Positions 1 through 64,000 of a stretch of DNA of 64,000 nt are shown one piece after another. A program made the position numbers and the translations under genes. The number at the start of each line of letters is the position of its first letter. The stretch's first letter is position 1. Below the pieces are notes generated by a model. The model made no database searches and had not been told where the DNA came from. It saw only the letters and a program-made list of their open reading frames with translations. Source of the stretch: Cycloclasticus sp. (GTDB lineage: Bacteria > Pseudomonadota > Gammaproteobacteria > Methylococcales > Cycloclasticaceae); the NCBI GenBank assembly GCA_002700385.1, contig PADC01000006.1, positions 62,001 to 126,000 of the forward strand, given 5' to 3'.

Positions 1-544
1 GGTGCTGAGCGTTATTTTCACGCTTAGCCCCATAACCGGGCTGATAAAAGTAGTATTGATCTGGTTCAATAGGTAATTGGTTATCGGCCTCATATTCCAA
101 CGCTAAACCGTAGCCCATTTCGTTCAATAGCGTTTTTTCAAATTGTCTTAATACCGCCTCTATGTTTTCTGTATTCGATAACGCTGTCAAACTCATATTA
201 AACATATCGAACAACCTCGGATGAGCATCATGTTTGTGAAAAAAATTTAAAATAAGCTCATTCATATAAAAACCACAATATAGAGAACGCCCTTTAAGCG
301 ATGGAAGTATGACCCGCTCGTCTACTGATGTCAGTGTTTTAAGGTCACTCTTTCCTACCCAGGATAAGGTTAATGATCGAAAGGGCTGTAGTAATGAGCC
401 GTATTTGGAGACAGTTGCTTTTGAACCTTTTGAAAGAATTGAAACAAGGCCGAAATCACGTGTAAAAACTTGATGAATAAGGCTGTTTTCTTTGAATGAT
501 TGGCTCTTTAAGATAAAACCGATTTGATGTTCAACTCGATTCAT
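1..544 (-). CDS. recO: DNA repair protein RecO (3' end outside window)
   Basis: RecO helps load RecA on SSB-coated single-stranded DNA in the RecFOR pathway of gap repair. About 181 codons are visible from an ATG at 544; the frame stays open to the left edge, so the C-terminal part is missing. The N-terminus reads MNRVEHQIGFILKSQSF and continues with the OB-fold pattern (a basic FTRDFGLVSILSKGSK stretch near residues 27-42), followed by the helical segment with LFDMFNMSL and the LALEYEADNQLPI region. It is the last gene of the lepA-lepB-DUF4845-rnc-era-recO string, the standard gammaproteobacterial order, 44 bp after era. Identity rests on sequence pattern plus this context. Confidence 0.9.
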   Translation of the reverse strand, partial: MNRVEHQIGFILKSQSFKENSLIHQVFTRDFGLVSILSKGSKATVSKYGSLLQPFRSLTLSWVGKSDLKTLTSVDERVILPSLKGRSLYCGFYMNELILNFFHKHDAHPRLFDMFNMSLTALSNTENIEAVLRQFEKTLLNEMGYGLALEYEADNQLPIEPDQYYFYQPGYGAKRENNAQH

Positions 545-588
545 CTTACCTATCAACTAAACATGAATGATTAAATCGGTAAAGCAAA

Positions 589-1491
589 TTACTCAACGTC
601 TCGGTAACCTAAACTGATAAGTTCGCGTTCATTATCAGACCAATTTTTTTTAACTTTAACCCACAAGTTGAGATAAACTTTTGTATCCAGCATTTTTTCT
701 ATATCTAAGCGTGCTTGCTGCCCAATTTCTTTTAGTCCAGCCCCTTTTTCGCCGATAACTATATTTTTTTGACCTTCTCGCTCAACCCAAATAACTGCGT
801 AAATTCGCGTTATTTTTTCTTCAACTTTATATTGGTCGATACTAATGCTCACGGAATGAGGGATCTCTTGACCTAACCGCCTGATCAACTTTTCACGAAT
901 AATTTCTGTCACCATAAAACGTTCAGAACTATCCGTAACTTGATCTTCTGGAAACATCAACTCTCCTTCGGGCAAAAGGTTGATCAGTAATTCTTCAAAT
1001 TCCCCTAGCTGCTTACCTGTTAAAGCGGAAATAGGAATAATTGATTTAAAATCGTGCTGAAGACTAATAGTCTGGATAAACGGTAACAACGCTTCCTTAT
1101 CATTGATTTTATCAATTTTATTAATCGCCAACACGACTGGCGCACCTTCGCTTTTTAATTTTTCAAGAATCGAAATATCAATGTTATCCCACTGCATATC
1201 GTCTTTGACCCAAACAATGACATCCACGCCCATCAAACTCGTATCAGCCGTTTTATTTAAGTATTTATTCAATGCCCTTTTACCGCCGAGGTGCATGCCG
1301 GGGGTATCAACGTAAACGACTTGCGAGTCTTCAGTCGTCTTAATACCTAAAATGCGATGACGCGTGGTTTGCGGTCTTCTAGAGGTGATACTAATTTTTT
1401 GCCCTAATAGCTTATTTAGCAGTGTTGATTTACCCGCATTTGGGGCGCCAATAAGAGCTACAAAGCCACTTTTAAACACTTGATTGGGCAT
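589..1491 (-). CDS. era: GTPase Era, 16S rRNA-binding ribosome assembly factor
   Basis: Era is an essential GTPase that binds the 3' end of 16S rRNA during 30S subunit maturation. The G1 loop GAPNAGKS is at residues 15-22, the G3 motif DTPG at 62-65 and the G4 motif NKID at 124-127. A C-terminal KH RNA-binding domain lies around residues 205-285 and includes VIGEKGAGLKEIG. The 300-residue length is normal for the family. The ATG overlaps the rnc stop by one base (TAATG), so translation is probably coupled to RNase III, as in many proteobacteria. Confidence 0.97.
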   Translation of the reverse strand: MPNQVFKSGFVALIGAPNAGKSTLLNKLLGQKISITSRRPQTTRHRILGIKTTEDSQVVYVDTPGMHLGGKRALNKYLNKTADTSLMGVDVIVWVKDDMQWDNIDISILEKLKSEGAPVVLAINKIDKINDKEALLPFIQTISLQHDFKSIIPISALTGKQLGEFEELLINLLPEGELMFPEDQVTDSSERFMVTEIIREKLIRRLGQEIPHSVSISIDQYKVEEKITRIYAVIWVEREGQKNIVIGEKGAGLKEIGQQARLDIEKMLDTKVYLNLWVKVKKNWSDNERELISLGYRDVE

Positions 1492-2162
1492 TAGCGTAAT
1501 TTCTCTAAAACTTGTGAGGCCGCTTTTTGTTCTGCTTTTTTTCGAGAACTTGCTGTTGCATACGTTGGTGGGTTAATGCCGATAACATCACATTCCACTT
1601 TAAATTGCTGGTCATGATCTAAACCCGAAGTAGATACCACCGTATATTTAGGAACGGCTACCCCTTTGGCTTGTAAATATTCTTGCAGCTGAGTTTTAGG
1701 GTCTTTTGTAGCCGTTTCTATCGTTAACTCGTCGAGTTGTTGTTTAAAGATGCTAAGCACCCAAGATGTGGTTTGGCGGAGTCCTTTATCTTTATACATC
1801 GCGCCGATTATAGCCTCTACTGCATCTGATAAAATTGAAGCCCGGCGCTTTCCACCACTTTTCATTTCTCCTTGACCAAGCACTAATTCATCACTGATAT
1901 CCAGCTTTTTTGCAATATTAGCCAACGAATCCCTATTAACAAGATGAGCCCTTAAACGACTCATAACCCCTTCATCAACGTTTGGGAAACGCGTGTAAAT
2001 TTCATCGGCTATGATAAAACCTAAAATAGAATCGCCCAAAAACTCTAAGCGTTCATTATTGTTTGCTCCAATACTGCGATGCGTTAATGCCTGCTCTAAA
2101 AGAGCATGGTCTTCAAAATGGGCCTTTATTTTCTTTTGTAGCCTATTAACGTCAAAACTCAA
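1491..2162 (-). CDS. rnc: Ribonuclease III
   Basis: RNase III cleaves double-stranded RNA, including the rRNA precursor and structured mRNAs. The RNase III signature NERLEFLGDSIL is at residues 36-47 and carries the catalytic acidic residues; the second acidic cluster is in ILSDAVEAIIGAMY near 110-123. A double-stranded RNA-binding domain fills about 153-222, with the conserved ASSRKKAEQKAAS helix. Length 223 is typical. The start is TTG at 2162, preceded by a purine-rich AAAGAGA; no in-frame ATG nearby fits the conserved N-terminus. It lies between the DUF4845 gene and era. Confidence 0.96.
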   Translation of the reverse strand: MSFDVNRLQKKIKAHFEDHALLEQALTHRSIGANNNERLEFLGDSILGFIIADEIYTRFPNVDEGVMSRLRAHLVNRDSLANIAKKLDISDELVLGQGEMKSGGKRRASILSDAVEAIIGAMYKDKGLRQTTSWVLSIFKQQLDELTIETATKDPKTQLQEYLQAKGVAVPKYTVVSTSGLDHDQQFKVECDVIGINPPTYATASSRKKAEQKAASQVLEKLR

Positions 2163-2192
2163 TGTGCCATCTCTTTATCAATCGAATGAACG

Positions 2193-2561
2193 CTACAGAG
2201 CCACTTCAAATTCATCGCTAAATGACAAAATAAGATCAATATTGCCTATATAATCTTTACGCACTTCGTATTCAACTTTTACGGTGATATCACTTATTGA
2301 GCGATTTATTTTCGCATCTTTCGCTCTAATGCTGGTGACCTGGTTCATGTCTAATTTCTTTTCAAATAAGTTCCTTATTTGACTAACGCTCATTCTTTTT
2401 ATCTCATGATCCGTTTCTATTGCTTCAAGTGACTTTTTAACAGCCAAGTTCTCCATGTAAACAGGAAACACTTTCAATATACTGAGAGTAATCATTCCAA
2501 TAATGGCAAAAACTATAATAAGCCCCATTAAGGTAAATCCCTTTTGTTTAGCTAAATGCAT
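2193..2561 (-). CDS. DUF4845 protein with prepilin-like N-terminus
   Basis: A 122-residue protein of the DUF4845 family, whose members usually sit between lepB and rnc in gammaproteobacteria; its function is not established. A short basic leader (MHLAKQKG) is followed by FTLMG and one hydrophobic helix to about residue 32, then a soluble domain. The leader looks like a type IV prepilin peptidase site (G before FTL), but position +5 is glycine rather than the usual glutamate. The rest, with KVFPVYMENLAVKKSLEAIE and a C-terminal beta-rich region, should face the periplasm. It may be a pilin-like accessory or simply a single-pass membrane protein; the sequence alone does not decide. Confidence 0.8.
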   Translation of the reverse strand: MHLAKQKGFTLMGLIIVFAIIGMITLSILKVFPVYMENLAVKKSLEAIETDHEIKRMSVSQIRNLFEKKLDMNQVTSIRAKDAKINRSISDITVKVEYEVRKDYIGNIDLILSFSDEFEVAL

Positions 2562-2581
2562 ATTATTTGCTCCTTTTATAA

Positions 2582-3355
2582 TTAATGTAATGTGTTGCCT
2601 AACCTTTTCCAGTTAACTCCATTATGGCTCGCGTCCCAATTCATCCATATCATGACAGCTTTACCCACGATATTTTCTTCTGGCACGGTCCCCCAATAGC
2701 GACTATCGTTACTATTGTCTCTATTGTCACCCATCAGGAAATAATGCCCTTCAGGCACAATCATTTCACCCTCTACCGAGGGGCGCTCTTGCATCACCAA
2801 TATGTCATACTCATGAGAGCCAAGCACCTCACGTTGCCGCAAGGCATTGGTCATGTTTTTCCCTTGCCCAAACCCTTCATACAAACCTAACGGTGTTTGT
2901 GTAATGCGCTCACCATTGATATAAATATGCTTATCAAAATAACCCACTTTATCACCGGGTAAAGCCACCACACGCTTAATATAGTCTAAAGAAGGGTCTT
3001 TAGGGTAGCGAAACACCATGATATCACCGCGCTCAGGCTTATCGACATCGATAATTTTAGTGTTCAAAACCGGTAGCCTGACGCCATATGAAAATTTATT
3101 GACTAAAATAAAGTCACCTATGAGCAAGGTTGGCATCATTGAACTGGATGGAATTCTGAAAGGTTCAACTATAAAAGAACGCAAAACCAGCACAAATAAA
3201 AGCACTGGGAAAAAAGATTTTGAATATTCAACAATCAACGGTTCTTTACGGTCTGATGAATCTTTCTTACGCTGTTTCAAAAGCCAATAAATACCCGCGA
3301 CAACCCCCGTCACCAAGGTTGCCAGAGTGAGCGCAGCAGAAAAATCAAAATGCAT
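2582..3355 (-). CDS. lepB: Signal peptidase I
   Basis: LepB removes signal peptides from secreted proteins at the periplasmic face of the inner membrane by a Ser/Lys dyad. The nucleophile Ser72 is in RIPSSSMMPTLLIGD and the general base Lys127 in LDYIKRVVALPGDK; the conserved GDNRDNSNDSRYWG box near the C-terminus is also present. Two hydrophobic segments (about residues 8-26 and 48-62) anchor the protein. Length 257 is shorter than the E. coli enzyme (324) but normal for many gammaproteobacteria. The ATG directly follows the lepA stop, so the two genes are co-transcribed. Confidence 0.97.
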   Translation of the reverse strand: MHFDFSAALTLATLVTGVVAGIYWLLKQRKKDSSDRKEPLIVEYSKSFFPVLLFVLVLRSFIVEPFRIPSSSMMPTLLIGDFILVNKFSYGVRLPVLNTKIIDVDKPERGDIMVFRYPKDPSLDYIKRVVALPGDKVGYFDKHIYINGERITQTPLGLYEGFGQGKNMTNALRQREVLGSHEYDILVMQERPSVEGEMIVPEGHYFLMGDNRDNSNDSRYWGTVPEENIVGKAVMIWMNWDASHNGVNWKRLGNTLH

Positions 3356-5173
3356 CTACTCGCTCCCTAATTTTAAAACGGTTAAAAATGCATCTTGTGG
3401 AATTTCAACATTGCCTACTTGCTTCATACGTTTTTTGCCTGCTTTTTGTTTTTCTAATAATTTACGCTTACGAGATACATCCCCCCCGTAACATTTCGCC
3501 GTGACATTTTTTCGCAGTGCCTTTACAGACGATCTTGCAATGATTTTGGCACCAATAGCCGCTTGAATTGCGATTTCAAACATTTGACGGGGAATAAGCT
3601 CTTTCATTTTATCAACCAATTCACGACCACGAACCTGACTGATATCACGATGAACAATTAAAGATAGCGCATCCACTCGATCCCCATTAATTAAAACATC
3701 CAGTTTAACCAGTGGTTCAGCCTGAAAGCGTTTAAATTCATACTCAAACGACGCGTAACCCCGGCTGACCGACTTTAAGCGATCAAAAAAATCGAGCACC
3801 ACTTCACTCATTGGCATTTCATAACTGAGAGAAACCTGTTTACCCATGTATTGCATTTTTGTTTGCACACCACGCTTATCGATACACAAGGTGATCACAT
3901 TTCCCAAATACTCTTGTGGTACGAGAATATGTGCTTCAATAATCGGTTCACGAATTTCAGCCACCGTTGAAATATCAGGTAATTTTGCTGGATTATCTAC
4001 CTCAACGATATCGCCATTATTCAGCAACACTTCATAAACAACTGTCGGGGCTGTGGTAATGAGATCTAGATCGTACTCACGCTCCAGTCTTTCTTGGATA
4101 ATCTCCATATGGAGCATCCCCAAAAATCCGCAACGAAAACCAAAGCCGAGTGCATCCGATGTTTCGGGTTCATAATTTAATGACGCATCGTTAAGTTTTA
4201 ATTTATTAAGCGCTTCTCTAAGGTTTTCGTAATCATTAGAGCTAGTTGGGAACAACCCAGCAAACACACGCGCTTGAACTGTTTTGAAACCCGGCAGTGA
4301 ATCTTCAGCAGGTTGCTTGGTTGAGGTAATGGTGTCACCAACTGGTGCACCATAGATATCCTTAATCCCAGCCACCATGAAGCCTACATCGCCAGGATAT
4401 AGCGTATCCAAGACTTCTCTTTTCGGGGTAAAAACACCGACCTGATCCACCAAATGAATATCATTGGATGACATCATTTTAATTTTTTGCTTTTTGGTTA
4501 TTGTTCCATTAACAACACGAATTAAAGAAACTACGCCCAGGTAATTATCAAACCATGAATCAATGATCAATGCTTGCAGTGGTGCATCAGGGTCACCTTT
4601 CGGGGCAGGTACATTTTTTACAATCTCTTCCAATACCAACTCCACACCCAACCCTGTTTTAGCACTAATTTGTGGCGCTTCTATGGCTTCTATACCAATA
4701 ATTTCTTCAACCTCTTCAGCAACGCGTTCCGGTTCAGCGGAAGGCAAATCAATCTTATTTAAGACAGGTAACACTTCTAAACCTAACTCTATGGCGGTAT
4801 AACAATTTGCAACACTTTGAGCCTCAACTCCTTGTGCTGCATCAACCACCAGCAAAGCACCTTCACAAGCAGCTAAAGAGCGAGACACTTCATAGGAAAA
4901 GTCAACATGGCCCGGTGTATCAATGAAGTTTAGGCGATAGGTTTTACCATCTTTCGCTGTGTAATGGAGTGTTACGCTCTGTGCCTTGATAGTAATACCT
5001 CGCTCACGCTCAATATCCATCGAATCAAGGACCTGTGCTTCCATTTCTCTTTCGCTCAACCCTCCACAAAGATGGATCAAACGATCGGCAAGTGTTGATT
5101 TCCCATGGTCTATATGGGCAATTATAGAAAAATTTCTTGTTAGGTTAATGTCAGGCACGTTTTCACTCGTCAA
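3356..5173 (-). CDS. lepA: Elongation factor 4 (LepA)
   Basis: LepA/EF4 is a ribosome-bound translational GTPase linked to 30S biogenesis and to translation under stress. The G1 motif AHIDHGKST is at residues 19-27, followed by DTPGHVDFS and NKIDLP, then the EF-G-like domains and the LepA-specific C-terminus ([11 protein letters not shown]). At 605 aa it is slightly longer than the E. coli protein (599). The open frame starts with TTG at 5173, which has no clear Shine-Dalgarno; an in-frame GTG five codons on (5158) is preceded by GAGTGA and could be the real start. It is the first gene of lepA-lepB-DUF4845-rnc-era-recO. Confidence 0.97.
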
Positions 5174-5196
5174 TCAAGGTCAAGTAGACCCAATAT

Positions 5197-5225
5197 GTAT
5201 TAAATAATCAGCTAGGCGATATCAA
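5197..5225 (-). promoter_or_regulatory. Candidate promoter of the lepA operon
   Basis: On the minus strand TTGATA (5220-5225) is followed after 17 bases by TAATAC (5197-5202), upstream of lepA and just after the mucD terminator hairpin. The -35 box is good and the -10 box weak. The position between a terminator and the first gene of an operon supports it. Confidence 0.35.
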
Positions 5226-5234
5226 TTCAATTAG

Positions 5235-5264
5235 CTAAAAACGCCTCATAAGAGGCGTTTTTAG
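5235..5264 (-). terminator. Perfect hairpin terminator after mucD
   Basis: CTAAAAACGCCTC and its exact reverse complement form a 13-bp perfect stem with a 4-base loop. The GC-rich core is flanked by A and T runs on either side, so it can act as a rho-independent terminator in both directions. It lies 22 bp after the mucD stop and separates the rpoE operon from the lepA operon. Confidence 0.9.
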
Positions 5265-5286
5265 TAAAGCCGGTCTATTGTACCTA

Positions 5287-6684
5287 TTATTTCTTCAAAG
5301 CGAGGAAAATTGGGTTCCCTTGCCGATTAATTAACACTGATATAAACGTACCCTCTTTAATTTTGTTACTCAGTTCTTTAATTTGATAAATATTTTTTAC
5401 AACCTGTCCATCCATCTGCATGATAATATCGCCGGGGCGAATACCTGCTCTTGATGCAACGCCCTCGCTAACAGACTCAACCATCACACCTTCGTCCTTG
5501 AAACCTAATTTTTCTCGGGCTTCTTTGCTAAGGTTTTTAATCGTCATGCCCAGAACAGTATCTGATTTAGCTTCAGTTTTTACATTCGCGATTAACTGCT
5601 CATCTTCAGGCAAATTTTCCAACGCAACAGATAATGTTTTAGTTTTTTTATTGCGAATGATCTTTACCTGTGCTTTATTTGAAATATTAGCTGCGCCAAC
5701 AAGAGGAGGTAAGGCTGACGAACGACTGATACTTTCGCCATTAAAGGCGATAATGACATCACCAACTTGGATGCCTGCCTTTTCAGCTGGACTTTTTGGA
5801 ATCACTTGAGCCACCAAAGCACCTTGCGGTTTATCCATATTAAAGGATTCAGCCAATTCACGTGTCACATCTTGAATACGGACACCTAGCCACCCTCTCA
5901 CCACATGCCCAGATTCTTTTAATTGTTGACTCACGTTAAGTGCCACATCAATCGGAATCGCAAAGGACAGCCCCATAAACCCACCTGAACGGCTATATAT
6001 TTGGGAATTAATGCCGACGACCTCTCCGTCTAGATTAAACAAAGGCCCCCCGGAATTTCCCGGATTAATCGCAACATCTGTTTGAATAAAGGGAACATAA
6101 TTTTCATTTGGCAAACTTCGGCCTTTTGCACTCACAATCCCGGCTGTTACCGAACTATCAAAGCCAAATGGCGAGCCAATGGCAAAGACCCACTCCCCCA
6201 CTTTTAATTCCTTTGATGAGCCAAGCTTCACAACAGGGAGAGCTTGTGCTTCAACTTTAAGCAAAGCCACATCAGTACGCTCATCACTACCGATTAACTC
6301 AGCTTTAAGTTCTCTGCGATCTTGCAACCGGACAAAAATTTCATCGGCATTTTTTACAACATGGTGATTCGTCAACACAAAACCATCTTTAGAGATAATA
6401 AAACCAGATCCTAGTGAACGACTTTCTTGCTGACGAGGCCTTGACCCACGCCCTCCAAAAAAATGCCTTAATAAATCGCCATAAGGTTGGTTTTCTGGAA
6501 ACTCAAAACCATCAGGCAAGGCGCTTTGTCGCTGCATTTTTTGCGTGGTGCTAATGTTGACAACAGCCTGACTGTTCTTTTCAACAAGTGACGTAAAATC
6601 GGGCAAGTTATTTGCACTGACTTTAGAGAAACAAACACATAGCAGCAGTGAAAAAACAAGATATCGACTAAAACTCATTGGCAT
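5287..6684 (-). CDS. mucD: Periplasmic serine protease MucD/DegP family (Do)
   Basis: An HtrA-type periplasmic protease and chaperone that degrades misfolded envelope proteins. A signal peptide covers about residues 1-24 (hydrophobic core LVFSLLLCVCFS, then SANN). The catalytic triad is visible: His108 in TNHHVV, Asp138 in ERTDVALLKV and Ser210 in NPGNSGGPLF. Two PDZ domains follow (about 250-345 and 370-460), the second containing the carboxylate-binding-type MVESVSEGVASRAGIRPGD. Length 465 and position after rpoE-rseA-rseC match MucD rather than DegS, which has one PDZ and an anchor. ATG at 6684 has GGAGA five bases upstream. Probably controlled by sigma-E through its operon. Confidence 0.95.
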   Translation of the reverse strand: MPMSFSRYLVFSLLLCVCFSKVSANNLPDFTSLVEKNSQAVVNISTTQKMQRQSALPDGFEFPENQPYGDLLRHFFGGRGSRPRQQESRSLGSGFIISKDGFVLTNHHVVKNADEIFVRLQDRRELKAELIGSDERTDVALLKVEAQALPVVKLGSSKELKVGEWVFAIGSPFGFDSSVTAGIVSAKGRSLPNENYVPFIQTDVAINPGNSGGPLFNLDGEVVGINSQIYSRSGGFMGLSFAIPIDVALNVSQQLKESGHVVRGWLGVRIQDVTRELAESFNMDKPQGALVAQVIPKSPAEKAGIQVGDVIIAFNGESISRSSALPPLVGAANISNKAQVKIIRNKKTKTLSVALENLPEDEQLIANVKTEAKSDTVLGMTIKNLSKEAREKLGFKDEGVMVESVSEGVASRAGIRPGDIIMQMDGQVVKNIYQIKELSNKIKEGTFISVLINRQGNPIFLALKK

Positions 6685-6726
6685 AAAAGTCTCCTTAATA
6701 TGATGATTCCTCAGACATGAGGGAAA

Positions 6727-7170
6727 TTAAACTTTTTTCAAGATAACGGGATGAAATTTTTTAGGGTCAAAAAACTGTTGAATTAAGTTTTTGATCAAAT
6801 AATAACAACCAACGAAACCGCTAAGAGCGAATGCTATGGACAGCAATTCACTTTCAACATTCAGCGCACTCCCCAAATATTGTCCAAAGAGTGCAAATAA
6901 AAATAACACGCACAAAGGCAAAAAATAAATGAGACCTGTTAACCCCAAAAAAACAGTCTCCTTCATGCCAACAACCACTTGATCACCTTGTTTTAAATGA
7001 AGCTTTGAATGAATGTTAAGTTCGATTTGTTTTGCACCAAAAAATTTTGACAAGACTGAGGTGCCGCACGAATTCACTTCATGACAATTGTGGCAACTTG
7101 GTCGCTGAGTGGTTACCACACTGGCCCAATCATCATGAACCGACTGTACCGTTGCAATTTCTTCAATCAT
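6727..7170 (-). CDS. rseC: SoxR-reducing/RseC (MucC) family membrane protein
   Basis: RseC/MucC is an inner-membrane protein encoded with rpoE; it modulates sigma-E and, in E. coli, also contributes to the system that reduces SoxR. A cytoplasmic N-terminus carries the conserved cysteine cluster SCHNCHEVNSCG (Cys26, Cys29, Cys35), followed by two adjacent membrane helices (about residues 77-95 and 102-124) and a basic tail. Length 147 is normal. It follows rseA after a 105-bp gap in the place where rseB would normally lie between them; no rseB is present. Confidence 0.9.
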   Translation of the reverse strand: MIEEIATVQSVHDDWASVVTTQRPSCHNCHEVNSCGTSVLSKFFGAKQIELNIHSKLHLKQGDQVVVGMKETVFLGLTGLIYFLPLCVLFLFALFGQYLGSALNVESELLSIAFALSGFVGCYYLIKNLIQQFFDPKKFHPVILKKV

Positions 7171-7275
7171 CTCTCATCTCAATCAATGGATATAAAATCT
7201 ATGTTTTCGTGATGTTCAGATAAAACCATTGAGGTCACTCTTTGTTATAGCCCTTATGTCAAAGTAATTTTCTGA

Positions 7276-7770
7276 TTACTTCTCAAAGGTCACTTGTTGA
7301 GGCAATAAAACCGTATTGGTTTCTATAACTTCCTCATCAATTTCTTCCTCAAGGGCCAACCTTTCTTTTTGCTCATCTTCCGATGAAACAATTGAATAAG
7401 GAGCCGATACAGATGGCGAATATGGTTCAGATACCGATGACTTAAAGAGGTCAGCATCAAAAATCAAGACGGTCAAAAAGGCAACAGAAGCGGCTAACGC
7501 AAGAGCAACGGGCGTTTTGATGATCGAGTTCTTATGATCCGGCGCCAGGATAGTGGGTTCAGCAACAAGTTTTTCCTGAATATTTTTCAGAAAGACTTCA
7601 TTCCCTACCTGAGGAGCATCATGAATCACATCACGAATAAGTGCATATCGATCCAACTTATCATGCAGCTTTTTGTTATTATCAAATTCTTTTATCAATG
7701 AGATGGTTTCTTTTTCAGAAAGCTCATTATCAAGTAATGATGACAGTCTTTCGTTATGCTCTTCAGTCAT
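7276..7770 (-). CDS. rseA: Sigma-E anti-sigma factor RseA (MucA), short periplasmic domain
   Basis: An inner-membrane anti-sigma factor that holds RpoE inactive until stepwise proteolysis releases it. The N-terminal domain (about residues 1-70, starting EHNERLSSLLDNELSE) is the typical sigma-E-binding RseA fold. One membrane helix spans roughly 86-105. The periplasmic tail is only about 59 residues and strongly acidic (EDEQKERLALEEEIDEE), clearly shorter than in E. coli RseA (216 aa in total). The ATG has AGGAA upstream and lies 18 bp after rpoE. With rseB missing, the RseB-binding part may also be absent; that is inference. Confidence 0.88.
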   Translation of the reverse strand: MTEEHNERLSSLLDNELSEKETISLIKEFDNNKKLHDKLDRYALIRDVIHDAPQVGNEVFLKNIQEKLVAEPTILAPDHKNSIIKTPVALALAASVAFLTVLIFDADLFKSSVSEPYSPSVSAPYSIVSSEDEQKERLALEEEIDEEVIETNTVLLPQQVTFEK

Positions 7771-7788
7771 TAAGTATTCCTCACCGCT

Positions 7789-8361
7789 TTATTTGAGCAA
7801 AGGCTCTAAAATTTTATCGACCGCTTCTCGCGCTCTAAATATTCTTGATCTAACCGTACCCACTGGGCAATCCATTTTTTTGGCAATTTGTTCATAACTC
7901 ATACCCTCTAATTCTCGGTACTTAATTGCACTTTTTAACTCTTCTGGCAGGCTTTCAATTGCCTGCTGGATAGTTTTTCTAATTTCGTCACTTAACGCTA
8001 AATGCTCTGGTGTATCCGTTTCTTTCAGCTTAAATGCTTCTTCAAAATTCTCTGCATCACTCACTTCTACCTCATAATCAGATGACCTTCTTGATCTGGA
8101 TACCAGATAGTTCTTTGCTGTATTCACTGCAATGCGATACAGCCACGTATAAAAAGCACTTTCACCTCTAAAACCGGGTAATGCTTTGTATGCTTTTATA
8201 AAAGCCTCTTGAGCAACATCTTGTGCATCACTGGCATCACGGACATATCGGCTAACTAATTGAATAATACGTTGCTGATATTTGATGACCAACTTATCAA
8301 AAGCTTTTTTATCTCCTTCCTTAATAAGCGCTATTAAAATTTGATCGTTCTGGTCAGACAT
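7789..8361 (-). CDS. rpoE: RNA polymerase sigma factor RpoE (sigma-24, AlgU)
   Basis: An ECF sigma factor that directs the envelope stress regulon. Region 2 is visible as LVIKYQQRIIQLVSRYVRD plus the ALPGFRGESAFYTWLYRIA stretch, and region 4 as YEQIAKKMDCPVGTVRSRIFRAREA. I place the start at the ATG at 8361 (MSDQNDQ), because AGGG lies 7 bases upstream and the N-terminus then matches the family; an upstream in-frame ATG at 8385 adds eight residues but has no ribosome site. It is divergent from nadB, the standard gammaproteobacterial arrangement. Confidence 0.96.
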   Translation of the reverse strand: MSDQNDQILIALIKEGDKKAFDKLVIKYQQRIIQLVSRYVRDASDAQDVAQEAFIKAYKALPGFRGESAFYTWLYRIAVNTAKNYLVSRSRRSSDYEVEVSDAENFEEAFKLKETDTPEHLALSDEIRKTIQQAIESLPEELKSAIKYRELEGMSYEQIAKKMDCPVGTVRSRIFRAREAVDKILEPLLK

Positions 8362-8533
8362 AAACAACCCTATAGCTCTGACCATAAAACCGAAACACTT
8401 GCCATAATGACAACGGTGAAAAGGAGTAGTTCAATTGTTGAGAATAAATAATCAATTTCTTGCTTAATCCGTGTAAAGTATTAATGTTGTGCCATTATGA
8501 CCTTTTAGCGCAAGCCTAATCAAATTTAATACT

Positions 8534-10132
8534 ATGTCTAACACCTTTTCTTACGATGCGATCATTATCGGTAGCGGTGCTGCTGGCCTTGGCCTAGCGC
8601 TCACGCTTCCTGATCATTTACAAATCGCTGTTTTTTCTAAATCAAACATGTCTGAAGGGAGCACTTATTATGCGCAAGGCGGAATTTCTGCGGTATTAGA
8701 CAGTGCCGATTCGCACGAATCTCACCGAATCGATACCATGAGAGCCGGTGCAGGGTTATGTCATGAGGATATAGTTGAACTGGTCGTCTCTAATGGTAAA
8801 GCAAGTATTGATTGGCTCATGGCCAATAATGTCGAATTTTCCACAAAAAAAAATACCCAATCCAAAAGAAAATTGCATTTAACAAAAGAAGGTGGGCATT
8901 CTTATAGACGAGTCGTACATGCCGATGACTCTACGGGACAAGCCGTTCAAATAGCGCTTAACGATCAGGTCGTTAACAGGTCAAATATAAAGATATTTGA
9001 ACACCATAATATTATCGATCTGGTCACCAGCTATGATGATAAAACAGGTAAAAAAAAGGTCATCGGTTGTTATGTACTGGATACTAAAAAAGACCAAATT
9101 TTTAGCATTAAAGCCCCTTGTATTACATTGGCAACTGGCGGCGCTAGCAAAGTATACCTATACACCAGTAACCCCGATGTTTCTACCGGCGATGGAATAG
9201 CGATGGCATGGCGGGCTGGGTGCCGAGTTGCAAATATGGAATTCATGCAATTTCACCCAACCTGTTTGTTCCACCCAGAAGCCAAATCTTTTTTAATCAG
9301 CGAAGCTGTTAGAGGTGAAGGTGGCTTGTTATTATTACCTGATGGAACACGTTTTATGCCGAATTTTGACAAACGTGCTGAATTAGCTCCCCGTGATATT
9401 GTTGCACGAGCTATTGATCACGAGATGAAGCGACTAGGCATTCCTTCTGTGTTCTTAGATATCAGTCACCGAACAGCAAAATTCACAAAATCTCATTTCC
9501 CAATGCTCCACAAGAAGTGCTTAAACTTTGGTTTTGATATGACAAAGGAACCTTTACCTGTCGTTCCTGCCGCGCACTATACCTGTGGAGGCGTCATGAC
9601 GAATCAAAATGGTGAAACCGATATTGCAGGCTTATATGCCATAGGAGAAACCGCCTTTACCGGACTACATGGCGCGAATAGAATGGCGAGTAACTCCATA
9701 CTTGAATGTTTGGTTTTTGCTAAACAAGCCAGTCTTCATATAACAAAATTTCTACAACATGCGAATAAATCGCCTGATATAAAACCCTGGGATGACTCAA
9801 AGGTTATTAGCTCTGACGAAGCCATTGTCGTCTCGCATAATTGGGCAGAATTACGTCAATTTATGTGGGATTATGTCGGTATCGTGCGGACGACAAAAAG
9901 GTTGCAACGCGCCAAGCACCGAATAAACTTACTAAAACAAGAAATTGAGGAGTATTACAGTAATTTTCATGTAACAAGTGATTTTCTTGAATTAAGAAAC
10001 TTAGTTACCACCGCAGAGTTAATCATTGAAAGCGCCCTTCTTCGAAAGGAAAGCCGTGGCCTACACTATACACTCGATTATCCAAAAATCGACGACAAGC
10101 ATTTTAAAAAAGATACCGTACTGACACCTTAA
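8534..10132 (+). CDS. nadB: L-aspartate oxidase
   Basis: NadB oxidises L-aspartate to iminoaspartate with FAD, the first step of de novo NAD synthesis. The FAD-binding IIGSGAAGLGLAL is near residues 11-23, followed by the flavoprotein motifs YYAQGGISAVLD, EFMQFHPTCLF, AVRGEGG and GLHGANRMASNSILE; the active-site RKESRGLHYTLDYP ends the protein. Length 532 is typical. It resembles SdhA but lacks a covalent-flavin histidine motif and has the aspartate-oxidase C-terminus. No strong Shine-Dalgarno precedes the ATG. It is one of few plus-strand genes here, and its end overlaps that of ygfX by four bases. nadA and nadC are not in the window. Confidence 0.96.
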   Translation: MSNTFSYDAIIIGSGAAGLGLALTLPDHLQIAVFSKSNMSEGSTYYAQGGISAVLDSADSHESHRIDTMRAGAGLCHEDIVELVVSNGKASIDWLMANNVEFSTKKNTQSKRKLHLTKEGGHSYRRVVHADDSTGQAVQIALNDQVVNRSNIKIFEHHNIIDLVTSYDDKTGKKKVIGCYVLDTKKDQIFSIKAPCITLATGGASKVYLYTSNPDVSTGDGIAMAWRAGCRVANMEFMQFHPTCLFHPEAKSFLISEAVRGEGGLLLLPDGTRFMPNFDKRAELAPRDIVARAIDHEMKRLGIPSVFLDISHRTAKFTKSHFPMLHKKCLNFGFDMTKEPLPVVPAAHYTCGGVMTNQNGETDIAGLYAIGETAFTGLHGANRMASNSILECLVFAKQASLHITKFLQHANKSPDIKPWDDSKVISSDEAIVVSHNWAELRQFMWDYVGIVRTTKRLQRAKHRINLLKQEIEEYYSNFHVTSDFLELRNLVTTAELIIESALLRKESRGLHYTLDYPKIDDKHFKKDTVLTP

Positions 10133-10593
10133 GGCTGCATTAATTGGCTTTTATACACACGTAAAGCCATGCGTAATTTTCTTGCTTCTTCGCGTGTCAT
10201 CGAATCATTAGCTAATAGTACATTGACTCTCTTCTTATTTGATTCGAAGTGCAGAAAATAAAGCGGCCCGATTAAAGCACTCGTATCCCTTAACCGGCAA
10301 TTCTCCATTATTAAACCCGACTGATAAATGGACCAACTTCCATCAGACCTACAGCGTATTGTTATTTTTTTGTAGTCATTTAATGTATTTAAATAAAAAA
10401 AACGTACGGCTATGGCCAAAGTGATAAACGACAAAACAAGCTGAAAACTTAAAGCCAACTCGTTTAACCAGCATGATAAAAAAATTAAAACAAAGAAACT
10501 TAAATAGAGGCGCCTTAAAATAGACGATGATTGAATCTTAACCTCAAAGGGCGGTACGAATTTTTTCAACGATATTCGCCACACCGGCGTCAC
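10129..10593 (-). CDS. YgfX (CptA) family membrane protein
   Basis: A small membrane protein of the YgfX family, encoded after sdhE as in E. coli. Two close hydrophobic segments (about residues 30-44 and 49-67) are followed by a soluble domain ending NDSMTREEARKLRMALRVYK, which matches the conserved YgfX C-terminus (ADSM, then a basic helix). In E. coli the pair was once described as a toxin-antitoxin module; the sdhE context favours a membrane accessory role. The frame opens with GTG at 10593, which would overlap sdhE by 50 bases without a clear ribosome site, so the true start is uncertain. Confidence 0.75.
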   Translation of the reverse strand: MTPVWRISLKKFVPPFEVKIQSSSILRRLYLSFFVLIFLSCWLNELALSFQLVLSFITLAIAVRFFYLNTLNDYKKITIRCRSDGSWSIYQSGLIMENCRLRDTSALIGPLYFLHFESNKKRVNVLLANDSMTREEARKLRMALRVYKSQLMQP

Positions 10594-10780
10594 TAGGGTG
10601 ATCGTTGTAGAGCATAAAACCTAAAATTTCAGGGTCTTCTATCTCCAGAAGCTTATCAAAACTTTCTTTTTCTCCGGCTGACAGGCCATCGTAATGGTTT
10701 TCTACAAAACGAGTGAAGAGCACATCAAGCTCCTTCACGCCACGCCGGCAGCGCCAAAGAAGCTTGGATTTATCAGACAT
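10544..10780 (-). CDS. sdhE: Succinate dehydrogenase flavinylation factor SdhE
   Basis: SdhE assists covalent attachment of FAD to SdhA. The 78-residue protein has the diagnostic RGxxE motif at residues 13-17 (RGVKE) in the context CRRGVKELD, then the helical YDGLSAGEKESFDKLLEIEDPEI region. Its ATG overlaps the sdhB stop by one base, so it is the fifth sdh operon gene and translation is probably coupled to the iron-sulfur subunit. Its target SdhA carries the expected flavin-linked histidine. Confidence 0.95.
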   Translation of the reverse strand: MSDKSKLLWRCRRGVKELDVLFTRFVENHYDGLSAGEKESFDKLLEIEDPEILGFMLYNDHPSDAGVANIVEKIRTAL

Positions 10781-11565
10781 CAGGCGATCTTACGCTCAAC
10801 TAATAATTTTTTGATCTCTGCAATGGCTTTCGCAGGGTTCAGGCCTTTAGGGCAGGTTTCCGTGCAGTTCATAATAGTATGACAACGGTACAACTTAAAC
10901 GGGTCTTCTAATTCATCTAGGCGCTCGCCAGCATTTTCATCACGAGAATCAGCCAACCAACGATAAGCTTGAAGTAAAATAGCCGGGCCCAGATAACGAT
11001 CACCATTCCACCAGTAACTTGGGCATGAAGTAGAACAACAAGCACAAAGAATACATTCATATAAACCGTCCAGTTTTGAGCGTTCCTCCTTCGATTGAAG
11101 TCGCTCTTTATCACCTGGCGGTGGCGTTGTCGATTGAATCCACGGTTTGATTGAAGCATATTGAGCATAAAAATGTGTCAAATCAGGCACAATATCCTTA
11201 ACAACCGGCATATGAGGCAGTGGGTAGATTTTTATAGGTCCCTCGATATCACTGATATCTTTAGTACACGCCAACGTATTTCTACCATTGATGTTCATTG
11301 AGCAAGAACCGCAAATACCTTCGCGGCATGATCGACGAAATGCTAATGTTGAATCCACCTCATCTTTAATTTTGATAATTGCATCCAGCACCATGGGGCC
11401 ACAGGTATCGAGGTCAATATGATAGGTATCAATGCGTGGATTTTCTCCAGTGTCTGGGTCCCAGCGATAAATTTCTACTGCTTGAATATTAGTCGCACCA
11501 TCGGGTGCCGGAAAGGTTTTCCCTTTTTTAACTACAGAATTTTCTGGAAGCGTAAATTCAGCCAT
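10780..11565 (-). CDS. sdhB: Succinate dehydrogenase iron-sulfur subunit
   Basis: SdhB carries electrons from the flavin subunit to quinone through three iron-sulfur clusters. The [2Fe-2S] ligands are Cys80, Cys85, Cys88 and Cys100 ([14 protein letters not shown]...LAC). The [4Fe-4S] set is Cys171, Cys174, Cys177 and Cys181 ([12 protein letters not shown]), and Cys228, Cys234 and Cys238 ([17 protein letters not shown]) hold the [3Fe-4S] cluster. Length 261 fits the mitochondrial/alphaproteobacterial type. The ATG has AGAGGA upstream. It lies between sdhA and sdhE. Confidence 0.98.
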
Positions 11566-11583
11566 TTATATATCCTCTAAGTC

Positions 11584-13377
11584 TTAGTAGACGCGTTTTT
11601 TTGGCGGTACAACGTCCACATCATCTGACAATGTGTACATATGTACAGGGCGATACTTAATATGTACTTTGTTACTTTCATCAAACCACATAATAGAATG
11701 CTTATGCCATTGATCGTCATCACGGTCGGGGAAATCTTCACGCGCATGCCCACCACGACTTTCTTCTCTGTTTAAAGCGCCTTCAATCGTCACAGCTGCT
11801 TGTGACAGCAAGTTATCCAGTTCAAGTGTTTCAATTAAATCCGTATTCCAAATAAGCGAACGATCAGAGACTGAGACATCTTTAAATGACGCTTGAACTT
11901 CTTTCAGTCTATCAACCCCTTCCTGCATAGATTCACCCGTTCTAAAGACAGCGGCGTGTTTTTGCATGGTTTTTTGCATTTCAAGACGAATTTCTGATGT
12001 TTTTTTAGAGCCATCTGCATTTCTATACTTATCCAAACGCGTTAATGCTTTATCACAAGCAGTTTCAGCTAAATCAGGGTGATCAGTGCCCGGCTTAACC
12101 ACTTCAGCCGCTCTAATTGCAGCTGACCGGCCGAACACCACTAAATCTAACAATGAATTTGAACCCAGCCGGTTCGCACCATGAACAGACACACAAGCCG
12201 CTTCACCAATTGCCATCAAGCCTTGAACAACTTTATCAGGGTCATCACCGTCTAACGTCACCACTTCACCTTTGTAGTTTGTTGGAATACCGCCCATGTT
12301 GTAATGAACCGTTGGTAGAACCGGTATCGGTTCTTTACTGACGTCCACGCCGGCAAATATTTTTGCACTTTCAGCAATACCGGGCAAACGTTCCTCAATC
12401 ACTTCAGGCCCTAAGTGCTCTAGGTGAAGATGGATATGATCGCCATCAGGACCCACACCACGGCCTTCATTAATTTCAATCGTCATGGAACGACTGACCA
12501 CATCACGAGACGCCAAATCTTTAGCATTTGGTGCATAGCGCTCCATAAACCGTTCGCCTTTAGAGTTAGTTAAATAGCCACCTTCTCCTCGAACACCTTC
12601 GGTAATTAAACACCCTGAACCATATATGCCCGTTGGATGAAATTGAACAAACTCCATATCTTGTAACGGTAAGCCAGCACGCAACACCATTGCATTGCCA
12701 TCGCCAGTACAGGTATGAGCAGAAGTACATGAAAAATACGAACGGCCATAACCACCCGTCGCCATGACCGCCATATGAGACCGGAACAAGTGCAACGTTC
12801 CATCATCCATTTTAAGCGCCAGAACACCTCGACAAACGCCGTCATCGTCCATAATGAGATCTAACGCGAAATATTCAATAAAAAACTCGGCATCGTGTTT
12901 TAACGATTGCTGATAAAGCGTGTGGAGAATTGCATGACCCGTTCTATCCGCTGCCGCACAAGTACGTTGAGCCGTTCCTTCACCGTAATTTGTTGTCATC
13001 CCACCAAAAGGACGTTGATAAATTTTACCTTCCTCGGTACGTGAAAAAGGGACACCGTAATGCTCCAGTTCTACAATAGCCGGAATCGCTTCGCGGCACA
13101 TATATTCAATGGCGTCCTGATCGCCAAGCCAGTCAGAACCTTTAACCGTATCATACATATGCCAGCGCCAATCATCTTGCCCCATATTACCCAAAGCGGC
13201 ACTGATGCCGCCTTGAGCAGCAACTGTATGACTACGTGTCGGAAATACTTTAGTAAGGCATGCCGTTTTTAAACCTTTTTGAGCCATACCGAACGTTGCC
13301 CTTAAACCTGCTCCACCAGCACCTACGACAACAACGTCATATTTATGTTCGGTTATTTTATAATCTTTAATACTCAT
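11584..13377 (-). CDS. sdhA: Succinate dehydrogenase flavoprotein subunit
   Basis: SdhA oxidises succinate to fumarate in the TCA cycle and respiratory complex II. The dinucleotide-binding [12 protein letters not shown] is at about residues 16-27, and the covalent FAD site is His50 in [11 protein letters not shown]. The catalytic region includes [16 protein letters not shown] and [18 protein letters not shown], and the end carries [18 protein letters not shown]. Length 597 and wording match the alphaproteobacterial/mitochondrial subgroup. GGAGG lies upstream of the ATG. It is encoded between the membrane anchors and SdhB. Confidence 0.98.
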
Positions 13378-13382
13378 ACAAA

Positions 13383-13763
13383 CTAGCCTCCAACGGCAAT
13401 ACGCACCACAGCAATAATGCCAGCAGCAGCCAATAAAAATAATAATAAATTGGTGCCCATAATTGCAGAAATACGCACGGCCTTAGCACCAATGTAATCT
13501 TCGTAAATCACTTGCATCCCAAGGGCTGCATGATAGAAAGCAGCAACAATCAGACTGATAATCAAGGCCGCAGACCATGGTGACCCAATGCATTCAGCGA
13601 CTGTGTTGTAATCAGACATGCTCAATACAGCAACTTTAAAAGCAAACCAGACTGTTAATGGAATGAGAGCAACCGCCGTGACGCGTTGAACCCACCAGTG
13701 ATGTAACCCTTCTTTTGCAGAACCCAGACCTTTCGCCTGGCCAAGTGGTGACCTTAAACCCAT
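13383..13763 (-). CDS. sdhD: Succinate dehydrogenase membrane anchor subunit
   Basis: SdhD is one of two membrane anchors that bind heme b and ubiquinone. From the ATG at 13763 the protein has 126 residues ([19 protein letters not shown]...) and three membrane helices; the second contains [15 protein letters not shown], typical of heme/quinone-site anchors. I choose this start because GGAGGAG lies just upstream, inside the end of sdhC; an upstream in-frame start at 13802 would overlap sdhC further without such a site. The N-terminal [18 protein letters not shown] pattern is alphaproteobacterial in type. Confidence 0.93.
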
Positions 13764-13765
13764 TT

Positions 13766-14161
13766 TTATGCTCCTCCACCCGTAGAAAACGCAATAATCC
13801 AAACAAGCACAGTAAGAAAACCTGCTGCACCGAGTACAATATAAGATGATTTCTCAACGTCACTTTTTTCAAAACAATAGCCCGCATCCCACACCAAATG
13901 CCTGATCCCATTTGCTAGATGAAAAAATAATGCAAAAGACCAACCAAATAAGATCAGCTTGCCAAAAAAGCCGCCCATAAATTCCTGAGCCTCATTAAAT
14001 GATTGTTCCCCACCAGCTAGCGCCATTAACCACCAAACCAACACAACAGTTCCGATAGTTAAAAAAGCACCTGTGCCACGGTGTACAATGGATATCAATG
14101 CTGATAAAGGCAGACGGTATACATCCAGATGCGGCGATAAGGGCCTGTTATTACTACTCAT
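13766..14161 (-). CDS. sdhC: Succinate dehydrogenase cytochrome b556 subunit
   Basis: SdhC is the larger membrane anchor of complex II. The N-terminus NRPLSPHLDVYR and IVHRGTGAFL motif are followed by three helices; HLANGIRHLVWDAGY (residues 81-95) supplies the heme-ligand histidine (probably His81) and the conserved family signature. Length 131 is typical. The wording matches the mitochondrial/alphaproteobacterial SdhC subgroup more than E. coli SdhC. It follows the small SDHAF4-like gene and precedes sdhD with two bases between stop and start. Confidence 0.95.
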   Translation of the reverse strand: MSSNNRPLSPHLDVYRLPLSALISIVHRGTGAFLTIGTVVLVWWLMALAGGEQSFNEAQEFMGGFFGKLILFGWSFALFFHLANGIRHLVWDAGYCFEKSDVEKSSYIVLGAAGFLTVLVWIIAFSTGGGA

Positions 14162-14189
14162 ATAAAACCTCTTGATGACGTAAAATTAT

Positions 14190-14351
14190 TTAGAAATCAA
14201 TGCATCGACCGTTTTTTTCCCAGTCTCCGTAGCGCGTTGGTTCTGGGCCAGCACGACCATTAATTTCTTTTGTTAATTCAGGTGCGGGTTTGTCGTGTTT
14301 TTTAGAGTTATCTTCTTTAGACAGATCAACCGACTCTACTTCTTTATTCAT
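14190..14351 (-). CDS. SDHAF4-like (DUF1674) succinate dehydrogenase assembly factor
   Basis: A 53-residue protein whose C-terminus INGRAGPEPTRYGDWEKNG then RCIDF is the hallmark of DUF1674, the family of mitochondrial SDHAF4/Sdh8, which binds flavinylated SDHA and protects it before assembly with SDHB. The N-terminal half is charged and probably disordered. I place the start at the ATG at 14351 (MNKEVESVDL), with GGGTG upstream; the open frame reaches 14420 but that extension lacks support. It sits directly before sdhC, so the operon encodes assembly factors at both ends (SdhE at the other). Function is inferred from the family and the location. Confidence 0.85.
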   Translation of the reverse strand: MNKEVESVDLSKEDNSKKHDKPAPELTKEINGRAGPEPTRYGDWEKNGRCIDF

Positions 14352-14488
14352 TAAAACACCCAAAATGTGGAAGTGGATAAGATTAAAACATCGGCTCTTG
14401 ATATTCAAGGCAATACTCATTTTTTGTGCCGCAACAAAAGCCTATTTAAGGATACAATACAGGTTTTATAACAAACAACTTTTATTCT

Positions 14489-15361
14489 ATGCCGTTACCT
14501 GTTTTATACGAACTTTCTCACCACAAGCGTATCCTTTCTTTTTCAGGTCAAGATGCAGAAATCTTTCTGCAAGGGCAAATAACCGGGGATGTTTCATCTC
14601 TCAATGATTCAAACAACCTATTTGCTGCGCTATGTAACCCAAAAGGACGAGTCATCACGCTTTTTCATCTTTACAAACTGGGTAAAACCTTTTTTATGGT
14701 TTTATCCAGCGACATGTCTGAAACAATTATCAAGCGCCTTAAAATGTTTATTTTCCGGTCAGACGTCAGTATTGAAGATGTCTCCAATCACTATCAAGTG
14801 TTTGGTACATCTCAGTCGCAAACAGAAGCAATAATCGGCATGAAGTCTGTTGTAAAATTTATTAAATACCCAACCGTGGACGACTTAGCTCTTCTCATTC
14901 TTCCTAAGGAACAGCTCCCTACCTTGCAGAGCACATTTGATGTTCACAACAATTATCATGAATGGCAGAAGCTACTGATCGAGGCCTGCCTCCCTGACAT
15001 AACCCTTGACACTTCAGAGCTCTTTATCCCTCAGATGTTGAACCTGGATCTTTTGGAGGGCATTAGTTTTCAAAAAGGTTGCTACACAGGGCAAGAAGTG
15101 ATCGCACGTCTGCATTACAAAGGCACCGTCAAAAGGCGTTTAGCCCTGTATTCTACAAGAAACAGAAAGAAAGCCGGTGAAGAGATTTATCGTAAAGATG
15201 AACCCAACAGCATAGGGACAATCTTAAATTGTGAGGTAAAAAATGAACAAGGATATATGGGCTTAATGGTAATAAAAACATCGTATATGGGCGAAGAACA
15301 ACTCACGTTGAATACCCAAGAAGAACTAACCGTGCAGGTTCCAAAAAATCATCTACACTAA
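14489..15361 (+). CDS. ygfZ: YgfZ/CAF17 folate-binding iron-sulfur maintenance protein
   Basis: A folate-binding GcvT-like protein that supports synthesis or repair of certain iron-sulfur enzymes. The diagnostic motif KGCYTGQE is at residues 196-203, with the conserved Cys198, in the context LEGISFQKGCYTGQEVIARL. The N-terminus has FLQGQITGDVSSL near residues 26-38 and LCNPKGRVI, both family hallmarks. Length 290 is near the usual size. It is divergent from the sdh operon, whose SdhB needs iron-sulfur clusters, and is followed on the same strand by an HDOD gene 27 bp on. No strong Shine-Dalgarno is seen. Confidence 0.93.
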   Translation: MPLPVLYELSHHKRILSFSGQDAEIFLQGQITGDVSSLNDSNNLFAALCNPKGRVITLFHLYKLGKTFFMVLSSDMSETIIKRLKMFIFRSDVSIEDVSNHYQVFGTSQSQTEAIIGMKSVVKFIKYPTVDDLALLILPKEQLPTLQSTFDVHNNYHEWQKLLIEACLPDITLDTSELFIPQMLNLDLLEGISFQKGCYTGQEVIARLHYKGTVKRRLALYSTRNRKKAGEEIYRKDEPNSIGTILNCEVKNEQGYMGLMVIKTSYMGEEQLTLNTQEELTVQVPKNHLH

Positions 15362-15388
15362 TTTCACATGGTTTAAACAGACTGATCA

Positions 15389-16246
15389 GTGAAATTAATG
15401 AACTTACCAAGCAAAGAAGAATTTTTAGCATCCTTAAAAAAAGAGATACAAGATGAGACGCTCGTTCTTCCAACTTTCCCAGACGTAGCGCTCAAAGCAC
15501 GTGAAGCTGCAAACAATGAGAACATCACCGCGGAACAACTCGCCACAATCATTAATACAGATGCTGCTTTATCAGCACGGTTATTAAAAGTAGCCAATTC
15601 CCCTCTTTTTAGGGCACGAAATAAAATTGATAATATCCAAGTTGCCCTCACTCGGTTAGGTCATCGAGTGGTTAGAAACTTGATCATGAGCATCACTGTT
15701 GAACAGATGTTTCAGGCTGAATCCAAGATCATGGCCGAACGATTCAAAAAAGCTTGGCAACATAGCATTCAAGTCGCGGCGTTTAGCAGGGTTCTTGCGA
15801 TGTCTCTCCCCGACTTAGACCCTGAACAAGCTATGTTGGCTGGGCTTATTCATGATATCGGCGTACTTCCCATTTTATTAAAGGCTGAGAAGCACGACCA
15901 ACTTATGGCTCAACCTGAAGCCCTCGACAATCTAATTGATGAGCTGCATACACGGGTGGGCTCTCTTATTGTTGAACACTGGGACTTTCCTAAAAGCCTG
16001 ACCGATGTCGTTTTAGAACACGAAAATTTATATAGAGACCCGCGACCTGAAGCCGATTATTCTGACGTCGTTTTGGTTGCTAATTTACAAACTCCCTCAA
16101 GAGAACAGCATAAAAACAATCATTTAGACTGGTCAAAAATCCCTGCTTTTAAAAAGCTGGGGTTAGATCATGAAGTTGATGTTATTACCATTGAAGGCGT
16201 TCCTGAAAAAATCGAAGAAGTTGAAGAAATCTTTATAACAGCCTAA
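15389..16246 (+). CDS. HDOD domain protein
   Basis: A stand-alone HDOD protein, a relative of HD phosphohydrolases that usually lacks enzyme activity and acts in signalling. The HDOD pattern runs over about residues 20-220: LPTFPDVALKAREAANNE, then INTDAALSARLLKVANSPLF, then the HD-like AGLIHDIGVLPIL and VEHWDFPKSL. No GGDEF, EAL or receiver domain is attached. The first start codon is GTG at 15389; an ATG three codons later (15398) is equally possible, and neither has a strong ribosome site. The target pathway cannot be read from the context, though ygfZ precedes it. Confidence 0.88.
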   Translation: MKLMNLPSKEEFLASLKKEIQDETLVLPTFPDVALKAREAANNENITAEQLATIINTDAALSARLLKVANSPLFRARNKIDNIQVALTRLGHRVVRNLIMSITVEQMFQAESKIMAERFKKAWQHSIQVAAFSRVLAMSLPDLDPEQAMLAGLIHDIGVLPILLKAEKHDQLMAQPEALDNLIDELHTRVGSLIVEHWDFPKSLTDVVLEHENLYRDPRPEADYSDVVLVANLQTPSREQHKNNHLDWSKIPAFKKLGLDHEVDVITIEGVPEKIEEVEEIFITA

Positions 16247-16261
16247 CAATCGTAGTCACTA

Positions 16262-16843
16262 TTAGCGCTTTACTAGGTTTTCTAAATCGTAAAGAAGGTC
16301 TTCATTTGTAGAAGATTGTGTTGCTAATAAGCGCGCCTTCCCTTTCGCATCAAAAATAAACACGGCTCCGCTGTGGGAAACATCATAATTACCTTCGCCA
16401 TCCTTATCGCCATAGCCAAAAGTCACGCGATATTTTTTAGTCATCGCCTTGATAACAGGCTCTTCACCACGTAGCCCGATAAAGGCCGGGCCAAACATAT
16501 TGGTATATTTTTTCAGTTTTTCAGTACTGTCGCGCTCGGGGTCCACCGAAACAAATAAAACCTTAATCGCAGCGCCATTAGGGTCAACTTTTTTTAACAC
16601 AGAAGATAACTGATGCATTGTCGTCGGGCATATTTCAGGACAATTAGTAAAGCCAAAAAATAGAGCGACTGAGTATCCAAGAAAATCGTTTGCTGTTGCC
16701 GTTTTATTGTTTTCGTCTATCAAAGTAAAATCAAGATCAGGAATCAATCCTGTCACATCAGTTAATCGAGTTGGTTCATCTTTCGCGCACGAAACCAAAG
16801 CCAGCACCGCAAGAATACTGAGCACATATTTAATTTTATTCAT
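16262..16843 (-). CDS. SCO1/SenC copper chaperone, lipoprotein
   Basis: SCO proteins deliver copper to the CuA centre of cytochrome c oxidase or act as thiol reductants. A lipoprotein signal ends in LVSC (Cys19). The copper-binding CPEIC is at residues 68-72 in GFTNCPEICPTTMHQL, and the third ligand is His157 in YDVSHSGAVFIFD; VDPERDS near 100-106 is also diagnostic. Length 193 is normal. Its start overlaps the end of ctaG by eight bases, so the pair is translated together. No cox subunit genes lie in the window, so the oxidase it serves is elsewhere. Confidence 0.94.
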   Translation of the reverse strand: MNKIKYVLSILAVLALVSCAKDEPTRLTDVTGLIPDLDFTLIDENNKTATANDFLGYSVALFFGFTNCPEICPTTMHQLSSVLKKVDPNGAAIKVLFVSVDPERDSTEKLKKYTNMFGPAFIGLRGEEPVIKAMTKKYRVTFGYGDKDGEGNYDVSHSGAVFIFDAKGKARLLATQSSTNEDLLYDLENLVKR

Positions 16844-17651
16844 TATCTTTACTTTTTTGATAGTTTAAACGACGACGTAGAACCAAAACTAAACCCAAGA
16901 CACTCATCATACTGGCTGGAATCCAAGTAACAATGCCTCCGTATATTTGGTCCTCCATCGGACTTATTGGCCAAGCACGGCCGCACACATCATACACATC
17001 ATAAATGATTGAATCAGTCAGTGTAATATAGGCCCCTAGTAACTGTTGAGGAACCACGACAACCAGCATCATTACAATGCGAATTTTAAAGCCTTTGGCT
17101 TCACCACGCCATTCAGGACCCAGCACCAACCACCAAAACAAAAAACCATCGATCAACATTGACCAATTCATGACATGATAGAGTTTCTTACTCAGCATAG
17201 CCGCGAAATGTATATCGGGGATAAGCCATAGGTAGATCAGGCCAACGAACACCACAGGCGCTATAACGGGGTGCTGAATAAATCTGTACAGACACGTACA
17301 AGGCCACTTGATGATAAAAGGTATACTTGACCATTTAGGCCACCCCTCTGGCCAGCCCTTTCCAACCAGTTCTGAAGCGCCCAAAACCATTAACAGAGGC
17401 GCTAAATGATGGAGCACCAGATGTTGAAAACGATGCACCCAAAACATGTACTGTGACAGGTAATCCACATACGTGTGTGAAACGACATAAATTGATATTA
17501 AACCAATGTAAAAACTGGCCAATTGCCAATAATTTTTATAGCCTTTCTCAAGTGATCTAAAACCGCGTGCATAGAATAAAAATAACAATGAAAAAGACAC
17601 CACCATTAAGGGTGAAAATTCCCAAGGCTTAAGATAACTGAGCGAGTGCAT
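16836..17651 (-). CDS. Cytochrome c oxidase assembly factor CtaG (Caa3_CtaG family)
   Basis: A seven-helix membrane protein of the Caa3_CtaG family, which assists assembly of aa3/caa3-type oxidases, probably in copper insertion. The conserved histidine-rich motif FWVHRFQHLVLHHLAPLLM is near residues 70-88, and further family features include WPKWSSIPF and the loop DQIYGGIVTWIPASMM. Length 271 fits. It is co-transcribed with the SCO gene, which supports a copper/oxidase role. It is unrelated to Cox11, which is also called CtaG. An extended -10 promoter lies just upstream. Confidence 0.88.
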   Translation of the reverse strand: MHSLSYLKPWEFSPLMVVSFSLLFLFYARGFRSLEKGYKNYWQLASFYIGLISIYVVSHTYVDYLSQYMFWVHRFQHLVLHHLAPLLMVLGASELVGKGWPEGWPKWSSIPFIIKWPCTCLYRFIQHPVIAPVVFVGLIYLWLIPDIHFAAMLSKKLYHVMNWSMLIDGFLFWWLVLGPEWRGEAKGFKIRIVMMLVVVVPQQLLGAYITLTDSIIYDVYDVCGRAWPISPMEDQIYGGIVTWIPASMMSVLGLVLVLRRRLNYQKSKDNE

Positions 17652-17675
17652 TTACAAAGAAGGGGTAAAAAGGTG

Positions 17676-17684
17676 ATTATAACA
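17676..17684 (-). promoter_or_regulatory. Extended -10 promoter of ctaG-sco
   Basis: TGTTATAAT on the minus strand fits the extended -10 pattern TGnTATAAT exactly, 25-33 bases before the ctaG ATG. No good -35 box is found 17 bases upstream, which is usual for extended -10 promoters. The leader would be short. Confidence 0.5.
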
Positions 17685-17748
17685 AACCTTCGACATAACT
17701 CCGTCTGAATCTAAGAAAAGATTTTTTTACAAATCAAACAAAAAAATA

Positions 17749-17762
17749 ATGATACAGATCAA
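17749..17762. promoter_or_regulatory. FNR/ANR-like site between ctaG and YIP1 genes
   Basis: ATGATACAGATCAA differs from the FNR consensus TTGATnnnnATCAA at one base. It lies in the 201-bp divergent region, about 90 bp before the YIP1 gene and about 100 bp before ctaG. A chance match in this AT-rich stretch is possible. Confidence 0.4.
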
Positions 17763-17852
17763 AAAAGTGTTATTTTTTCAGTAGACATTAATGATCTTCG
17801 TTCATAATGAATATCAGATAAGAATACCTTACTCAATACTCAAGGATTTCGA

Positions 17853-18449
17853 ATGATACTTAAGCATATTACTGGCTCTTTTATCAGGACGGATAAAGAA
17901 TGGTTACATATCGCTGCTAAAAAAATTAGCCTGGCTGCATGTTTCTACAAATATGTATTGCCATTGGCCGCAATCCCTGCGATCTCAGCCTTTATCGGTG
18001 CCGCGGTTATTGGATGGGACATTGGCGAGCGGAATTTTAAATTTACCGTTGAGAGTACAATCCCCTTAGTGATCGCGTTTTACTTTGCTTGTATCATCGG
18101 TGTAGCCATTATTGGTCAAGCCATTCATTGGATGGCTACAACATACGGAACCAAAAAAGACCTCTCTACCTGTATGTTATTGGCTATTACAACGCTATCC
18201 CCCTTATTCATTGGAGGTATTTTTGCGTTAGCCCCTATACCTTGGGTTATTTTTCTAGCTGGTCTATTTAGCCTTGCCTACAGCATTTATCTTTTGTATA
18301 CGGGTTTACCTGTTGTTATGGGCATCAATCAAGAAAAAGGGTTTTTATTTGCTAGTGCTGTCCTCACCATTGGCTTAGTCACCCTAGTTGGTGTTTTAAT
18401 TTCCACCGTTATTTTTTGGACATTAGGTTTCGCCCCCATCCACGTTTAA
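17853..18449 (+). CDS. YIP1 family membrane protein
   Basis: A 198-residue membrane protein with about five hydrophobic helices and a short basic N-terminus, matching the bacterial YIP1 (Yip1 domain) family. Recognisable points are the N-terminal segment with YKYVLPLAAIPAISAFIG, a loop near DIGERNF, and the LSLAYSIYLLYTGLP-like helix (here FSLAYSIYLLYTGLPVVMG), strongly conserved in this family. The bacterial function is unknown. AAGG lies 8 bases before the ATG. It is divergent from ctaG, with an FNR-like site between them, and convergent with lysS. Confidence 0.85.
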   Translation: MILKHITGSFIRTDKEWLHIAAKKISLAACFYKYVLPLAAIPAISAFIGAAVIGWDIGERNFKFTVESTIPLVIAFYFACIIGVAIIGQAIHWMATTYGTKKDLSTCMLLAITTLSPLFIGGIFALAPIPWVIFLAGLFSLAYSIYLLYTGLPVVMGINQEKGFLFASAVLTIGLVTLVGVLISTVIFWTLGFAPIHV

Positions 18450-18485
18450 AAAACTTCAGGGGCTGGGATAATTAACTCTCCAGCC
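18448..18485 (-). terminator. Possible terminator of lysS
   Basis: On the minus strand GGCTGG and CCAGCC form a 6-bp stem around the lysS stop, with a 13-base loop, followed after seven bases by TTTTTT. The long loop and the spacer make it a weak candidate. Confidence 0.35.
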
Positions 18486-19980
18486 TCATGTGTGGGAAAA
18501 GAATAACGTCTCTAATTGAAGGTGAATTGGTTAGAAACATCACCAAACGGTCAATACCAATCCCTTCGCCAGCTGTTGGTGGCATACCAATTTCTAATGC
18601 TCTGATGTAGTCAGCATCATAATGCATAGCTTCATCATCACCCGCTTCTTTCACTTCAACTTGCTGTTTAAAGCGCTCTGCTTGATCTTCCGAATCATTT
18701 AATTCAGAAAAGCCATTCGCCACTTCACGTCCTCCAACAAAAAACTCAAAACGATCTGTAACAAAAGGGTTATCATCATTTCGTCGTGCTAATGGTGAAA
18801 CTTCGGTTGGGTATTCAGTAATAAACGTCGGCTCGTGCAAATTTTCTTCCACCGTTTTTTCAAAGATTTCGATCTGGATTTTGCCCAAGCCATAACTGTC
18901 TTCCACTGGAATTTTTAATCGTTTAGTGATGCCCAGTGCCGCCTCTTTAGTTGCTAAATCACTTTCATCAATATGATCGTTATAATGAAGAATAGATTCA
19001 ACAACCGTCATACGCCTAAAAGGCTTTTCTAAATCATAATCTTCACCTTGATAATGGACAATGAACTGACCCAACACCTCTTTCGCTAGTGAACGAAGCA
19101 TTTGTTCGGTTAGATTCATCATATCTTTATAATCTGAAAAGGCCTGATAAAACTCCAACATCGTAAATTCTGGGTTATGGCGTGTTGACAGCCCTTCGTT
19201 TCTAAAACTGCGGTTAATTTCAAAAACGCGTTCAAAACCCCCAACGATTAAACGCTTTAGGTACAATTCGGGCGCTATGCGCAAAAATAATTCCATATCT
19301 AAGGCATTATGGTGCGTTGTAAACGGTTTGGCTGTTGCTCCACCTGGAATAACATGCATCATGGGTGTTTCCACTTCCATAAAGTCATGATTAACAAGGT
19401 ATTGTCGAATAAAATTAATGACCTGTGTTCTTATTTTGAAAACTTGTCGAGAATCTTCATTCATAATCAAATCTACATACCGCTGACGATAGCGTTGTTC
19501 TTGATCAGTTAAACCATGAAATTTCTCAGGTAACGGTTGCAATGATTTAGTCAGTAAACGGATCGATGAAACGCGTACTGATAATTCATCTGTTTTTGTT
19601 TTAAACAAAACGCCTTCAACAGCAATAATATCCCCGATATCCCAACCTTTAAACGTTTGATAATCTCCCTCAGGCAAATTATCTCGTAGAACAAATAGCT
19701 GCATACGGCCCGTCATATCCTGTACATGAGCAAAACTTGCCTTGCCCATGACACGCTTAGCCATTAATCGACCCGCTAAAGAAACCCTAACTGTTTTATT
19801 TTCCAGTGTTTCTTTGTCAAATTGATCAAACTCTGCCACTAAAGGCTGGGCATAATGCTCACGCCTGAAATCATTCGGATAGGCATGACCCTTTTTTTTA
19901 ATATCAGCCAGTTTTTCTCGCCGCACGGCGATTAATTTATTTTCATCTTGCATTATTTTGCTGTTTTTTTGTTCGCTCAT
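18472..19980 (-). CDS. lysS: Lysyl-tRNA synthetase, class II
   Basis: Charges tRNA-Lys. The OB-fold anticodon-binding domain occupies about residues 60-160 ([21 protein letters not shown]). Class II catalytic motif 2 is [20 protein letters not shown], and motif 3 includes [26 protein letters not shown] at the C-terminus. Length 502 is typical for LysS. It begins two bases after the prfB stop, the conserved prfB-lysS arrangement, and is convergent with the YIP1 gene. Confidence 0.98.
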
Positions 19981-19982
19981 TA

Positions 19983-21081
19983 TTAAATTCCACTTTTCAA
20001 ACTGGCTTCTATAAACTGGTCTAGCGCGCCATCAAGTACCGCCTGTGTGTTGCCGGTTTCTACTCCTGTGCGCAAATCTTTAATTCTTGATTGATCCAGG
20101 ACATAAGATCGAATCTGGCTTCCCCATCCAATATCTGCTTTGCTGTCTTCTTGCTCTTGTTGATCGACCATTTTTTTCTGGATTTCAAGCTCATATAATT
20201 TTGCTTTAAGCTGCTTCATCGCTGTTGCTTTGTTTTTATGTTGAGACCGATCATTTTGACATTGAACCACGGTGTTTGTTGGTTCATGAGTAATTCTTAC
20301 CGCAGACTCTGTCTTATTAACGTGCTGACCGCCCGCTCCACTTGCACGGTAAACATCAATGCGCAAATCTGCAAGGTTAATATCAATGTCGATATCATCA
20401 TCAATTTCGGGTGAAACAAAGACTGCGGCAAAAGAAGTATGGCGGCGATTACCCGAGTCAAAAGGAGATTTTCGAACCAGCCGATGCACCCCAATTTCTG
20501 TTCTCAGCCAGCCAAAGACATAGTCACCCTGAATTGAAATCGTGGCACTTTTAATTCCTGCAACGTCACCGGGCGAAATTTCTATAACGTCTGTTTTAAA
20601 ATGATGCTGTTCAGCCCAACGTAAATACATACGAAGAATCATTTCAGCCCAATCTTGTGCTTCGGTACCGCCAGAGCCCGCTTGAATATCTAAAAACGCA
20701 CTATTGGCATCCATGTCTCCAGAAAACATCCGTTGAAACTCAAGTAAACCAACTTGTTTTTCAAAGGTTTCCAAATCATCCTCAATAGTGTCGATTGAGT
20801 CGTCATCGCCTTCATCGACAGCTATCTCTAAGAGCTCGCCGGCATCTTCTAACCCGCTATCAAGTTCTTTAATGGTGTTAACAATCAACTCTAATTGACC
20901 ACGCTCCTTGCCAAGTGCTTGAGCACGATCAGGGTCGTTCCAGACCTCTGGATCTTCTAATTCTCGTAAAACTTCTGTTAATCGTTCGTCTTTCGATTCG
21001 AAGTCAAAGATACCCCCTAAGCGATTCAGTGCGCTCTTGAAGCTCTCCTATTTTATGGGTAATGGGATTAAGTTCACGCAT
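19983..21081 (-). CDS. prfB: Peptide chain release factor 2, made by +1 programmed frameshift
   Basis: RF2 recognises UGA and UAA stops and triggers peptide release. Translation starts at the ATG at 21081 ([20 protein letters not shown]), reads 25 codons to CTT, then meets an in-frame TGA at 21004-21006. A +1 shift at CTT-T joins the long second frame, giving 365 residues, the same length as E. coli RF2. The GGQ catalytic motif is in [16 protein letters not shown] and the SPF stop-recognition motif in [16 protein letters not shown] caller ignoring the shift would begin at about 20888 and lose the N-terminus. It lies 22 bp after sufU and just before lysS. Confidence 0.97.
21004..21018 (-). promoter_or_regulatory. 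RF2 +1 frameshift signal
   Basis: On the minus strand AGGGGG (21013-21018), TAT, CTT and TGA followed by C reproduce the known RF2 autoregulatory site: an internal Shine-Dalgarno three bases before the slippery CTT, with a weak UGA-C stop. Low RF2 levels favour the shift. Confidence 0.97.
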
Positions 21082-21103
21082 ATGTATAAAAAACTGAGAA
21101 GGG

Positions 21104-21550
21104 TTATTCTGTGGTGACTGGTTCTTCCGAACCCTTTAGCAATGCATCTAAAGTATGCCACGGTAAGGTCGCACATTTTACTCGGGCGGGATATTCGCAA
21201 ACACCTGCCAGTACAGCTAATTTACCAAGCTCATCCATTTCAACATGTTCACCTGTCGCCATTTTATGGAATAAAGTAAATAGCTGCTCAGCCTCTTTTT
21301 CAGTTTTGCCTTTAACAATTTCGGTCATTAATGAGGCTGAAGCGGTTGATATAGCGCAACCCTGGCCTTGGAAACTCGCATCACTGATCACCCCGTCAGA
21401 AATCTTAATAAATAATGTCAGGCGGTCACCACATAAGGGATTAAAACCATCAATCTGAAGATCGGCATCGTCCATGGCACGAAAGTTCCTAGGGTTTCTA
21501 TTATGATCAAAAATAACTTCTTGATACAGGTCTCTTAAATCATCCAACAT
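21104..21550 (-). CDS. sufU: SufU-type iron-sulfur assembly protein (sulfur acceptor/scaffold)
   Basis: An IscU-fold protein that takes sulfur from SufS and passes it to SufBCD. The three conserved cysteines are Cys40 (NPLCGD, with Asp42), Cys65 (GQGCAIS) and Cys126 (RVKCATLPW). The segment before Cys126, from about residue 98 with GEHVEMDELGK, is the insertion that separates SufU from IscU. Another cysteine is at 118. Length 148 is normal. Start and stop overlap with sufS by one base. No sufE or sufA gene is present in this operon, so SufU probably replaces SufE. Confidence 0.94.
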   Translation of the reverse strand: MLDDLRDLYQEVIFDHNRNPRNFRAMDDADLQIDGFNPLCGDRLTLFIKISDGVISDASFQGQGCAISTASASLMTEIVKGKTEKEAEQLFTLFHKMATGEHVEMDELGKLAVLAGVCEYPARVKCATLPWHTLDALLKGSEEPVTTE

Positions 21551-22791
21551 TAGCCAAACATCTCAATTAAGTTTTCTATTCCATCCATTAACGCATCGAC
21601 TTCTTGAAAAGTATTATACATGGCAAAAGATGCTCTGGCTGTGGCAGGCACACCAAAAAAGTCCATAACAGGCATGGCACAATGATGACCTGCCCTGACC
21701 GCTATACCTTGATGATCCATCATGGTCCCGATATCGTGTGGGTGTATACCGTCTAAAACAAACGACATAATCGCGCCCTTGTTTTTTGCCGTGCCTATCA
21801 TTTTCAGTCTATCGATTTTTTTTGATTGCTCAACAGCATAATTTAACAATTGGTTTTCATGCTCAGCAATAGCTTCAATACCAATACCGTTGACATAATC
21901 TATGGCAGCGCCTAAGCCAATAGTACCTGCAATATTTGGCGTGCCCGCTTCAAATTTATAGGGAACTCTATTGTAAACTGTCTTATCAAATGTAACGACG
22001 CTGATCATATCGCCCCCTCCCTGATAAGGTGCCATTTGCTCCAGTTGCTCCATTTTTCCATATAACGCCCCGATGCCAGTCGGCGCATAAAGTTTATGTC
22101 CGGAAAACACATAAAATTCACAATCAAGTGCCGTCACATCAACTGCTATATGTGGAATAGCCTGCGCTCCATCAACTAAAACCGGAATTTCATATCGATG
22201 AAGTAAATCAATCATTTTTTTAATTGGGTTGATTGTCCCCAACGCATTTGACATGTGTGATATCGCAGCAAATTTTACCTTTTCGCTAATCAGTGCTTCA
22301 AATTCCTCAAAAATTAACTCACCCTGTTTATTAATTGGCGCAACTCGCAGTGTTGCACCTGTTTTTTCACACAGCATCTGCCACGGAACAATATTCGAAT
22401 GGTGTTCCATCGCTGTAATAAGAATCTCATCACCAACTGTTACAAGCTCCCTAACGGCATTAGCCACTAAATTTATGGCTTCGGTGGCACCCCGTGTGAA
22501 AACAATTTCTTTCTCAGAACCTGCGTTTAAAAACTGTTGGACCTTTTTACGTGAATTCTCATAGGAAAGTGTTGCCCGTTCACTTAACGTATGAACACCT
22601 CGATGTATATTGGCATTGTCGGTTTCATAGTAATGAACAATACTATCAATAACAGATTTTGGTTTTTGACTGGTGGCCGCATTATCCAGATAAACTAATT
22701 GTTTATCCCGAACTTTTTGATCCAATATCGGAAAATCCTGACGAATTTTTTCTACGTCATAAGGCATTGATTTTTCTACTTGTTGATTCAT
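21550..22791 (-). CDS. sufS: Cysteine desulfurase SufS
   Basis: A PLP-dependent group II cysteine desulfurase that mobilises sulfur from cysteine for Fe-S assembly. Counting from the chosen ATG, the PLP lysine is Lys233 in FSGHKLYAPTG and the catalytic cysteine Cys371 in VRAGHHCAMPVMD; the short active-site loop marks SufS rather than IscS. I place the start at the ATG at 22791, which overlaps the sufD stop as ATGA and has AAAAGAG upstream; a GTG two codons earlier is less likely. Length is then 413. It is followed by its partner sufU. Confidence 0.96.
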   Translation of the reverse strand: MNQQVEKSMPYDVEKIRQDFPILDQKVRDKQLVYLDNAATSQKPKSVIDSIVHYYETDNANIHRGVHTLSERATLSYENSRKKVQQFLNAGSEKEIVFTRGATEAINLVANAVRELVTVGDEILITAMEHHSNIVPWQMLCEKTGATLRVAPINKQGELIFEEFEALISEKVKFAAISHMSNALGTINPIKKMIDLLHRYEIPVLVDGAQAIPHIAVDVTALDCEFYVFSGHKLYAPTGIGALYGKMEQLEQMAPYQGGGDMISVVTFDKTVYNRVPYKFEAGTPNIAGTIGLGAAIDYVNGIGIEAIAEHENQLLNYAVEQSKKIDRLKMIGTAKNKGAIMSFVLDGIHPHDIGTMMDHQGIAVRAGHHCAMPVMDFFGVPATARASFAMYNTFQEVDALMDGIENLIEMFG

Positions 22792-24122
22792 AGCCACTCT
22801 TTTTTCATACCTGTTTGAGGAAAGCGTTCAAGCAGTTCGTCTAAAACAGCCAAACGGAGCGGCTTAAACTCAATCCTTTCTACCATTTCATTTGCAAATG
22901 CGAAGGTCAGCATGTTTTTTGCCATTTGCTCATCAGCGCCTCGTGAACGCAAATAGAACACCGCTGTTTCATCAAGTTGACCCACTGTTACACCATGCGC
23001 ACACTTAACGTCATCTGCATAAATTTCTAATTGTGGTTTCGTATCGACTTCAGCTCGATCAGACAGCAATAAGTTTCGGTTATTCATTTTAGAATCGGTT
23101 TTTTGCGCATCTTGAGCGACAATAATTCGCCCTTGGAAAACCCCCTGCGAACGGTCATTTAGAATACCTTTATAATATTCATGACTCGTTGCATGTGGCT
23201 GAGCATGATTTAAGCGCGTATGGTGATCCATATGTTGGCGATCTTCACCCACATACAGGCCATTTAAGGTGCAATCTGAGGCCTCACCCAGAATGGCATG
23301 GCTTTCACAACGTGATGTACTGGCCCCAAAAGTGTAATTACTTTGTTTAAATACCCCTTTATCATCCAATCGGGAATATACACCCCCAATGTGATATGCC
23401 TTTGAAGATTCGGCTTGCAGGCGATCATGCGACAACGTTGCATTAGACTCAACAACAACCTCCGTGATGGCATTTGTCAGATAGCACTCATCTTCAACAC
23501 CATGGTAAGTTTCAATAATGTGCGCCGTTGAAGCTGCTTGAGCAAAAATAAGGTTTCTTGTATTAGAAAGTGTCAACGCACCTGCTTTCGATGAAATAAA
23601 GGCCACCTGAATTGGTTTTTCAACCGCCGTATTTTCTTCAATTGAAATTATCGCCCCATCAGAGAACAAGGCAGTATTCAAACTCACAAACCCGAGCGCC
23701 GGTGTTTCAACAACTGAATCCAGTAAAGATTTAACCAGGGCTTCATTTTCTGTTATTGCTTGGCTGAGAGCGGAAACCAGTATCCCGGAGGGTAAATCAT
23801 TGACAGGCGTTGAGTAAGTTGGCTGAAAATGACCATCTACAAAAACTAAATGATAACAACCTTCCAACAAAACACTGTTGATAAAAGCTTCATCAACCGA
23901 CCCTGATTCTCTTGGCACCGTAAATTTATTTTTTTCGATGGGTGTCACGTTTGTATAACGCCACTCTTCTTCACGGAAACTTGGAAAGCCAATTTCAGAA
24001 AACTGATCCGCTGCTTTTTTTCGCAACCCATTTAGCCAGCTTATCTGGTCACCTAGCAGGACATCTTCATGCGCTGAAACCAAGCTTTTATAATGCGCGT
24101 TTGGTAAATGCAAAACAGACAT
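22788..24122 (-). CDS. sufD: Fe-S cluster assembly protein SufD
   Basis: SufD forms the SufBC2D scaffold with SufB and the ATPase SufC. The 444-residue protein has the N-terminal helical part (SEIGFPSFREEEWRYTNVTPI) and the C-terminal SufBD core, a beta-helix ending in EIYADDVKCAHGVTVGQLDE, with the strictly conserved KCAHG and the following LRSRG. This motif is shared by all SufD proteins. It lies between sufC and sufS, with a four-base overlap with sufS. Confidence 0.96.
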   Translation of the reverse strand: MSVLHLPNAHYKSLVSAHEDVLLGDQISWLNGLRKKAADQFSEIGFPSFREEEWRYTNVTPIEKNKFTVPRESGSVDEAFINSVLLEGCYHLVFVDGHFQPTYSTPVNDLPSGILVSALSQAITENEALVKSLLDSVVETPALGFVSLNTALFSDGAIISIEENTAVEKPIQVAFISSKAGALTLSNTRNLIFAQAASTAHIIETYHGVEDECYLTNAITEVVVESNATLSHDRLQAESSKAYHIGGVYSRLDDKGVFKQSNYTFGASTSRCESHAILGEASDCTLNGLYVGEDRQHMDHHTRLNHAQPHATSHEYYKGILNDRSQGVFQGRIIVAQDAQKTDSKMNNRNLLLSDRAEVDTKPQLEIYADDVKCAHGVTVGQLDETAVFYLRSRGADEQMAKNMLTFAFANEMVERIEFKPLRLAVLDELLERFPQTGMKKEWL

Positions 24123-24124
24123 AA

Positions 24125-24877
24125 TTAACTCGCTAATTTTTTATCAATCCAAGCATAGCCATGTTCTTCAAGCTCTAAAGCCAATTCAGGACCCCCTGAT
24201 TTAACAACCTTGCCGTGCGCTAGCACATGAACAAAGTCTGGTTTTATATAATCGAGAAGTCTTTGATAATGCGTTACTAATACAAATGAACGCTCCGGGC
24301 TACGTAGGCGATTAACCCCTTTTGCGACAATTTGCAGCGCATCGATATCTAGACCAGAATCTGTTTCATCCAATAAGCATAATGACGGTTCCAGCACCGA
24401 CATTTGCAAAATTTCATTGCGTTTCTTTTCACCGCCTGAAAAACCTTCATTAACTGCGCGATAAAGAAATTTCTCATCCATCTCAAGGTCTTTCATTTTA
24501 CCCTTGACCATCGAGATAAACTCCATTGCATCGACTTCGTCCAGGCCTTTAAACTTACGCATGCCATTGAGCGCTGCTTTTAATAAATAGATATTGCTCA
24601 CGCCGGGTACTTCAACGGGGTATTGAAATGCTAAAAACACGCCTGCCCAAGCACGCTCTTCAACACTCATTTCTAACAAATCTTTACCAAAAAAAAGTAC
24701 TCGACCTTCTGTGATATTGTAACCTTCCCGGCCTGCTAAAATGTACGACAAAGTACTTTTTCCGGAACCATTAGGCCCCATAATTGCGTGAACTTCGCCC
24801 GCACCAATTTCCAAATTGATACCTTTAAGAATTTCTTTACCTTCAACACTGACGTGTAAATTTTCAACCTTTAACAT
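24125..24877 (-). CDS. sufC: Fe-S assembly ATPase SufC
   Basis: The ABC-type ATPase of SufBC2D. Counting from the ATG at 24877 (MLKVENLHVSVEG), the Walker A GPNGSGKS is at residues 34-41; the ABC signature GFSGGEKKRNEI and Walker B LCLLDETDSGLD follow. Length is 250, close to other SufC proteins. The open frame extends 40 codons upstream into sufB with no homology, and AAGGAA lies 8 bases before the chosen ATG, so the long version is rejected. Confidence 0.96.
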   Translation of the reverse strand: MLKVENLHVSVEGKEILKGINLEIGAGEVHAIMGPNGSGKSTLSYILAGREGYNITEGRVLFFGKDLLEMSVEERAWAGVFLAFQYPVEVPGVSNIYLLKAALNGMRKFKGLDEVDAMEFISMVKGKMKDLEMDEKFLYRAVNEGFSGGEKKRNEILQMSVLEPSLCLLDETDSGLDIDALQIVAKGVNRLRSPERSFVLVTHYQRLLDYIKPDFVHVLAHGKVVKSGGPELALELEEHGYAWIDKKLAS

Positions 24878-24899
24878 TTCTAAATTCCTTATTAATTTT

Positions 24900-26348
24900 T
24901 TAACCAACACTGCCTTCAAGGCTAATTCCAAGTAACGCCTGCGCTTCAACCGCAAACTCCATCGGTAATTCTTTAAATACTTCCTTACAAAAACCATTCA
25001 CTATCATGGAGACAGCATCTTCTGCTGAAATACCTCGTTGCATACAATAAAATAATTGGTCTTCGCTGATTTTAGAGGTTGAGGCTTCATGCTCTATTGT
25101 TGCACTTGGGTGTTTTGTTTCTATATAGGGAAACGTATGCGCACCGCACTCATCACCCAGTAGTAACGAATCACATTGTGTGTAATTCCGAGAATTTTCT
25201 GCCTGACGCCCTACTTTGACTAAGCCACGATAGGTATTTTGACCCTTACCGGCTGATATACCTTTTGAAATAATGGTACTTTTTGTATTTTTGCCGAGAT
25301 GAATCATTTTTGTACCCGTGTCAGCCTGCTGGTAATTATTCGTTAACGCGACAGAATAAAATTCACCCACTGAGTGATCGCCCGTTAAAACGACGCTTGG
25401 GTATTTCCAGGTGATAGCAGAGCCCGTTTCGACCTGTGTCCACGATACTTTTGCATTGTCTTCTCGGCAATCAGCACGTTTAGTCACAAAATTATAAATA
25501 CCGCCCACACCGTTCTCATCGCCTGGGTACCAATTTTGCACAGTTGAATATTTAATTTCCGCATCTTTCAAAACAACAAGCTCAACGACGGCTGCATGCA
25601 ATTGATTTTCATCACGCATAGGTGCAGTACAACCTTCAAGATAACTGACATGACTGCCTTCATCAGCGACGATTAAAGTACGCTCAAATTGCCCAGTATT
25701 AGCAGCATTTATTCTAAAGTAAGTAGACAGTTCCATCGGACAACGAACGCCTTTGGGAATATAAACAAATGAACCATCACTGAAAACAGCTGCATTAAGC
25801 GCCGCATAAAAATTATCATACTGCGAAACAACGGTTCCCAAATACTGTTTAATTAAATCCGGGTGTTCTTTTACCGCTTCGGAAAACGAACAAAAAATAA
25901 CCCCTGCTTCAGCTAACTTATCCTTAAACGTTGTAGCCACAGACACGCTATCAAACACCGCATCAACAGCAACACCTGCTAGGCGCATTTGTTCTTCTAA
26001 AGGAATACCTAATTTATTGTATGTACTAATTAATTCCGGATCGACTTCATCCAGACTTTTTGGCCCATCTTCCATGCTCTTAGGCGCTGAGTAATAACTG
26101 ATTTCTTGAAAATCAATATCAGGAAACTCGACAAATGACCACTCAGGATGCTCCATTGTTAACCAATGTCGATAAGCCTCTAATCTCCATTCAAGTAAAA
26201 ACTCGGGTTCTTCTTTTTTCGCCGACAAGGCCCGTATAACATCTTCATTCAACCCGGGGGGAAACGAATCTGACTCGATGTCGGTAACAAAGCCATCTTT
26301 ATAATCTTGGCCAATCATGTTTTTTAAATTTTCATTAGATGCTGACAT
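24900..26348 (-). CDS. sufB: Fe-S cluster assembly scaffold SufB
   Basis: The main scaffold subunit on which the cluster forms. The 482-residue sequence has the N-terminal SufB signature ([21 protein letters not shown] region) and the core with [20 protein letters not shown] and [11 protein letters not shown]. The C-terminal [20 protein letters not shown] stretch includes the conserved EHEASTS motif and the cysteine used for cluster assembly. It is the first structural gene after the Rrf2 regulator, whose stop directly precedes its ATG. Confidence 0.98.
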
Positions 26349-26819
26349 CTAGCTCTCCACTTTTAAATCACTGGTTTTACTCACTATGGGCATATTAACG
26401 CTCACAGCTTGCTGTCTAACAGGGGTGACCATATCAGCCAAACTAACTGCTTCAATAGCTGTATAAACGGCTCTATTGATTAAATGCCAGTTGCCTTTAA
26501 CCTCGCACGAAGACTCTTGCTCACAAACCCCCGTCAACGTACTGCATTCAGTCATGCTGATTGGCCCTTCAATGGCCGTTATAATTTCAGCGATGTTTGT
26601 TTGGCTTGGTTCTTTTGCCAGCGTATAGCCACCCTTTGAACCACGATGAGAGATCAAGATGTTGTTCTTTGTTAATAACTTTAACACTTTACTCACCGTT
26701 GGCAGAGCCACACCTGTCGCACTTGTTAAGTCAGACGCCGTATGAAGCCCGTTGGGATAATGGGCAATGTGCGTTAAAATAACACTCGCATAATCTGTTA
26801 ATTTACTCACTCTAAGCAT
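26349..26819 (-). CDS. Rrf2-family SUF operon regulator (SufR type)
   Basis: An Rrf2 transcription factor of the gammaproteobacterial SUF-regulator type, which senses Fe-S status through a bound cluster. The N-terminal winged helix (KLTDYASVILTHIAHYPNG...TGVALPTVSKVLKLL, with the wing SHRGSKGGYTLAK) is complete. Three cysteines, Cys92, Cys99 and Cys105 (ECSTLTGVCEQESSCEVKG), match the cluster-binding pattern of IscR relatives. The ATG at 26819 has GGGGTGA upstream and is preferred over a GTG two codons earlier. It is encoded first in the operon, and a palindromic operator covers its own promoter, suggesting autorepression. Confidence 0.92.
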   Translation of the reverse strand: MLRVSKLTDYASVILTHIAHYPNGLHTASDLTSATGVALPTVSKVLKLLTKNNILISHRGSKGGYTLAKEPSQTNIAEIITAIEGPISMTECSTLTGVCEQESSCEVKGNWHLINRAVYTAIEAVSLADMVTPVRQQAVSVNMPIVSKTSDLKVES

Positions 26820-26830
26820 AATCACCCCAC

Positions 26831-26855
26831 ATATAGGACTATTTTAGTACTATAT
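26831..26855. promoter_or_regulatory. IscR type-1-like palindromic operator of sufR
   Basis: A 25-base pseudo-palindrome, ATATAG-GACT-ATTTTAGT-ACTATAT on the plus strand (hyphens mark blocks). On the minus strand it has the IscR type-1 layout: ATA ... ACT-AAAAT-AGTC ... TAT with the same 25-base span. It overlaps the -10 box of the proposed sufR promoter, so binding would block transcription. Confidence 0.75.
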
Positions 26856-26869
26856 GACTGCTCTGTATA
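26841..26869 (-). promoter_or_regulatory. sufR-sufBCDSU promoter
   Basis: On the minus strand TATACA (26864-26869) and TAAAAT (26841-26846) are separated by exactly 17 bases, giving 4/6 and 5/6 matches to consensus. The -10 box lies inside the palindromic operator. The predicted start of transcription is about 10-20 bases before the sufR ATG. Confidence 0.6.
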
Positions 26870-26953
26870 GAAAAAGTTTCCAGCCATTCAATAATCGGGC
26901 GTTATTAACCACTTTAAAAGAATCAACAAGAAAGTGCTAAATACAAGCCGGAC

Positions 26954-27169
26954 TTAATCTTCTAACACAATACATAAAGTTTGATCAGCGAACTTAACAA
27001 CATCACCCGACATAATTTTCTTTCGCTTTCTTGTCTCTATTTCGCCATTTACCGTCACCAGGCCTTGGCTAATCACCGCTTTCGCTTCACCACCGCTTGA
27101 CACAAGAGCTTCAAATTTCAATACTTTATAAAGCTCCACCGGTTCATCAGGAATTTCAACGACTCTCAT
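26954..27169 (-). CDS. Small RNA-binding S4 domain protein (YbcJ-like)
   Basis: A 71-residue protein that is essentially one S4 RNA-binding domain, as in E. coli YbcJ. Typical points are LYKVLKFEALVSSGGEAKAVISQG followed by VTVNGEIETRKRKKI and a terminal GDVVKFADQTLCI (pieces of one continuous domain). The frame opens at a TTG at 27175; I prefer the ATG at 27169, with GAGGCGG about 9 bases upstream. It follows recJ by about 15 bp and is probably co-transcribed with it. Role unknown; ribosome- or RNA-related by domain. Confidence 0.85.
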   Translation of the reverse strand: MRVVEIPDEPVELYKVLKFEALVSSGGEAKAVISQGLVTVNGEIETRKRKKIMSGDVVKFADQTLCIVLED

Positions 27170-27183
27170 TATCAAAACCGCCT

Positions 27184-28911
27184 CTATATAACGTGTTTGA
27201 CCATCAATTGGGCACTTGAACGCCCCAAATAGGTATTGACGTCTAATTGATAAACGATCATCACCTCAGCCAAGCCGATAATGGCATCAGGATTCTCTAC
27301 GTTAAAATAAATAGCATCTAATTTCCTGTTAGCCTTGAACGTTGCCAACTCCAATTTCACATGCTTTTGACTTAGAATTCTTGCATTTCGAACCTTAAAT
27401 TTTCCAACAAATTGCGGCTCTGGAAAATGTTGGCCCCATGGGCCTGCTTGACGGAGCCGCATCGCCAGATCCAGATTAATCTCTGTTTCCTCTATTTCAC
27501 CATCCACTAAAAACACATTCTCGGGAATTTGAGCATTCAGTCTTTTTTTTACGGCTTGATTAAAGACCTCAGTAAAAAAGTCAAAATCCTTCTCAGCAAA
27601 GCTCATTCCAGCGGCCATGGCATGACCACCAAATTTTTTTAAAAGACCGGGGTGTTGACTAGCAATGTCATCCAAGGTGTCCCTTATATGCAAGCCAGAA
27701 ATTGATCTCGCCGAGCCTTTTATCTCACCTTGACCTGCTTTTGCGAATGCAATAACAGGGCGATTACATTTTTCTTTAATGCGTGACGCTAAAATACCGA
27801 TAACACCTTGGTGCCAATGCTCGTCAAACAAGCATATACCCCATTGTTCCTGCCCACTGTCCTGTATTTTTAAGGAATCAAGAATTTTGAACGCATCTTT
27901 TTTCATATCCTCTTCAATAGAACGGCGCTCTATATTAAGCAGGTCGAGTTGCTCAGCAATCTCTTGTGCCTCTGATGCGTTATCTGTCAATAAACATTGA
28001 ATCCCAAGTGACATATCATCTAAACGCCCAGCCGCATTGAGCCTTGGAGCAATAGCAAACCCTAAATCACTTGAAACGACTTGATCAGGGTCTCGCTTTG
28101 CAATACGCAACAATGCTTCAATCCCTGGAACACATTGATGTGACTGAATTCTTAAGATACCTTGATGCACTAACTTACGATTCGTTTCATCCATCGGTAC
28201 AACATCAGCCACCGTGCCTAAAGCAACAATGTCTAATAAATTGGCAAGGTTCGGCTTAGCCCTGTTGTCGAAGCTACCGTCCTCATTCAGGGAGGCTCGT
28301 AAAGCAAGTAGCACATAAAAGATCACGCCCACACCAGCTAGAGCTTTGCTGGGAAATTCATCTTGAAGTAATTGTGGATTAACAATCGCATCAGCTATAG
28401 GCAATTGCTGGGGGGGTAAATGATGATCTGTTACAACAACTTGGCAGCCTTTTTTAATGGCATAAGCAACGCCATCGACACTTGAAATACCATTATCTAC
28501 AGTGATGATTAAATCAGGCTTTAACTCAAGCGCGACATCTACTATTTCAGGCGTCAAACCATAACCAAATTTAAAGCGGTCTGGCACGACAAAATCAACA
28601 TTAGTAGCGCCTAACATCTTTAACCCCCTAATGGCAACAGCGCAGGATGTTGCGCCATCAGCATCAAAATCAGCCACAATCAGTATTTTTTTTTGCGCCT
28701 TAATAGCACGCTTTATAATTTTGACAGCCTCAGCAATACCTGACAAATGTTCAAAACCTGGCAAGTTCTTTAAAGTACGATCCAGCTGTTCAGGCTGAGC
28801 AACACCACGATTTAAGTACACACGACGTAAAACCGGATGTAAATCTGCTAAAGCACCCGCGTCATGAGCAGTTGCTTCACGGTGCTTTATTAAAACAGTT
28901 GGCTTTACCAA
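27184..28911 (-). CDS. recJ: Single-stranded-DNA exonuclease RecJ
   Basis: RecJ degrades single-stranded DNA 5' to 3' in recombination and mismatch repair. DHH motif I is DFDADGAT at residues 81-88, and TDHHLPP (Asp162-His163-His164) is the namesake motif; the DHHA1 region contains SGRSISG-like KGSARSISGLHIRD and GGHAMAAGMSF. Length 575 is typical. The start is TTG at 28911, without a clear Shine-Dalgarno, but homology runs to this end and no other start fits. It is 14 bp after thrC. Confidence 0.96.
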   Translation of the reverse strand: MVKPTVLIKHREATAHDAGALADLHPVLRRVYLNRGVAQPEQLDRTLKNLPGFEHLSGIAEAVKIIKRAIKAQKKILIVADFDADGATSCAVAIRGLKMLGATNVDFVVPDRFKFGYGLTPEIVDVALELKPDLIITVDNGISSVDGVAYAIKKGCQVVVTDHHLPPQQLPIADAIVNPQLLQDEFPSKALAGVGVIFYVLLALRASLNEDGSFDNRAKPNLANLLDIVALGTVADVVPMDETNRKLVHQGILRIQSHQCVPGIEALLRIAKRDPDQVVSSDLGFAIAPRLNAAGRLDDMSLGIQCLLTDNASEAQEIAEQLDLLNIERRSIEEDMKKDAFKILDSLKIQDSGQEQWGICLFDEHWHQGVIGILASRIKEKCNRPVIAFAKAGQGEIKGSARSISGLHIRDTLDDIASQHPGLLKKFGGHAMAAGMSFAEKDFDFFTEVFNQAVKKRLNAQIPENVFLVDGEIEETEINLDLAMRLRQAGPWGQHFPEPQFVGKFKVRNARILSQKHVKLELATFKANRKLDAIYFNVENPDAIIGLAEVMIVYQLDVNTYLGRSSAQLMVKHVI

Positions 28912-28925
28912 GGATTTTTTTTGTA

Positions 28926-30068
28926 TTAAAGCTTATCTAAAATGGCTGCTTTCACGGCGTCCAACGAAGCATCAATCGCTTGGGGATTGACTTCACATTG
29001 AGCAATAGCGGTATCAGGGTCTTTGAGCCCATGGCCGGTTAACGTGCACACAATGGTGCTACCTTCAGGGATTTTTCCATTTTTAATATCACGGATAGCG
29101 CCACCAACCGATGCTGCTGATGCAGGCTCACAAAAAATACCCTCTTTTTCAGTCAGTAATTTCTGTGTTGCTAAAATCTCTTCATCTGTCAACAAATCAA
29201 ACCAACCGCCAGATTCTCTTTGTGCTGCCCAAGCCTGATCCCAAGATTGCGGCCTCCCAATACGTATAGCGGTGGCAACTGTTTCAGGCTCAGCTATCAT
29301 CTCACCTTTCAGAAAAGGAGCTGCTCCGGCAGCTTGGTAACCCACCATGACAGGGCGCTTATCAGTTGAATAGGAAGAACGGTCATAAGAACAATCCCCA
29401 TCACAAAATGCACAGGCGTCTGTCACATGTTCACCTTCTGGCTGAGCCATTTCACTGTAGCCAATCCAATGGGCTGTTATATTTCCCGCGTTACCAACCG
29501 GTAAACAGTGATAATCAGGTGCTGCACCTAAAGCCTCGACAATTTCATACGAAGCCGTTTTTTGACCTTGTAAACGGTAAGGATTAATTGAATTAACGAT
29601 GGTTACAGGTGCATGTTCAGCCACGTCTTTGACTAACTGCATTCCATGATCGAAATTACCTTTGATTTGAATAATTTCCGCCCCATGTATCATTGCTTGA
29701 GCCAGTTTTCCAAGCGCAATTTTTCCTTCCGGAATGAGGACAAACGCTTTAATGCCCGCACGGGCTGCATAAGCAGCCGCTGACGCAGAAGTATTGCCTG
29801 TGGATGCACAAATGATGGCTTTACTCCCCTCCTCAACAGCCTTGGTGACGGCCATCGTCATCCCCCTGTCTTTAAACGAGCCTGTCGGGTTTAGGCCTTC
29901 ATATTTCACATAAAGATCAACGTTTTTGTTAATGAACGTTGGGATATTCTCAAGCTTGATCAGCGGTGTGTTACCTTCACCGATGCTAATCAGGCGGGTC
30001 TTATCTGAAACAGGCAAGACATCTTTAAACTTGTCAATGAGTCCTTTGTAACGATTTCCTTTGGGCAT
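28926..30068 (-). CDS. thrC: Threonine synthase with a cysteine-rich insertion
   Basis: ThrC converts O-phosphohomoserine to threonine with PLP. The PLP lysine is Lys66 in NPTGSFKDRGM; ASTGNTSASAAAYAA and LPVGNAGNITAHW are conserved PLP-binding elements. This is the short ThrC type (380 aa), not the E. coli 428-residue type. A segment at about residues 209-236, absent in my recollection of Thermus-type enzymes, contains CAFCDGDC (Cys219, Cys222, Cys226). The ATG at 30068 is chosen because AGGA lies 7 bases upstream; an ATG two codons earlier is too close. It directly follows hom. Confidence 0.95.
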   Translation of the reverse strand: MPKGNRYKGLIDKFKDVLPVSDKTRLISIGEGNTPLIKLENIPTFINKNVDLYVKYEGLNPTGSFKDRGMTMAVTKAVEEGSKAIICASTGNTSASAAAYAARAGIKAFVLIPEGKIALGKLAQAMIHGAEIIQIKGNFDHGMQLVKDVAEHAPVTIVNSINPYRLQGQKTASYEIVEALGAAPDYHCLPVGNAGNITAHWIGYSEMAQPEGEHVTDACAFCDGDCSYDRSSYSTDKRPVMVGYQAAGAAPFLKGEMIAEPETVATAIRIGRPQSWDQAWAAQRESGGWFDLLTDEEILATQKLLTEKEGIFCEPASAASVGGAIRDIKNGKIPEGSTIVCTLTGHGLKDPDTAIAQCEVNPQAIDASLDAVKAAILDKL

Positions 30069-30076
30069 AGCCATTC

Positions 30077-31387
30077 CTATTCTAATGATTCAACACGGAT
30101 ACGAACGGCTGGCTCAATAATTGAGTCTAGCGATTCAATTTCCGCTAATGCGGTTATTAATGATTCTTCAATGACCTGATCAGTCAAAAGAATGACTTGT
30201 GCGTTCGCCCCATGCTGCTCTGGTTCCTTCTGCTGAACGGCTTCAATACTGATGCCGTTATCGGCTAGAATTTTAGTGATCGCCGCCATTACACCGGGCT
30301 TATCCTCAACAGATAAGCGCAAGTAGAAAGCTGTTTCAACCTCCTCGATTGAAAGAATCGGTAATTCTTCTAATGCGTCTGGAGAAAAACCCAATGCAGG
30401 AACGGCAGTGCCTGATGACAAATCCGGTTGACGACAAATGTCCACGATATCGGCAATGACAGCTGACGCTGTCGCCTCTGCACCTGCACCTGCACCGTAA
30501 TATAACGTTGGCCCAACGGCGTTACCTTTTACAACCACTGCATTCATGACTCCGTTAACATTAGCAATCAGTCTTTTTTCCGGGATTAATGTCGGATGAA
30601 CACGCATTTCAACACCTTGGCTAGTTTTTTTTGCGACACCCAAATGTTTAATACGGTACCCCAGTTCTTCAGCATACGTCACATCAAGGGGAGTAATTTT
30701 AGAGATCCCTTCTGTATAAACACGCTTAAAATTTAACGGCATACCAAAAGCTAATGATGCCAATATGCAAAGCTTATGGGCAGCATCGATGCCTTCTACA
30801 TCATATTCTGGATCAGCTTCTGCATAACCTAGCACTTGCGCCTCTTTTAAAACATCATCAAAAGCGCTGCCTTTATCGCTCATTTCAGTCAGAATAAAAT
30901 TTCCTGTGCCATTGATGATACCGGCTAACCAGTCAATACTATTTGCACTGAGGCCTTCACGCATTGCTTTGACAATGGGAATACCACCCGCAATTGCTGC
31001 TTCATACGCCAGTGTCACCTTATTCTTTGAAGCGGCCTCAAATAACTCATTTCCATGATTAGCGATCAAGGCTTTATTAGCAGTGACCACATGCTTTCCT
31101 AGCGACAAGGCTTCTAGTATTAGAGACTTTGCAGGTTCTTCGCCACCCATTAATTCAACAATTATTTGAATCTCCGGGTCTTTGATAATGTCTTCAGGAC
31201 GATCGGTCAGTTGAATGCCATCAGTCGCACAAATACGTTTTCGCGACAGGTCTCGGGCACTCGCAGAAATAACCTTAATGAGACACCCACTGCGTCGAGC
31301 AATATGTTGACTATTTTTAGTTAAAACATTAACAGTACCGCCACCAACCGTTCCAAGACCTAACAGCCCAACTTTTACAACTTTCAA
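30077..31387 (-). CDS. hom: Homoserine dehydrogenase
   Basis: Reduces aspartate semialdehyde to homoserine, the branch point to threonine and methionine. The Rossmann motif GLLGLGTVGGGTV is near residues 8-20, the catalytic region includes NGTGNFILTEM and EADPEYDVEGIDAAHK, and a C-terminal ACT domain (about 350-430, LRLSVEDKPGVMAAITKIL) gives feedback control, probably by threonine. No aspartokinase domain is fused. The start is TTG at 31387, with AGGGGA 6-7 bases upstream. It precedes thrC by 8 bp. Confidence 0.97.
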   Translation of the reverse strand: MKVVKVGLLGLGTVGGGTVNVLTKNSQHIARRSGCLIKVISASARDLSRKRICATDGIQLTDRPEDIIKDPEIQIIVELMGGEEPAKSLILEALSLGKHVVTANKALIANHGNELFEAASKNKVTLAYEAAIAGGIPIVKAMREGLSANSIDWLAGIINGTGNFILTEMSDKGSAFDDVLKEAQVLGYAEADPEYDVEGIDAAHKLCILASLAFGMPLNFKRVYTEGISKITPLDVTYAEELGYRIKHLGVAKKTSQGVEMRVHPTLIPEKRLIANVNGVMNAVVVKGNAVGPTLYYGAGAGAEATASAVIADIVDICRQPDLSSGTAVPALGFSPDALEELPILSIEEVETAFYLRLSVEDKPGVMAAITKILADNGISIEAVQQKEPEQHGANAQVILLTDQVIEESLITALAEIESLDSIIEPAVRIRVESLE

Positions 31388-31418
31388 GAAAATCCCCTCA
31401 GTTCAATTTGAGGGCCAA

Positions 31419-31447
31419 ATTATACAGGAATTACACAGTGTCGAAAA
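31419..31447 (-). promoter_or_regulatory. Promoter of hom-thrC-recJ
   Basis: A perfect -10 box TATAAT (31419-31424, minus strand) lies 31 bases before the hom start. The -35 hexamer at 17-base spacing, TTTTCG (31442-31447), is weak. The position in the short alaC-hom gap fits an operon promoter. Confidence 0.45.
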
Positions 31448-31452
31448 AGCAG

Positions 31453-32637
31453 TTAAACCAGATTGTCATTTCTGAACATCTGTTTAATGCCACGAATAGC
31501 TTGACGGGTCCTATGCTGGTTTTCAATCAAGCCAAAGCGTACATAATCATCACCAAAATCCCCGAAACCAATTCCGGGAGAGACCGCCACTTTTGCCTCT
31601 TTTAACAGTTTTTTTGAAAATTCCAACGAGCCCATTTGACGATACATTTCTGGAATTTTAGCCCAAACAAACATCGTTGCTTTTGGTTTTTCAACGACCC
31701 AACCAATGCTATTAAGCCCTTCGCATAGCGCATCTCTTCTTTCTTTATAGAGAGATCGTATTTCGTCAACACAGTCTTGAGGGCCTTCCAGGGCAGCGAT
31801 GGCAGCAACTTGTATTGGCGTAAACATACCATAATCCAGATAGGATTTAATCCGTGCCAGCGCCCCCACGAGTTCTTTATTTCCACACATAAACCCAACA
31901 CGCCAACCGGGCATATTGTATGTTTTAGATAAGGAATAAAACTCAACTGCAATATCTTTTGCCCCCGGAACTTCCAAAATGGATGGCGCCTTATAGCCAT
32001 CAAACACTATTTCAGCATAGGCATTGTCATGGACAACCCAAATATCGTGTTCCTTCGCCATTTTTACCACTTTTTCAAAAAATTCAACATCCACACATTG
32101 AGTCGTCGGGTTGCCGGGAAAATTAAGAACCAACATTTTAGGTTGTGGGTATGAGGTCTTTATGGCTTTTTCTAACTCACAAAAAAAATCCACTTCCGGA
32201 CTGATGGGAACATGGCGAATATCTGCTCCAGCAATCACAAAACCGTAAGGATGAATCGGGTACGCTGGATTGGGTACCAATACTGCGTCGCCTGGGCCCA
32301 AAGTCGCCAGTGCCAGATGAGCCAAGCCTTCTTTAGAACCAATGGTTACGATGGCCTCTGTATCAAAGTCCAAATCAACATCGTACTTTGATTTATACCA
32401 ATTACAAATCGCTTTACGTAACCGAGGAATACCTCGTGAAACAGAATAGCGATGGGTATCACCTCGCTGCGCAGTTTCTGTCATTTTATCCACTATATGC
32501 TGCGGCGTTGGTTGATCGGGGTTACCCATACCGAAATCAATAATATCTTCACCAGCGGCACGTGCCTGAGCCTTTAAATCATTTACAATATTAAAGACGT
32601 AGGGAGGTAGGCGTTTTATTCTTGCGAAATCGTGCAT
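31453..32637 (-). CDS. alaC: Alanine transaminase AlaC-type aminotransferase
   Basis: A class I PLP-dependent aminotransferase of the AlaC (YfdZ) subgroup, which makes alanine from pyruvate and glutamate. The PLP lysine is Lys238 in [16 protein letters not shown]; other conserved elements are NFPGNPTTQ and [13 protein letters not shown], and the terminal RFGLIEN. Length 394 is typical. It sits just before hom, as in many gammaproteobacteria, so it may feed amino acid synthesis. A strong -35 TTGACA lies upstream. The alternative, a DapC-like enzyme, cannot be excluded without a tree. Confidence 0.9.
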
Positions 32638-32676
32638 GGTCTGTAAGATTTTAATAGTGTCAACTGAAAGCGCGAT

Positions 32677-32705
32677 ACAGTACTCACCCGCCTATTAACT
32701 GTCAA
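32677..32705 (-). promoter_or_regulatory. Promoter of alaC
   Basis: On the minus strand a perfect TTGACA (32700-32705) is followed after 17 bases by TACTGT (32677-32682), in the 116-bp gap between the rpoS stop and alaC. The -10 box is poor. A second TTGACA nearer the gene (32658-32663) has no matching -10. Confidence 0.5.
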
Positions 32706-32753
32706 CGATAAAAATGAAATGATAGTGTGACCGTTATACCTTCAAATAAATCT

Positions 32754-33674
32754 TTAATGTAGCAACACTGACGCTGACATCCCTTCATTTTCAAGAATCG
32801 AGCGCAACGATTTCAGGGCATTCATCTGAATCTGCCTGACACGTTCGCGCGTAACACCCATTTCAGCAGCAACTTGCTCTAAAGTTGATGGATGGTACCC
32901 TCGAACACCAAAACGTCGGGAAATAACTTCCCGTTGTTTATCACTCAACAGCTCAAGCCATTCGGTTAAATTTTCGCGGACCTCTTCCGACTGCAGGATA
33001 TCTGTTGGCTCTTTTGCACCTTGATCAACAACCGTATCAAGGACCTGTTGATCCGAATCTTTTGAAACAGCTACATCTAAGGAAGAAACATTTTCAGTGT
33101 GCATATTGAACATTTTTTCAATCACTTCAACTGGTTTGCCGGTCACTTCCGCCACTTCCTCTGCACTGGCTTCTCTATCCAATTCCTGGCTGAGCTCACG
33201 CGCTTTTTTGAGATAAATATTCATCTCTTTAATAATATGAATTGGCAAACGAATCGTTCTTGTCTGATTCATAATGGCCCTTTCAATGGTTTGCCTGATC
33301 CACCACGTTGCATAAGTAGAGAAACGAAACCCTTTTTCTGGATCAAATTTCTCAACGGCGCGTATCAAGCCAAGGTTTCCTTCTTCGATCAGATCAAGCA
33401 TTGGAAGACCACGGTGCATATAACGTCTTGATATTTTTACAACCAGTCGTAAATTGCTTTCAATCATTCGTTGTCTCGCCGGTTGGTCACCTTGTTGAAC
33501 AAGCCGTCCAAAGTGAATTTCTTCTTCAGCTGTCAACAAATCCGACTTATCCAGTGCATTAAGATATAACTGTGTAGAATCACTGGTTGAGGATGTACGA
33601 TGATTTTTTTCCATTTTAGTACTCTCTAAAACCGACTCTTTAGCGGGTGGCTTGATTTTAGTATTTCCTTGCAT
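32754..33674 (-). CDS. rpoS: RNA polymerase sigma factor RpoS (sigma-38)
   Basis: The stationary-phase and general stress sigma factor. From the N-terminus: region 1.2 ([20 protein letters not shown]), region 2 ([58 protein letters not shown]), region 3, and region 4 ending [18 protein letters not shown]. Length 306 and the lack of a long region 1.1 exclude RpoD, and placement after nlpD marks it as RpoS. The rpoS start lies only two bases from the nlpD stop. Confidence 0.97.
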
Positions 33675-33675
33675 T

Positions 33676-34422
33676 TTATCCCCTTAATCTGGGTAAGTAT
33701 TTAACGACCGAAACCGCCTTACCATGTCGCCTCATTTCAAAAAACAGAGCCTTGCGTCCTTCATTATCACTGCCTATTTCAGCAATCGCCTGACCTTTTT
33801 TTACAATATCCCCTTCATTAACCAAGAGTGTTCTATTGTAACCATAGGCAGTCAAATATTCATCATCGTGCTTGATAATTAACAAATTGCCGTACCCCTT
33901 TAAACCACTGCCGGCATAGACCACCTTACCACTTTCACTGCTTCTCACTAACTCTTTAGGGGAACCATATAAAATAACGCCTGATTTAACAGTCCCATTT
34001 TTAAGTCTCTTAACACTTATCGGCCATTGCCATTTTAACTTTAACTTTTTTTGATAATTAGTTGAAGTGTTCTTTATTATCTTTTGTTTTGTATGATTTT
34101 TTTTGATTTGAACTGGCGATCTTGTCTCCTTCTTTTTTATTAATCCATGCCCAGTTAAAGCCAACTGCTGTCCTGCATAAATCGTGTAAGGCCATGAAAT
34201 GTTATTCCATTTTGCCAATAACTTATAATCCTGCCCATTTTGCCAAGCTATTGAATATAAGGTATCCCCTGCTCGAACAATATGCAGACCAGGAGTCGCC
34301 GTTTTAACCGGGTTGTGTTTATTATAAACGGGTGCATAAATATTCGACCTGCTGCATGAAACCAATACGCTAACCACTAATATAATAATTGCGAAAGCAT
34401 AAGTGTTTCGTATGAACTTCAA
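33676..34422 (-). CDS. nlpD: NlpD-type lipoprotein with LysM and degenerate LytM domains
   Basis: An outer-membrane lipoprotein that activates amidases at the septum, encoded before rpoS. A lipobox ends at Cys23 (LVSC). A LysM domain covers about residues 47-90 ([17 protein letters not shown]), and a LytM/M23 domain about 150-245. Typical M23 zinc ligands are missing: the usual YxH position reads AYGYNR and the terminal LHFE reads LFFE, so it should be an activator and not a peptidase, as in known NlpD. The start is TTG at 34422 with AGGGA six bases upstream. Confidence 0.92.
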
Positions 34423-34432
34423 GTTTGTCCCT

Positions 34433-35008
34433 TTAATAAAGTTTATAGAGCAGTAACCCCAGTACGATCAAGGCTGTGATGCCCCAACCGATTCTTTCGA
34501 TATAGTTTTTTAGATTGTTTCGTAGCGACTCGCCACCCAGTGACAGTAAAAAAGCCACTAAAAAAAACCGTGCTCCACGGCCCACTATAGAAGCCAGAAC
34601 AAATGGGATAAAGGTCATGCCCATTAGTCCAGCAGCTATCGTAAAAAGCTTATACGGTATAGGAGAAAAGCCCGCAATTAAAATAGCCCAAAAACCCCAC
34701 TCTCCAAACCAAATTTGGACATGCTCTAATTTTTCGGTGTAGTTCAACATCTCTATCATCGGGCTAATTAAGTCAAACAAGAACATGCCCACCAAGTAGC
34801 CAAACACACCCCCTGCAACAGAAGCAAGGGTTGTTATAAAGGCATAGTAAAACCCTTTAGATGGCCTTGCCAAACACATCGGAGCCAGCATGACATCGGG
34901 TGGAATTGGAAAGAAAGAAGATTCAGCAAAACTTAGTCCAAAAAGAAACTTCGTCGCTTTTGGGTGTTCGGCCCAAGACAAAACTTTTAAATATAAATGC
35001 TTAAACAA
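34433..35008 (-). CDS. yqaA: YqaA/DedA family membrane protein
   Basis: An inner-membrane protein of the VTT/DedA (SNARE-associated) superfamily, YqaA subgroup; members are thought to take part in lipid or membrane homeostasis. Motifs include ESSFFPIPPDVMLAPM near the N-terminus and GFSPIPYKLFTIAAGLMGM, the glycine-rich re-entrant pattern of the family; four or five helices are predicted. I set the start at TTG 35008 (LFKHLYLKV), since AGGAG lies seven bases upstream and it follows the pcm stop; an in-frame ATG at 35047 would overlap pcm by 29 bases and has no such site. Confidence 0.85.
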   Translation of the reverse strand: MFKHLYLKVLSWAEHPKATKFLFGLSFAESSFFPIPPDVMLAPMCLARPSKGFYYAFITTLASVAGGVFGYLVGMFLFDLISPMIEMLNYTEKLEHVQIWFGEWGFWAILIAGFSPIPYKLFTIAAGLMGMTFIPFVLASIVGRGARFFLVAFLLSLGGESLRNNLKNYIERIGWGITALIVLGLLLYKLY

Positions 35009-35018
35009 TTGAAAACTC

Positions 35019-35675
35019 CTAAGCCAATCCGTTGAGAAAAGGTACAAAACTGACGGGTTCTATCGTTTCAACCTCGTAGGCAGATTCAGTGCGAGTGACT
35101 CGTTGCAGAACTTGTCGCCCGTCCTCACCTATCGGTATCACCAATTTCGCACCAATCGATAATTGTTCCAACAATTTAACGGGAATTTCTTTTGGAGCAG
35201 CCGCTGCCAAAATACCCTGATAAGGCCCGCAGGCTTTCCAGCCCCAGCCGCCATCTGAATGTTTAAAATTGATATTTTTATACCCAACATTTGTTAAAAC
35301 CACTTTAGCCTGTTCTTGTAATGGCCTAATCCGTTCAACAGAGAACACTCTGGGAATTAAACTGGCCAGCACGGCAGATTGGTACCCAGACCCGGTTCCA
35401 ACTTCGAGCACATTTTCTGGCAAACCATCTTCTATGAGCAGCTCCGTCATTCGAGCAACAATATAGGGTTGAGAAATGGTTTGTCCATGCCCAATCGGCA
35501 AGGCTGTGTTTTCATAAGCTCGACTTGAAAGCGCATCCGCCATGAACAAATGCCGCGGCACTTTTCTCATAACATCAAGTACTCTTTCGTCTTTAATGCC
35601 CAGTTTTTTTAATTGGACGATAAGTCGGTCACGCGTACGCTGCGACGTCATTCCAATGCCTGCCAGGTCTTTCAT
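35019..35675 (-). CDS. pcm: Protein-L-isoaspartate O-methyltransferase
   Basis: Repairs isoaspartyl residues in ageing proteins with SAM. The sequence has [32 protein letters not shown] (in pieces: VPRHLF, then [20 protein letters not shown]), the SAM-binding [16 protein letters not shown] and the C-terminal [10 protein letters not shown]. Length 218 is usual. It lies directly after surE with a four-base ATGA overlap; the surE-pcm-nlpD-rpoS order is a classic gammaproteobacterial cluster. Confidence 0.97.
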
Positions 35676-36424
35676 AATTTTATTTCTTTAAGCCAATCAG
35701 TTAATGTGTCCAAACGTTGGTAATTTGTTAAATCAATTTTTAAAGGCGTGATTGAAACAAAACCATTATCAACGGCGTGAAAATCCGTCCCTTCCCCTGC
35801 ATCTTGTTGAGCTCCTGGAGGCCCGACCCAAAATATTTTTTTATTTCTGGGGTCACGCGACTCGATCACCGGCTCAGAGCGATGCCGTTGGCCAAGCCGT
35901 GTCGCCTTTAGCCCTTTTATATTTTTCAACGGTAAATCAGGAACATTAACATTTAGAATAGTATCCGATGGCAATTCGCGTTCTAATAACTGTTCAAGCA
36001 ATTGCACCGCTATTACTGCTGCAGTTTCATAATAACGGGGCTGACTGGAATTTATCGAGATAGCAATGGACGGCAACCCTAAAAACCGACCTTCTGTTGC
36101 CGCAGCTACTGTTCCTGAATACAGCACATCATCCCCCATATTTTCACCATTATTAATACCTGAAAAAACAAGGTTAGGGTCTTTGTCTAATAATCCAGTA
36201 ATAGCTAAATGGACACAGTCTGTCGGTGTCCCATCAACAGAAAAATAACCATTATCCATCTGCTTAACCCGCAGCGGCATGTCGAGCGTTAACGAGTTAC
36301 TCGCCGCACTCCGGTTTCTATCTGGAGCAACCACGGTCACCTGTGCAGACTCAGATAACTTTTCAGCTAAAGCAGATAAGCCCGGTGCCAAATACCCATC
36401 GTCATTACTTACTAAAATATGCAT
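35672..36424 (-). CDS. surE: 5'/3'-nucleotidase SurE
   Basis: A metal-dependent nucleotidase active on nucleoside monophosphates and in stationary-phase survival. The metal-binding [10 protein letters not shown] is at residues 7-16, with Asp8-Asp9; SNSLT and [22 protein letters not shown] are family signatures. Length 250 is typical. It is the first gene of the minus-strand cluster and is divergent from the smr gene. Confidence 0.97.
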
Positions 36425-36490
36425 TAAAATATCTAAATACGCTGTTTAAAAAACTCTCAGGTTTTAATTTTATTTTGATAAACTCTTATT

Positions 36491-37039
36491 ATGCCTGAAG
36501 ATAAAAACAAACGCCTAAGTTCAGATGAGGATTCTCGATTATTTCGTGAGTTTATCGGCCAGGTAAAAACATTACCCAACACTCAACAACACAACTTTGC
36601 AAGCAAAGAAAAGCCCAAACCCGTTAAAAAAAACTTTGTCATTAACAGCCCCCAGCGTGATTTACCTTTTCGGCCTCTTGGTGATATTCAAGCCGATGAA
36701 CATCTTTTTTTTGCACGCCCAGGCCTACAAAATAAAACAATCAAAAAACTCAAACGGGGTGCTCTTGAGATTGACGACACCATCGATTTGCATGGTCTCA
36801 CGAGGCAACAGGCAGAGCAGGTTCTTGAAGCTTTTTTAGCTGAACAACTCGATCAACAACATCGTTGCATCCTGATAATACATGGCAAAGGCACAAGATC
36901 TCATGACAACCAACCTGTGTTAAAAAACCTTTGCGAAAATATGCTAAAGCTTAAAGCTTCCGTGTTAGCTTTTTGCTCAGCACATAACCAAGACGGTGGG
37001 ACAGGAGCGCTCTATGTGTTATTAAAAAAAAGGCCCTAA
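36491..37039 (+). CDS. Smr domain protein (SmrA/YdaL-like)
   Basis: A 182-residue protein with an N-terminal disordered, charged part and a C-terminal Smr domain (about 90-180). The domain contains the conserved DLHGLTRQQAEQVLEAFL and the HGKGTRSH loop of the Smr nuclease fold. Small Smr proteins are related to MutS2 and thought to act on nucleic acids, some of them on stalled or collided ribosomes; the exact role here is unknown. It is divergent from surE and its end overlaps that of uppP by four bases. Confidence 0.88.
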   Translation: MPEDKNKRLSSDEDSRLFREFIGQVKTLPNTQQHNFASKEKPKPVKKNFVINSPQRDLPFRPLGDIQADEHLFFARPGLQNKTIKKLKRGALEIDDTIDLHGLTRQQAEQVLEAFLAEQLDQQHRCILIIHGKGTRSHDNQPVLKNLCENMLKLKASVLAFCSAHNQDGGTGALYVLLKKRP

Positions 37040-37836
37040 ACCCCATAAAAATATAATAAAAAACCACCTAGGACTAGCCGATATAACACAAAAGGTAACA
37101 TCCCAATTTTCTCAAGTAACCTAAGAAAAACAGCTATACAGGCAAAGGCACTTAATGCTGAAATAAGCACACCCAAGCTGATAGAAACCCAATCAATTGT
37201 TTCAGAAGAATTGATTAATTCAAATGATTTCAAACTTCCTGCTAAAAAAATTAATGGCACAGATAACAAAAAGGAAAAACGCGCGGCGGCTTCACGAGTT
37301 AACCCCAACAAAAGCCCCCCTGTCATCGTAATACCTGAACGAGAGGTACCCGGAATGAGCGCTAATACTTGATATAAACCAATAACCAAAGCCATTTTAA
37401 TGGTCATTGTATCTTCATTTTTAGACCGTTTACCTTTTACATCTGCAAACCAGAGTAATAATCCAAACAGTATGGTGGAAACCGCAATAATACTGGGGGA
37501 ACGTAAATAAATTTCCACTAAAGAGCCCGCCAACAAGCCCACCAGTCCAACCGGTATCGTGCCCACCACAATCATCCAGGCAAGACGACTTTCTTGCGTC
37601 TGCTTTTTATAAATTAACGAACCAACCCAGCCGACCACTATTTTTTTTAAATCGCTTCGGAAATAACACACAACTGCCAACAGTGTCCCCAGGTGAACGG
37701 CCACATCAAAAGCAAGGCCTTGATCCGTCCAACCAACAACAAGTGGCAATAAAATCAAATGCGCAGAACTTGAAATAGGAAGGAATTCCGTCAGTCCTTG
37801 TAATAATCCCAGTCCCAAAATTTGATCAAAATCCAT
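37036..37836 (-). CDS. uppP: Undecaprenyl-diphosphatase UppP
   Basis: Dephosphorylates undecaprenyl diphosphate to recycle the lipid carrier for peptidoglycan. The first conserved box is GLLQGLTEFLPISSSAHLIL (residues about 13-32) and the second IPGTSRSGITMTGGLLLG; both carry the catalytic residues of the BacA family. About eight helices; length 266. It is 8 bp from truD and convergent with the smr gene. Confidence 0.96.
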   Translation of the reverse strand: MDFDQILGLGLLQGLTEFLPISSSAHLILLPLVVGWTDQGLAFDVAVHLGTLLAVVCYFRSDLKKIVVGWVGSLIYKKQTQESRLAWMIVVGTIPVGLVGLLAGSLVEIYLRSPSIIAVSTILFGLLLWFADVKGKRSKNEDTMTIKMALVIGLYQVLALIPGTSRSGITMTGGLLLGLTREAAARFSFLLSVPLIFLAGSLKSFELINSSETIDWVSISLGVLISALSAFACIAVFLRLLEKIGMLPFVLYRLVLGGFLLYFYGV

Positions 37837-37844
37837 TTTTCATC

Positions 37845-38888
37845 CTAATTTAAACGGTTGGTTTTTATTAGCTCACGTATCAGAGCTGTTGCATAGCTAC
37901 CAGATGGTAACTTAAATTTTAATCGTAACGAGTCCTCAGATAAAAAACCAAATTCAAACGCCTCGGGCACAACCCTCAACGATCGCCTGGCTGATCCCAC
38001 CTTGGCCTTTAATAAACCATCACAAAACACCTTTTCTTCCTTAAAAATCTGATTCTCAAGTTCATAGACAGCCTTAGTGGAGGCATGACTAGATACACCA
38101 AACAGAGGCCCTGTAGGATGGATATCCTGTTCTAACAAGCGCTTATTAATCAAATCAGAAATTCTCTCTTCCTTAAAGTACTGACGCGTTCCATTCAGCA
38201 TAAACACATCACCTGGCAAAGCTTTATCCCAGTTTTTATCTGCAACACGTTTATTCAGCACTTGATTAAACAAGTATGATCGCGCTGAGGATAATAGTAA
38301 GTTTTTCATTTTTTTATTTTTTATCGCCTCATTTCTAGAAAAAATGCGATAAACACGCTCTATATTTTGACAGAGATAACCAAAACGCTGTTCCATAAAA
38401 TAATTGGGAACACCGGTTTCTTTTATTTGCTCAGCACGATTTAAGAATTGATCAGAATCGCCTTTTAAGCGTGTAATAATGATGTCAAATTCATTAAATT
38501 TAATGCTGCCACGTTTGAGCTTTTTTGAATGACGCGTAATGTTTTCAATCCGCAAGGTCTCTTCCTCAAGCAAATGCCAATCAGGGCCTTCCTTACCCGG
38601 CAGGTGTACGCTAAACCATTGCTTGGTCACTGCATGCCGATCTTTCATGCCGGCATAAGAAACTGCTCGTCTAGGAACCTTGGCATGCATAGCCAGTTTT
38701 TTTGCCACCTCTTCGGTATTGAGTCCCGTTTTTTGTAGGTATAAAAAAACATGCTCGCCTTCAGTTGATGGCTTAAAGGATAGTTGCTCATTCACTTTAA
38801 AATATTGAGCCACCTCCCTCATCATGCCCGTGCCAACCGCTCCACCCAATGCAGATGACAGATCAATAACATGTGTTTCATACCCCAT
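37845..38888 (-). CDS. truD: tRNA pseudouridine(13) synthase TruD
   Basis: Makes pseudouridine 13 in tRNA-Glu. The catalytic aspartate is in SYAGMKDRHAVTKQWFS, the motif that defines TruD. Conserved GVPNYFMEQRFG (residues about 155-166) and the C-terminal SGSYATALIRELI are present. Length 347 is typical. It follows ispF and precedes uppP. Confidence 0.95.
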   Translation of the reverse strand: MGYETHVIDLSSALGGAVGTGMMREVAQYFKVNEQLSFKPSTEGEHVFLYLQKTGLNTEEVAKKLAMHAKVPRRAVSYAGMKDRHAVTKQWFSVHLPGKEGPDWHLLEEETLRIENITRHSKKLKRGSIKFNEFDIIITRLKGDSDQFLNRAEQIKETGVPNYFMEQRFGYLCQNIERVYRIFSRNEAIKNKKMKNLLLSSARSYLFNQVLNKRVADKNWDKALPGDVFMLNGTRQYFKEERISDLINKRLLEQDIHPTGPLFGVSSHASTKAVYELENQIFKEEKVFCDGLLKAKVGSARRSLRVVPEAFEFGFLSEDSLRLKFKLPSGSYATALIRELIKTNRLN

Positions 38889-38894
38889 AAAAAA

Positions 38895-39371
38895 TTATTT
38901 TTCAGGGACTAATAAAACAACAGCGTGCGCTTCAATACCTTCCTTTCGACCAGCAAAGCCCATTCCTTCCGTTGTTGTCGCTTTAATATTTACCTGCGAC
39001 ACATCGGCGCCCAAATCGCTCGCTATGCGTATCGCCATCTCTTTAAGATACGGCGCTAGTTTGGGCGTTTGAGCAATGATCGTTAAATCAATATTACCTA
39101 TTTTAAGCCGTTCATGTTTCACCAGAGAAAAGACTTGTCGTAATAAAATACGACTATCGATATTTTTAAATTCTTTATCGCTATCAGGGAAATGTTGGCC
39201 AATATCTCCTTGAGCAATCGCACCTAACAAGGCATCACACAATGCATGAATTGCAACATCGCCATCTGAATGCGCCAGTAAACCCAGCTTATATGGAATA
39301 TTCACCCCGCCTAATACAAGATCCTTTCCCGGCTCAAACCGGTGGGCATCATAACCATGTCCTATGCGCAT
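38895..39371 (-). CDS. ispF: 2-C-methyl-D-erythritol 2,4-cyclodiphosphate synthase
   Basis: The MEP-pathway enzyme that forms MEcPP and releases CMP. The metal ligands are in GHGYDAHRF (Asp8, His10), and the fold is confirmed by [30 protein letters not shown] and the terminal [16 protein letters not shown]. Length 158. Its start overlaps the ispD stop by ten bases, so the two consecutive pathway enzymes are coupled. Confidence 0.97.
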
Positions 39372-40061
39372 TGTTCTTTACTCTGTTGTTGTAAATAAAA
39401 CCGGGCTAACTCTAAATCTTCAGGTGATGTGATTTTTATATTATCTGCATGCCCTTGGACTACGTGCACAGATTGGCCCATTTGTTCAATTGCACTGGCT
39501 TCATCGGTTATTGTTTGGCCTTTCATTTCGGCAGAAATTAGTGCTTTTTCTAACTCACCAAATTTAAAGATTTGCGGAGTTAAGGCTCGCCACAATGACG
39601 TTCTATCGACGGTTCCGTCTACTAAATCATTGTCAACTTTTTTAACCGTATCGTGTATGGGCAATGCCAAAATGGCGCCTTGTTGCCGATTTAACGCGGC
39701 GGTTATCAAGCTATCAATATCACGGTGCCTAACACAAGGTCTAGCCGCATCATGAACCAATACCCAATCATCCTGAGCCGCTTTTTGTTTCATCGATTTT
39801 AGGCCGTTTAAAACTGAATTTGCCCGCTCTTCACCACCCTCAGCTCGTTGAATTCGGTCATCGCCTGAGAAAGAGCTTTTAGGCCAATAAGGATCATTTT
39901 TTTTGAGACAAACAACGATATTATCTATCTTTTTGCTCGATAACAGTCGTAACAAGGTTGTATCTAAAACAGTCGACGACATTAGATTTAAATACTGTTT
40001 GGGCCGATCACTCTGCATTCTTGAGCCAATGCCAGCGGCTGGAACAAGGCACCAGATTTTT

Positions 40062-40081
<20 letters not shown>
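39362..40081 (-). CDS. ispD: 2-C-methyl-D-erythritol 4-phosphate cytidylyltransferase
   Basis: Transfers CMP to MEP in isoprenoid precursor synthesis. The nucleotide-binding motif [19 protein letters not shown] begins near residue 13, VHDAARPCV is the conserved active-site element, and [11 protein letters not shown] ends the domain. Length 239. Its ATG lies inside the end of ftsB (20-base overlap), a common arrangement in gammaproteobacteria. Confidence 0.96.
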
Positions 40082-42488
<2,407 letters not shown>

Positions 42489-42493
42489 GCCTG

Positions 42494-44164
<1,671 letters not shown>

Positions 44165-44224
44165 CTATTATACGCGAATCAACTCTTAAGAAAGCACCCA
44201 GCCCATAATTAAACAAAACTTTAG

Positions 44225-45553
44225 TTATTTAATTCGCCATGCAGGGTGGAGCCAATTTATGGTGTAACTCGGACTCTCTGCTGACGCTAAATAACGTTCA
44301 TCAAGCCACAAGTCTGCAACCGCTACCAATTCATCGTTCAGGTAAATAAGTGGTAATGAATTTCTTACCCAAGGCAATATTCTTTCTTCATTTAATAATT
44401 TCTTTAATGTCTTTCTACCCGATCTTCCGGCTAACTGGATAGATTCGCCACCTTGCCGACTTCGAATAGTGATATGAGCTGAATCCCATAAGTGTCGATC
44501 TACGCCTAAACCTTTTGAAGGTTGAATAATGAGCTGACCGAGCGGTTCGGGCAGTTGGAACTCCTTATCAAGCCATTCATGAACGCTAATGATCGGCTCA
44601 CTCTGTTTTTCTTTATAATAAAAATGCTCATCAAACAATCTGACTTGATGGTTCGACCATTCTACAATTGATACTTTTCGAGCATCTCCTTTTAACAACC
44701 CTTGAATTTGCAGAAGTTGTTTTTTTGACGGTACGCGAACACCCTGTGTTTTTAACCACTCACGAATAATTAATCGCTGATACGCCTCATTATGCTGCTT
44801 GATAATAGCAATAGGAAGCTCACGCGCCCCGGCCTCCGACAGTATAGGGGCACAAATATCTGCGAGAATGGAAGCGGCTTCTGCACAATGTGACGCAGAC
44901 CTTGCCGTCGTTCTTGAAAATGCTGGCCAGCGACTTTGAATTAAAGGGATGACCTGTTGGCGCAAAAAGTTTCTGTCATACGAAACATCTAAATTACTCG
45001 AATCCTCGATCCAAACCAGGTTTTCTTTTTGGGCATATTGTAAAACCTGCTGCTTGGTATAACCAAGAAAAGGCCTCACGATAAAACCTTCATAAAATTC
45101 AGCAATTACAGGCATACTTGCCAAGCCATCCAAGCCCGCCCCTCTTAATAATTGGAGCATTAGGGTTTCAGCCTGATCATCCTGATGTTGAGCAGTCAAT
45201 AAAACGCTGTGCTGATCGATAAACCCTGATAACGCTTTGTATCTTGCCCGACGAGCAGCTTGCTCAGGCCCTTCTCCGTGGTCATTCTTAGCGTAAACTT
45301 GTTTTGAAACAAAAGGAACATTTAAGTCGCCGGTTATTTTTTTACAATGTTCAGCCCACAGCAAAGAGTCATCATGCAAGCCATGGTCTATATAAACAGC
45401 TAAAAAAGAAAGGTGATCTAGCGTTTTCTGTAATTTAGAACACGCATGTAGCAGAACGTGTGAATCGACACCGCCGCTATAGGCAATAACTACTTTATTA
45501 ATGCCTTTGAGCGACTTGATATGTTGCTCAATTTGGTTAACAAATTCATCCAA
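44225..45553 (-). CDS. tilS: tRNA(Ile)-lysidine synthetase
   Basis: Modifies cytidine 34 of the minor isoleucine tRNA to lysidine, so that AUA is read. The PP-loop motif AYSGGVDSHVLL is at residues 24-35, with the conserved TAQHQDDQAETLMLQLLRG and WIEDSSN further on. The C-terminal RSRQGGESIQLAGRSGRKTLKKL matches the TilS C-terminal domain. Length 442. The start is TTG at 45553, with AAGG seven bases upstream. It is followed by pyrG in the same direction. Confidence 0.94.
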   Translation of the reverse strand: MDEFVNQIEQHIKSLKGINKVVIAYSGGVDSHVLLHACSKLQKTLDHLSFLAVYIDHGLHDDSLLWAEHCKKITGDLNVPFVSKQVYAKNDHGEGPEQAARRARYKALSGFIDQHSVLLTAQHQDDQAETLMLQLLRGAGLDGLASMPVIAEFYEGFIVRPFLGYTKQQVLQYAQKENLVWIEDSSNLDVSYDRNFLRQQVIPLIQSRWPAFSRTTARSASHCAEAASILADICAPILSEAGARELPIAIIKQHNEAYQRLIIREWLKTQGVRVPSKKQLLQIQGLLKGDARKVSIVEWSNHQVRLFDEHFYYKEKQSEPIISVHEWLDKEFQLPEPLGQLIIQPSKGLGVDRHLWDSAHITIRSRQGGESIQLAGRSGRKTLKKLLNEERILPWVRNSLPLIYLNDELVAVADLWLDERYLASAESPSYTINWLHPAWRIK

Positions 45554-45599
45554 CGTTAAACCTTAATAGTCAAGCTGAAGTTGTTCAAAATAAATTAAG

Positions 45600-46559
45600 C
45601 TATTCCTCAGAAAACTTGCCGTAGCTCATTAAACGTTCATATCTGTCACGGAGCAAATCGTCGATTGACTTTTCATTGAGTTGAGCAATTTCTTCCATCA
45701 ACACATCTTTAATTCTTCCTTGCATTAATGAAAGGTTTCTATGTGCACCGCCTAATGGTTCTTCAATAACGCCGTCAATTAAACCATTAGAGAGCAACTT
45801 AGCAGAGGTAATGGCCATGGCCTCAGCAGCCTGTGACGCTTTTTCTGCACTTTTCCATAAAATGGATGCACATCCTTCTGGTGAAATCACAGAGTAGGTA
45901 CTGTATTCCAACAAGAATAACTTATCACACACGCCTAGGGCCAATGCACCGCCGGAGCCTCCTTCACCAATAACGATACTAACAATAGGCGTCTTTAATT
46001 TAGACATTTCAAAAAGGTTTTTGGCAATCGCTTCGCTTTGCCCGCGCTCCTCGGCACCAACACCCGGGTACGCACCCGGTGTGTCAATAAAGGTAATAAT
46101 TGGTAACCCAAAACGTTCTGCCATGTGCATTAACCGGAGGGCTTTTCTGTAGCCTTCGGGTCTCGGCATGCCAAAATTACGTTTCAACTTTTCATTTGTA
46201 TCACGGCCTTTTTGATGCCCAATCACCATAACCGGAATACCTTCTAATCTCGCCATTCCACCAACAATGGCAGCATCATCGGCATAATGACGATCACCAT
46301 GCAATTCAATAAAGCCATCTAAAACACCATCGATATAATCTAATGTATATGGCCGTTTAGGGTGACGAGATAGTTTCGAAATTTGCCAATCGCTTAACTT
46401 GGCAAAAGTCGATTCCGTTAAAGAGAGACTTTTCTCTTGTAGTCGATCGATCTCTTTCTGAATATCAATGTCGTTATCGCTACCCACACGCCGAAGCTCG
46501 TCGAGTTTTTCTTCCAGTTCAACGATAGGTTGTTCAAAATCTAAGTAATCAAGGTTCAT
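45600..46559 (-). CDS. accA: Acetyl-CoA carboxylase carboxyltransferase subunit alpha
   Basis: The alpha carboxyltransferase subunit, which with AccD makes malonyl-CoA for fatty acid synthesis. The family pattern is clear: [66 protein letters not shown] and [19 protein letters not shown]. Length 319 is exactly that of E. coli AccA. It follows dnaE. Confidence 0.98.
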
Positions 46560-46601
46560 ACGTTCATTCTAGCTTGAGTCAATAAAATGAGCCAGTAGTA
46601 A

Positions 46602-49600
46602 TCAATATCTAATAAAACGTTGTTGTTCTGGCAAAGCTTTCTTTAATTCTGTTAACAGCGTGTTTTTTGGCGATACCTGCCATTGATCAGACAGGTTAAT
46701 CACCGTTGATGCCCCAGGCAAGGTCAGTTTTATTTTTACAGGACAACTACCACCTTGGTACACGCTCAGCAATTTGTGCAGTTGCGGTATTTTTTTTCCC
46801 AAGTCTAAATGCGAGGAATCTAAATCTAAAACAAGGTCCTTCAAAAACCTTTCGCGAGCCTGCTCAACGTTCATCACCGTTTCAATGCTGATTCTATTTT
46901 GGCCGGCAAAATCATCAAAAGAAATTGAGCCTTCTATCACCACAATTTGCTCCACAAGCAAAAGCTCCTTATAGCACTCAAACACCTCGGTATACGCTAC
47001 TGCTTCCATTCGTGCACTACCATCATCTAGTATCACCGTGGCAATTTTAGAGCCATTTTTTGTTGGTCGTGTGCGAACGTCTAGTATTAAGCCGGCCAAG
47101 GTCACCGGTTTACCCTTTGCTCTTCGATATTGCCCACCACCCGACGTATTAAGCTCCATATCATGTAATATTGCTAATTTACCTGACACCATGTTCATCA
47201 TTTCATCTCGAACTGAATCAAAGGGATGGCCGGTCAGGTATAAACCCAGCACCAATTTTTCTTCTTTTAAACGCTGATGCTCTGACCAGGCTTCTATCGT
47301 GGGTTCACCTGCTTGCTTTGCTTCATGAAGTGTTAATCCAAACAAATCATCTTGCCCCGCCACCCTGCTTTTATCATGCTGTTCAGCCATTAGTAGCACG
47401 TCAGATAACTCATGCATCAGTTTTGCACGATTGTTGTCAAAGCAGTCAAGTGCGCCTGAACGGATCAGCGCCTCTTGGACACGTCGATTCGCTTTCCTGA
47501 GATCAATCCGCCTCGTTAAGTCTTCATAGTTCACAAAGGGCCCAGCCAGCAATCGTTGCTCCATGATAGACTCAATGGCCGCTTCTCCAACCCCTTTTAT
47601 GGCGCCAAGACCATAGATAATTTGCCCGTCATCATTCGTTGTAAAATGGTAGTCAGAAGCATTAACATCGGGTGGCAAAATATCCAACCCCATCTCTCGA
47701 CATTCATCGATAAACAGCACCACTTTATCCGTGTTATCCATGTCGGAAGATAAAACCGCCGCCATAAACTCTGATGGATAATGTGCTTTTAACCAAGCTG
47801 TTTGATAAGCAATAAGCGCATAAGCCGCTGAATGTGATTTATTAAAACCATAACCAGCAAACTTTTCCATCAAGTCGAAAATGTAGGTCGCAACTTCTTC
47901 ATCTACCTGGTTAGCAACCGCACCTTGGGTAAACATCTCTCGTTGCTTTGCCATTTCTTCCGGCTTTTTCTTGCCCATAGCCCGACGCAGTAAATCTGCA
48001 GACCCTAAGCTATAACCTGCTAGGTCTTGAGCAATTTGCATCACCTGTTCCTGATATAAAATGACGCCGTTTGTCGGCTCTAAGATAGGGATCAACGTTG
48101 GATGGGGGTATTCAGCTTTTTTACGCCCATGCTTCACATTAATATAATCATCAACCATCCCTGATTGCAAAGGTCCAGGCCTAAACAACGCCACTAAAGC
48201 GATAATATCTTCGAATGAATCTGGGCGAAGGCGACGAATCAAATCTTTCATTCCTCGCGATTCCAGTTGAAAAACTGCAGTTGTTGCATAGTTTTTCAAT
48301 AACTCATAGGTCTTTTCATCATCGCGCGGTAACAGATCAATATTGATCTTCTTTTCCCCTTTTGACTCTAAACGCTGATTAATATTTTGCAGCGCCCAAT
48401 CAATGATGGTCAGTGTTCTTAATCCTAAAAAGTCAAACTTAACCAAGCCAACTGCTTCAATATCATCTTTATCGAACTGCGTAACCAGGTTTGCCCCCCC
48501 TTCTTCACAATATAACGGGGAGAAATCAGTTAGTTTGGTTGGAGAGATCACCACACCACCCGCATGCTTACCGGCATTTCTTGCAATACCTTCAAGCATG
48601 AGTGCTAAATCAATTAACTCACGGACTTCATCCTCTTCCTTATACGCGTCTAAAAGATCGGGGCTCTCCTCCAGTGCCTTGGTCAGCGTCATACCAATCT
48701 CAAACGGGATGGCTTTTGCTAATCGATCAACAAACCCATATGGGTGGCCCAATACACGTCCAACATCTCTAACTACCGCTTTAGCAGCCATACTGCCATA
48801 GGTAATAATTTGCGACACTTTATCTCGACCATACTTTTCGCCCACGTAGTCGATAACACGATCGCGACCATCCATGCAAAAATCAACATCAAAATCAGGC
48901 ATAGAAACACGTTCGGGGTTCAAAAATCGCTCGAAGAGCAAATCAAATTCAATCGGGTCTAAATCTGTAATTCTCAGCGCATACGCAATAATAGAGCCTG
49001 CGCCAGAGCCTCGACCAGGGCCAACAGGGACACCATTGTCTTTTGCCCACTGAATAAAGTCTGCAACAATTAGAAAATAGCCAGGAAAACCCATTTGGCA
49101 AATCACGTCTAATTCACGTTTTAAACGCGCTTGATAATCAGCTCTTTTTTGTTCATCAAATGTTATTCTGTGCGAGGTTTCTTCAATTCTTTTTTCCAAA
49201 CCCTTTTGCGACAAATCGGCGAAATATTCATCTATGGTCATGCCATCAGTAATCGGAAAATCAGGCAGGAAGTTTTCGCCTAAACTTAATTCAACATTAC
49301 ATCGTTTAGCAATTTCAACGGTATTGTCGATAGCCTCAGGTAAATCAGAAAACAGCTCGAGCATCTCATCCTGGCTTTTTAAGAATTGTTGATTCGTATG
49401 CGTCTTAATACGCCGAGAATCAGACAATACACGGCCTTGATTGATACACACACGCGCTTCGTGTGCATCAAATTCTTCTTGTTTTAAGAAACAGCACGCA
49501 TTCGTCGCCACAATGGGTAGCTGATGACTGATTGCCAGCTCAAGAAGCTGGCTATTTAACTTTTCCTCGCCCGCCCGACCTATGCGTTGGAGTTCTATAT

Positions 49601-50102
49601 AAAAACGATCGCCAAAAACGTCCAGCCAACGAGATGCTTTCTCATTGGCAGCCTCTATGTCATCCGCTTCGAATGCGCCATGAAATAAGCCATCCAAACC
49701 GCCTGATAACACAATAAGGCCTGAGTTATTATCGAGTATTTGTTGGCTTGTTAAATAAGCAACCCCTTTATCTTGACCCTTCAGATAGGCCTCAGAAATT
49801 AATTCGCATAGTGCTAAATAACCCTGTTGATTTTGTGCTAACAAGGTAACGATGTAGGGATTTTTTTGACTAACCCCATCCATTATTCGAACATCTGCTC
49901 CAATAATTGGTTTAACGCCCGAACTGATCGCAGCCCGGTAAAATTTAACTGTTGCAAAAAGGTTCGATTGATCCGTGACGGCAATCGCTGGCATTGAAAG
50001 CTCAACCGCTTGATTAACAAAAGGTTTGACGCGAATAATACCGTCAACCAGTGAATATTCTGTATGATTGCGAAGATGAATAAATTTGGCAGAATCATTC
50101 AC
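46602..50102 (-). CDS. dnaE: DNA polymerase III alpha subunit
   Basis: The catalytic subunit of the replicative polymerase, 1166 residues. The N-terminal PHP domain starts FIHLRNHTEYSLVDGI; the polymerase core contains GPGRGSGAGSIIAY and the catalytic PDFDVDFCMDGRDRVIDYV; the helix-hairpin-helix region (YGLGAIKGVGEAAIESI) and an OB-fold (VTLAGLILDVRTRPT) follow. It is the DnaE1 type with no exonuclease domain. The start is GTG at 50102, overlapping the rnhB stop by four bases (GTGA), with GGGAGG upstream. Confidence 0.98.
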   Translation of the reverse strand: MNDSAKFIHLRNHTEYSLVDGIIRVKPFVNQAVELSMPAIAVTDQSNLFATVKFYRAAISSGVKPIIGADVRIMDGVSQKNPYIVTLLAQNQQGYLALCELISEAYLKGQDKGVAYLTSQQILDNNSGLIVLSGGLDGLFHGAFEADDIEAANEKASRWLDVFGDRFYIELQRIGRAGEEKLNSQLLELAISHQLPIVATNACCFLKQEEFDAHEARVCINQGRVLSDSRRIKTHTNQQFLKSQDEMLELFSDLPEAIDNTVEIAKRCNVELSLGENFLPDFPITDGMTIDEYFADLSQKGLEKRIEETSHRITFDEQKRADYQARLKRELDVICQMGFPGYFLIVADFIQWAKDNGVPVGPGRGSGAGSIIAYALRITDLDPIEFDLLFERFLNPERVSMPDFDVDFCMDGRDRVIDYVGEKYGRDKVSQIITYGSMAAKAVVRDVGRVLGHPYGFVDRLAKAIPFEIGMTLTKALEESPDLLDAYKEEDEVRELIDLALMLEGIARNAGKHAGGVVISPTKLTDFSPLYCEEGGANLVTQFDKDDIEAVGLVKFDFLGLRTLTIIDWALQNINQRLESKGEKKINIDLLPRDDEKTYELLKNYATTAVFQLESRGMKDLIRRLRPDSFEDIIALVALFRPGPLQSGMVDDYINVKHGRKKAEYPHPTLIPILEPTNGVILYQEQVMQIAQDLAGYSLGSADLLRRAMGKKKPEEMAKQREMFTQGAVANQVDEEVATYIFDLMEKFAGYGFNKSHSAAYALIAYQTAWLKAHYPSEFMAAVLSSDMDNTDKVVLFIDECREMGLDILPPDVNASDYHFTTNDDGQIIYGLGAIKGVGEAAIESIMEQRLLAGPFVNYEDLTRRIDLRKANRRVQEALIRSGALDCFDNNRAKLMHELSDVLLMAEQHDKSRVAGQDDLFGLTLHEAKQAGEPTIEAWSEHQRLKEEKLVLGLYLTGHPFDSVRDEMMNMVSGKLAILHDMELNTSGGGQYRRAKGKPVTLAGLILDVRTRPTKNGSKIATVILDDGSARMEAVAYTEVFECYKELLLVEQIVVIEGSISFDDFAGQNRISIETVMNVEQARERFLKDLVLDLDSSHLDLGKKIPQLHKLLSVYQGGSCPVKIKLTLPGASTVINLSDQWQVSPKNTLLTELKKALPEQQRFIRY

Positions 50103-50665
50103 GATAATGCCTCCCTGACAGGTGCAAACGTGCGTCGATAGATATCCGCAACACCAAGCTTTTTAAGTTGTAATTTATGTTCTGGCGTTGGATAACCCGC
50201 GTGCTTTGACAAACCGTATCCGGGATATAAAACATCAAGGGTGGCCATATGTTTATCCCTATACACTTTAGCGATAATAGAGGCTGCTGAAATCTCAGCG
50301 ACTAGATCATCGCCTGCCTTGACACACTCACCAGGAATATTGATATCAGGATAAAAAGTTCCATCAACCAAAGCGAAATCCACTTGAGCAGTCAAGCCCT
50401 CAAATGCCCGCTTCATGGCCAATAAACTGGCTTGTAAAATATTGATTTCATCTATTTCCGTCACTTCAGCACGGCCAATGGAGTAATCTTTTGCCAATTC
50501 AATAATGTTTATCGACAGCTCTTCCCGCCTTTTTTTTGTCAGTTTTTTTGAGTCCATCAACCCTTCAATGGGTTGATGCACATCCAAAACCACTGCCGCG
50601 GCAACAACAGGCCCAGCAATGCACCCTCGGCCGACTTCATCTAACCCGACAATAACCTTATTCAC
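50099..50665 (-). CDS. rnhB: Ribonuclease HII
   Basis: Removes RNA from RNA-DNA hybrids and single ribonucleotides from DNA. The catalytic motif GLDEVGRGCIAGPVVAA is at residues 8-24, with Asp9 and Glu10; LVDGTF and the acidic site in EISAASIIAKVYRD follow, as does YPGYGLSKHAGYPTPEH. Length 188. The start is GTG at 50665, overlapping the lpxB stop (GTGA), with GGAGAG upstream. It is translationally coupled to dnaE on the other side. Confidence 0.97.
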   Translation of the reverse strand: MNKVIVGLDEVGRGCIAGPVVAAAVVLDVHQPIEGLMDSKKLTKKRREELSINIIELAKDYSIGRAEVTEIDEINILQASLLAMKRAFEGLTAQVDFALVDGTFYPDINIPGECVKAGDDLVAEISAASIIAKVYRDKHMATLDVLYPGYGLSKHAGYPTPEHKLQLKKLGVADIYRRTFAPVREALS

Positions 50666-51825
50666 ACTGTCATCTCTCCTTCGATAACTCTTGAGACTAT
50701 TCGAGCGGCTTGAGCATCAGCATGACATGTTAATTTAGTTTTCATATGACCGAATTCTTCGATCATCGTTTGACGAGCCTTTTTGTCACGATATAACGCC
50801 ATGACCTCAGTCGACAAGTTGTCAACCGTGACCTCGTCTTGAAGAAGTTCTTTCACCACTGCCTTACCTGAAATTAGGTTAGGCATTGAAACAAAAGGTG
50901 CTTTTAACAAATTAAATGTTTTAAAAACCCATGAGGTCAGTGGAGACAATTTGTACGCAACCACCATCGGTTTTTGTAACAGCATCACTTCAAGTGTTGC
51001 CGTTCCAGAGGCAACTAATACGAGATCTGAGGCGGCTATCATTTCGGTGCTGGCTAAAACTTGAACCGCCAAATCAAGTTCAATGCCCGACTCGTTGTAC
51101 AAGCGAAGAAATAAGTCACTTGTCGACTGGTCAGGCATCGGCACCAACACGTTTAATTCAGGTATTTGATCAGAACAAACCTTTGCAACGTTTAAAAAAA
51201 CAGGTGCATGCCTTTCAATTTCACCCAATCGACTGCCGGGCATCATTGTTAATACCGGTTTTTCAGCGCGGATATTGAACGTTTTTTTTGCCTGCTCTGT
51301 TTCGCGAGGTTGCTCATACTGATCCGCCAACGGATGACCTATGAAAAAGCCCGGTACCAACGTCTGTTGATAATACGTTTCTTCAAAAGGAAAAATGCAG
51401 AGTAACGCATCTAATGAACCAATAAGTTTTTTTATACGTTTTGGTCGCCAAGCCCATACAGTGGGACTGACGTAATGGACCGTTTTAATACCTTGCTGAT
51501 GAAGATCACGTTCAAGTTTTAAATTGAAATCAGGCGCATCTATACCGATAAAGACATCCGGTTTCTCAGCGAGTATTTTATGCCTTAGTTGCCGTCTTAT
51601 ACTTAATAATTCAGGCAAATGTTTTAGCACCTCAAATAAGCCAAAAACTGATAACTTTGACATGGGATAATACGAATTAAAACCCTCATTTAACATTCTC
51701 GGCCCACCGATACCCGAAAAAACGGCCTTTGGATAAATGACTTTTAACTGTTTTATTAAACCCGCTCCTAATATATCGCCCGAGTGCTCACCAGCTACCA
51801 TCATGATTCTTAAAGGTTTATTCAT
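50662..51825 (-). CDS. lpxB: Lipid-A-disaccharide synthase
   Basis: Joins UDP-diacylglucosamine and lipid X to give the lipid A disaccharide. The N-terminus MMVAGEHSGDILGAGLI and the motifs FIGIDAPDFNLKLE, YVSPTVWAWRPKRIKKI-like (WRPKRIKKLIGSLD), FPFEETYY, MPGSRLGEI and VASGTATLEVML are characteristic. Length 387. It follows lpxA after 79 bp, in which I see no clear promoter, and precedes rnhB. Confidence 0.97.
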   Translation of the reverse strand: MNKPLRIMMVAGEHSGDILGAGLIKQLKVIYPKAVFSGIGGPRMLNEGFNSYYPMSKLSVFGLFEVLKHLPELLSIRRQLRHKILAEKPDVFIGIDAPDFNLKLERDLHQQGIKTVHYVSPTVWAWRPKRIKKLIGSLDALLCIFPFEETYYQQTLVPGFFIGHPLADQYEQPRETEQAKKTFNIRAEKPVLTMMPGSRLGEIERHAPVFLNVAKVCSDQIPELNVLVPMPDQSTSDLFLRLYNESGIELDLAVQVLASTEMIAASDLVLVASGTATLEVMLLQKPMVVAYKLSPLTSWVFKTFNLLKAPFVSMPNLISGKAVVKELLQDEVTVDNLSTEVMALYRDKKARQTMIEEFGHMKTKLTCHADAQAARIVSRVIEGEMTV

Positions 51826-51904
51826 TTAAATTTGCATCGTTTCGACAATAACGCAATACACTTAGAGACTATAGCTCAAAGGCCTTAACAGGTTTACAGA
51901 GAGG

Positions 51905-52675
51905 TTAGCGAAGAATACTACGGCTAGAATTTCCTAAGAAATCAACCATGACATTTAATTCGGGTTGTTCTTTAGCGGCCTCTTTTAATTGATCCGTGGC
52001 ATCTGATAATTTAAGCCCTGATTTGTAAAGCAGTTTATAAGCACGTTTTATTTTTAGAATGGCATCAGGAGAAAAACCTCGCCTTTCCAGGCCTACAGTA
52101 TTGATACCGTGGGGTTTCGTCGGTCGACCGCCAACCATAACGTAAGGCGGCACATCTTTGGTAATTGCACTGCCCATGGCTGAAAAACTGTGTTCACCCA
52201 AATGACAGAATTGATGAACAATCGAGAAACCACCTAAAATAACGTTATGACCAATATGAACGTGGCCACCCAACGAAGCGGCATTCGCAAGAATGACCTC
52301 ATCAGCAATTACACAGTCATGGGCAACGTGAGTGTAGGCCATTAATAAATTATTATGACCAATGATGGTAATATTTTTATCTTGCGTGGTGCCACGGTGA
52401 ATCGTTGTAAATTCACGTATTTCATTGTTATCACCGATTTCAAGATAAGATTTTTCACCCGCATATTTCTTATCTTGAGGGTCTTCACCAATGGAAGAAA
52501 ACTGATAAATTCGGTTGTTTTTTCCGATCGAGGTTGTGCCATTAATGGTGACATGGGAAGCAATAACAGTTCCTGATCCTATCGATACATTGGCACCAAT
52601 AACTGTATAAGGGCCAATCTTGACATTTTCATCGACCCGGGCTGTTGGATCAATAATGGCCGTTTCGTGTATCAT
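51905..52675 (-). CDS. lpxA: UDP-N-acetylglucosamine acyltransferase LpxA
   Basis: The first step of lipid A synthesis. The sequence is a left-handed beta-helix of hexapeptide repeats (IDPTARVDENVKIGPYTVIG, then many IG/VG turns) with the catalytic histidine in YTHVAHDC, and the conserved GGFSIVHQFCHLG and a C-terminal helical part. Length 256. Its ATG overlaps the fabZ stop by four bases, as is usual in lpxD-fabZ-lpxA-lpxB. Confidence 0.97.
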   Translation of the reverse strand: MIHETAIIDPTARVDENVKIGPYTVIGANVSIGSGTVIASHVTINGTTSIGKNNRIYQFSSIGEDPQDKKYAGEKSYLEIGDNNEIREFTTIHRGTTQDKNITIIGHNNLLMAYTHVAHDCVIADEVILANAASLGGHVHIGHNVILGGFSIVHQFCHLGEHSFSAMGSAITKDVPPYVMVGGRPTKPHGINTVGLERRGFSPDAILKIKRAYKLLYKSGLKLSDATDQLKEAAKEQPELNVMVDFLGNSSRSILR

Positions 52676-53121
52676 TTAGTTGATTCCTTAGAGGCACACA
52701 TAATATCCGCAGAAACCACCAACTCACCTTCTACCGTAGCAGACGCAGAAAAAGACCAAATATTACGCCGATTTTTCTTAAAAACAGCTTCAATCATCAA
52801 CTGATCCCCCGGCACAACTGAACGCTTAAAACGCGCATTATCAATGCCAACCAGGTAGTATTCACCAAAATCTTCTCCACGGTCTGTTAACGTTTTCATT
52901 GAAAGCAAGCCTGTCGCTTGCGCTAATGCTTCAATGACGAGAACCCCCGGCATAATTGGGTTGTGCGGAAAATGTCCCGTAAATTGTGGCTCATTATAAG
53001 TGACATTTTTAACTGCGAGCAAACGTTCCCCTGCTTGATAATCAACCACCTTATCAATCATCAAAAAAGGATAGCGGTGTGGCAAAAACTCCATTACTTT
53101 TCTTACATCATCAGTCGCCAT
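52672..53121 (-). CDS. fabZ: 3-hydroxyacyl-[acyl-carrier-protein] dehydratase FabZ
   Basis: Dehydrates 3-hydroxyacyl-ACP in fatty acid elongation. The motif HRYPFLMIDKV and the catalytic GHFPHNPIMPGVLVIEALAQ (His and Glu) are present. The start is taken as the ATG at 53121, which overlaps the lpxD stop (TGATG) with AAGGA upstream; a TTG one codon earlier is less likely. Length 149. It sits between lpxD and lpxA. Confidence 0.97.
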   Translation of the reverse strand: MATDDVRKVMEFLPHRYPFLMIDKVVDYQAGERLLAVKNVTYNEPQFTGHFPHNPIMPGVLVIEALAQATGLLSMKTLTDRGEDFGEYYLVGIDNARFKRSVVPGDQLMIEAVFKKNRRNIWSFSASATVEGELVVSADIMCASKESTK

Positions 53122-54143
53122 CAATTTTCCTTTTGTGTTTTTATTAATAGATTAATTTTTTTTGTTAATTTATCTAACTGTTTGAAGCGAACGGCATTTT
53201 TAAGCCATTCTGTATTCGTTTGAAACGGAGTGCCTGAAGAATACGCACCCGGTTTAGTAATTGAATGCGTCACCATGGTCATTCCCGTAATGTGCACCCC
53301 ATCGGCGATAGTAATATGACCCACCAGCCCAACACCACCTGCTAATGTACAATGCTGGCCAATTTTTGTGCTACCGGCGATACCTGTACAAGCAGCAATC
53401 GCCGTATGGTCACCAATATGCACATTGTGCGCCACTTGAACTTGATTATCGATTTTAACGCCATTACCGATAACAGTATTATCAAGCGCTCCGCAATCTA
53501 TGGTTGTATTTGCGCCAATTTCCACGTCATTACCAATCTCAACGTAACCCAGTTGAGGAATTTTATACCAGCCTTTTTGTTTTCCATAAGGCGCATACCC
53601 AAATCCATCACTTCCAATAACAGCACCCGGATGTATCGTAACTCTATCACCTATACGAGTTTTTTTACCTATGCTGACATTGGCTATTAGATTTAGCTCT
53701 TCACCCAAAACAGCATCGGCGTCAATAAGACAGTTCGGCCCAATATAACTGCCTTTGCCGATCGTCACATTATCAGAAATGACCACATTAGCGGCTATAA
53801 CACAATCGTTTGCAATTTTTGTATTCTTCCCAATAACCGCCGAAGGGTGAATACCAGTCGCTGATTTGGGTCTAGGATGTAGAATATTGGCAGCCTTTGC
53901 ATACGATAAATAGGGGTCTTTAACAACCAGTGCGTTGCCGTCGTACTCATTCAGAAAAATGTCGGATAAGATAACCACCCCTGCCCGTGTGTCTCTTAAT
54001 GCAGGAATAAATTTTTTGTTATATATAAACGATAACTGAGTAGACGTTGCCGACTCTAACGTAGCACAGCTATCAACATGATGTTCGGGCTCACCTTTTA
54101 AATCTGCGTCAATCGCACTCGCTAACTCACTTAAAGAAACCAT
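53121..54143 (-). CDS. lpxD: UDP-3-O-(3-hydroxyacyl)glucosamine N-acyltransferase
   Basis: The third step of lipid A synthesis. The N-terminal uridine-binding region (residues 1-100) is followed by a long hexapeptide beta-helix ([20 protein letters not shown] and similar turns) with [15 protein letters not shown] and the catalytic region [19 protein letters not shown] short C-terminal helix carries [13 protein letters not shown]. Length 340. The ATG at 54143 is 22 bp after the skp stop. Confidence 0.97.
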
Positions 54144-54165
54144 GTAGCAAGAGGCCTCTAACTAT

Positions 54166-54675
54166 CTATTTGGATGTAGACAAACGACTTTGAACTTTGT
54201 TCGTAATATCAACCGCACCACTCGCAAAAACCACTCCATCATGTAAAACTAAATCATACTTTTCTGATTCAGAAAGACCCTTAATGGCTTCAAAAACCAG
54301 TTTCTGTAATTTAGCCAACTCTTCATTTCGTCTTAAATTAAAGTCTTCTCTAAACTCTTCCTGGTCTCGGTTAAGCGCACGTTTCTTTTCTAAAACATCG
54401 CGCTGTAGCCGTCTTGCTTCAGCTTCACTCATTAATTTTGCATCTCGAGCTAATTTTTCATCCAACTTTTTTATTTCTTTTTGGCTCGCCAATAAACGTT
54501 TATTTCTCGGTGAAAACTCTTTTTCCAAGGCAACCTTTGCTTTTTCAGCCTGAGGTGCTTTTTCTAATATTCTAGCCACATTCACAAAGCCAATTTTTAT
54601 ATCAGCCGCATGAGAGGTGCCTATTAATGCAATTGATAAAAGACCCGCTACCAAGATTGAGTTGAAAATTTTCAA
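54166..54675 (-). CDS. skp: Periplasmic chaperone Skp (OmpH family)
   Basis: A periplasmic chaperone for outer-membrane proteins. A signal peptide covers about residues 1-23 (ending SHA|ADIKIGF), followed by a long charged coiled-coil region (KLDEKLARDAKLMSEAEARR), as in OmpH/Skp. Length 169. The start is TTG at 54675, preceded by AGGAG seven bases upstream. It lies between bamA and lpxD, the standard place. Confidence 0.95.
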   Translation of the reverse strand: MKIFNSILVAGLLSIALIGTSHAADIKIGFVNVARILEKAPQAEKAKVALEKEFSPRNKRLLASQKEIKKLDEKLARDAKLMSEAEARRLQRDVLEKKRALNRDQEEFREDFNLRRNEELAKLQKLVFEAIKGLSESEKYDLVLHDGVVFASGAVDITNKVQSRLSTSK

Positions 54676-54742
54676 TGTTTACTCCTGCAGTTTTGCGTTT
54701 ATATTACTTATATTTAAAATAAATGAGTTAAATGGCTTTAAA

Positions 54743-57034
54743 TTATATTCCAGAACCAAAAGCAAATTGGAATGTTTGAACCTCATCATCGTCACCATCA
54801 TTAATAGGCATTGCTAAACTAAATGACAATGCACCAAACGGCGATAACCATTTCGCAGACATCCCCACTGAATAACGAAGCTCTCCAAGATCTAAATCGT
54901 CATCATAGACATTACCCGCATCAACAAACGTACTCATTCTAACTGTTTTACTCTCTGGCATAAAAGGCACAGGGAATATAAACTCGGCGTTGCCTACTAG
55001 TTTGACGCTACCTCCAATAGGGTCATCAAATATATCTCTCGGGCCTAATGTATTATCGGTAAACCCTCTAACCGAATTTTTACCACCCGCATAGAAGTTT
55101 TCAAAGAAAGGAAGTTTTTCAGCATCACCGTAAGAATCACCGTAGCCAAACTCACCATTTAAATAAAGGGTTGTACGCTTACTCAAAGGGAAATACTGCT
55201 TTTGGCTGTAGGACAGTTTATAAAACTCCAGATCAGACCCTGGAACAGTAATTGTTCCAGACAACCTTTTAGAGCCTCCTCGTGTTGCAAAAACCGCTCT
55301 GTTTCGTGTATCTGTACCCCAAACGGCGGTTGCTTTAAGGTTTGCAAACGAATCCCCATTGTCCGCAATAAATTTATTGATTTCGCCGAAAAACAAATTA
55401 TCATCAATATCCAGGCTGGTAAATTCCACATCAAGACCCAAGCCAATTTTATCGCTTTCATTTAGAGGCAACCCAAAATTAACCCCCATATTAAAAGTCT
55501 CTGTCTCATAATTTGAGCTATTGGCCTCATCATAATCCGTCGTTCTATAACTGATATCAAAACCTCGACTGATGCCATCAATTGTATAATATGGGTTGGT
55601 ATAACCTAAGCTGTATATTGTATTAACCGAGCTGTTGTTAAAACTAGCGCTCATTCTTTTACCCGTTCCCAAGAAATTGTTTTGACTAATGCTCGCGTTC
55701 AAAACCAGCCCTTGCGATTGCGAGAATCCAGCACCAGCCAAAATATTACCCGACGATTTTTCCTTCACAGTGTACTTAACGTCAACCTGATCACTGGTAC
55801 CTGAGACAGGTAAGGTTTCAACATCGACTTCATCAAAGTGGCCTAGGCGTGATAAACGAGCTTTTGAATGATCAACTGCGTTTGTTGAAATAGCTGAGGC
55901 TTCCATCTGCCTTACTTCTCTTCTTAACACCTCATCACGGGTTTTTGTATTCCCTTCCATAATAACGCGACGTACATACACCCGCTTGCCAGGATCGACA
56001 AAGAACGTCACTTTAACGGTAGAGTTTTCGCTGTTTATTTCTGGAATCATATTAACATTTGCGAAGGAATAGCCAGCATGGCCTAGAACTGTTGTGATGT
56101 TCTCAGAAGTCTGCGTCGCTTTTTTTCTAGAAAAAATATCAGAGGGTCTAACAATAATATATGGAATTAATTTATCGGGATGGACGATTAATTCACCGGC
56201 CAATTTCACTTCACTAATGGTATGGACTTTACCCTCTTTTATATTAATTGTAATAAAAATTCCATTTTTATCCGGGCTAATTGAAACCTGGGTAGACTCC
56301 ACTTTGAAATTGATATAGCCGCGATCCTGATAGAATGAGTTTATTCGTTCAAGGTCCGCTGATAATTTTTGTTTAGAATAGCGGTCACTGTTGGTATAAA
56401 AAGAAAACAAAGAAGGCCCTGTCAATTCAAACTCTGAAAGAATCTCATCGTCTGAAAAAGACTGATTACCCACGATATTAATTTTTTTAATACTGGCTGC
56501 TGCCCCTTCTTCAACACTGATTAAAACAGCCACTCGATTACGTTCCAGTGTGGTGACTTTACTGCTGACTTCTGCTGAATATTTACCATTGTTGTAGTAC
56601 TGCTGCAGCAGTTCGTTTTTAACTTTGTCAAGCACAAGCGGGTTAAACACTCGACCGACTTCCATTCCAACATCACTAAACGCTTTCAGCAACTCTTCGG
56701 TCTCGATGTCGTCGTTACCTTCTAAGTCAATACTCGTAATTGCAGGCCGCTCTTTAACATTAATGATGACGGTATTGGCGTTTTGCTGCACCTCGATGTC
56801 ACTGAAAAAACCCATCTGAAACAACTGCCTGATTATATCGCCCGACCGATCATCACTGAATTCATCCCCCACTTTAATCGTTAACGCATTAAAAACAGCA
56901 CCCGCTGTAATTCTCTGCAAGCCATTAATTCGGATATCCTCAATAACGAAAGAGTCTGCTGCTACCACCGCATGCGTATTCAGCAGCATAAATAGAAGTG
57001 AAATAAGGGTTACTGATCTGATTTTTTTTATCAC
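54743..57034 (-). CDS. bamA: Outer membrane assembly factor BamA
   Basis: The Omp85 core of the BAM complex that inserts outer-membrane proteins. After a signal peptide (to about residue 25) five POTRA domains (about 26-420) precede a C-terminal beta-barrel with the conserved loop-6 motif KNSVRGFTDNTLGPRD and a final aromatic-rich strand (QTFQFAFGSGI). Length 763. The start is GTG at 57034 with no clear Shine-Dalgarno. A good sigma-70 promoter lies about 40 bp upstream, so bamA-skp-lpxD-fabZ-lpxA-lpxB can be transcribed separately from rseP. Confidence 0.97.
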   Translation of the reverse strand: MIKKIRSVTLISLLFMLLNTHAVVAADSFVIEDIRINGLQRITAGAVFNALTIKVGDEFSDDRSGDIIRQLFQMGFFSDIEVQQNANTVIINVKERPAITSIDLEGNDDIETEELLKAFSDVGMEVGRVFNPLVLDKVKNELLQQYYNNGKYSAEVSSKVTTLERNRVAVLISVEEGAAASIKKINIVGNQSFSDDEILSEFELTGPSLFSFYTNSDRYSKQKLSADLERINSFYQDRGYINFKVESTQVSISPDKNGIFITINIKEGKVHTISEVKLAGELIVHPDKLIPYIIVRPSDIFSRKKATQTSENITTVLGHAGYSFANVNMIPEINSENSTVKVTFFVDPGKRVYVRRVIMEGNTKTRDEVLRREVRQMEASAISTNAVDHSKARLSRLGHFDEVDVETLPVSGTSDQVDVKYTVKEKSSGNILAGAGFSQSQGLVLNASISQNNFLGTGKRMSASFNNSSVNTIYSLGYTNPYYTIDGISRGFDISYRTTDYDEANSSNYETETFNMGVNFGLPLNESDKIGLGLDVEFTSLDIDDNLFFGEINKFIADNGDSFANLKATAVWGTDTRNRAVFATRGGSKRLSGTITVPGSDLEFYKLSYSQKQYFPLSKRTTLYLNGEFGYGDSYGDAEKLPFFENFYAGGKNSVRGFTDNTLGPRDIFDDPIGGSVKLVGNAEFIFPVPFMPESKTVRMSTFVDAGNVYDDDLDLGELRYSVGMSAKWLSPFGALSFSLAMPINDGDDDEVQTFQFAFGSGI

Positions 57035-57072
57035 GATGTATGTTTTTGCGTTCGTTTCATGCGTATCGAGCC

Positions 57073-57101
57073 AGTATAGATAAAAGAATCAACCGACTCA
57101 A
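57073..57101 (-). promoter_or_regulatory. Promoter upstream of bamA
   Basis: On the minus strand TTGAGT (57096-57101) and TATACT (57073-57078) are separated by exactly 17 bases, matching consensus at 4/6 and 5/6 positions. It lies in the 80-bp rseP-bamA gap about 40 bases before the bamA GTG. Confidence 0.6.
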
Positions 57102-57114
57102 TACGTATTTTTAT

Positions 57115-58473
57115 TTAACCAATTATTCGACCAATATCCACAAAAACTGCTAACAGCATCATACAAAGTAAGACAAACAAGCCGGCTCTCGACAAGACTG
57201 CCTGGGCCTTTTCAGGCACAGGCTTTCCCCTGATTGCTTCAATACAATAAAAAAACAAATGTCCACCATCTAACATAGGAATAGGTAATAAATTCATCAC
57301 GCCTAAACTTACACTGACAAAAGCTAAAAATTTTAAAAAAGCTATCAAGCCAATGGAGGCCGTTTGACCTGCATACTGTGCAAGACTAATGGGGCCACTT
57401 AAATTATCAACTGAGGCTTCTCCTATCAGCATTCGTCCGATCAATTTCACCGTTAATAATGAATAGCTGATTGTCTGCGTCGCCGCTTCTTTGACGGCAG
57501 ACAGCCCATTAAGCGTATAAGTTGCATAATACGTTGAAGATAGGTCTTCTTCTATATACGGGGACACCCCTATTCGCCCAATCGTCACACCGTCATCAAC
57601 GATCGTCTTCGGAGTGACTGTTAATGACCGTTTTTCATTATTTCTTTGTAACAGCACTGCCATGGGTAAACCCGGGCTTGACCGGGTCAATTCGACCCAT
57701 TGCTGCCAACTCTCAATAACCACCTCATCCACGGATAAAATCAGATCACCAACCCTTAAGCCAGCTTGCTCACCCGGCTCACCCGGTATTAACTTACCTA
57801 CCTTAGGTTTTATCGAAGGTGTCCTTGGTGAAAGACCAATCCGTTTAACGATATCCGCGGGTTCAGGTAACTCTTTTTCGTTAAAACGCATCTGAACTCG
57901 CTCAACCTGCCCCCCGGCTTTAGCGACAGAGAGATCAACAACCCCCTCATCCAACATTTCACTGGCCATTAAACCCAACGCAACACGCCAAATAGGTGTT
58001 GGGCGATCATTAACGGCCAATATTTCATCGCCTGTTTCAATCCCAGCATGAACAGCAAGACCAGACTGATCAACTTTGCCAACAACCGGTTTTAAGCCTT
58101 CTTCACCTATCGTCAAAATCAACCAAAAGGCAATAAAAGCAAAAACAAGGTTAAAAACTGGCCCCGCTAAAACGATGAGAAACTTGCTGGATAAGGGTTT
58201 ATTATTGAAGGCAAACTGCTTTTCATGCTCATCGACCTCCCCTTCATTCTCATCCAACATTTTTACGTACCCACCCAAGGGTATCCCAGCAACAACATAT
58301 TCAGTAGGATCGTTTTTTCTATGGAATCTTAATAACGGTTTACCAAACCCAACCGAAAAACGCAGGACTTTAACACCACAGAGCCGAGCGACCCAAAAAT
58401 GACCAAATTCATGAACCGTAACGAGAATCCCTAGTACACCGATAAATGAAACAATTGAAACAAGAAGCGTCAT
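57115..58473 (-). CDS. rseP: Site-2 metalloprotease RseP
   Basis: The inner-membrane zinc protease that cuts RseA inside the membrane and so releases sigma-E. The zinc motif HEFGH is at residues 21-25 and the second site LLPIPMLDGGHLFF near the C-terminus. Two central PDZ domains contain VHAGIETGDEILAV and EQAGLRVGDLILSV. Length 452, four helices. It lies between dxr and bamA, the usual order. Its substrate RseA (7276-7770) is in the same window. The start overlaps the dxr stop by one base. Confidence 0.97.
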   Translation of the reverse strand: MTLLVSIVSFIGVLGILVTVHEFGHFWVARLCGVKVLRFSVGFGKPLLRFHRKNDPTEYVVAGIPLGGYVKMLDENEGEVDEHEKQFAFNNKPLSSKFLIVLAGPVFNLVFAFIAFWLILTIGEEGLKPVVGKVDQSGLAVHAGIETGDEILAVNDRPTPIWRVALGLMASEMLDEGVVDLSVAKAGGQVERVQMRFNEKELPEPADIVKRIGLSPRTPSIKPKVGKLIPGEPGEQAGLRVGDLILSVDEVVIESWQQWVELTRSSPGLPMAVLLQRNNEKRSLTVTPKTIVDDGVTIGRIGVSPYIEEDLSSTYYATYTLNGLSAVKEAATQTISYSLLTVKLIGRMLIGEASVDNLSGPISLAQYAGQTASIGLIAFLKFLAFVSVSLGVMNLLPIPMLDGGHLFFYCIEAIRGKPVPEKAQAVLSRAGLFVLLCMMLLAVFVDIGRIIG

Positions 58474-59651
58474 TAAAAATTCTCCACGTATTGTTTTGCT
58501 ATTATTCGAGCTTCTGCATCAGCAGTGATAACACTTTCAATCGAATCGGCAGAGTCTATTGTTGAATTTACCATCACCTTTTCGATCAGCTTAGGGATCT
58601 CCATAAAACGTAATCGTTTGGACAAAAAAGCATCCACCGCAATTTCATTTGCGGCATTTAAGATAGCCGGTGCCGTTCCTTTAATGTCTAACGCTTCATA
58701 AGCCAGCCGTAAACACGGAAACTTATCATACGATGGTGCCTCGAATGACAATTGATTATTCGTTATAAAATCAAGCGCAGCAACACCACTGCGATGTCTT
58801 TTAGGCCACGCCAATGCATGCGCTATGGGCGTTTTCATATCAGGGTTACCAAGTTGTGCTAAAACGGAGCCATCCACATAGTCAACCATTGAGTGGATAA
58901 TGCTTTGTGGATGCACCAGCACTTGAATTAATTCGGCGGGCATATCAAATAGATAACTCGCTTCTATCACTTCCAACCCTTTATTCATCATGGTGGCCGA
59001 ATCAACGGATATTTTTTTTCCCATAGACCAATTCGGATGAGCACACGCTTGTTCTACCGTTACATTTTCCAGTTCACCAGGCATTGCATTTAAGAATGGC
59101 CCGCCAGAAGCCGTTAAAATTAATTTTCTAACACCGTCAATACGCTGGCCTGCTTTATAGCCATCTGGCATACATTGAAATAATGCATTGTGCTCACTAT
59201 CAACCGGCAGCAATAGGCCACCGTTATCTTTTACCGCGGTCATTAATAAATCGCCAGATATGACCAGCGATTCTTTATTGGCCAATAATAGTGTTTTTGA
59301 AGCGTTTGCAGCTGCCAAGGTGGCCAACAATCCAGCGGCTCCTACAATAGCCGCAACGACAATCGATACCTCAGGGAGTTGTGCTACAAACTCGAGTGAC
59401 TCAGCACCTGATAGCACTAACGTATCTGCAGCATCAGATGATTCAAGCATTTGCCTGAACGTGTCGGCGTCATCATGCTTTGAAACAACTGCATAACGGG
59501 GACGAAACTCCACACATTGTGCTAGCAAGCGTTTTAAATTTTTATTGGCTGTTAAAGCAACAACTGAATATTCATCCGGGTTAAGCTTTATCACATCCAA
59601 TGTGCTAAGCCCAATCGAACCCGTAGAGCCTAATAAGCAAACATTTTTCAT
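58473..59651 (-). CDS. dxr: 1-deoxy-D-xylulose 5-phosphate reductoisomerase
   Basis: The first committed MEP-pathway enzyme, which makes MEP with NADPH. The NADPH motif LLGSTGSIGLSTLDV starts at residue 6, and the conserved LLANKESLVISGDL, PVDSEHNALFQCM, LTASGGPF and the HPNWSMGKKISVDSATMMNKGLE region (in pieces) are present. The ATG at 59651 overlaps the cdsA stop as ATGA; a TTG nine codons upstream opens the frame but is unlikely. Length 392. Confidence 0.97.
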   Translation of the reverse strand: MKNVCLLGSTGSIGLSTLDVIKLNPDEYSVVALTANKNLKRLLAQCVEFRPRYAVVSKHDDADTFRQMLESSDAADTLVLSGAESLEFVAQLPEVSIVVAAIVGAAGLLATLAAANASKTLLLANKESLVISGDLLMTAVKDNGGLLLPVDSEHNALFQCMPDGYKAGQRIDGVRKLILTASGGPFLNAMPGELENVTVEQACAHPNWSMGKKISVDSATMMNKGLEVIEASYLFDMPAELIQVLVHPQSIIHSMVDYVDGSVLAQLGNPDMKTPIAHALAWPKRHRSGVAALDFITNNQLSFEAPSYDKFPCLRLAYEALDIKGTAPAILNAANEIAVDAFLSKRLRFMEIPKLIEKVMVNSTIDSADSIESVITADAEARIIAKQYVENF

Positions 59652-60469
59652 GAGAATATCTGCGTTATTAACGCACAACTTATAAAGACGGGAGCAGCCG
59701 CGATTAAACTGTCTATTCGGTCAAGAATACCCCCATGACCAGGGAGCAAAGACCCACTATCTTTAACCTTAGCGCGTCGTTTAATTAAGCTCTCGAACAA
59801 ATCACCAAACACAGACACCGCAGCAATAAAAAGCGACATGACGATAAAAACCACAGCGTTATCAATCATAAAATAGTGCCGAGCAAATAAAGCAAAAAGC
59901 AGGCAAGCAAATAAACCGCCCACCACACCTTCGATTGATTTTCCTGGGCTTATCAGGGGTGATAACTTATGTGTTCCAAAGGCGCGTCCAGCAAAATAAG
60001 CACCACTGTCTGCTATCCATATCAGCAACAATAAATACATTAATAATTGCGGCCCTTGTTCAAACCCCTCTCTGATTTGATACAGCGATATAAACGTTAA
60101 CCCCATAACCAAAAGGCCTAATAGGAGCATCACACCGCGCTGAATTTCCACCTCTAGCAACGCCTTTGGTTTAGTAATGATACAAGCAATCATCAACAGC
60201 CAAAACAATATCGCCGCATAAAAAATGGCCAGTAAAGACGCGTCATTTAACAGACATAAACTAAGCGAAAAGACGAGCATTGTCAGTGCCAGAGCGAGTC
60301 GACCTGTTTTAAATTGAACACCACTTAAAGCGGCCCATTCGTAGCCAGCAATAAAAATGATGAGGCTCAATACGGCGAGGTATATTATCTCTGATGAGTA
60401 CATAACCAACCAGACAACAAATGGAATGAGAACAGCTGCTGTTAACAGTCTCTTCGCGAGACTACTCAT
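59648..60469 (-). CDS. cdsA: Phosphatidate cytidylyltransferase
   Basis: Makes CDP-diacylglycerol for phospholipid synthesis. The conserved C-terminal signature is SLIKRRAKVKDSGSLLPGHG followed by GILDRIDS, and IWIADSGAYFAGRAFG and KLSPLISPGKSIEGVVGG precede it. About eight helices; length 273. It is encoded between uppS and dxr with three bases to uppS. Confidence 0.97.
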   Translation of the reverse strand: MSSLAKRLLTAAVLIPFVVWLVMYSSEIIYLAVLSLIIFIAGYEWAALSGVQFKTGRLALALTMLVFSLSLCLLNDASLLAIFYAAILFWLLMIACIITKPKALLEVEIQRGVMLLLGLLVMGLTFISLYQIREGFEQGPQLLMYLLLLIWIADSGAYFAGRAFGTHKLSPLISPGKSIEGVVGGLFACLLFALFARHYFMIDNAVVFIVMSLFIAAVSVFGDLFESLIKRRAKVKDSGSLLPGHGGILDRIDSLIAAAPVFISCALITQIFS

Positions 60470-60472
60470 ACA

Positions 60473-61213
60473 TTAACCATGAGTCAGTTGCTCGCCAGTT
60501 TGACCAAATCGGCGCTGACGGGAAGAATAATGCGTCATCGCTAAATCAAGCGCATCTTTATCAAAATCTGGCCAAAGTGTATCAGTGAAATAAAGTTCGC
60601 TATAAGCTAATTGCCAAAGTAAAAAGTTGCTGATTCTGTGTTCTCCCCCAGTGCGTATAAACAAATCTGGTTCAGGAATACCCGCCGTCGATAAAAAATC
60701 ATCGACTTTAAGGTCTGATAAGGAAACGTTTTCCTTGGAAGCATAGCTCATCATCTGCAAACAGGCCTGTTCTATATCCCATTGCCCCCCATAATTTGCG
60801 GCAATAATCAGTAACAGACCCGTGTTATCGGACGTTAGTTGCTCAACTTCTTGCATTTTAGACTGCAATGACTCAGAAAACTTTGTTTTTTCACCAATTA
60901 TTTTTAGACGTATATTATTTTTATGTAAACGCTTTGCTTGGTTTTTAAGCGTTAATAAAAATAATTCCATCAGCATACTCACTTCCTGATCAGGACGACG
61001 CCAATTTTCACTGCTGAAGGCAAACACTGTTAATACGTCTACACCATATGTTGCGCATGCTTCAATCGTCGTTCTTAGAGCACTAACCCCGGCCTTGTGA
61101 CCCGCAGTTCGTGGTTTATTTCGCTGGGTTGCCCACCGCCCATTACCGTCCATGATAATAGCAATGTGCCTCGGCATCTTATTATTTTGTGGCCTATTCA
61201 ATTTATCGTGCAC
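60473..61213 (-). CDS. uppS: Undecaprenyl diphosphate synthase
   Basis: A cis-prenyltransferase that makes C55-PP, the lipid carrier of peptidoglycan and LPS. The active-site motif IAIIMDGNGRWA is at residues 17-28; TVFAFSSENWRRP and the C-terminal DLFIRTGGEHRISNFLLWQL are also diagnostic. Length 246. The frame starts with GTG at 61213, without a clear ribosome site; an ATG 12 codons on (61177) is less likely because family members carry a similar leader. It precedes cdsA. Confidence 0.97.
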   Translation of the reverse strand: MHDKLNRPQNNKMPRHIAIIMDGNGRWATQRNKPRTAGHKAGVSALRTTIEACATYGVDVLTVFAFSSENWRRPDQEVSMLMELFLLTLKNQAKRLHKNNIRLKIIGEKTKFSESLQSKMQEVEQLTSDNTGLLLIIAANYGGQWDIEQACLQMMSYASKENVSLSDLKVDDFLSTAGIPEPDLFIRTGGEHRISNFLLWQLAYSELYFTDTLWPDFDKDALDLAMTHYSSRQRRFGQTGEQLTHG

Positions 61214-61297
61214 AAGAAGTTTGTTTATTCCTTTTATAAAACCTTAAATGCTTATATAACCTTTGACACCGACAAGACACAGTCTTGATCTAAAAAA

Positions 61298-61855
61298 CTA
61301 CATTGACATTAAGTCAGCTTCTTTTACCTCAAGAAGTTTATCAATCTCTTTAACATGCGAATCGGTGATTTTTTGAATTTTTTCCTCGCCAGAACGTAAT
61401 TCGTCCTCAGTAATCATTTTCTCTTTTAGCGCTTCTTTAAATTCTGAATTTGCATCACGGCGAATATTCCGTATGGCAACTTTTGCGCCCTCCGCTTCAT
61501 TGCGCACGACCTTAACCAGCTCTCGACGCCTCTCTTCTGTCAAAGGTGGCATGGGCACACGAATAACATTACCAGCAGTGACAGGATTAAGCCCTAAATC
61601 TGCTTTCATAATGGCTTTTTCTACTGGCGCGATCATGCCCGCTTCCCACGGCATAATCGACAATGTTCGTGCGTCTTCAACATTAACAGTGGCCACCTGA
61701 TTTAACGGGGTATCCACATCATAGTAAGACACAACGATATCTTCTAATAAACTAGGGTGTGCACGGCCTGTACGAACTTTTGTAAGGGATTTTTGGAAAG
61801 ATTCAACAGACTTCCCCATCCTGACATTCCCATCTTTAACAATATCTTCAATCAT
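61298..61855 (-). CDS. frr: Ribosome recycling factor
   Basis: RRF splits post-termination ribosomes with EF-G. The 185-residue, mainly helical sequence has [13 protein letters not shown], then [25 protein letters not shown] (in pieces), and the conserved [19 protein letters not shown]. It follows pyrH after 14 bp, the standard rpsB-tsf-pyrH-frr order. Confidence 0.98.
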
Positions 61856-61869
61856 AATTACCTCTACTG

Positions 61870-62583
61870 TTATTCAACCAATGTGCCGATATCTTCACCT
61901 TGTACAAGTCGCTTAATGGCACCTTTATCAAAAATATTAACAACCCTTAACGGTAACTTATGGTCACGACAAAGAACCAAGGCCGTTGCATCCATAACAT
62001 TGAGGCGCTGATCAATGGCCTCATCAAAACTAATGCGAGGATAAAATTTTGCTTCCGGGTTCTTCACAGGGTCTTCAGAATAGATGCCATCAACTTTTGT
62101 CGCTTTAATTAAAATTTCAGCTTCCACTTCAACACCTCTAAGGCTCGCCGCCGAATCGGTTGTAAAAAAAGGATTACCTGTCCCTGCCGCAAAAATAACC
62201 ACACGGCCTTTTTCGAAATGCCTGATCGCACGACGACGTTTAAAGCTTTCACACACCTGGTTAATTTGAAGAGCCGACATAACGCGAACAGCTTGACCTA
62301 ATGATTCAAGTGAATCTTGCATGGCCAGTGCGTTAATAACCGTTGCCAGCATGCCCATTTGATCACTGGTTACGCGATTTAAAGTATCTGAAGTTATCTC
62401 AGAACCACGTAAAATATTACCACCGCCAACCACTAATCCCACCTCAACGCCCACATCACAAAGTTCTTTAACTTCTTTGGCCAGCCTTAATACTACTTCA
62501 CTATCAATACCGCTAGCGGAGTCGCCCATCAGGGCTTCCCCGCTAAGTTTTAGTAATATGCGTTTGTATCTCAAAGCGCTCAT
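61870..62583 (-). CDS. pyrH: UMP kinase
   Basis: Phosphorylates UMP to UDP in pyrimidine synthesis. The N-terminal [16 protein letters not shown] and [13 protein letters not shown], and the [19 protein letters not shown] region, are the amino-acid-kinase/UMPK signature. Length 237. It lies three bases after tsf. Confidence 0.98.
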
Positions 62584-62586
62584 TAA

Positions 62587-63471
62587 CTATTCGCCTCGTA
62601 CTTGAGCCATCACCTCAGATGCAAAATCCTCTTCTTTCTTCTCAATGCCTTCTCCTACTTCAAAGCGAACAAATGAAAGCACCTTTGCATTATTAGATTT
62701 CAATAATTGCTCAACAGTCACATCACCATCTTTAACAAAGGGCTGGCCTAACAATGTCACTTCTTTCAAGAATTTTTTAATTTTGCCACCGATCATTTTC
62801 TCTACAATCTCTGCGGGTTTGCCGCTTTCAGCAGCCTGACTTTTAAAAATTTCTTTTTCCTTTTCAACTTCTTCTGCAGGCACTTCCGCTTCTGAAATAC
62901 ATAACGGATTTGTAGCTGCTACATGCATAGCAATATCTTTAGCCAATTCAACTGAACCGCCTTCCAATTCAACTAACACACCGATACGCAAGCCATGCAA
63001 ATACGAGCCGACAATACCGTTACTGGGCTTGATTGTTTTAAAACGTCTGACGTTAATGTTTTCGCCAACTTTTGCAATAAGGGCACGTCTTTTTTCATCT
63101 ACAGTAACGGAGTCAGCCTTAACGATTGCGTCGTTAAGCGCATCAACATCACTGATATCACCGTTAACAATCGTGTCGGCCACGGCTGAAGCAAAATCAT
63201 TAAAATCATCGCCTTTTGAAACAAAATCAGTTTCACTGTTGATTTCAACTATTGTTGTTGATGACCCATCGCCAGATGTTGCCACTTTCAAGACGCCTTC
63301 GGCAGCAATACGGCCGGCTTTTTTATCGGCTTTTGCCATACCTGATTTGCGCATGTTTTCAATCGCAAGCTCGAGATCACCACCCGTTTCAACCAACGCT
63401 TTTTTACACTCCATCATGCCAGAACCCGTTCTTTCACGTAATTCTTTCACCATTGCAGCTGTTACACTCAT
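62587..63471 (-). CDS. tsf: Elongation factor Ts
   Basis: The nucleotide exchange factor for EF-Tu. The signature [16 protein letters not shown] near residues 11-26, [11 protein letters not shown] and [13 protein letters not shown] near 78-90 are typical. Length 294. It is the second gene after rpsB; a hairpin terminator/attenuator lies between them, 35-58 bp upstream. Confidence 0.98.
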
Positions 63472-63505
63472 TTTATAAACCTCTATCTATCAATTCGTTA
63501 ATTAT

Positions 63506-63529
63506 AAAAACGCCCCCATCAGGAGGCGC
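63506..63529 (-). terminator. Terminator/attenuator between rpsB and tsf
   Basis: On the minus strand CGCCTCC, a TGAT loop and GGGGGCG form a seven-pair stem (one U-G pair) followed by TTTTT. It lies between the rpsB stop (63554) and the tsf start (63471). Partial readthrough here would give more S2 than EF-Ts. Confidence 0.8.
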
Positions 63530-63553
63530 TCATTATGTCATTCAAAGGGGCAA

Positions 63554-64000
63554 TTAACCTTCTTTACTGGCTGCGTCAGCCGCTTCTTTTTTTACGACTG
63601 GTTTTTTAGAAACCGCTTTAGCCACTTCTTTATTTTCCACCAATTCTTTAATAACGCTTGCTTTACCTTCAAGAATTGCGCCAGCAAAACTTTGACAATA
63701 CAGCGTCAAAGCTCTGATCGAATCATCATTGCCAGGAATAATGTAATCCACATCATTAGGCTTATTATTTGAATCAACAACACCAATAACAGGTATACCT
63801 AATTTGGCCGCTTCCTTCACCGCAATTTTTTCATAGCCTACATCCATCACGACGATGGCATCAGGTGGGCCTTTCAATTCTTTAATACCGCCTACGCTGC
63901 GTTCCAGCTTTTCAAGCTGGCGCATAAATTTTAGCCCTTCTTTTTTGCTAAAACGATTTAAACTGCCGTCTTCGCGCATCGTTTCAAGCTCTTTTAAACG
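63554..64000 (-). CDS. rpsB: 30S ribosomal protein S2 (5' end outside window)
   Basis: Only the C-terminal 148 codons are present; the frame is open to the right edge through RLKELETMREDGS. Recognised by FSKKEGLKFMRQLEKLERSV, PDAIVVMDVGYEKIAVKEAAKLGIPVIGVVDSN (in pieces) and NDDSIRALTLYCQ, typical of S2. The acidic, alanine- and lysine-rich tail (KPVVKKEAADAASKEG) is common. Position next to tsf confirms the call. Confidence 0.98.
   Translation of the reverse strand, partial: RLKELETMREDGSLNRFSKKEGLKFMRQLEKLERSVGGIKELKGPPDAIVVMDVGYEKIAVKEAAKLGIPVIGVVDSNNKPNDVDYIIPGNDDSIRALTLYCQSFAGAILEGKASVIKELVENKEVAKAVSKKPVVKKEAADAASKEG

Follow-up and report, generated by a model that had tools for sequence, protein, structure and literature searches.

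A conserved palindrome at the sufR promoter of Cycloclasticus is very probably the SufR operator and departs from the IscR type-1 site in its outer bases

The window (the whole 64-kb stretch of Cycloclasticus DNA analysed here) carries a suf operon preceded by a regulatory gene, sufR:

26349-26819, minus strand: sufR, SUF regulator of the Rrf2 family (TIGR02944) with Asp9 and a recognition helix at residues 39-51, from profile match and alignment
24900-26348, minus strand: sufB, from profile match
24125-24877, minus strand: sufC, start predicted from where TIGR01978 matches (the open reading frame as listed is longer)
22788-24122, minus strand: sufD
21550-22797, minus strand: sufS, from profile match
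21104-21550, minus strand: sufU

SufR contains the Rrf2 domain (Pfam PF02082) and scores 156.3 bits against the TIGR02944 profile, over the cut-off of 110.65. Its only cysteines are Cys92, Cys99 and Cys105, in agreement with the original prediction, which had placed an Rrf2 gene with three cysteines directly behind the palindrome described below. In the window sufB comes directly after sufR, and it is found at most 1.5 kb behind sufR in 108 of the 109 other loci compared (L103 being the exception). The genome, which comprises 13 contigs totalling 2.5 Mb and is 99.99% complete, yields one Rrf2 match; IscR, IscU and IscS scoring over the curated cut-offs were not found in it. Also encoded in it, at C7:1936-3084 (L017) and C4:71222-72328 (L018), are two cysteine desulfurases that are IscS/NifS-like but fall short of the IscS cut-off.

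An AlphaFold2 model of SufR (mean pLDDT 81.0) is confident over recognition helix 39-51 and poor over residues 91-110. The best solved fold for this model is CymR (2y75; Z 17.4, 2.5 A over 127 residues), and further matches include 3lwf (Z 16.2), IscR (4hf2, Z 15.7), RsrR (6hsm, Z 15.1) and NsrR (7b0c, Z 13.7). Matches of a predicted structure such as these agree with an Rrf2 fold and are silent on the type of cluster.

The sequence preceding sufR has the following elements:

26864-26869, minus strand: -35 hexamer TATACA, 17-bp spacer to the -10, from consensus promoter scan and orthologue comparison
26831-26855, minus strand: predicted SufR operator, 25-bp palindrome ATATAGTACTAAAATAGTCCTATAT, from sequence, matrix score and conservation before orthologues
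26841-26846, minus strand: -10 hexamer TAAAAT at the centre of the operator, from consensus promoter scan and orthologue comparison
26825-26828, minus strand: GGGG, likely ribosome-binding site, assigned by eye

The palindrome is a 25-mer, read from 26855 to 26831, in which 10 of 12 dyad pairs match and whose centre, at 26843, falls in the -10 box of the sufR promoter. A short leader separates it from the sufR start codon, the ATG at 26819. The same promoter was listed by a consensus scan, and the palindrome, the promoter with 17-base spacing and the overlap with the -10 box, all originally predicted, are borne out in sequence and coordinates. A terminator reading of the palindrome was discarded, no terminator being found in 26750-27250.

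Taken on its own, be it as a dyad or as a match to the IscR type-1 consensus, the palindrome is at chance level for 64 kb. Odd-centred dyads with at least 10 of 12 pairs matched occur five times in the window, as compared to a mean of 3.25 and a maximum of 10 in 20 dinucleotide shuffles. The published type-1 consensus, ATASYYGACTRWWWYAGTCRRSTAT (PMC3899308), is matched by the palindrome at 18 of 25 positions on either strand; the window offers 32 placements at 18 or better (26 at 18 and 6 at 19), while 20 dinucleotide shuffles offer 23.6 such placements on average and 36 at most. No match to this consensus with three or fewer mismatches is found in the 64-kb window. Type-1 identity of the sufR site was rejected on these two counts, chance-level similarity and the lack of any closer match. 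The palindrome stands far above chance because it is conserved before sufR orthologues: a matrix made from the sites of the other orthologues scores 38.4 bits at 26843, the runner-up in the window reaching 11.6 bits.

Alignment of the regions upstream of sufR orthologues, the check that had accompanied the original prediction, showed the palindrome to be conserved. The set comprised the window, 15 loci and a further 30 from the same family and order (the 30 being those listed among 224 over the cut-off, from 258 genomes searched) and, from named genomes, the 80 best among 382 relatives, a total of 126, from which removal of exact duplicates left 110 distinct loci. The strict core GKAC-N7-GTMC lies at most 150 bp upstream of sufR in 100 of these 110 orthologues. 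In 100 shuffled sets the same pattern averaged 0.44 occurrences and never exceeded 2, and it occurred in none of the 110 when a 150-bp stretch within the gene was examined. All ten loci without the core have another copy, distant or variant. Three of them carry close variants of the operator (L038, L041 and L100) and one a weak site of 4.5 bits (L125), all at -27 to -34; in the other six (L109, L113, L116, L121, L124 and L128) a strong site is located farther out, at -178 to -256. Consistent with this, four of 110 cores were counted at -250 to -130, corresponding to the misses L109, L113, L121 and L128. In a held-out set of 53 genes (187 genomes of the class gave 55 TIGR02944 genes over the cut-off, two of which had already been used), 52 have a site within 400 bp that scores above all 265 shuffles (maximum, 2.4 bits). 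The lowest held-out sites score 10.1 and 3.1 bits, the latter (L212) barely above the shuffles. The remaining gene, L241, has no operator within 400 bp, and the recognition helix of its product reads ATVRKVMN; a regulator with so changed a helix may read another word.

Some individual arrangements deserve mention. In L109, L116, L124 and L128 the operator is found 234-256 bp before sufR, just behind a TTGAC-like hexamer; at such a distance, site and sufR should be separated by an extended leader or by a small gene. Two loci (L107 and L088) present two core matches each within 150 bp upstream of sufR. In the Cycloclasticus symbiont of a sponge (L059), the right arm of the operator abuts the sufR start codon (TATATG), so that the leader and the ribosome-binding site of its relatives are absent and the mRNA should be leaderless.

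Does the conserved palindrome belong to SufR, or could it be the site of another regulator, or simply a conserved promoter? The -35 and -10 of the overlapped promoter are themselves conserved, as the latter reading would have it. Over the 100 sites, the match to TTGACA is 3.33 out of 6 at a spacing of 17 bp, as opposed to 1.28-1.86 at 15, 16, 18 and 19 bp; the upstream hexamer TTTACT is found in 45 of the 100 orthologous sites, and the -10 element, lying within the operator, adds to the conservation of the operator middle. The bases at the outer edges tell against this reading, however. A at -12 (99 of 100 sites) and T at +12 (96 of 100) are nearly invariant although they lie outside the -10 and were not demanded by the search pattern, which in picking the sites for the operator logo required only G-7, AC, GT and C+7. 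Moreover, the site accompanies sufR across many families and in six loci is far upstream, and its G-7, present with Ser43 regulators in 287 of 292 half-sites, varies with SufR's own helix (see below). We thus regard a site for another regulator, or a mere promoter, as very improbable. The distance from site centre to start codon ranges from 11 to 65 bp in the 100 sites. Exact overlap of operator and -10 is not universal, given that six loci have far-upstream sites and that the mid-operator hexamer reads TAAAAT in no more than 54 of the 100.

A search of the genome for further sites with at most three mismatches to the 25-mer returned a single one, the sufR operator. The 15-base core, with up to two mismatches, was found at 4 + 6 places versus 21 + 17 for the reversed control. 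When the 3-kb stretches round those ten places were scored, sufR gave 38.4 bits and all others 13.7 or less; since only the sufR place scores high, we claim no further target in this genome. Scanning 121 genomes of the order with the core pattern produced matches in 90, at places not tied singly to sufR. Cross-control of iscR by SufR, in the manner of RisR, was also considered and rejected, the strict SufR core being found in 0 of 27 IscR promoters.

These IscR promoters are the distinct ones among 31 loci, namely the 30 best-scoring loci from 121 genomes of the order and E. coli iscR. A site like ATAGTTGACTATTTTACTAGG is present in 23 of the 27 and served to build an IscR matrix; the other four (L134, L141, L150 and L158) were unmatched by the search pattern. 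SufR and IscR sites have a common frame, the inner ACY-N5-RGT, and differ outside it: positions -8/-7 are A/G in SufR sites versus T/T in IscR sites, and positions +7/+8 are C and then mostly T versus G/G. With the two matrices, almost all sites can be told apart. The SufR matrix gives 0.0 bits or less on IscR promoters, as compared to 10.1 to 37.6 (median 33.6) on its own sites in leave-one-out scoring. With the IscR matrix, SufR sites score 12.6 at best (median -1.5), and the sites of the IscR promoters themselves score 13.3 to 37.4, with a median of 29.8. Over whole SufR upstream stretches, the median score with the IscR matrix is -1.7 bits (-12.6 when shuffled) and the best is 14.7, just over that of its weakest own site (shuffled, 4.7 or less).

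The original prediction had described the palindrome as type-1-like and had suggested that SufR-type proteins may read the same site as IscR. The likeness is real for the group, 52 of 110 SufR promoters matching the type-1 consensus at 18 or more of 25 positions as compared to 1 of 110 after shuffling and 27 of 27 IscR promoters; for the window site alone it does not exceed chance. The suggestion of a common site is not supported, in view of the absence of the strict core from the IscR promoters, the separation achieved by the matrices and the difference between the recognition helices. It is likewise extremely improbable that the palindrome is a true type-1 site recognised by IscR, or by a SufR sharing IscR's specificity. 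Such a reading would explain the group likeness, the shared inner frame, the A and T at positions -12 and +12 common to both kinds of site and the 18 matches of 25. It has to contend, however, with a genome in which IscR was not found and with a match that is at chance in 64 kb, besides the results with core and matrices, and the SYLEQ helix is found in 26 of 26 IscR proteins of the order and in none of the 110 SufR.

The segment corresponding to SYLEQ in SufR is PTVSK (Pro40, Thr41, Val42, Ser43, Lys44). Ser43 and Lys44 are present in all 110 SufR of the first set, and Glu43 and Gln44 in all 26 IscR; the minor-groove Arg59 is kept in 109 of 110 SufR. In IscR, the major-groove residues are described as Ser40, Glu43 and Gln44, with Glu43 touching the bases at the +/-7 and +/-8 positions (PMC9338935, PMC5411485). 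Covariation between residue 43 and base 7 was counted after rechoosing the sites with +/-7 and +/-8 ignored. This covered 160 of 163 loci; L241, L116 and L124 were left out as having no site in the 260-bp stretch (in the last two the site is at its edge). G at -7 occurs in 287 of 292 half-sites when residue 43 is Ser, in 6 of 16 when it is Arg, and in 11 of 12 with other residues. Comparing Ser43 with all other residues gives a Fisher p of about 1e-9, a value that counts related sequences as independent. On the tree, the number of independent pairs is 5 (Arg) or 10 (any change) with all branches and 1 on starred branches, and significance is out of reach because independent events are too few. 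Altogether, these comparisons suggest that operator specificity resides at +/-7 and +/-8 and is probably read by helix residues 43-44.

A second point on which SufR and IscR diverge is the set of potential cluster ligands. The columns of IscR C92, C98 and C104 are Cys in 110 of 110 SufR, with spacings of 6 and 5 residues in 104 of the 110. The His107 of IscR, present in 26 of 26 IscR, is found in 0 of 110 SufR (it is Lys in the window). Conversely, the position of Asp8 in NsrR is Asp in 110 of 110 SufR (Asp9 in the window) and Arg in 26 of 26 IscR. The gene-start search pattern contains this Asp, but no locus failed the pattern, which excludes selection for the residue. Two observations count against ligation by Asp: one of the 53 held-out SufR (L256) has Glu at this position, the other 52 having Asp, and the position of Arg12 in NsrR is occupied by Val, Ile, Leu or Met in SufR. 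From these alignments, the SufR cluster would probably be held by three Cys and an NsrR-type Asp9 and not by the Cys3His set of IscR, this being the least certain step of our interpretation; with three Cys and Asp, and without His107, [4Fe-4S] is the better guess.

We consider it highly probable that the palindrome is the operator of an Fe-S-responsive autorepressor, SufR; binding, repression and cluster dependence we infer. When clusters are plentiful, a cluster-loaded SufR dimer would occupy the -10 box together with the probable start point, excluding RNA polymerase and turning down sufR-sufB-C-D-S-U; on iron or cluster shortage, SufR would lose its cluster and let go, and the operon would be made. 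Repression by occlusion is the plain reading of a dimer presumed to be in such a position. Autorepression had been part of the original prediction, and in this conditional form it gains from the conservation of the palindrome, its location on the promoter and the three cysteines in 110 of 110 orthologues. A variant of this scheme, in which the palindrome is SufR's operator but apo-SufR represses too, the cluster tuning affinity instead of switching binding, appears unlikely. It takes its rationale from the absence in SufR of Glu43, by which IscR without its cluster is prevented from binding type-1 sites. Ser43 is present in each of the 110 first-set orthologues, and apo-IscR with the E43A change is described as binding type-1 sites (PMC5411485, PMC3899308). 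The SufR site is not type 1, however, so the Glu43 clash need not apply, and RisR with three Cys-to-Ala changes is reported to fail to repress (PMC9973013).

With SufR as a cluster-dependent autorepressor, the separate lines of evidence can be joined in a broader picture, whose chance of being right as a whole we put at slightly under even. IscR on isc and SufR on suf would act side by side in many genomes of the order, both using the ACY-N5-RGT frame. The bases at +/-7 and +/-8 would be set by residues 43-44, Glu-Gln in one case versus Ser-Lys in the other, with Arg43 going together with A at -7. The SufR word would be a broad one, extending across Gamma- and Betaproteobacteria and contigs labelled Acidobacteria, and the cluster would be a [4Fe-4S] with three Cys and an Asp from the partner subunit as ligands.

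TIGR02944 proteins precede SUF genes in many bacteria, some seemingly without IscR, this genome included. No operator for this family and no binding or expression results for any of its members were found in the literature searched; for the operator this is weak evidence, subscription papers being mostly outside that search. The work of Fuangthong (2015) on X. campestris IscR reportedly concerns a TIGR02944-family protein. Real and conserved as it is, an operator through which a regulator of Fe-S biogenesis controls its own gene is rather ordinary in kind; the point of interest is that sister regulators use one frame with different outer letters. A conserved operator makes SufR targets searchable in genomes and ties the family to RisR, the one studied parallel. 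It also carries a warning that such sites should not be annotated as IscR type 1. SufR and IscR form a natural sister pair for probing DNA specificity and cluster control in Rrf2 proteins by changing single residues and single bases.

Among known systems, IscR of E. coli and relatives resembles SufR as an Rrf2 autorepressor of its own Fe-S operon, with three Cys, a promoter site and the ACY-N5-RGT frame; it differs in the +/-7 and +/-8 bases, the recognition helix, the His107 ligand and an Arg8 where SufR has Asp. SufR scores 63.8 bits against the IscR profile TIGR02010, below the cut-off of 207.55, and 49.2 bits against the NsrR profile NF008240, below the cut-off of 182. The operator of NsrR differs from that of SufR. 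SufR resembles NsrR in having Asp at the Asp8 position and Lys at 44 and in lacking His107, but does not keep Arg12, and sufR is linked to suf, not to NO genes. The NsrR of S. coelicolor is described as a [4Fe-4S] protein whose cluster ligands are three Cys and, from the other subunit, Asp8 (PMC5411485). The SufR of cyanobacteria and actinobacteria, described as a DeoR-family protein that has the motif C-X12-C-X13-C-X14-C and binds CAAC-N6-GTTG (PMC8593673), has the name and the role of Fe-S autorepressor of suf in common with the protein studied here, which is an Rrf2 protein with three Cys and lacks that motif.

Compared by published description, the nearest relative of the SufR system is most likely RisR of Myxococcus xanthus, a better parallel than IscR. 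RisR is reported to be an Rrf2 protein of group IS6, on a branch other than that of IscR, which represses suf and isc; its operator, the imperfect palindrome T(T/G)GAC-N7-GTCC(T/A), was footprinted over the -10/-35 of suf, and operator mutation raised isc threefold and suf fourfold (PMC9973013). By the same account, its cysteines are needed for repression, its cluster is probably [4Fe-4S], and Ser40, Glu43 and Gln44 of IscR are not conserved. RisR and SufR would thus be alike as Rrf2 suf repressors with three cysteines and an operator at the promoter, and the right half of the RisR operator, GTCC(T/A), equals the SufR half-site. The left half is T(T/G)GAC in RisR versus AGKAC in SufR, the cysteines are C92-C102-C108 versus C92-C99-C105, and RisR also represses isc. 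The RisR core GAC-N7-GTC is approached in the window on the suf promoter, where one half only is GAC (GGAC...GTAC, plus strand), and both of its halves are present in orthologues such as L008 and L028.
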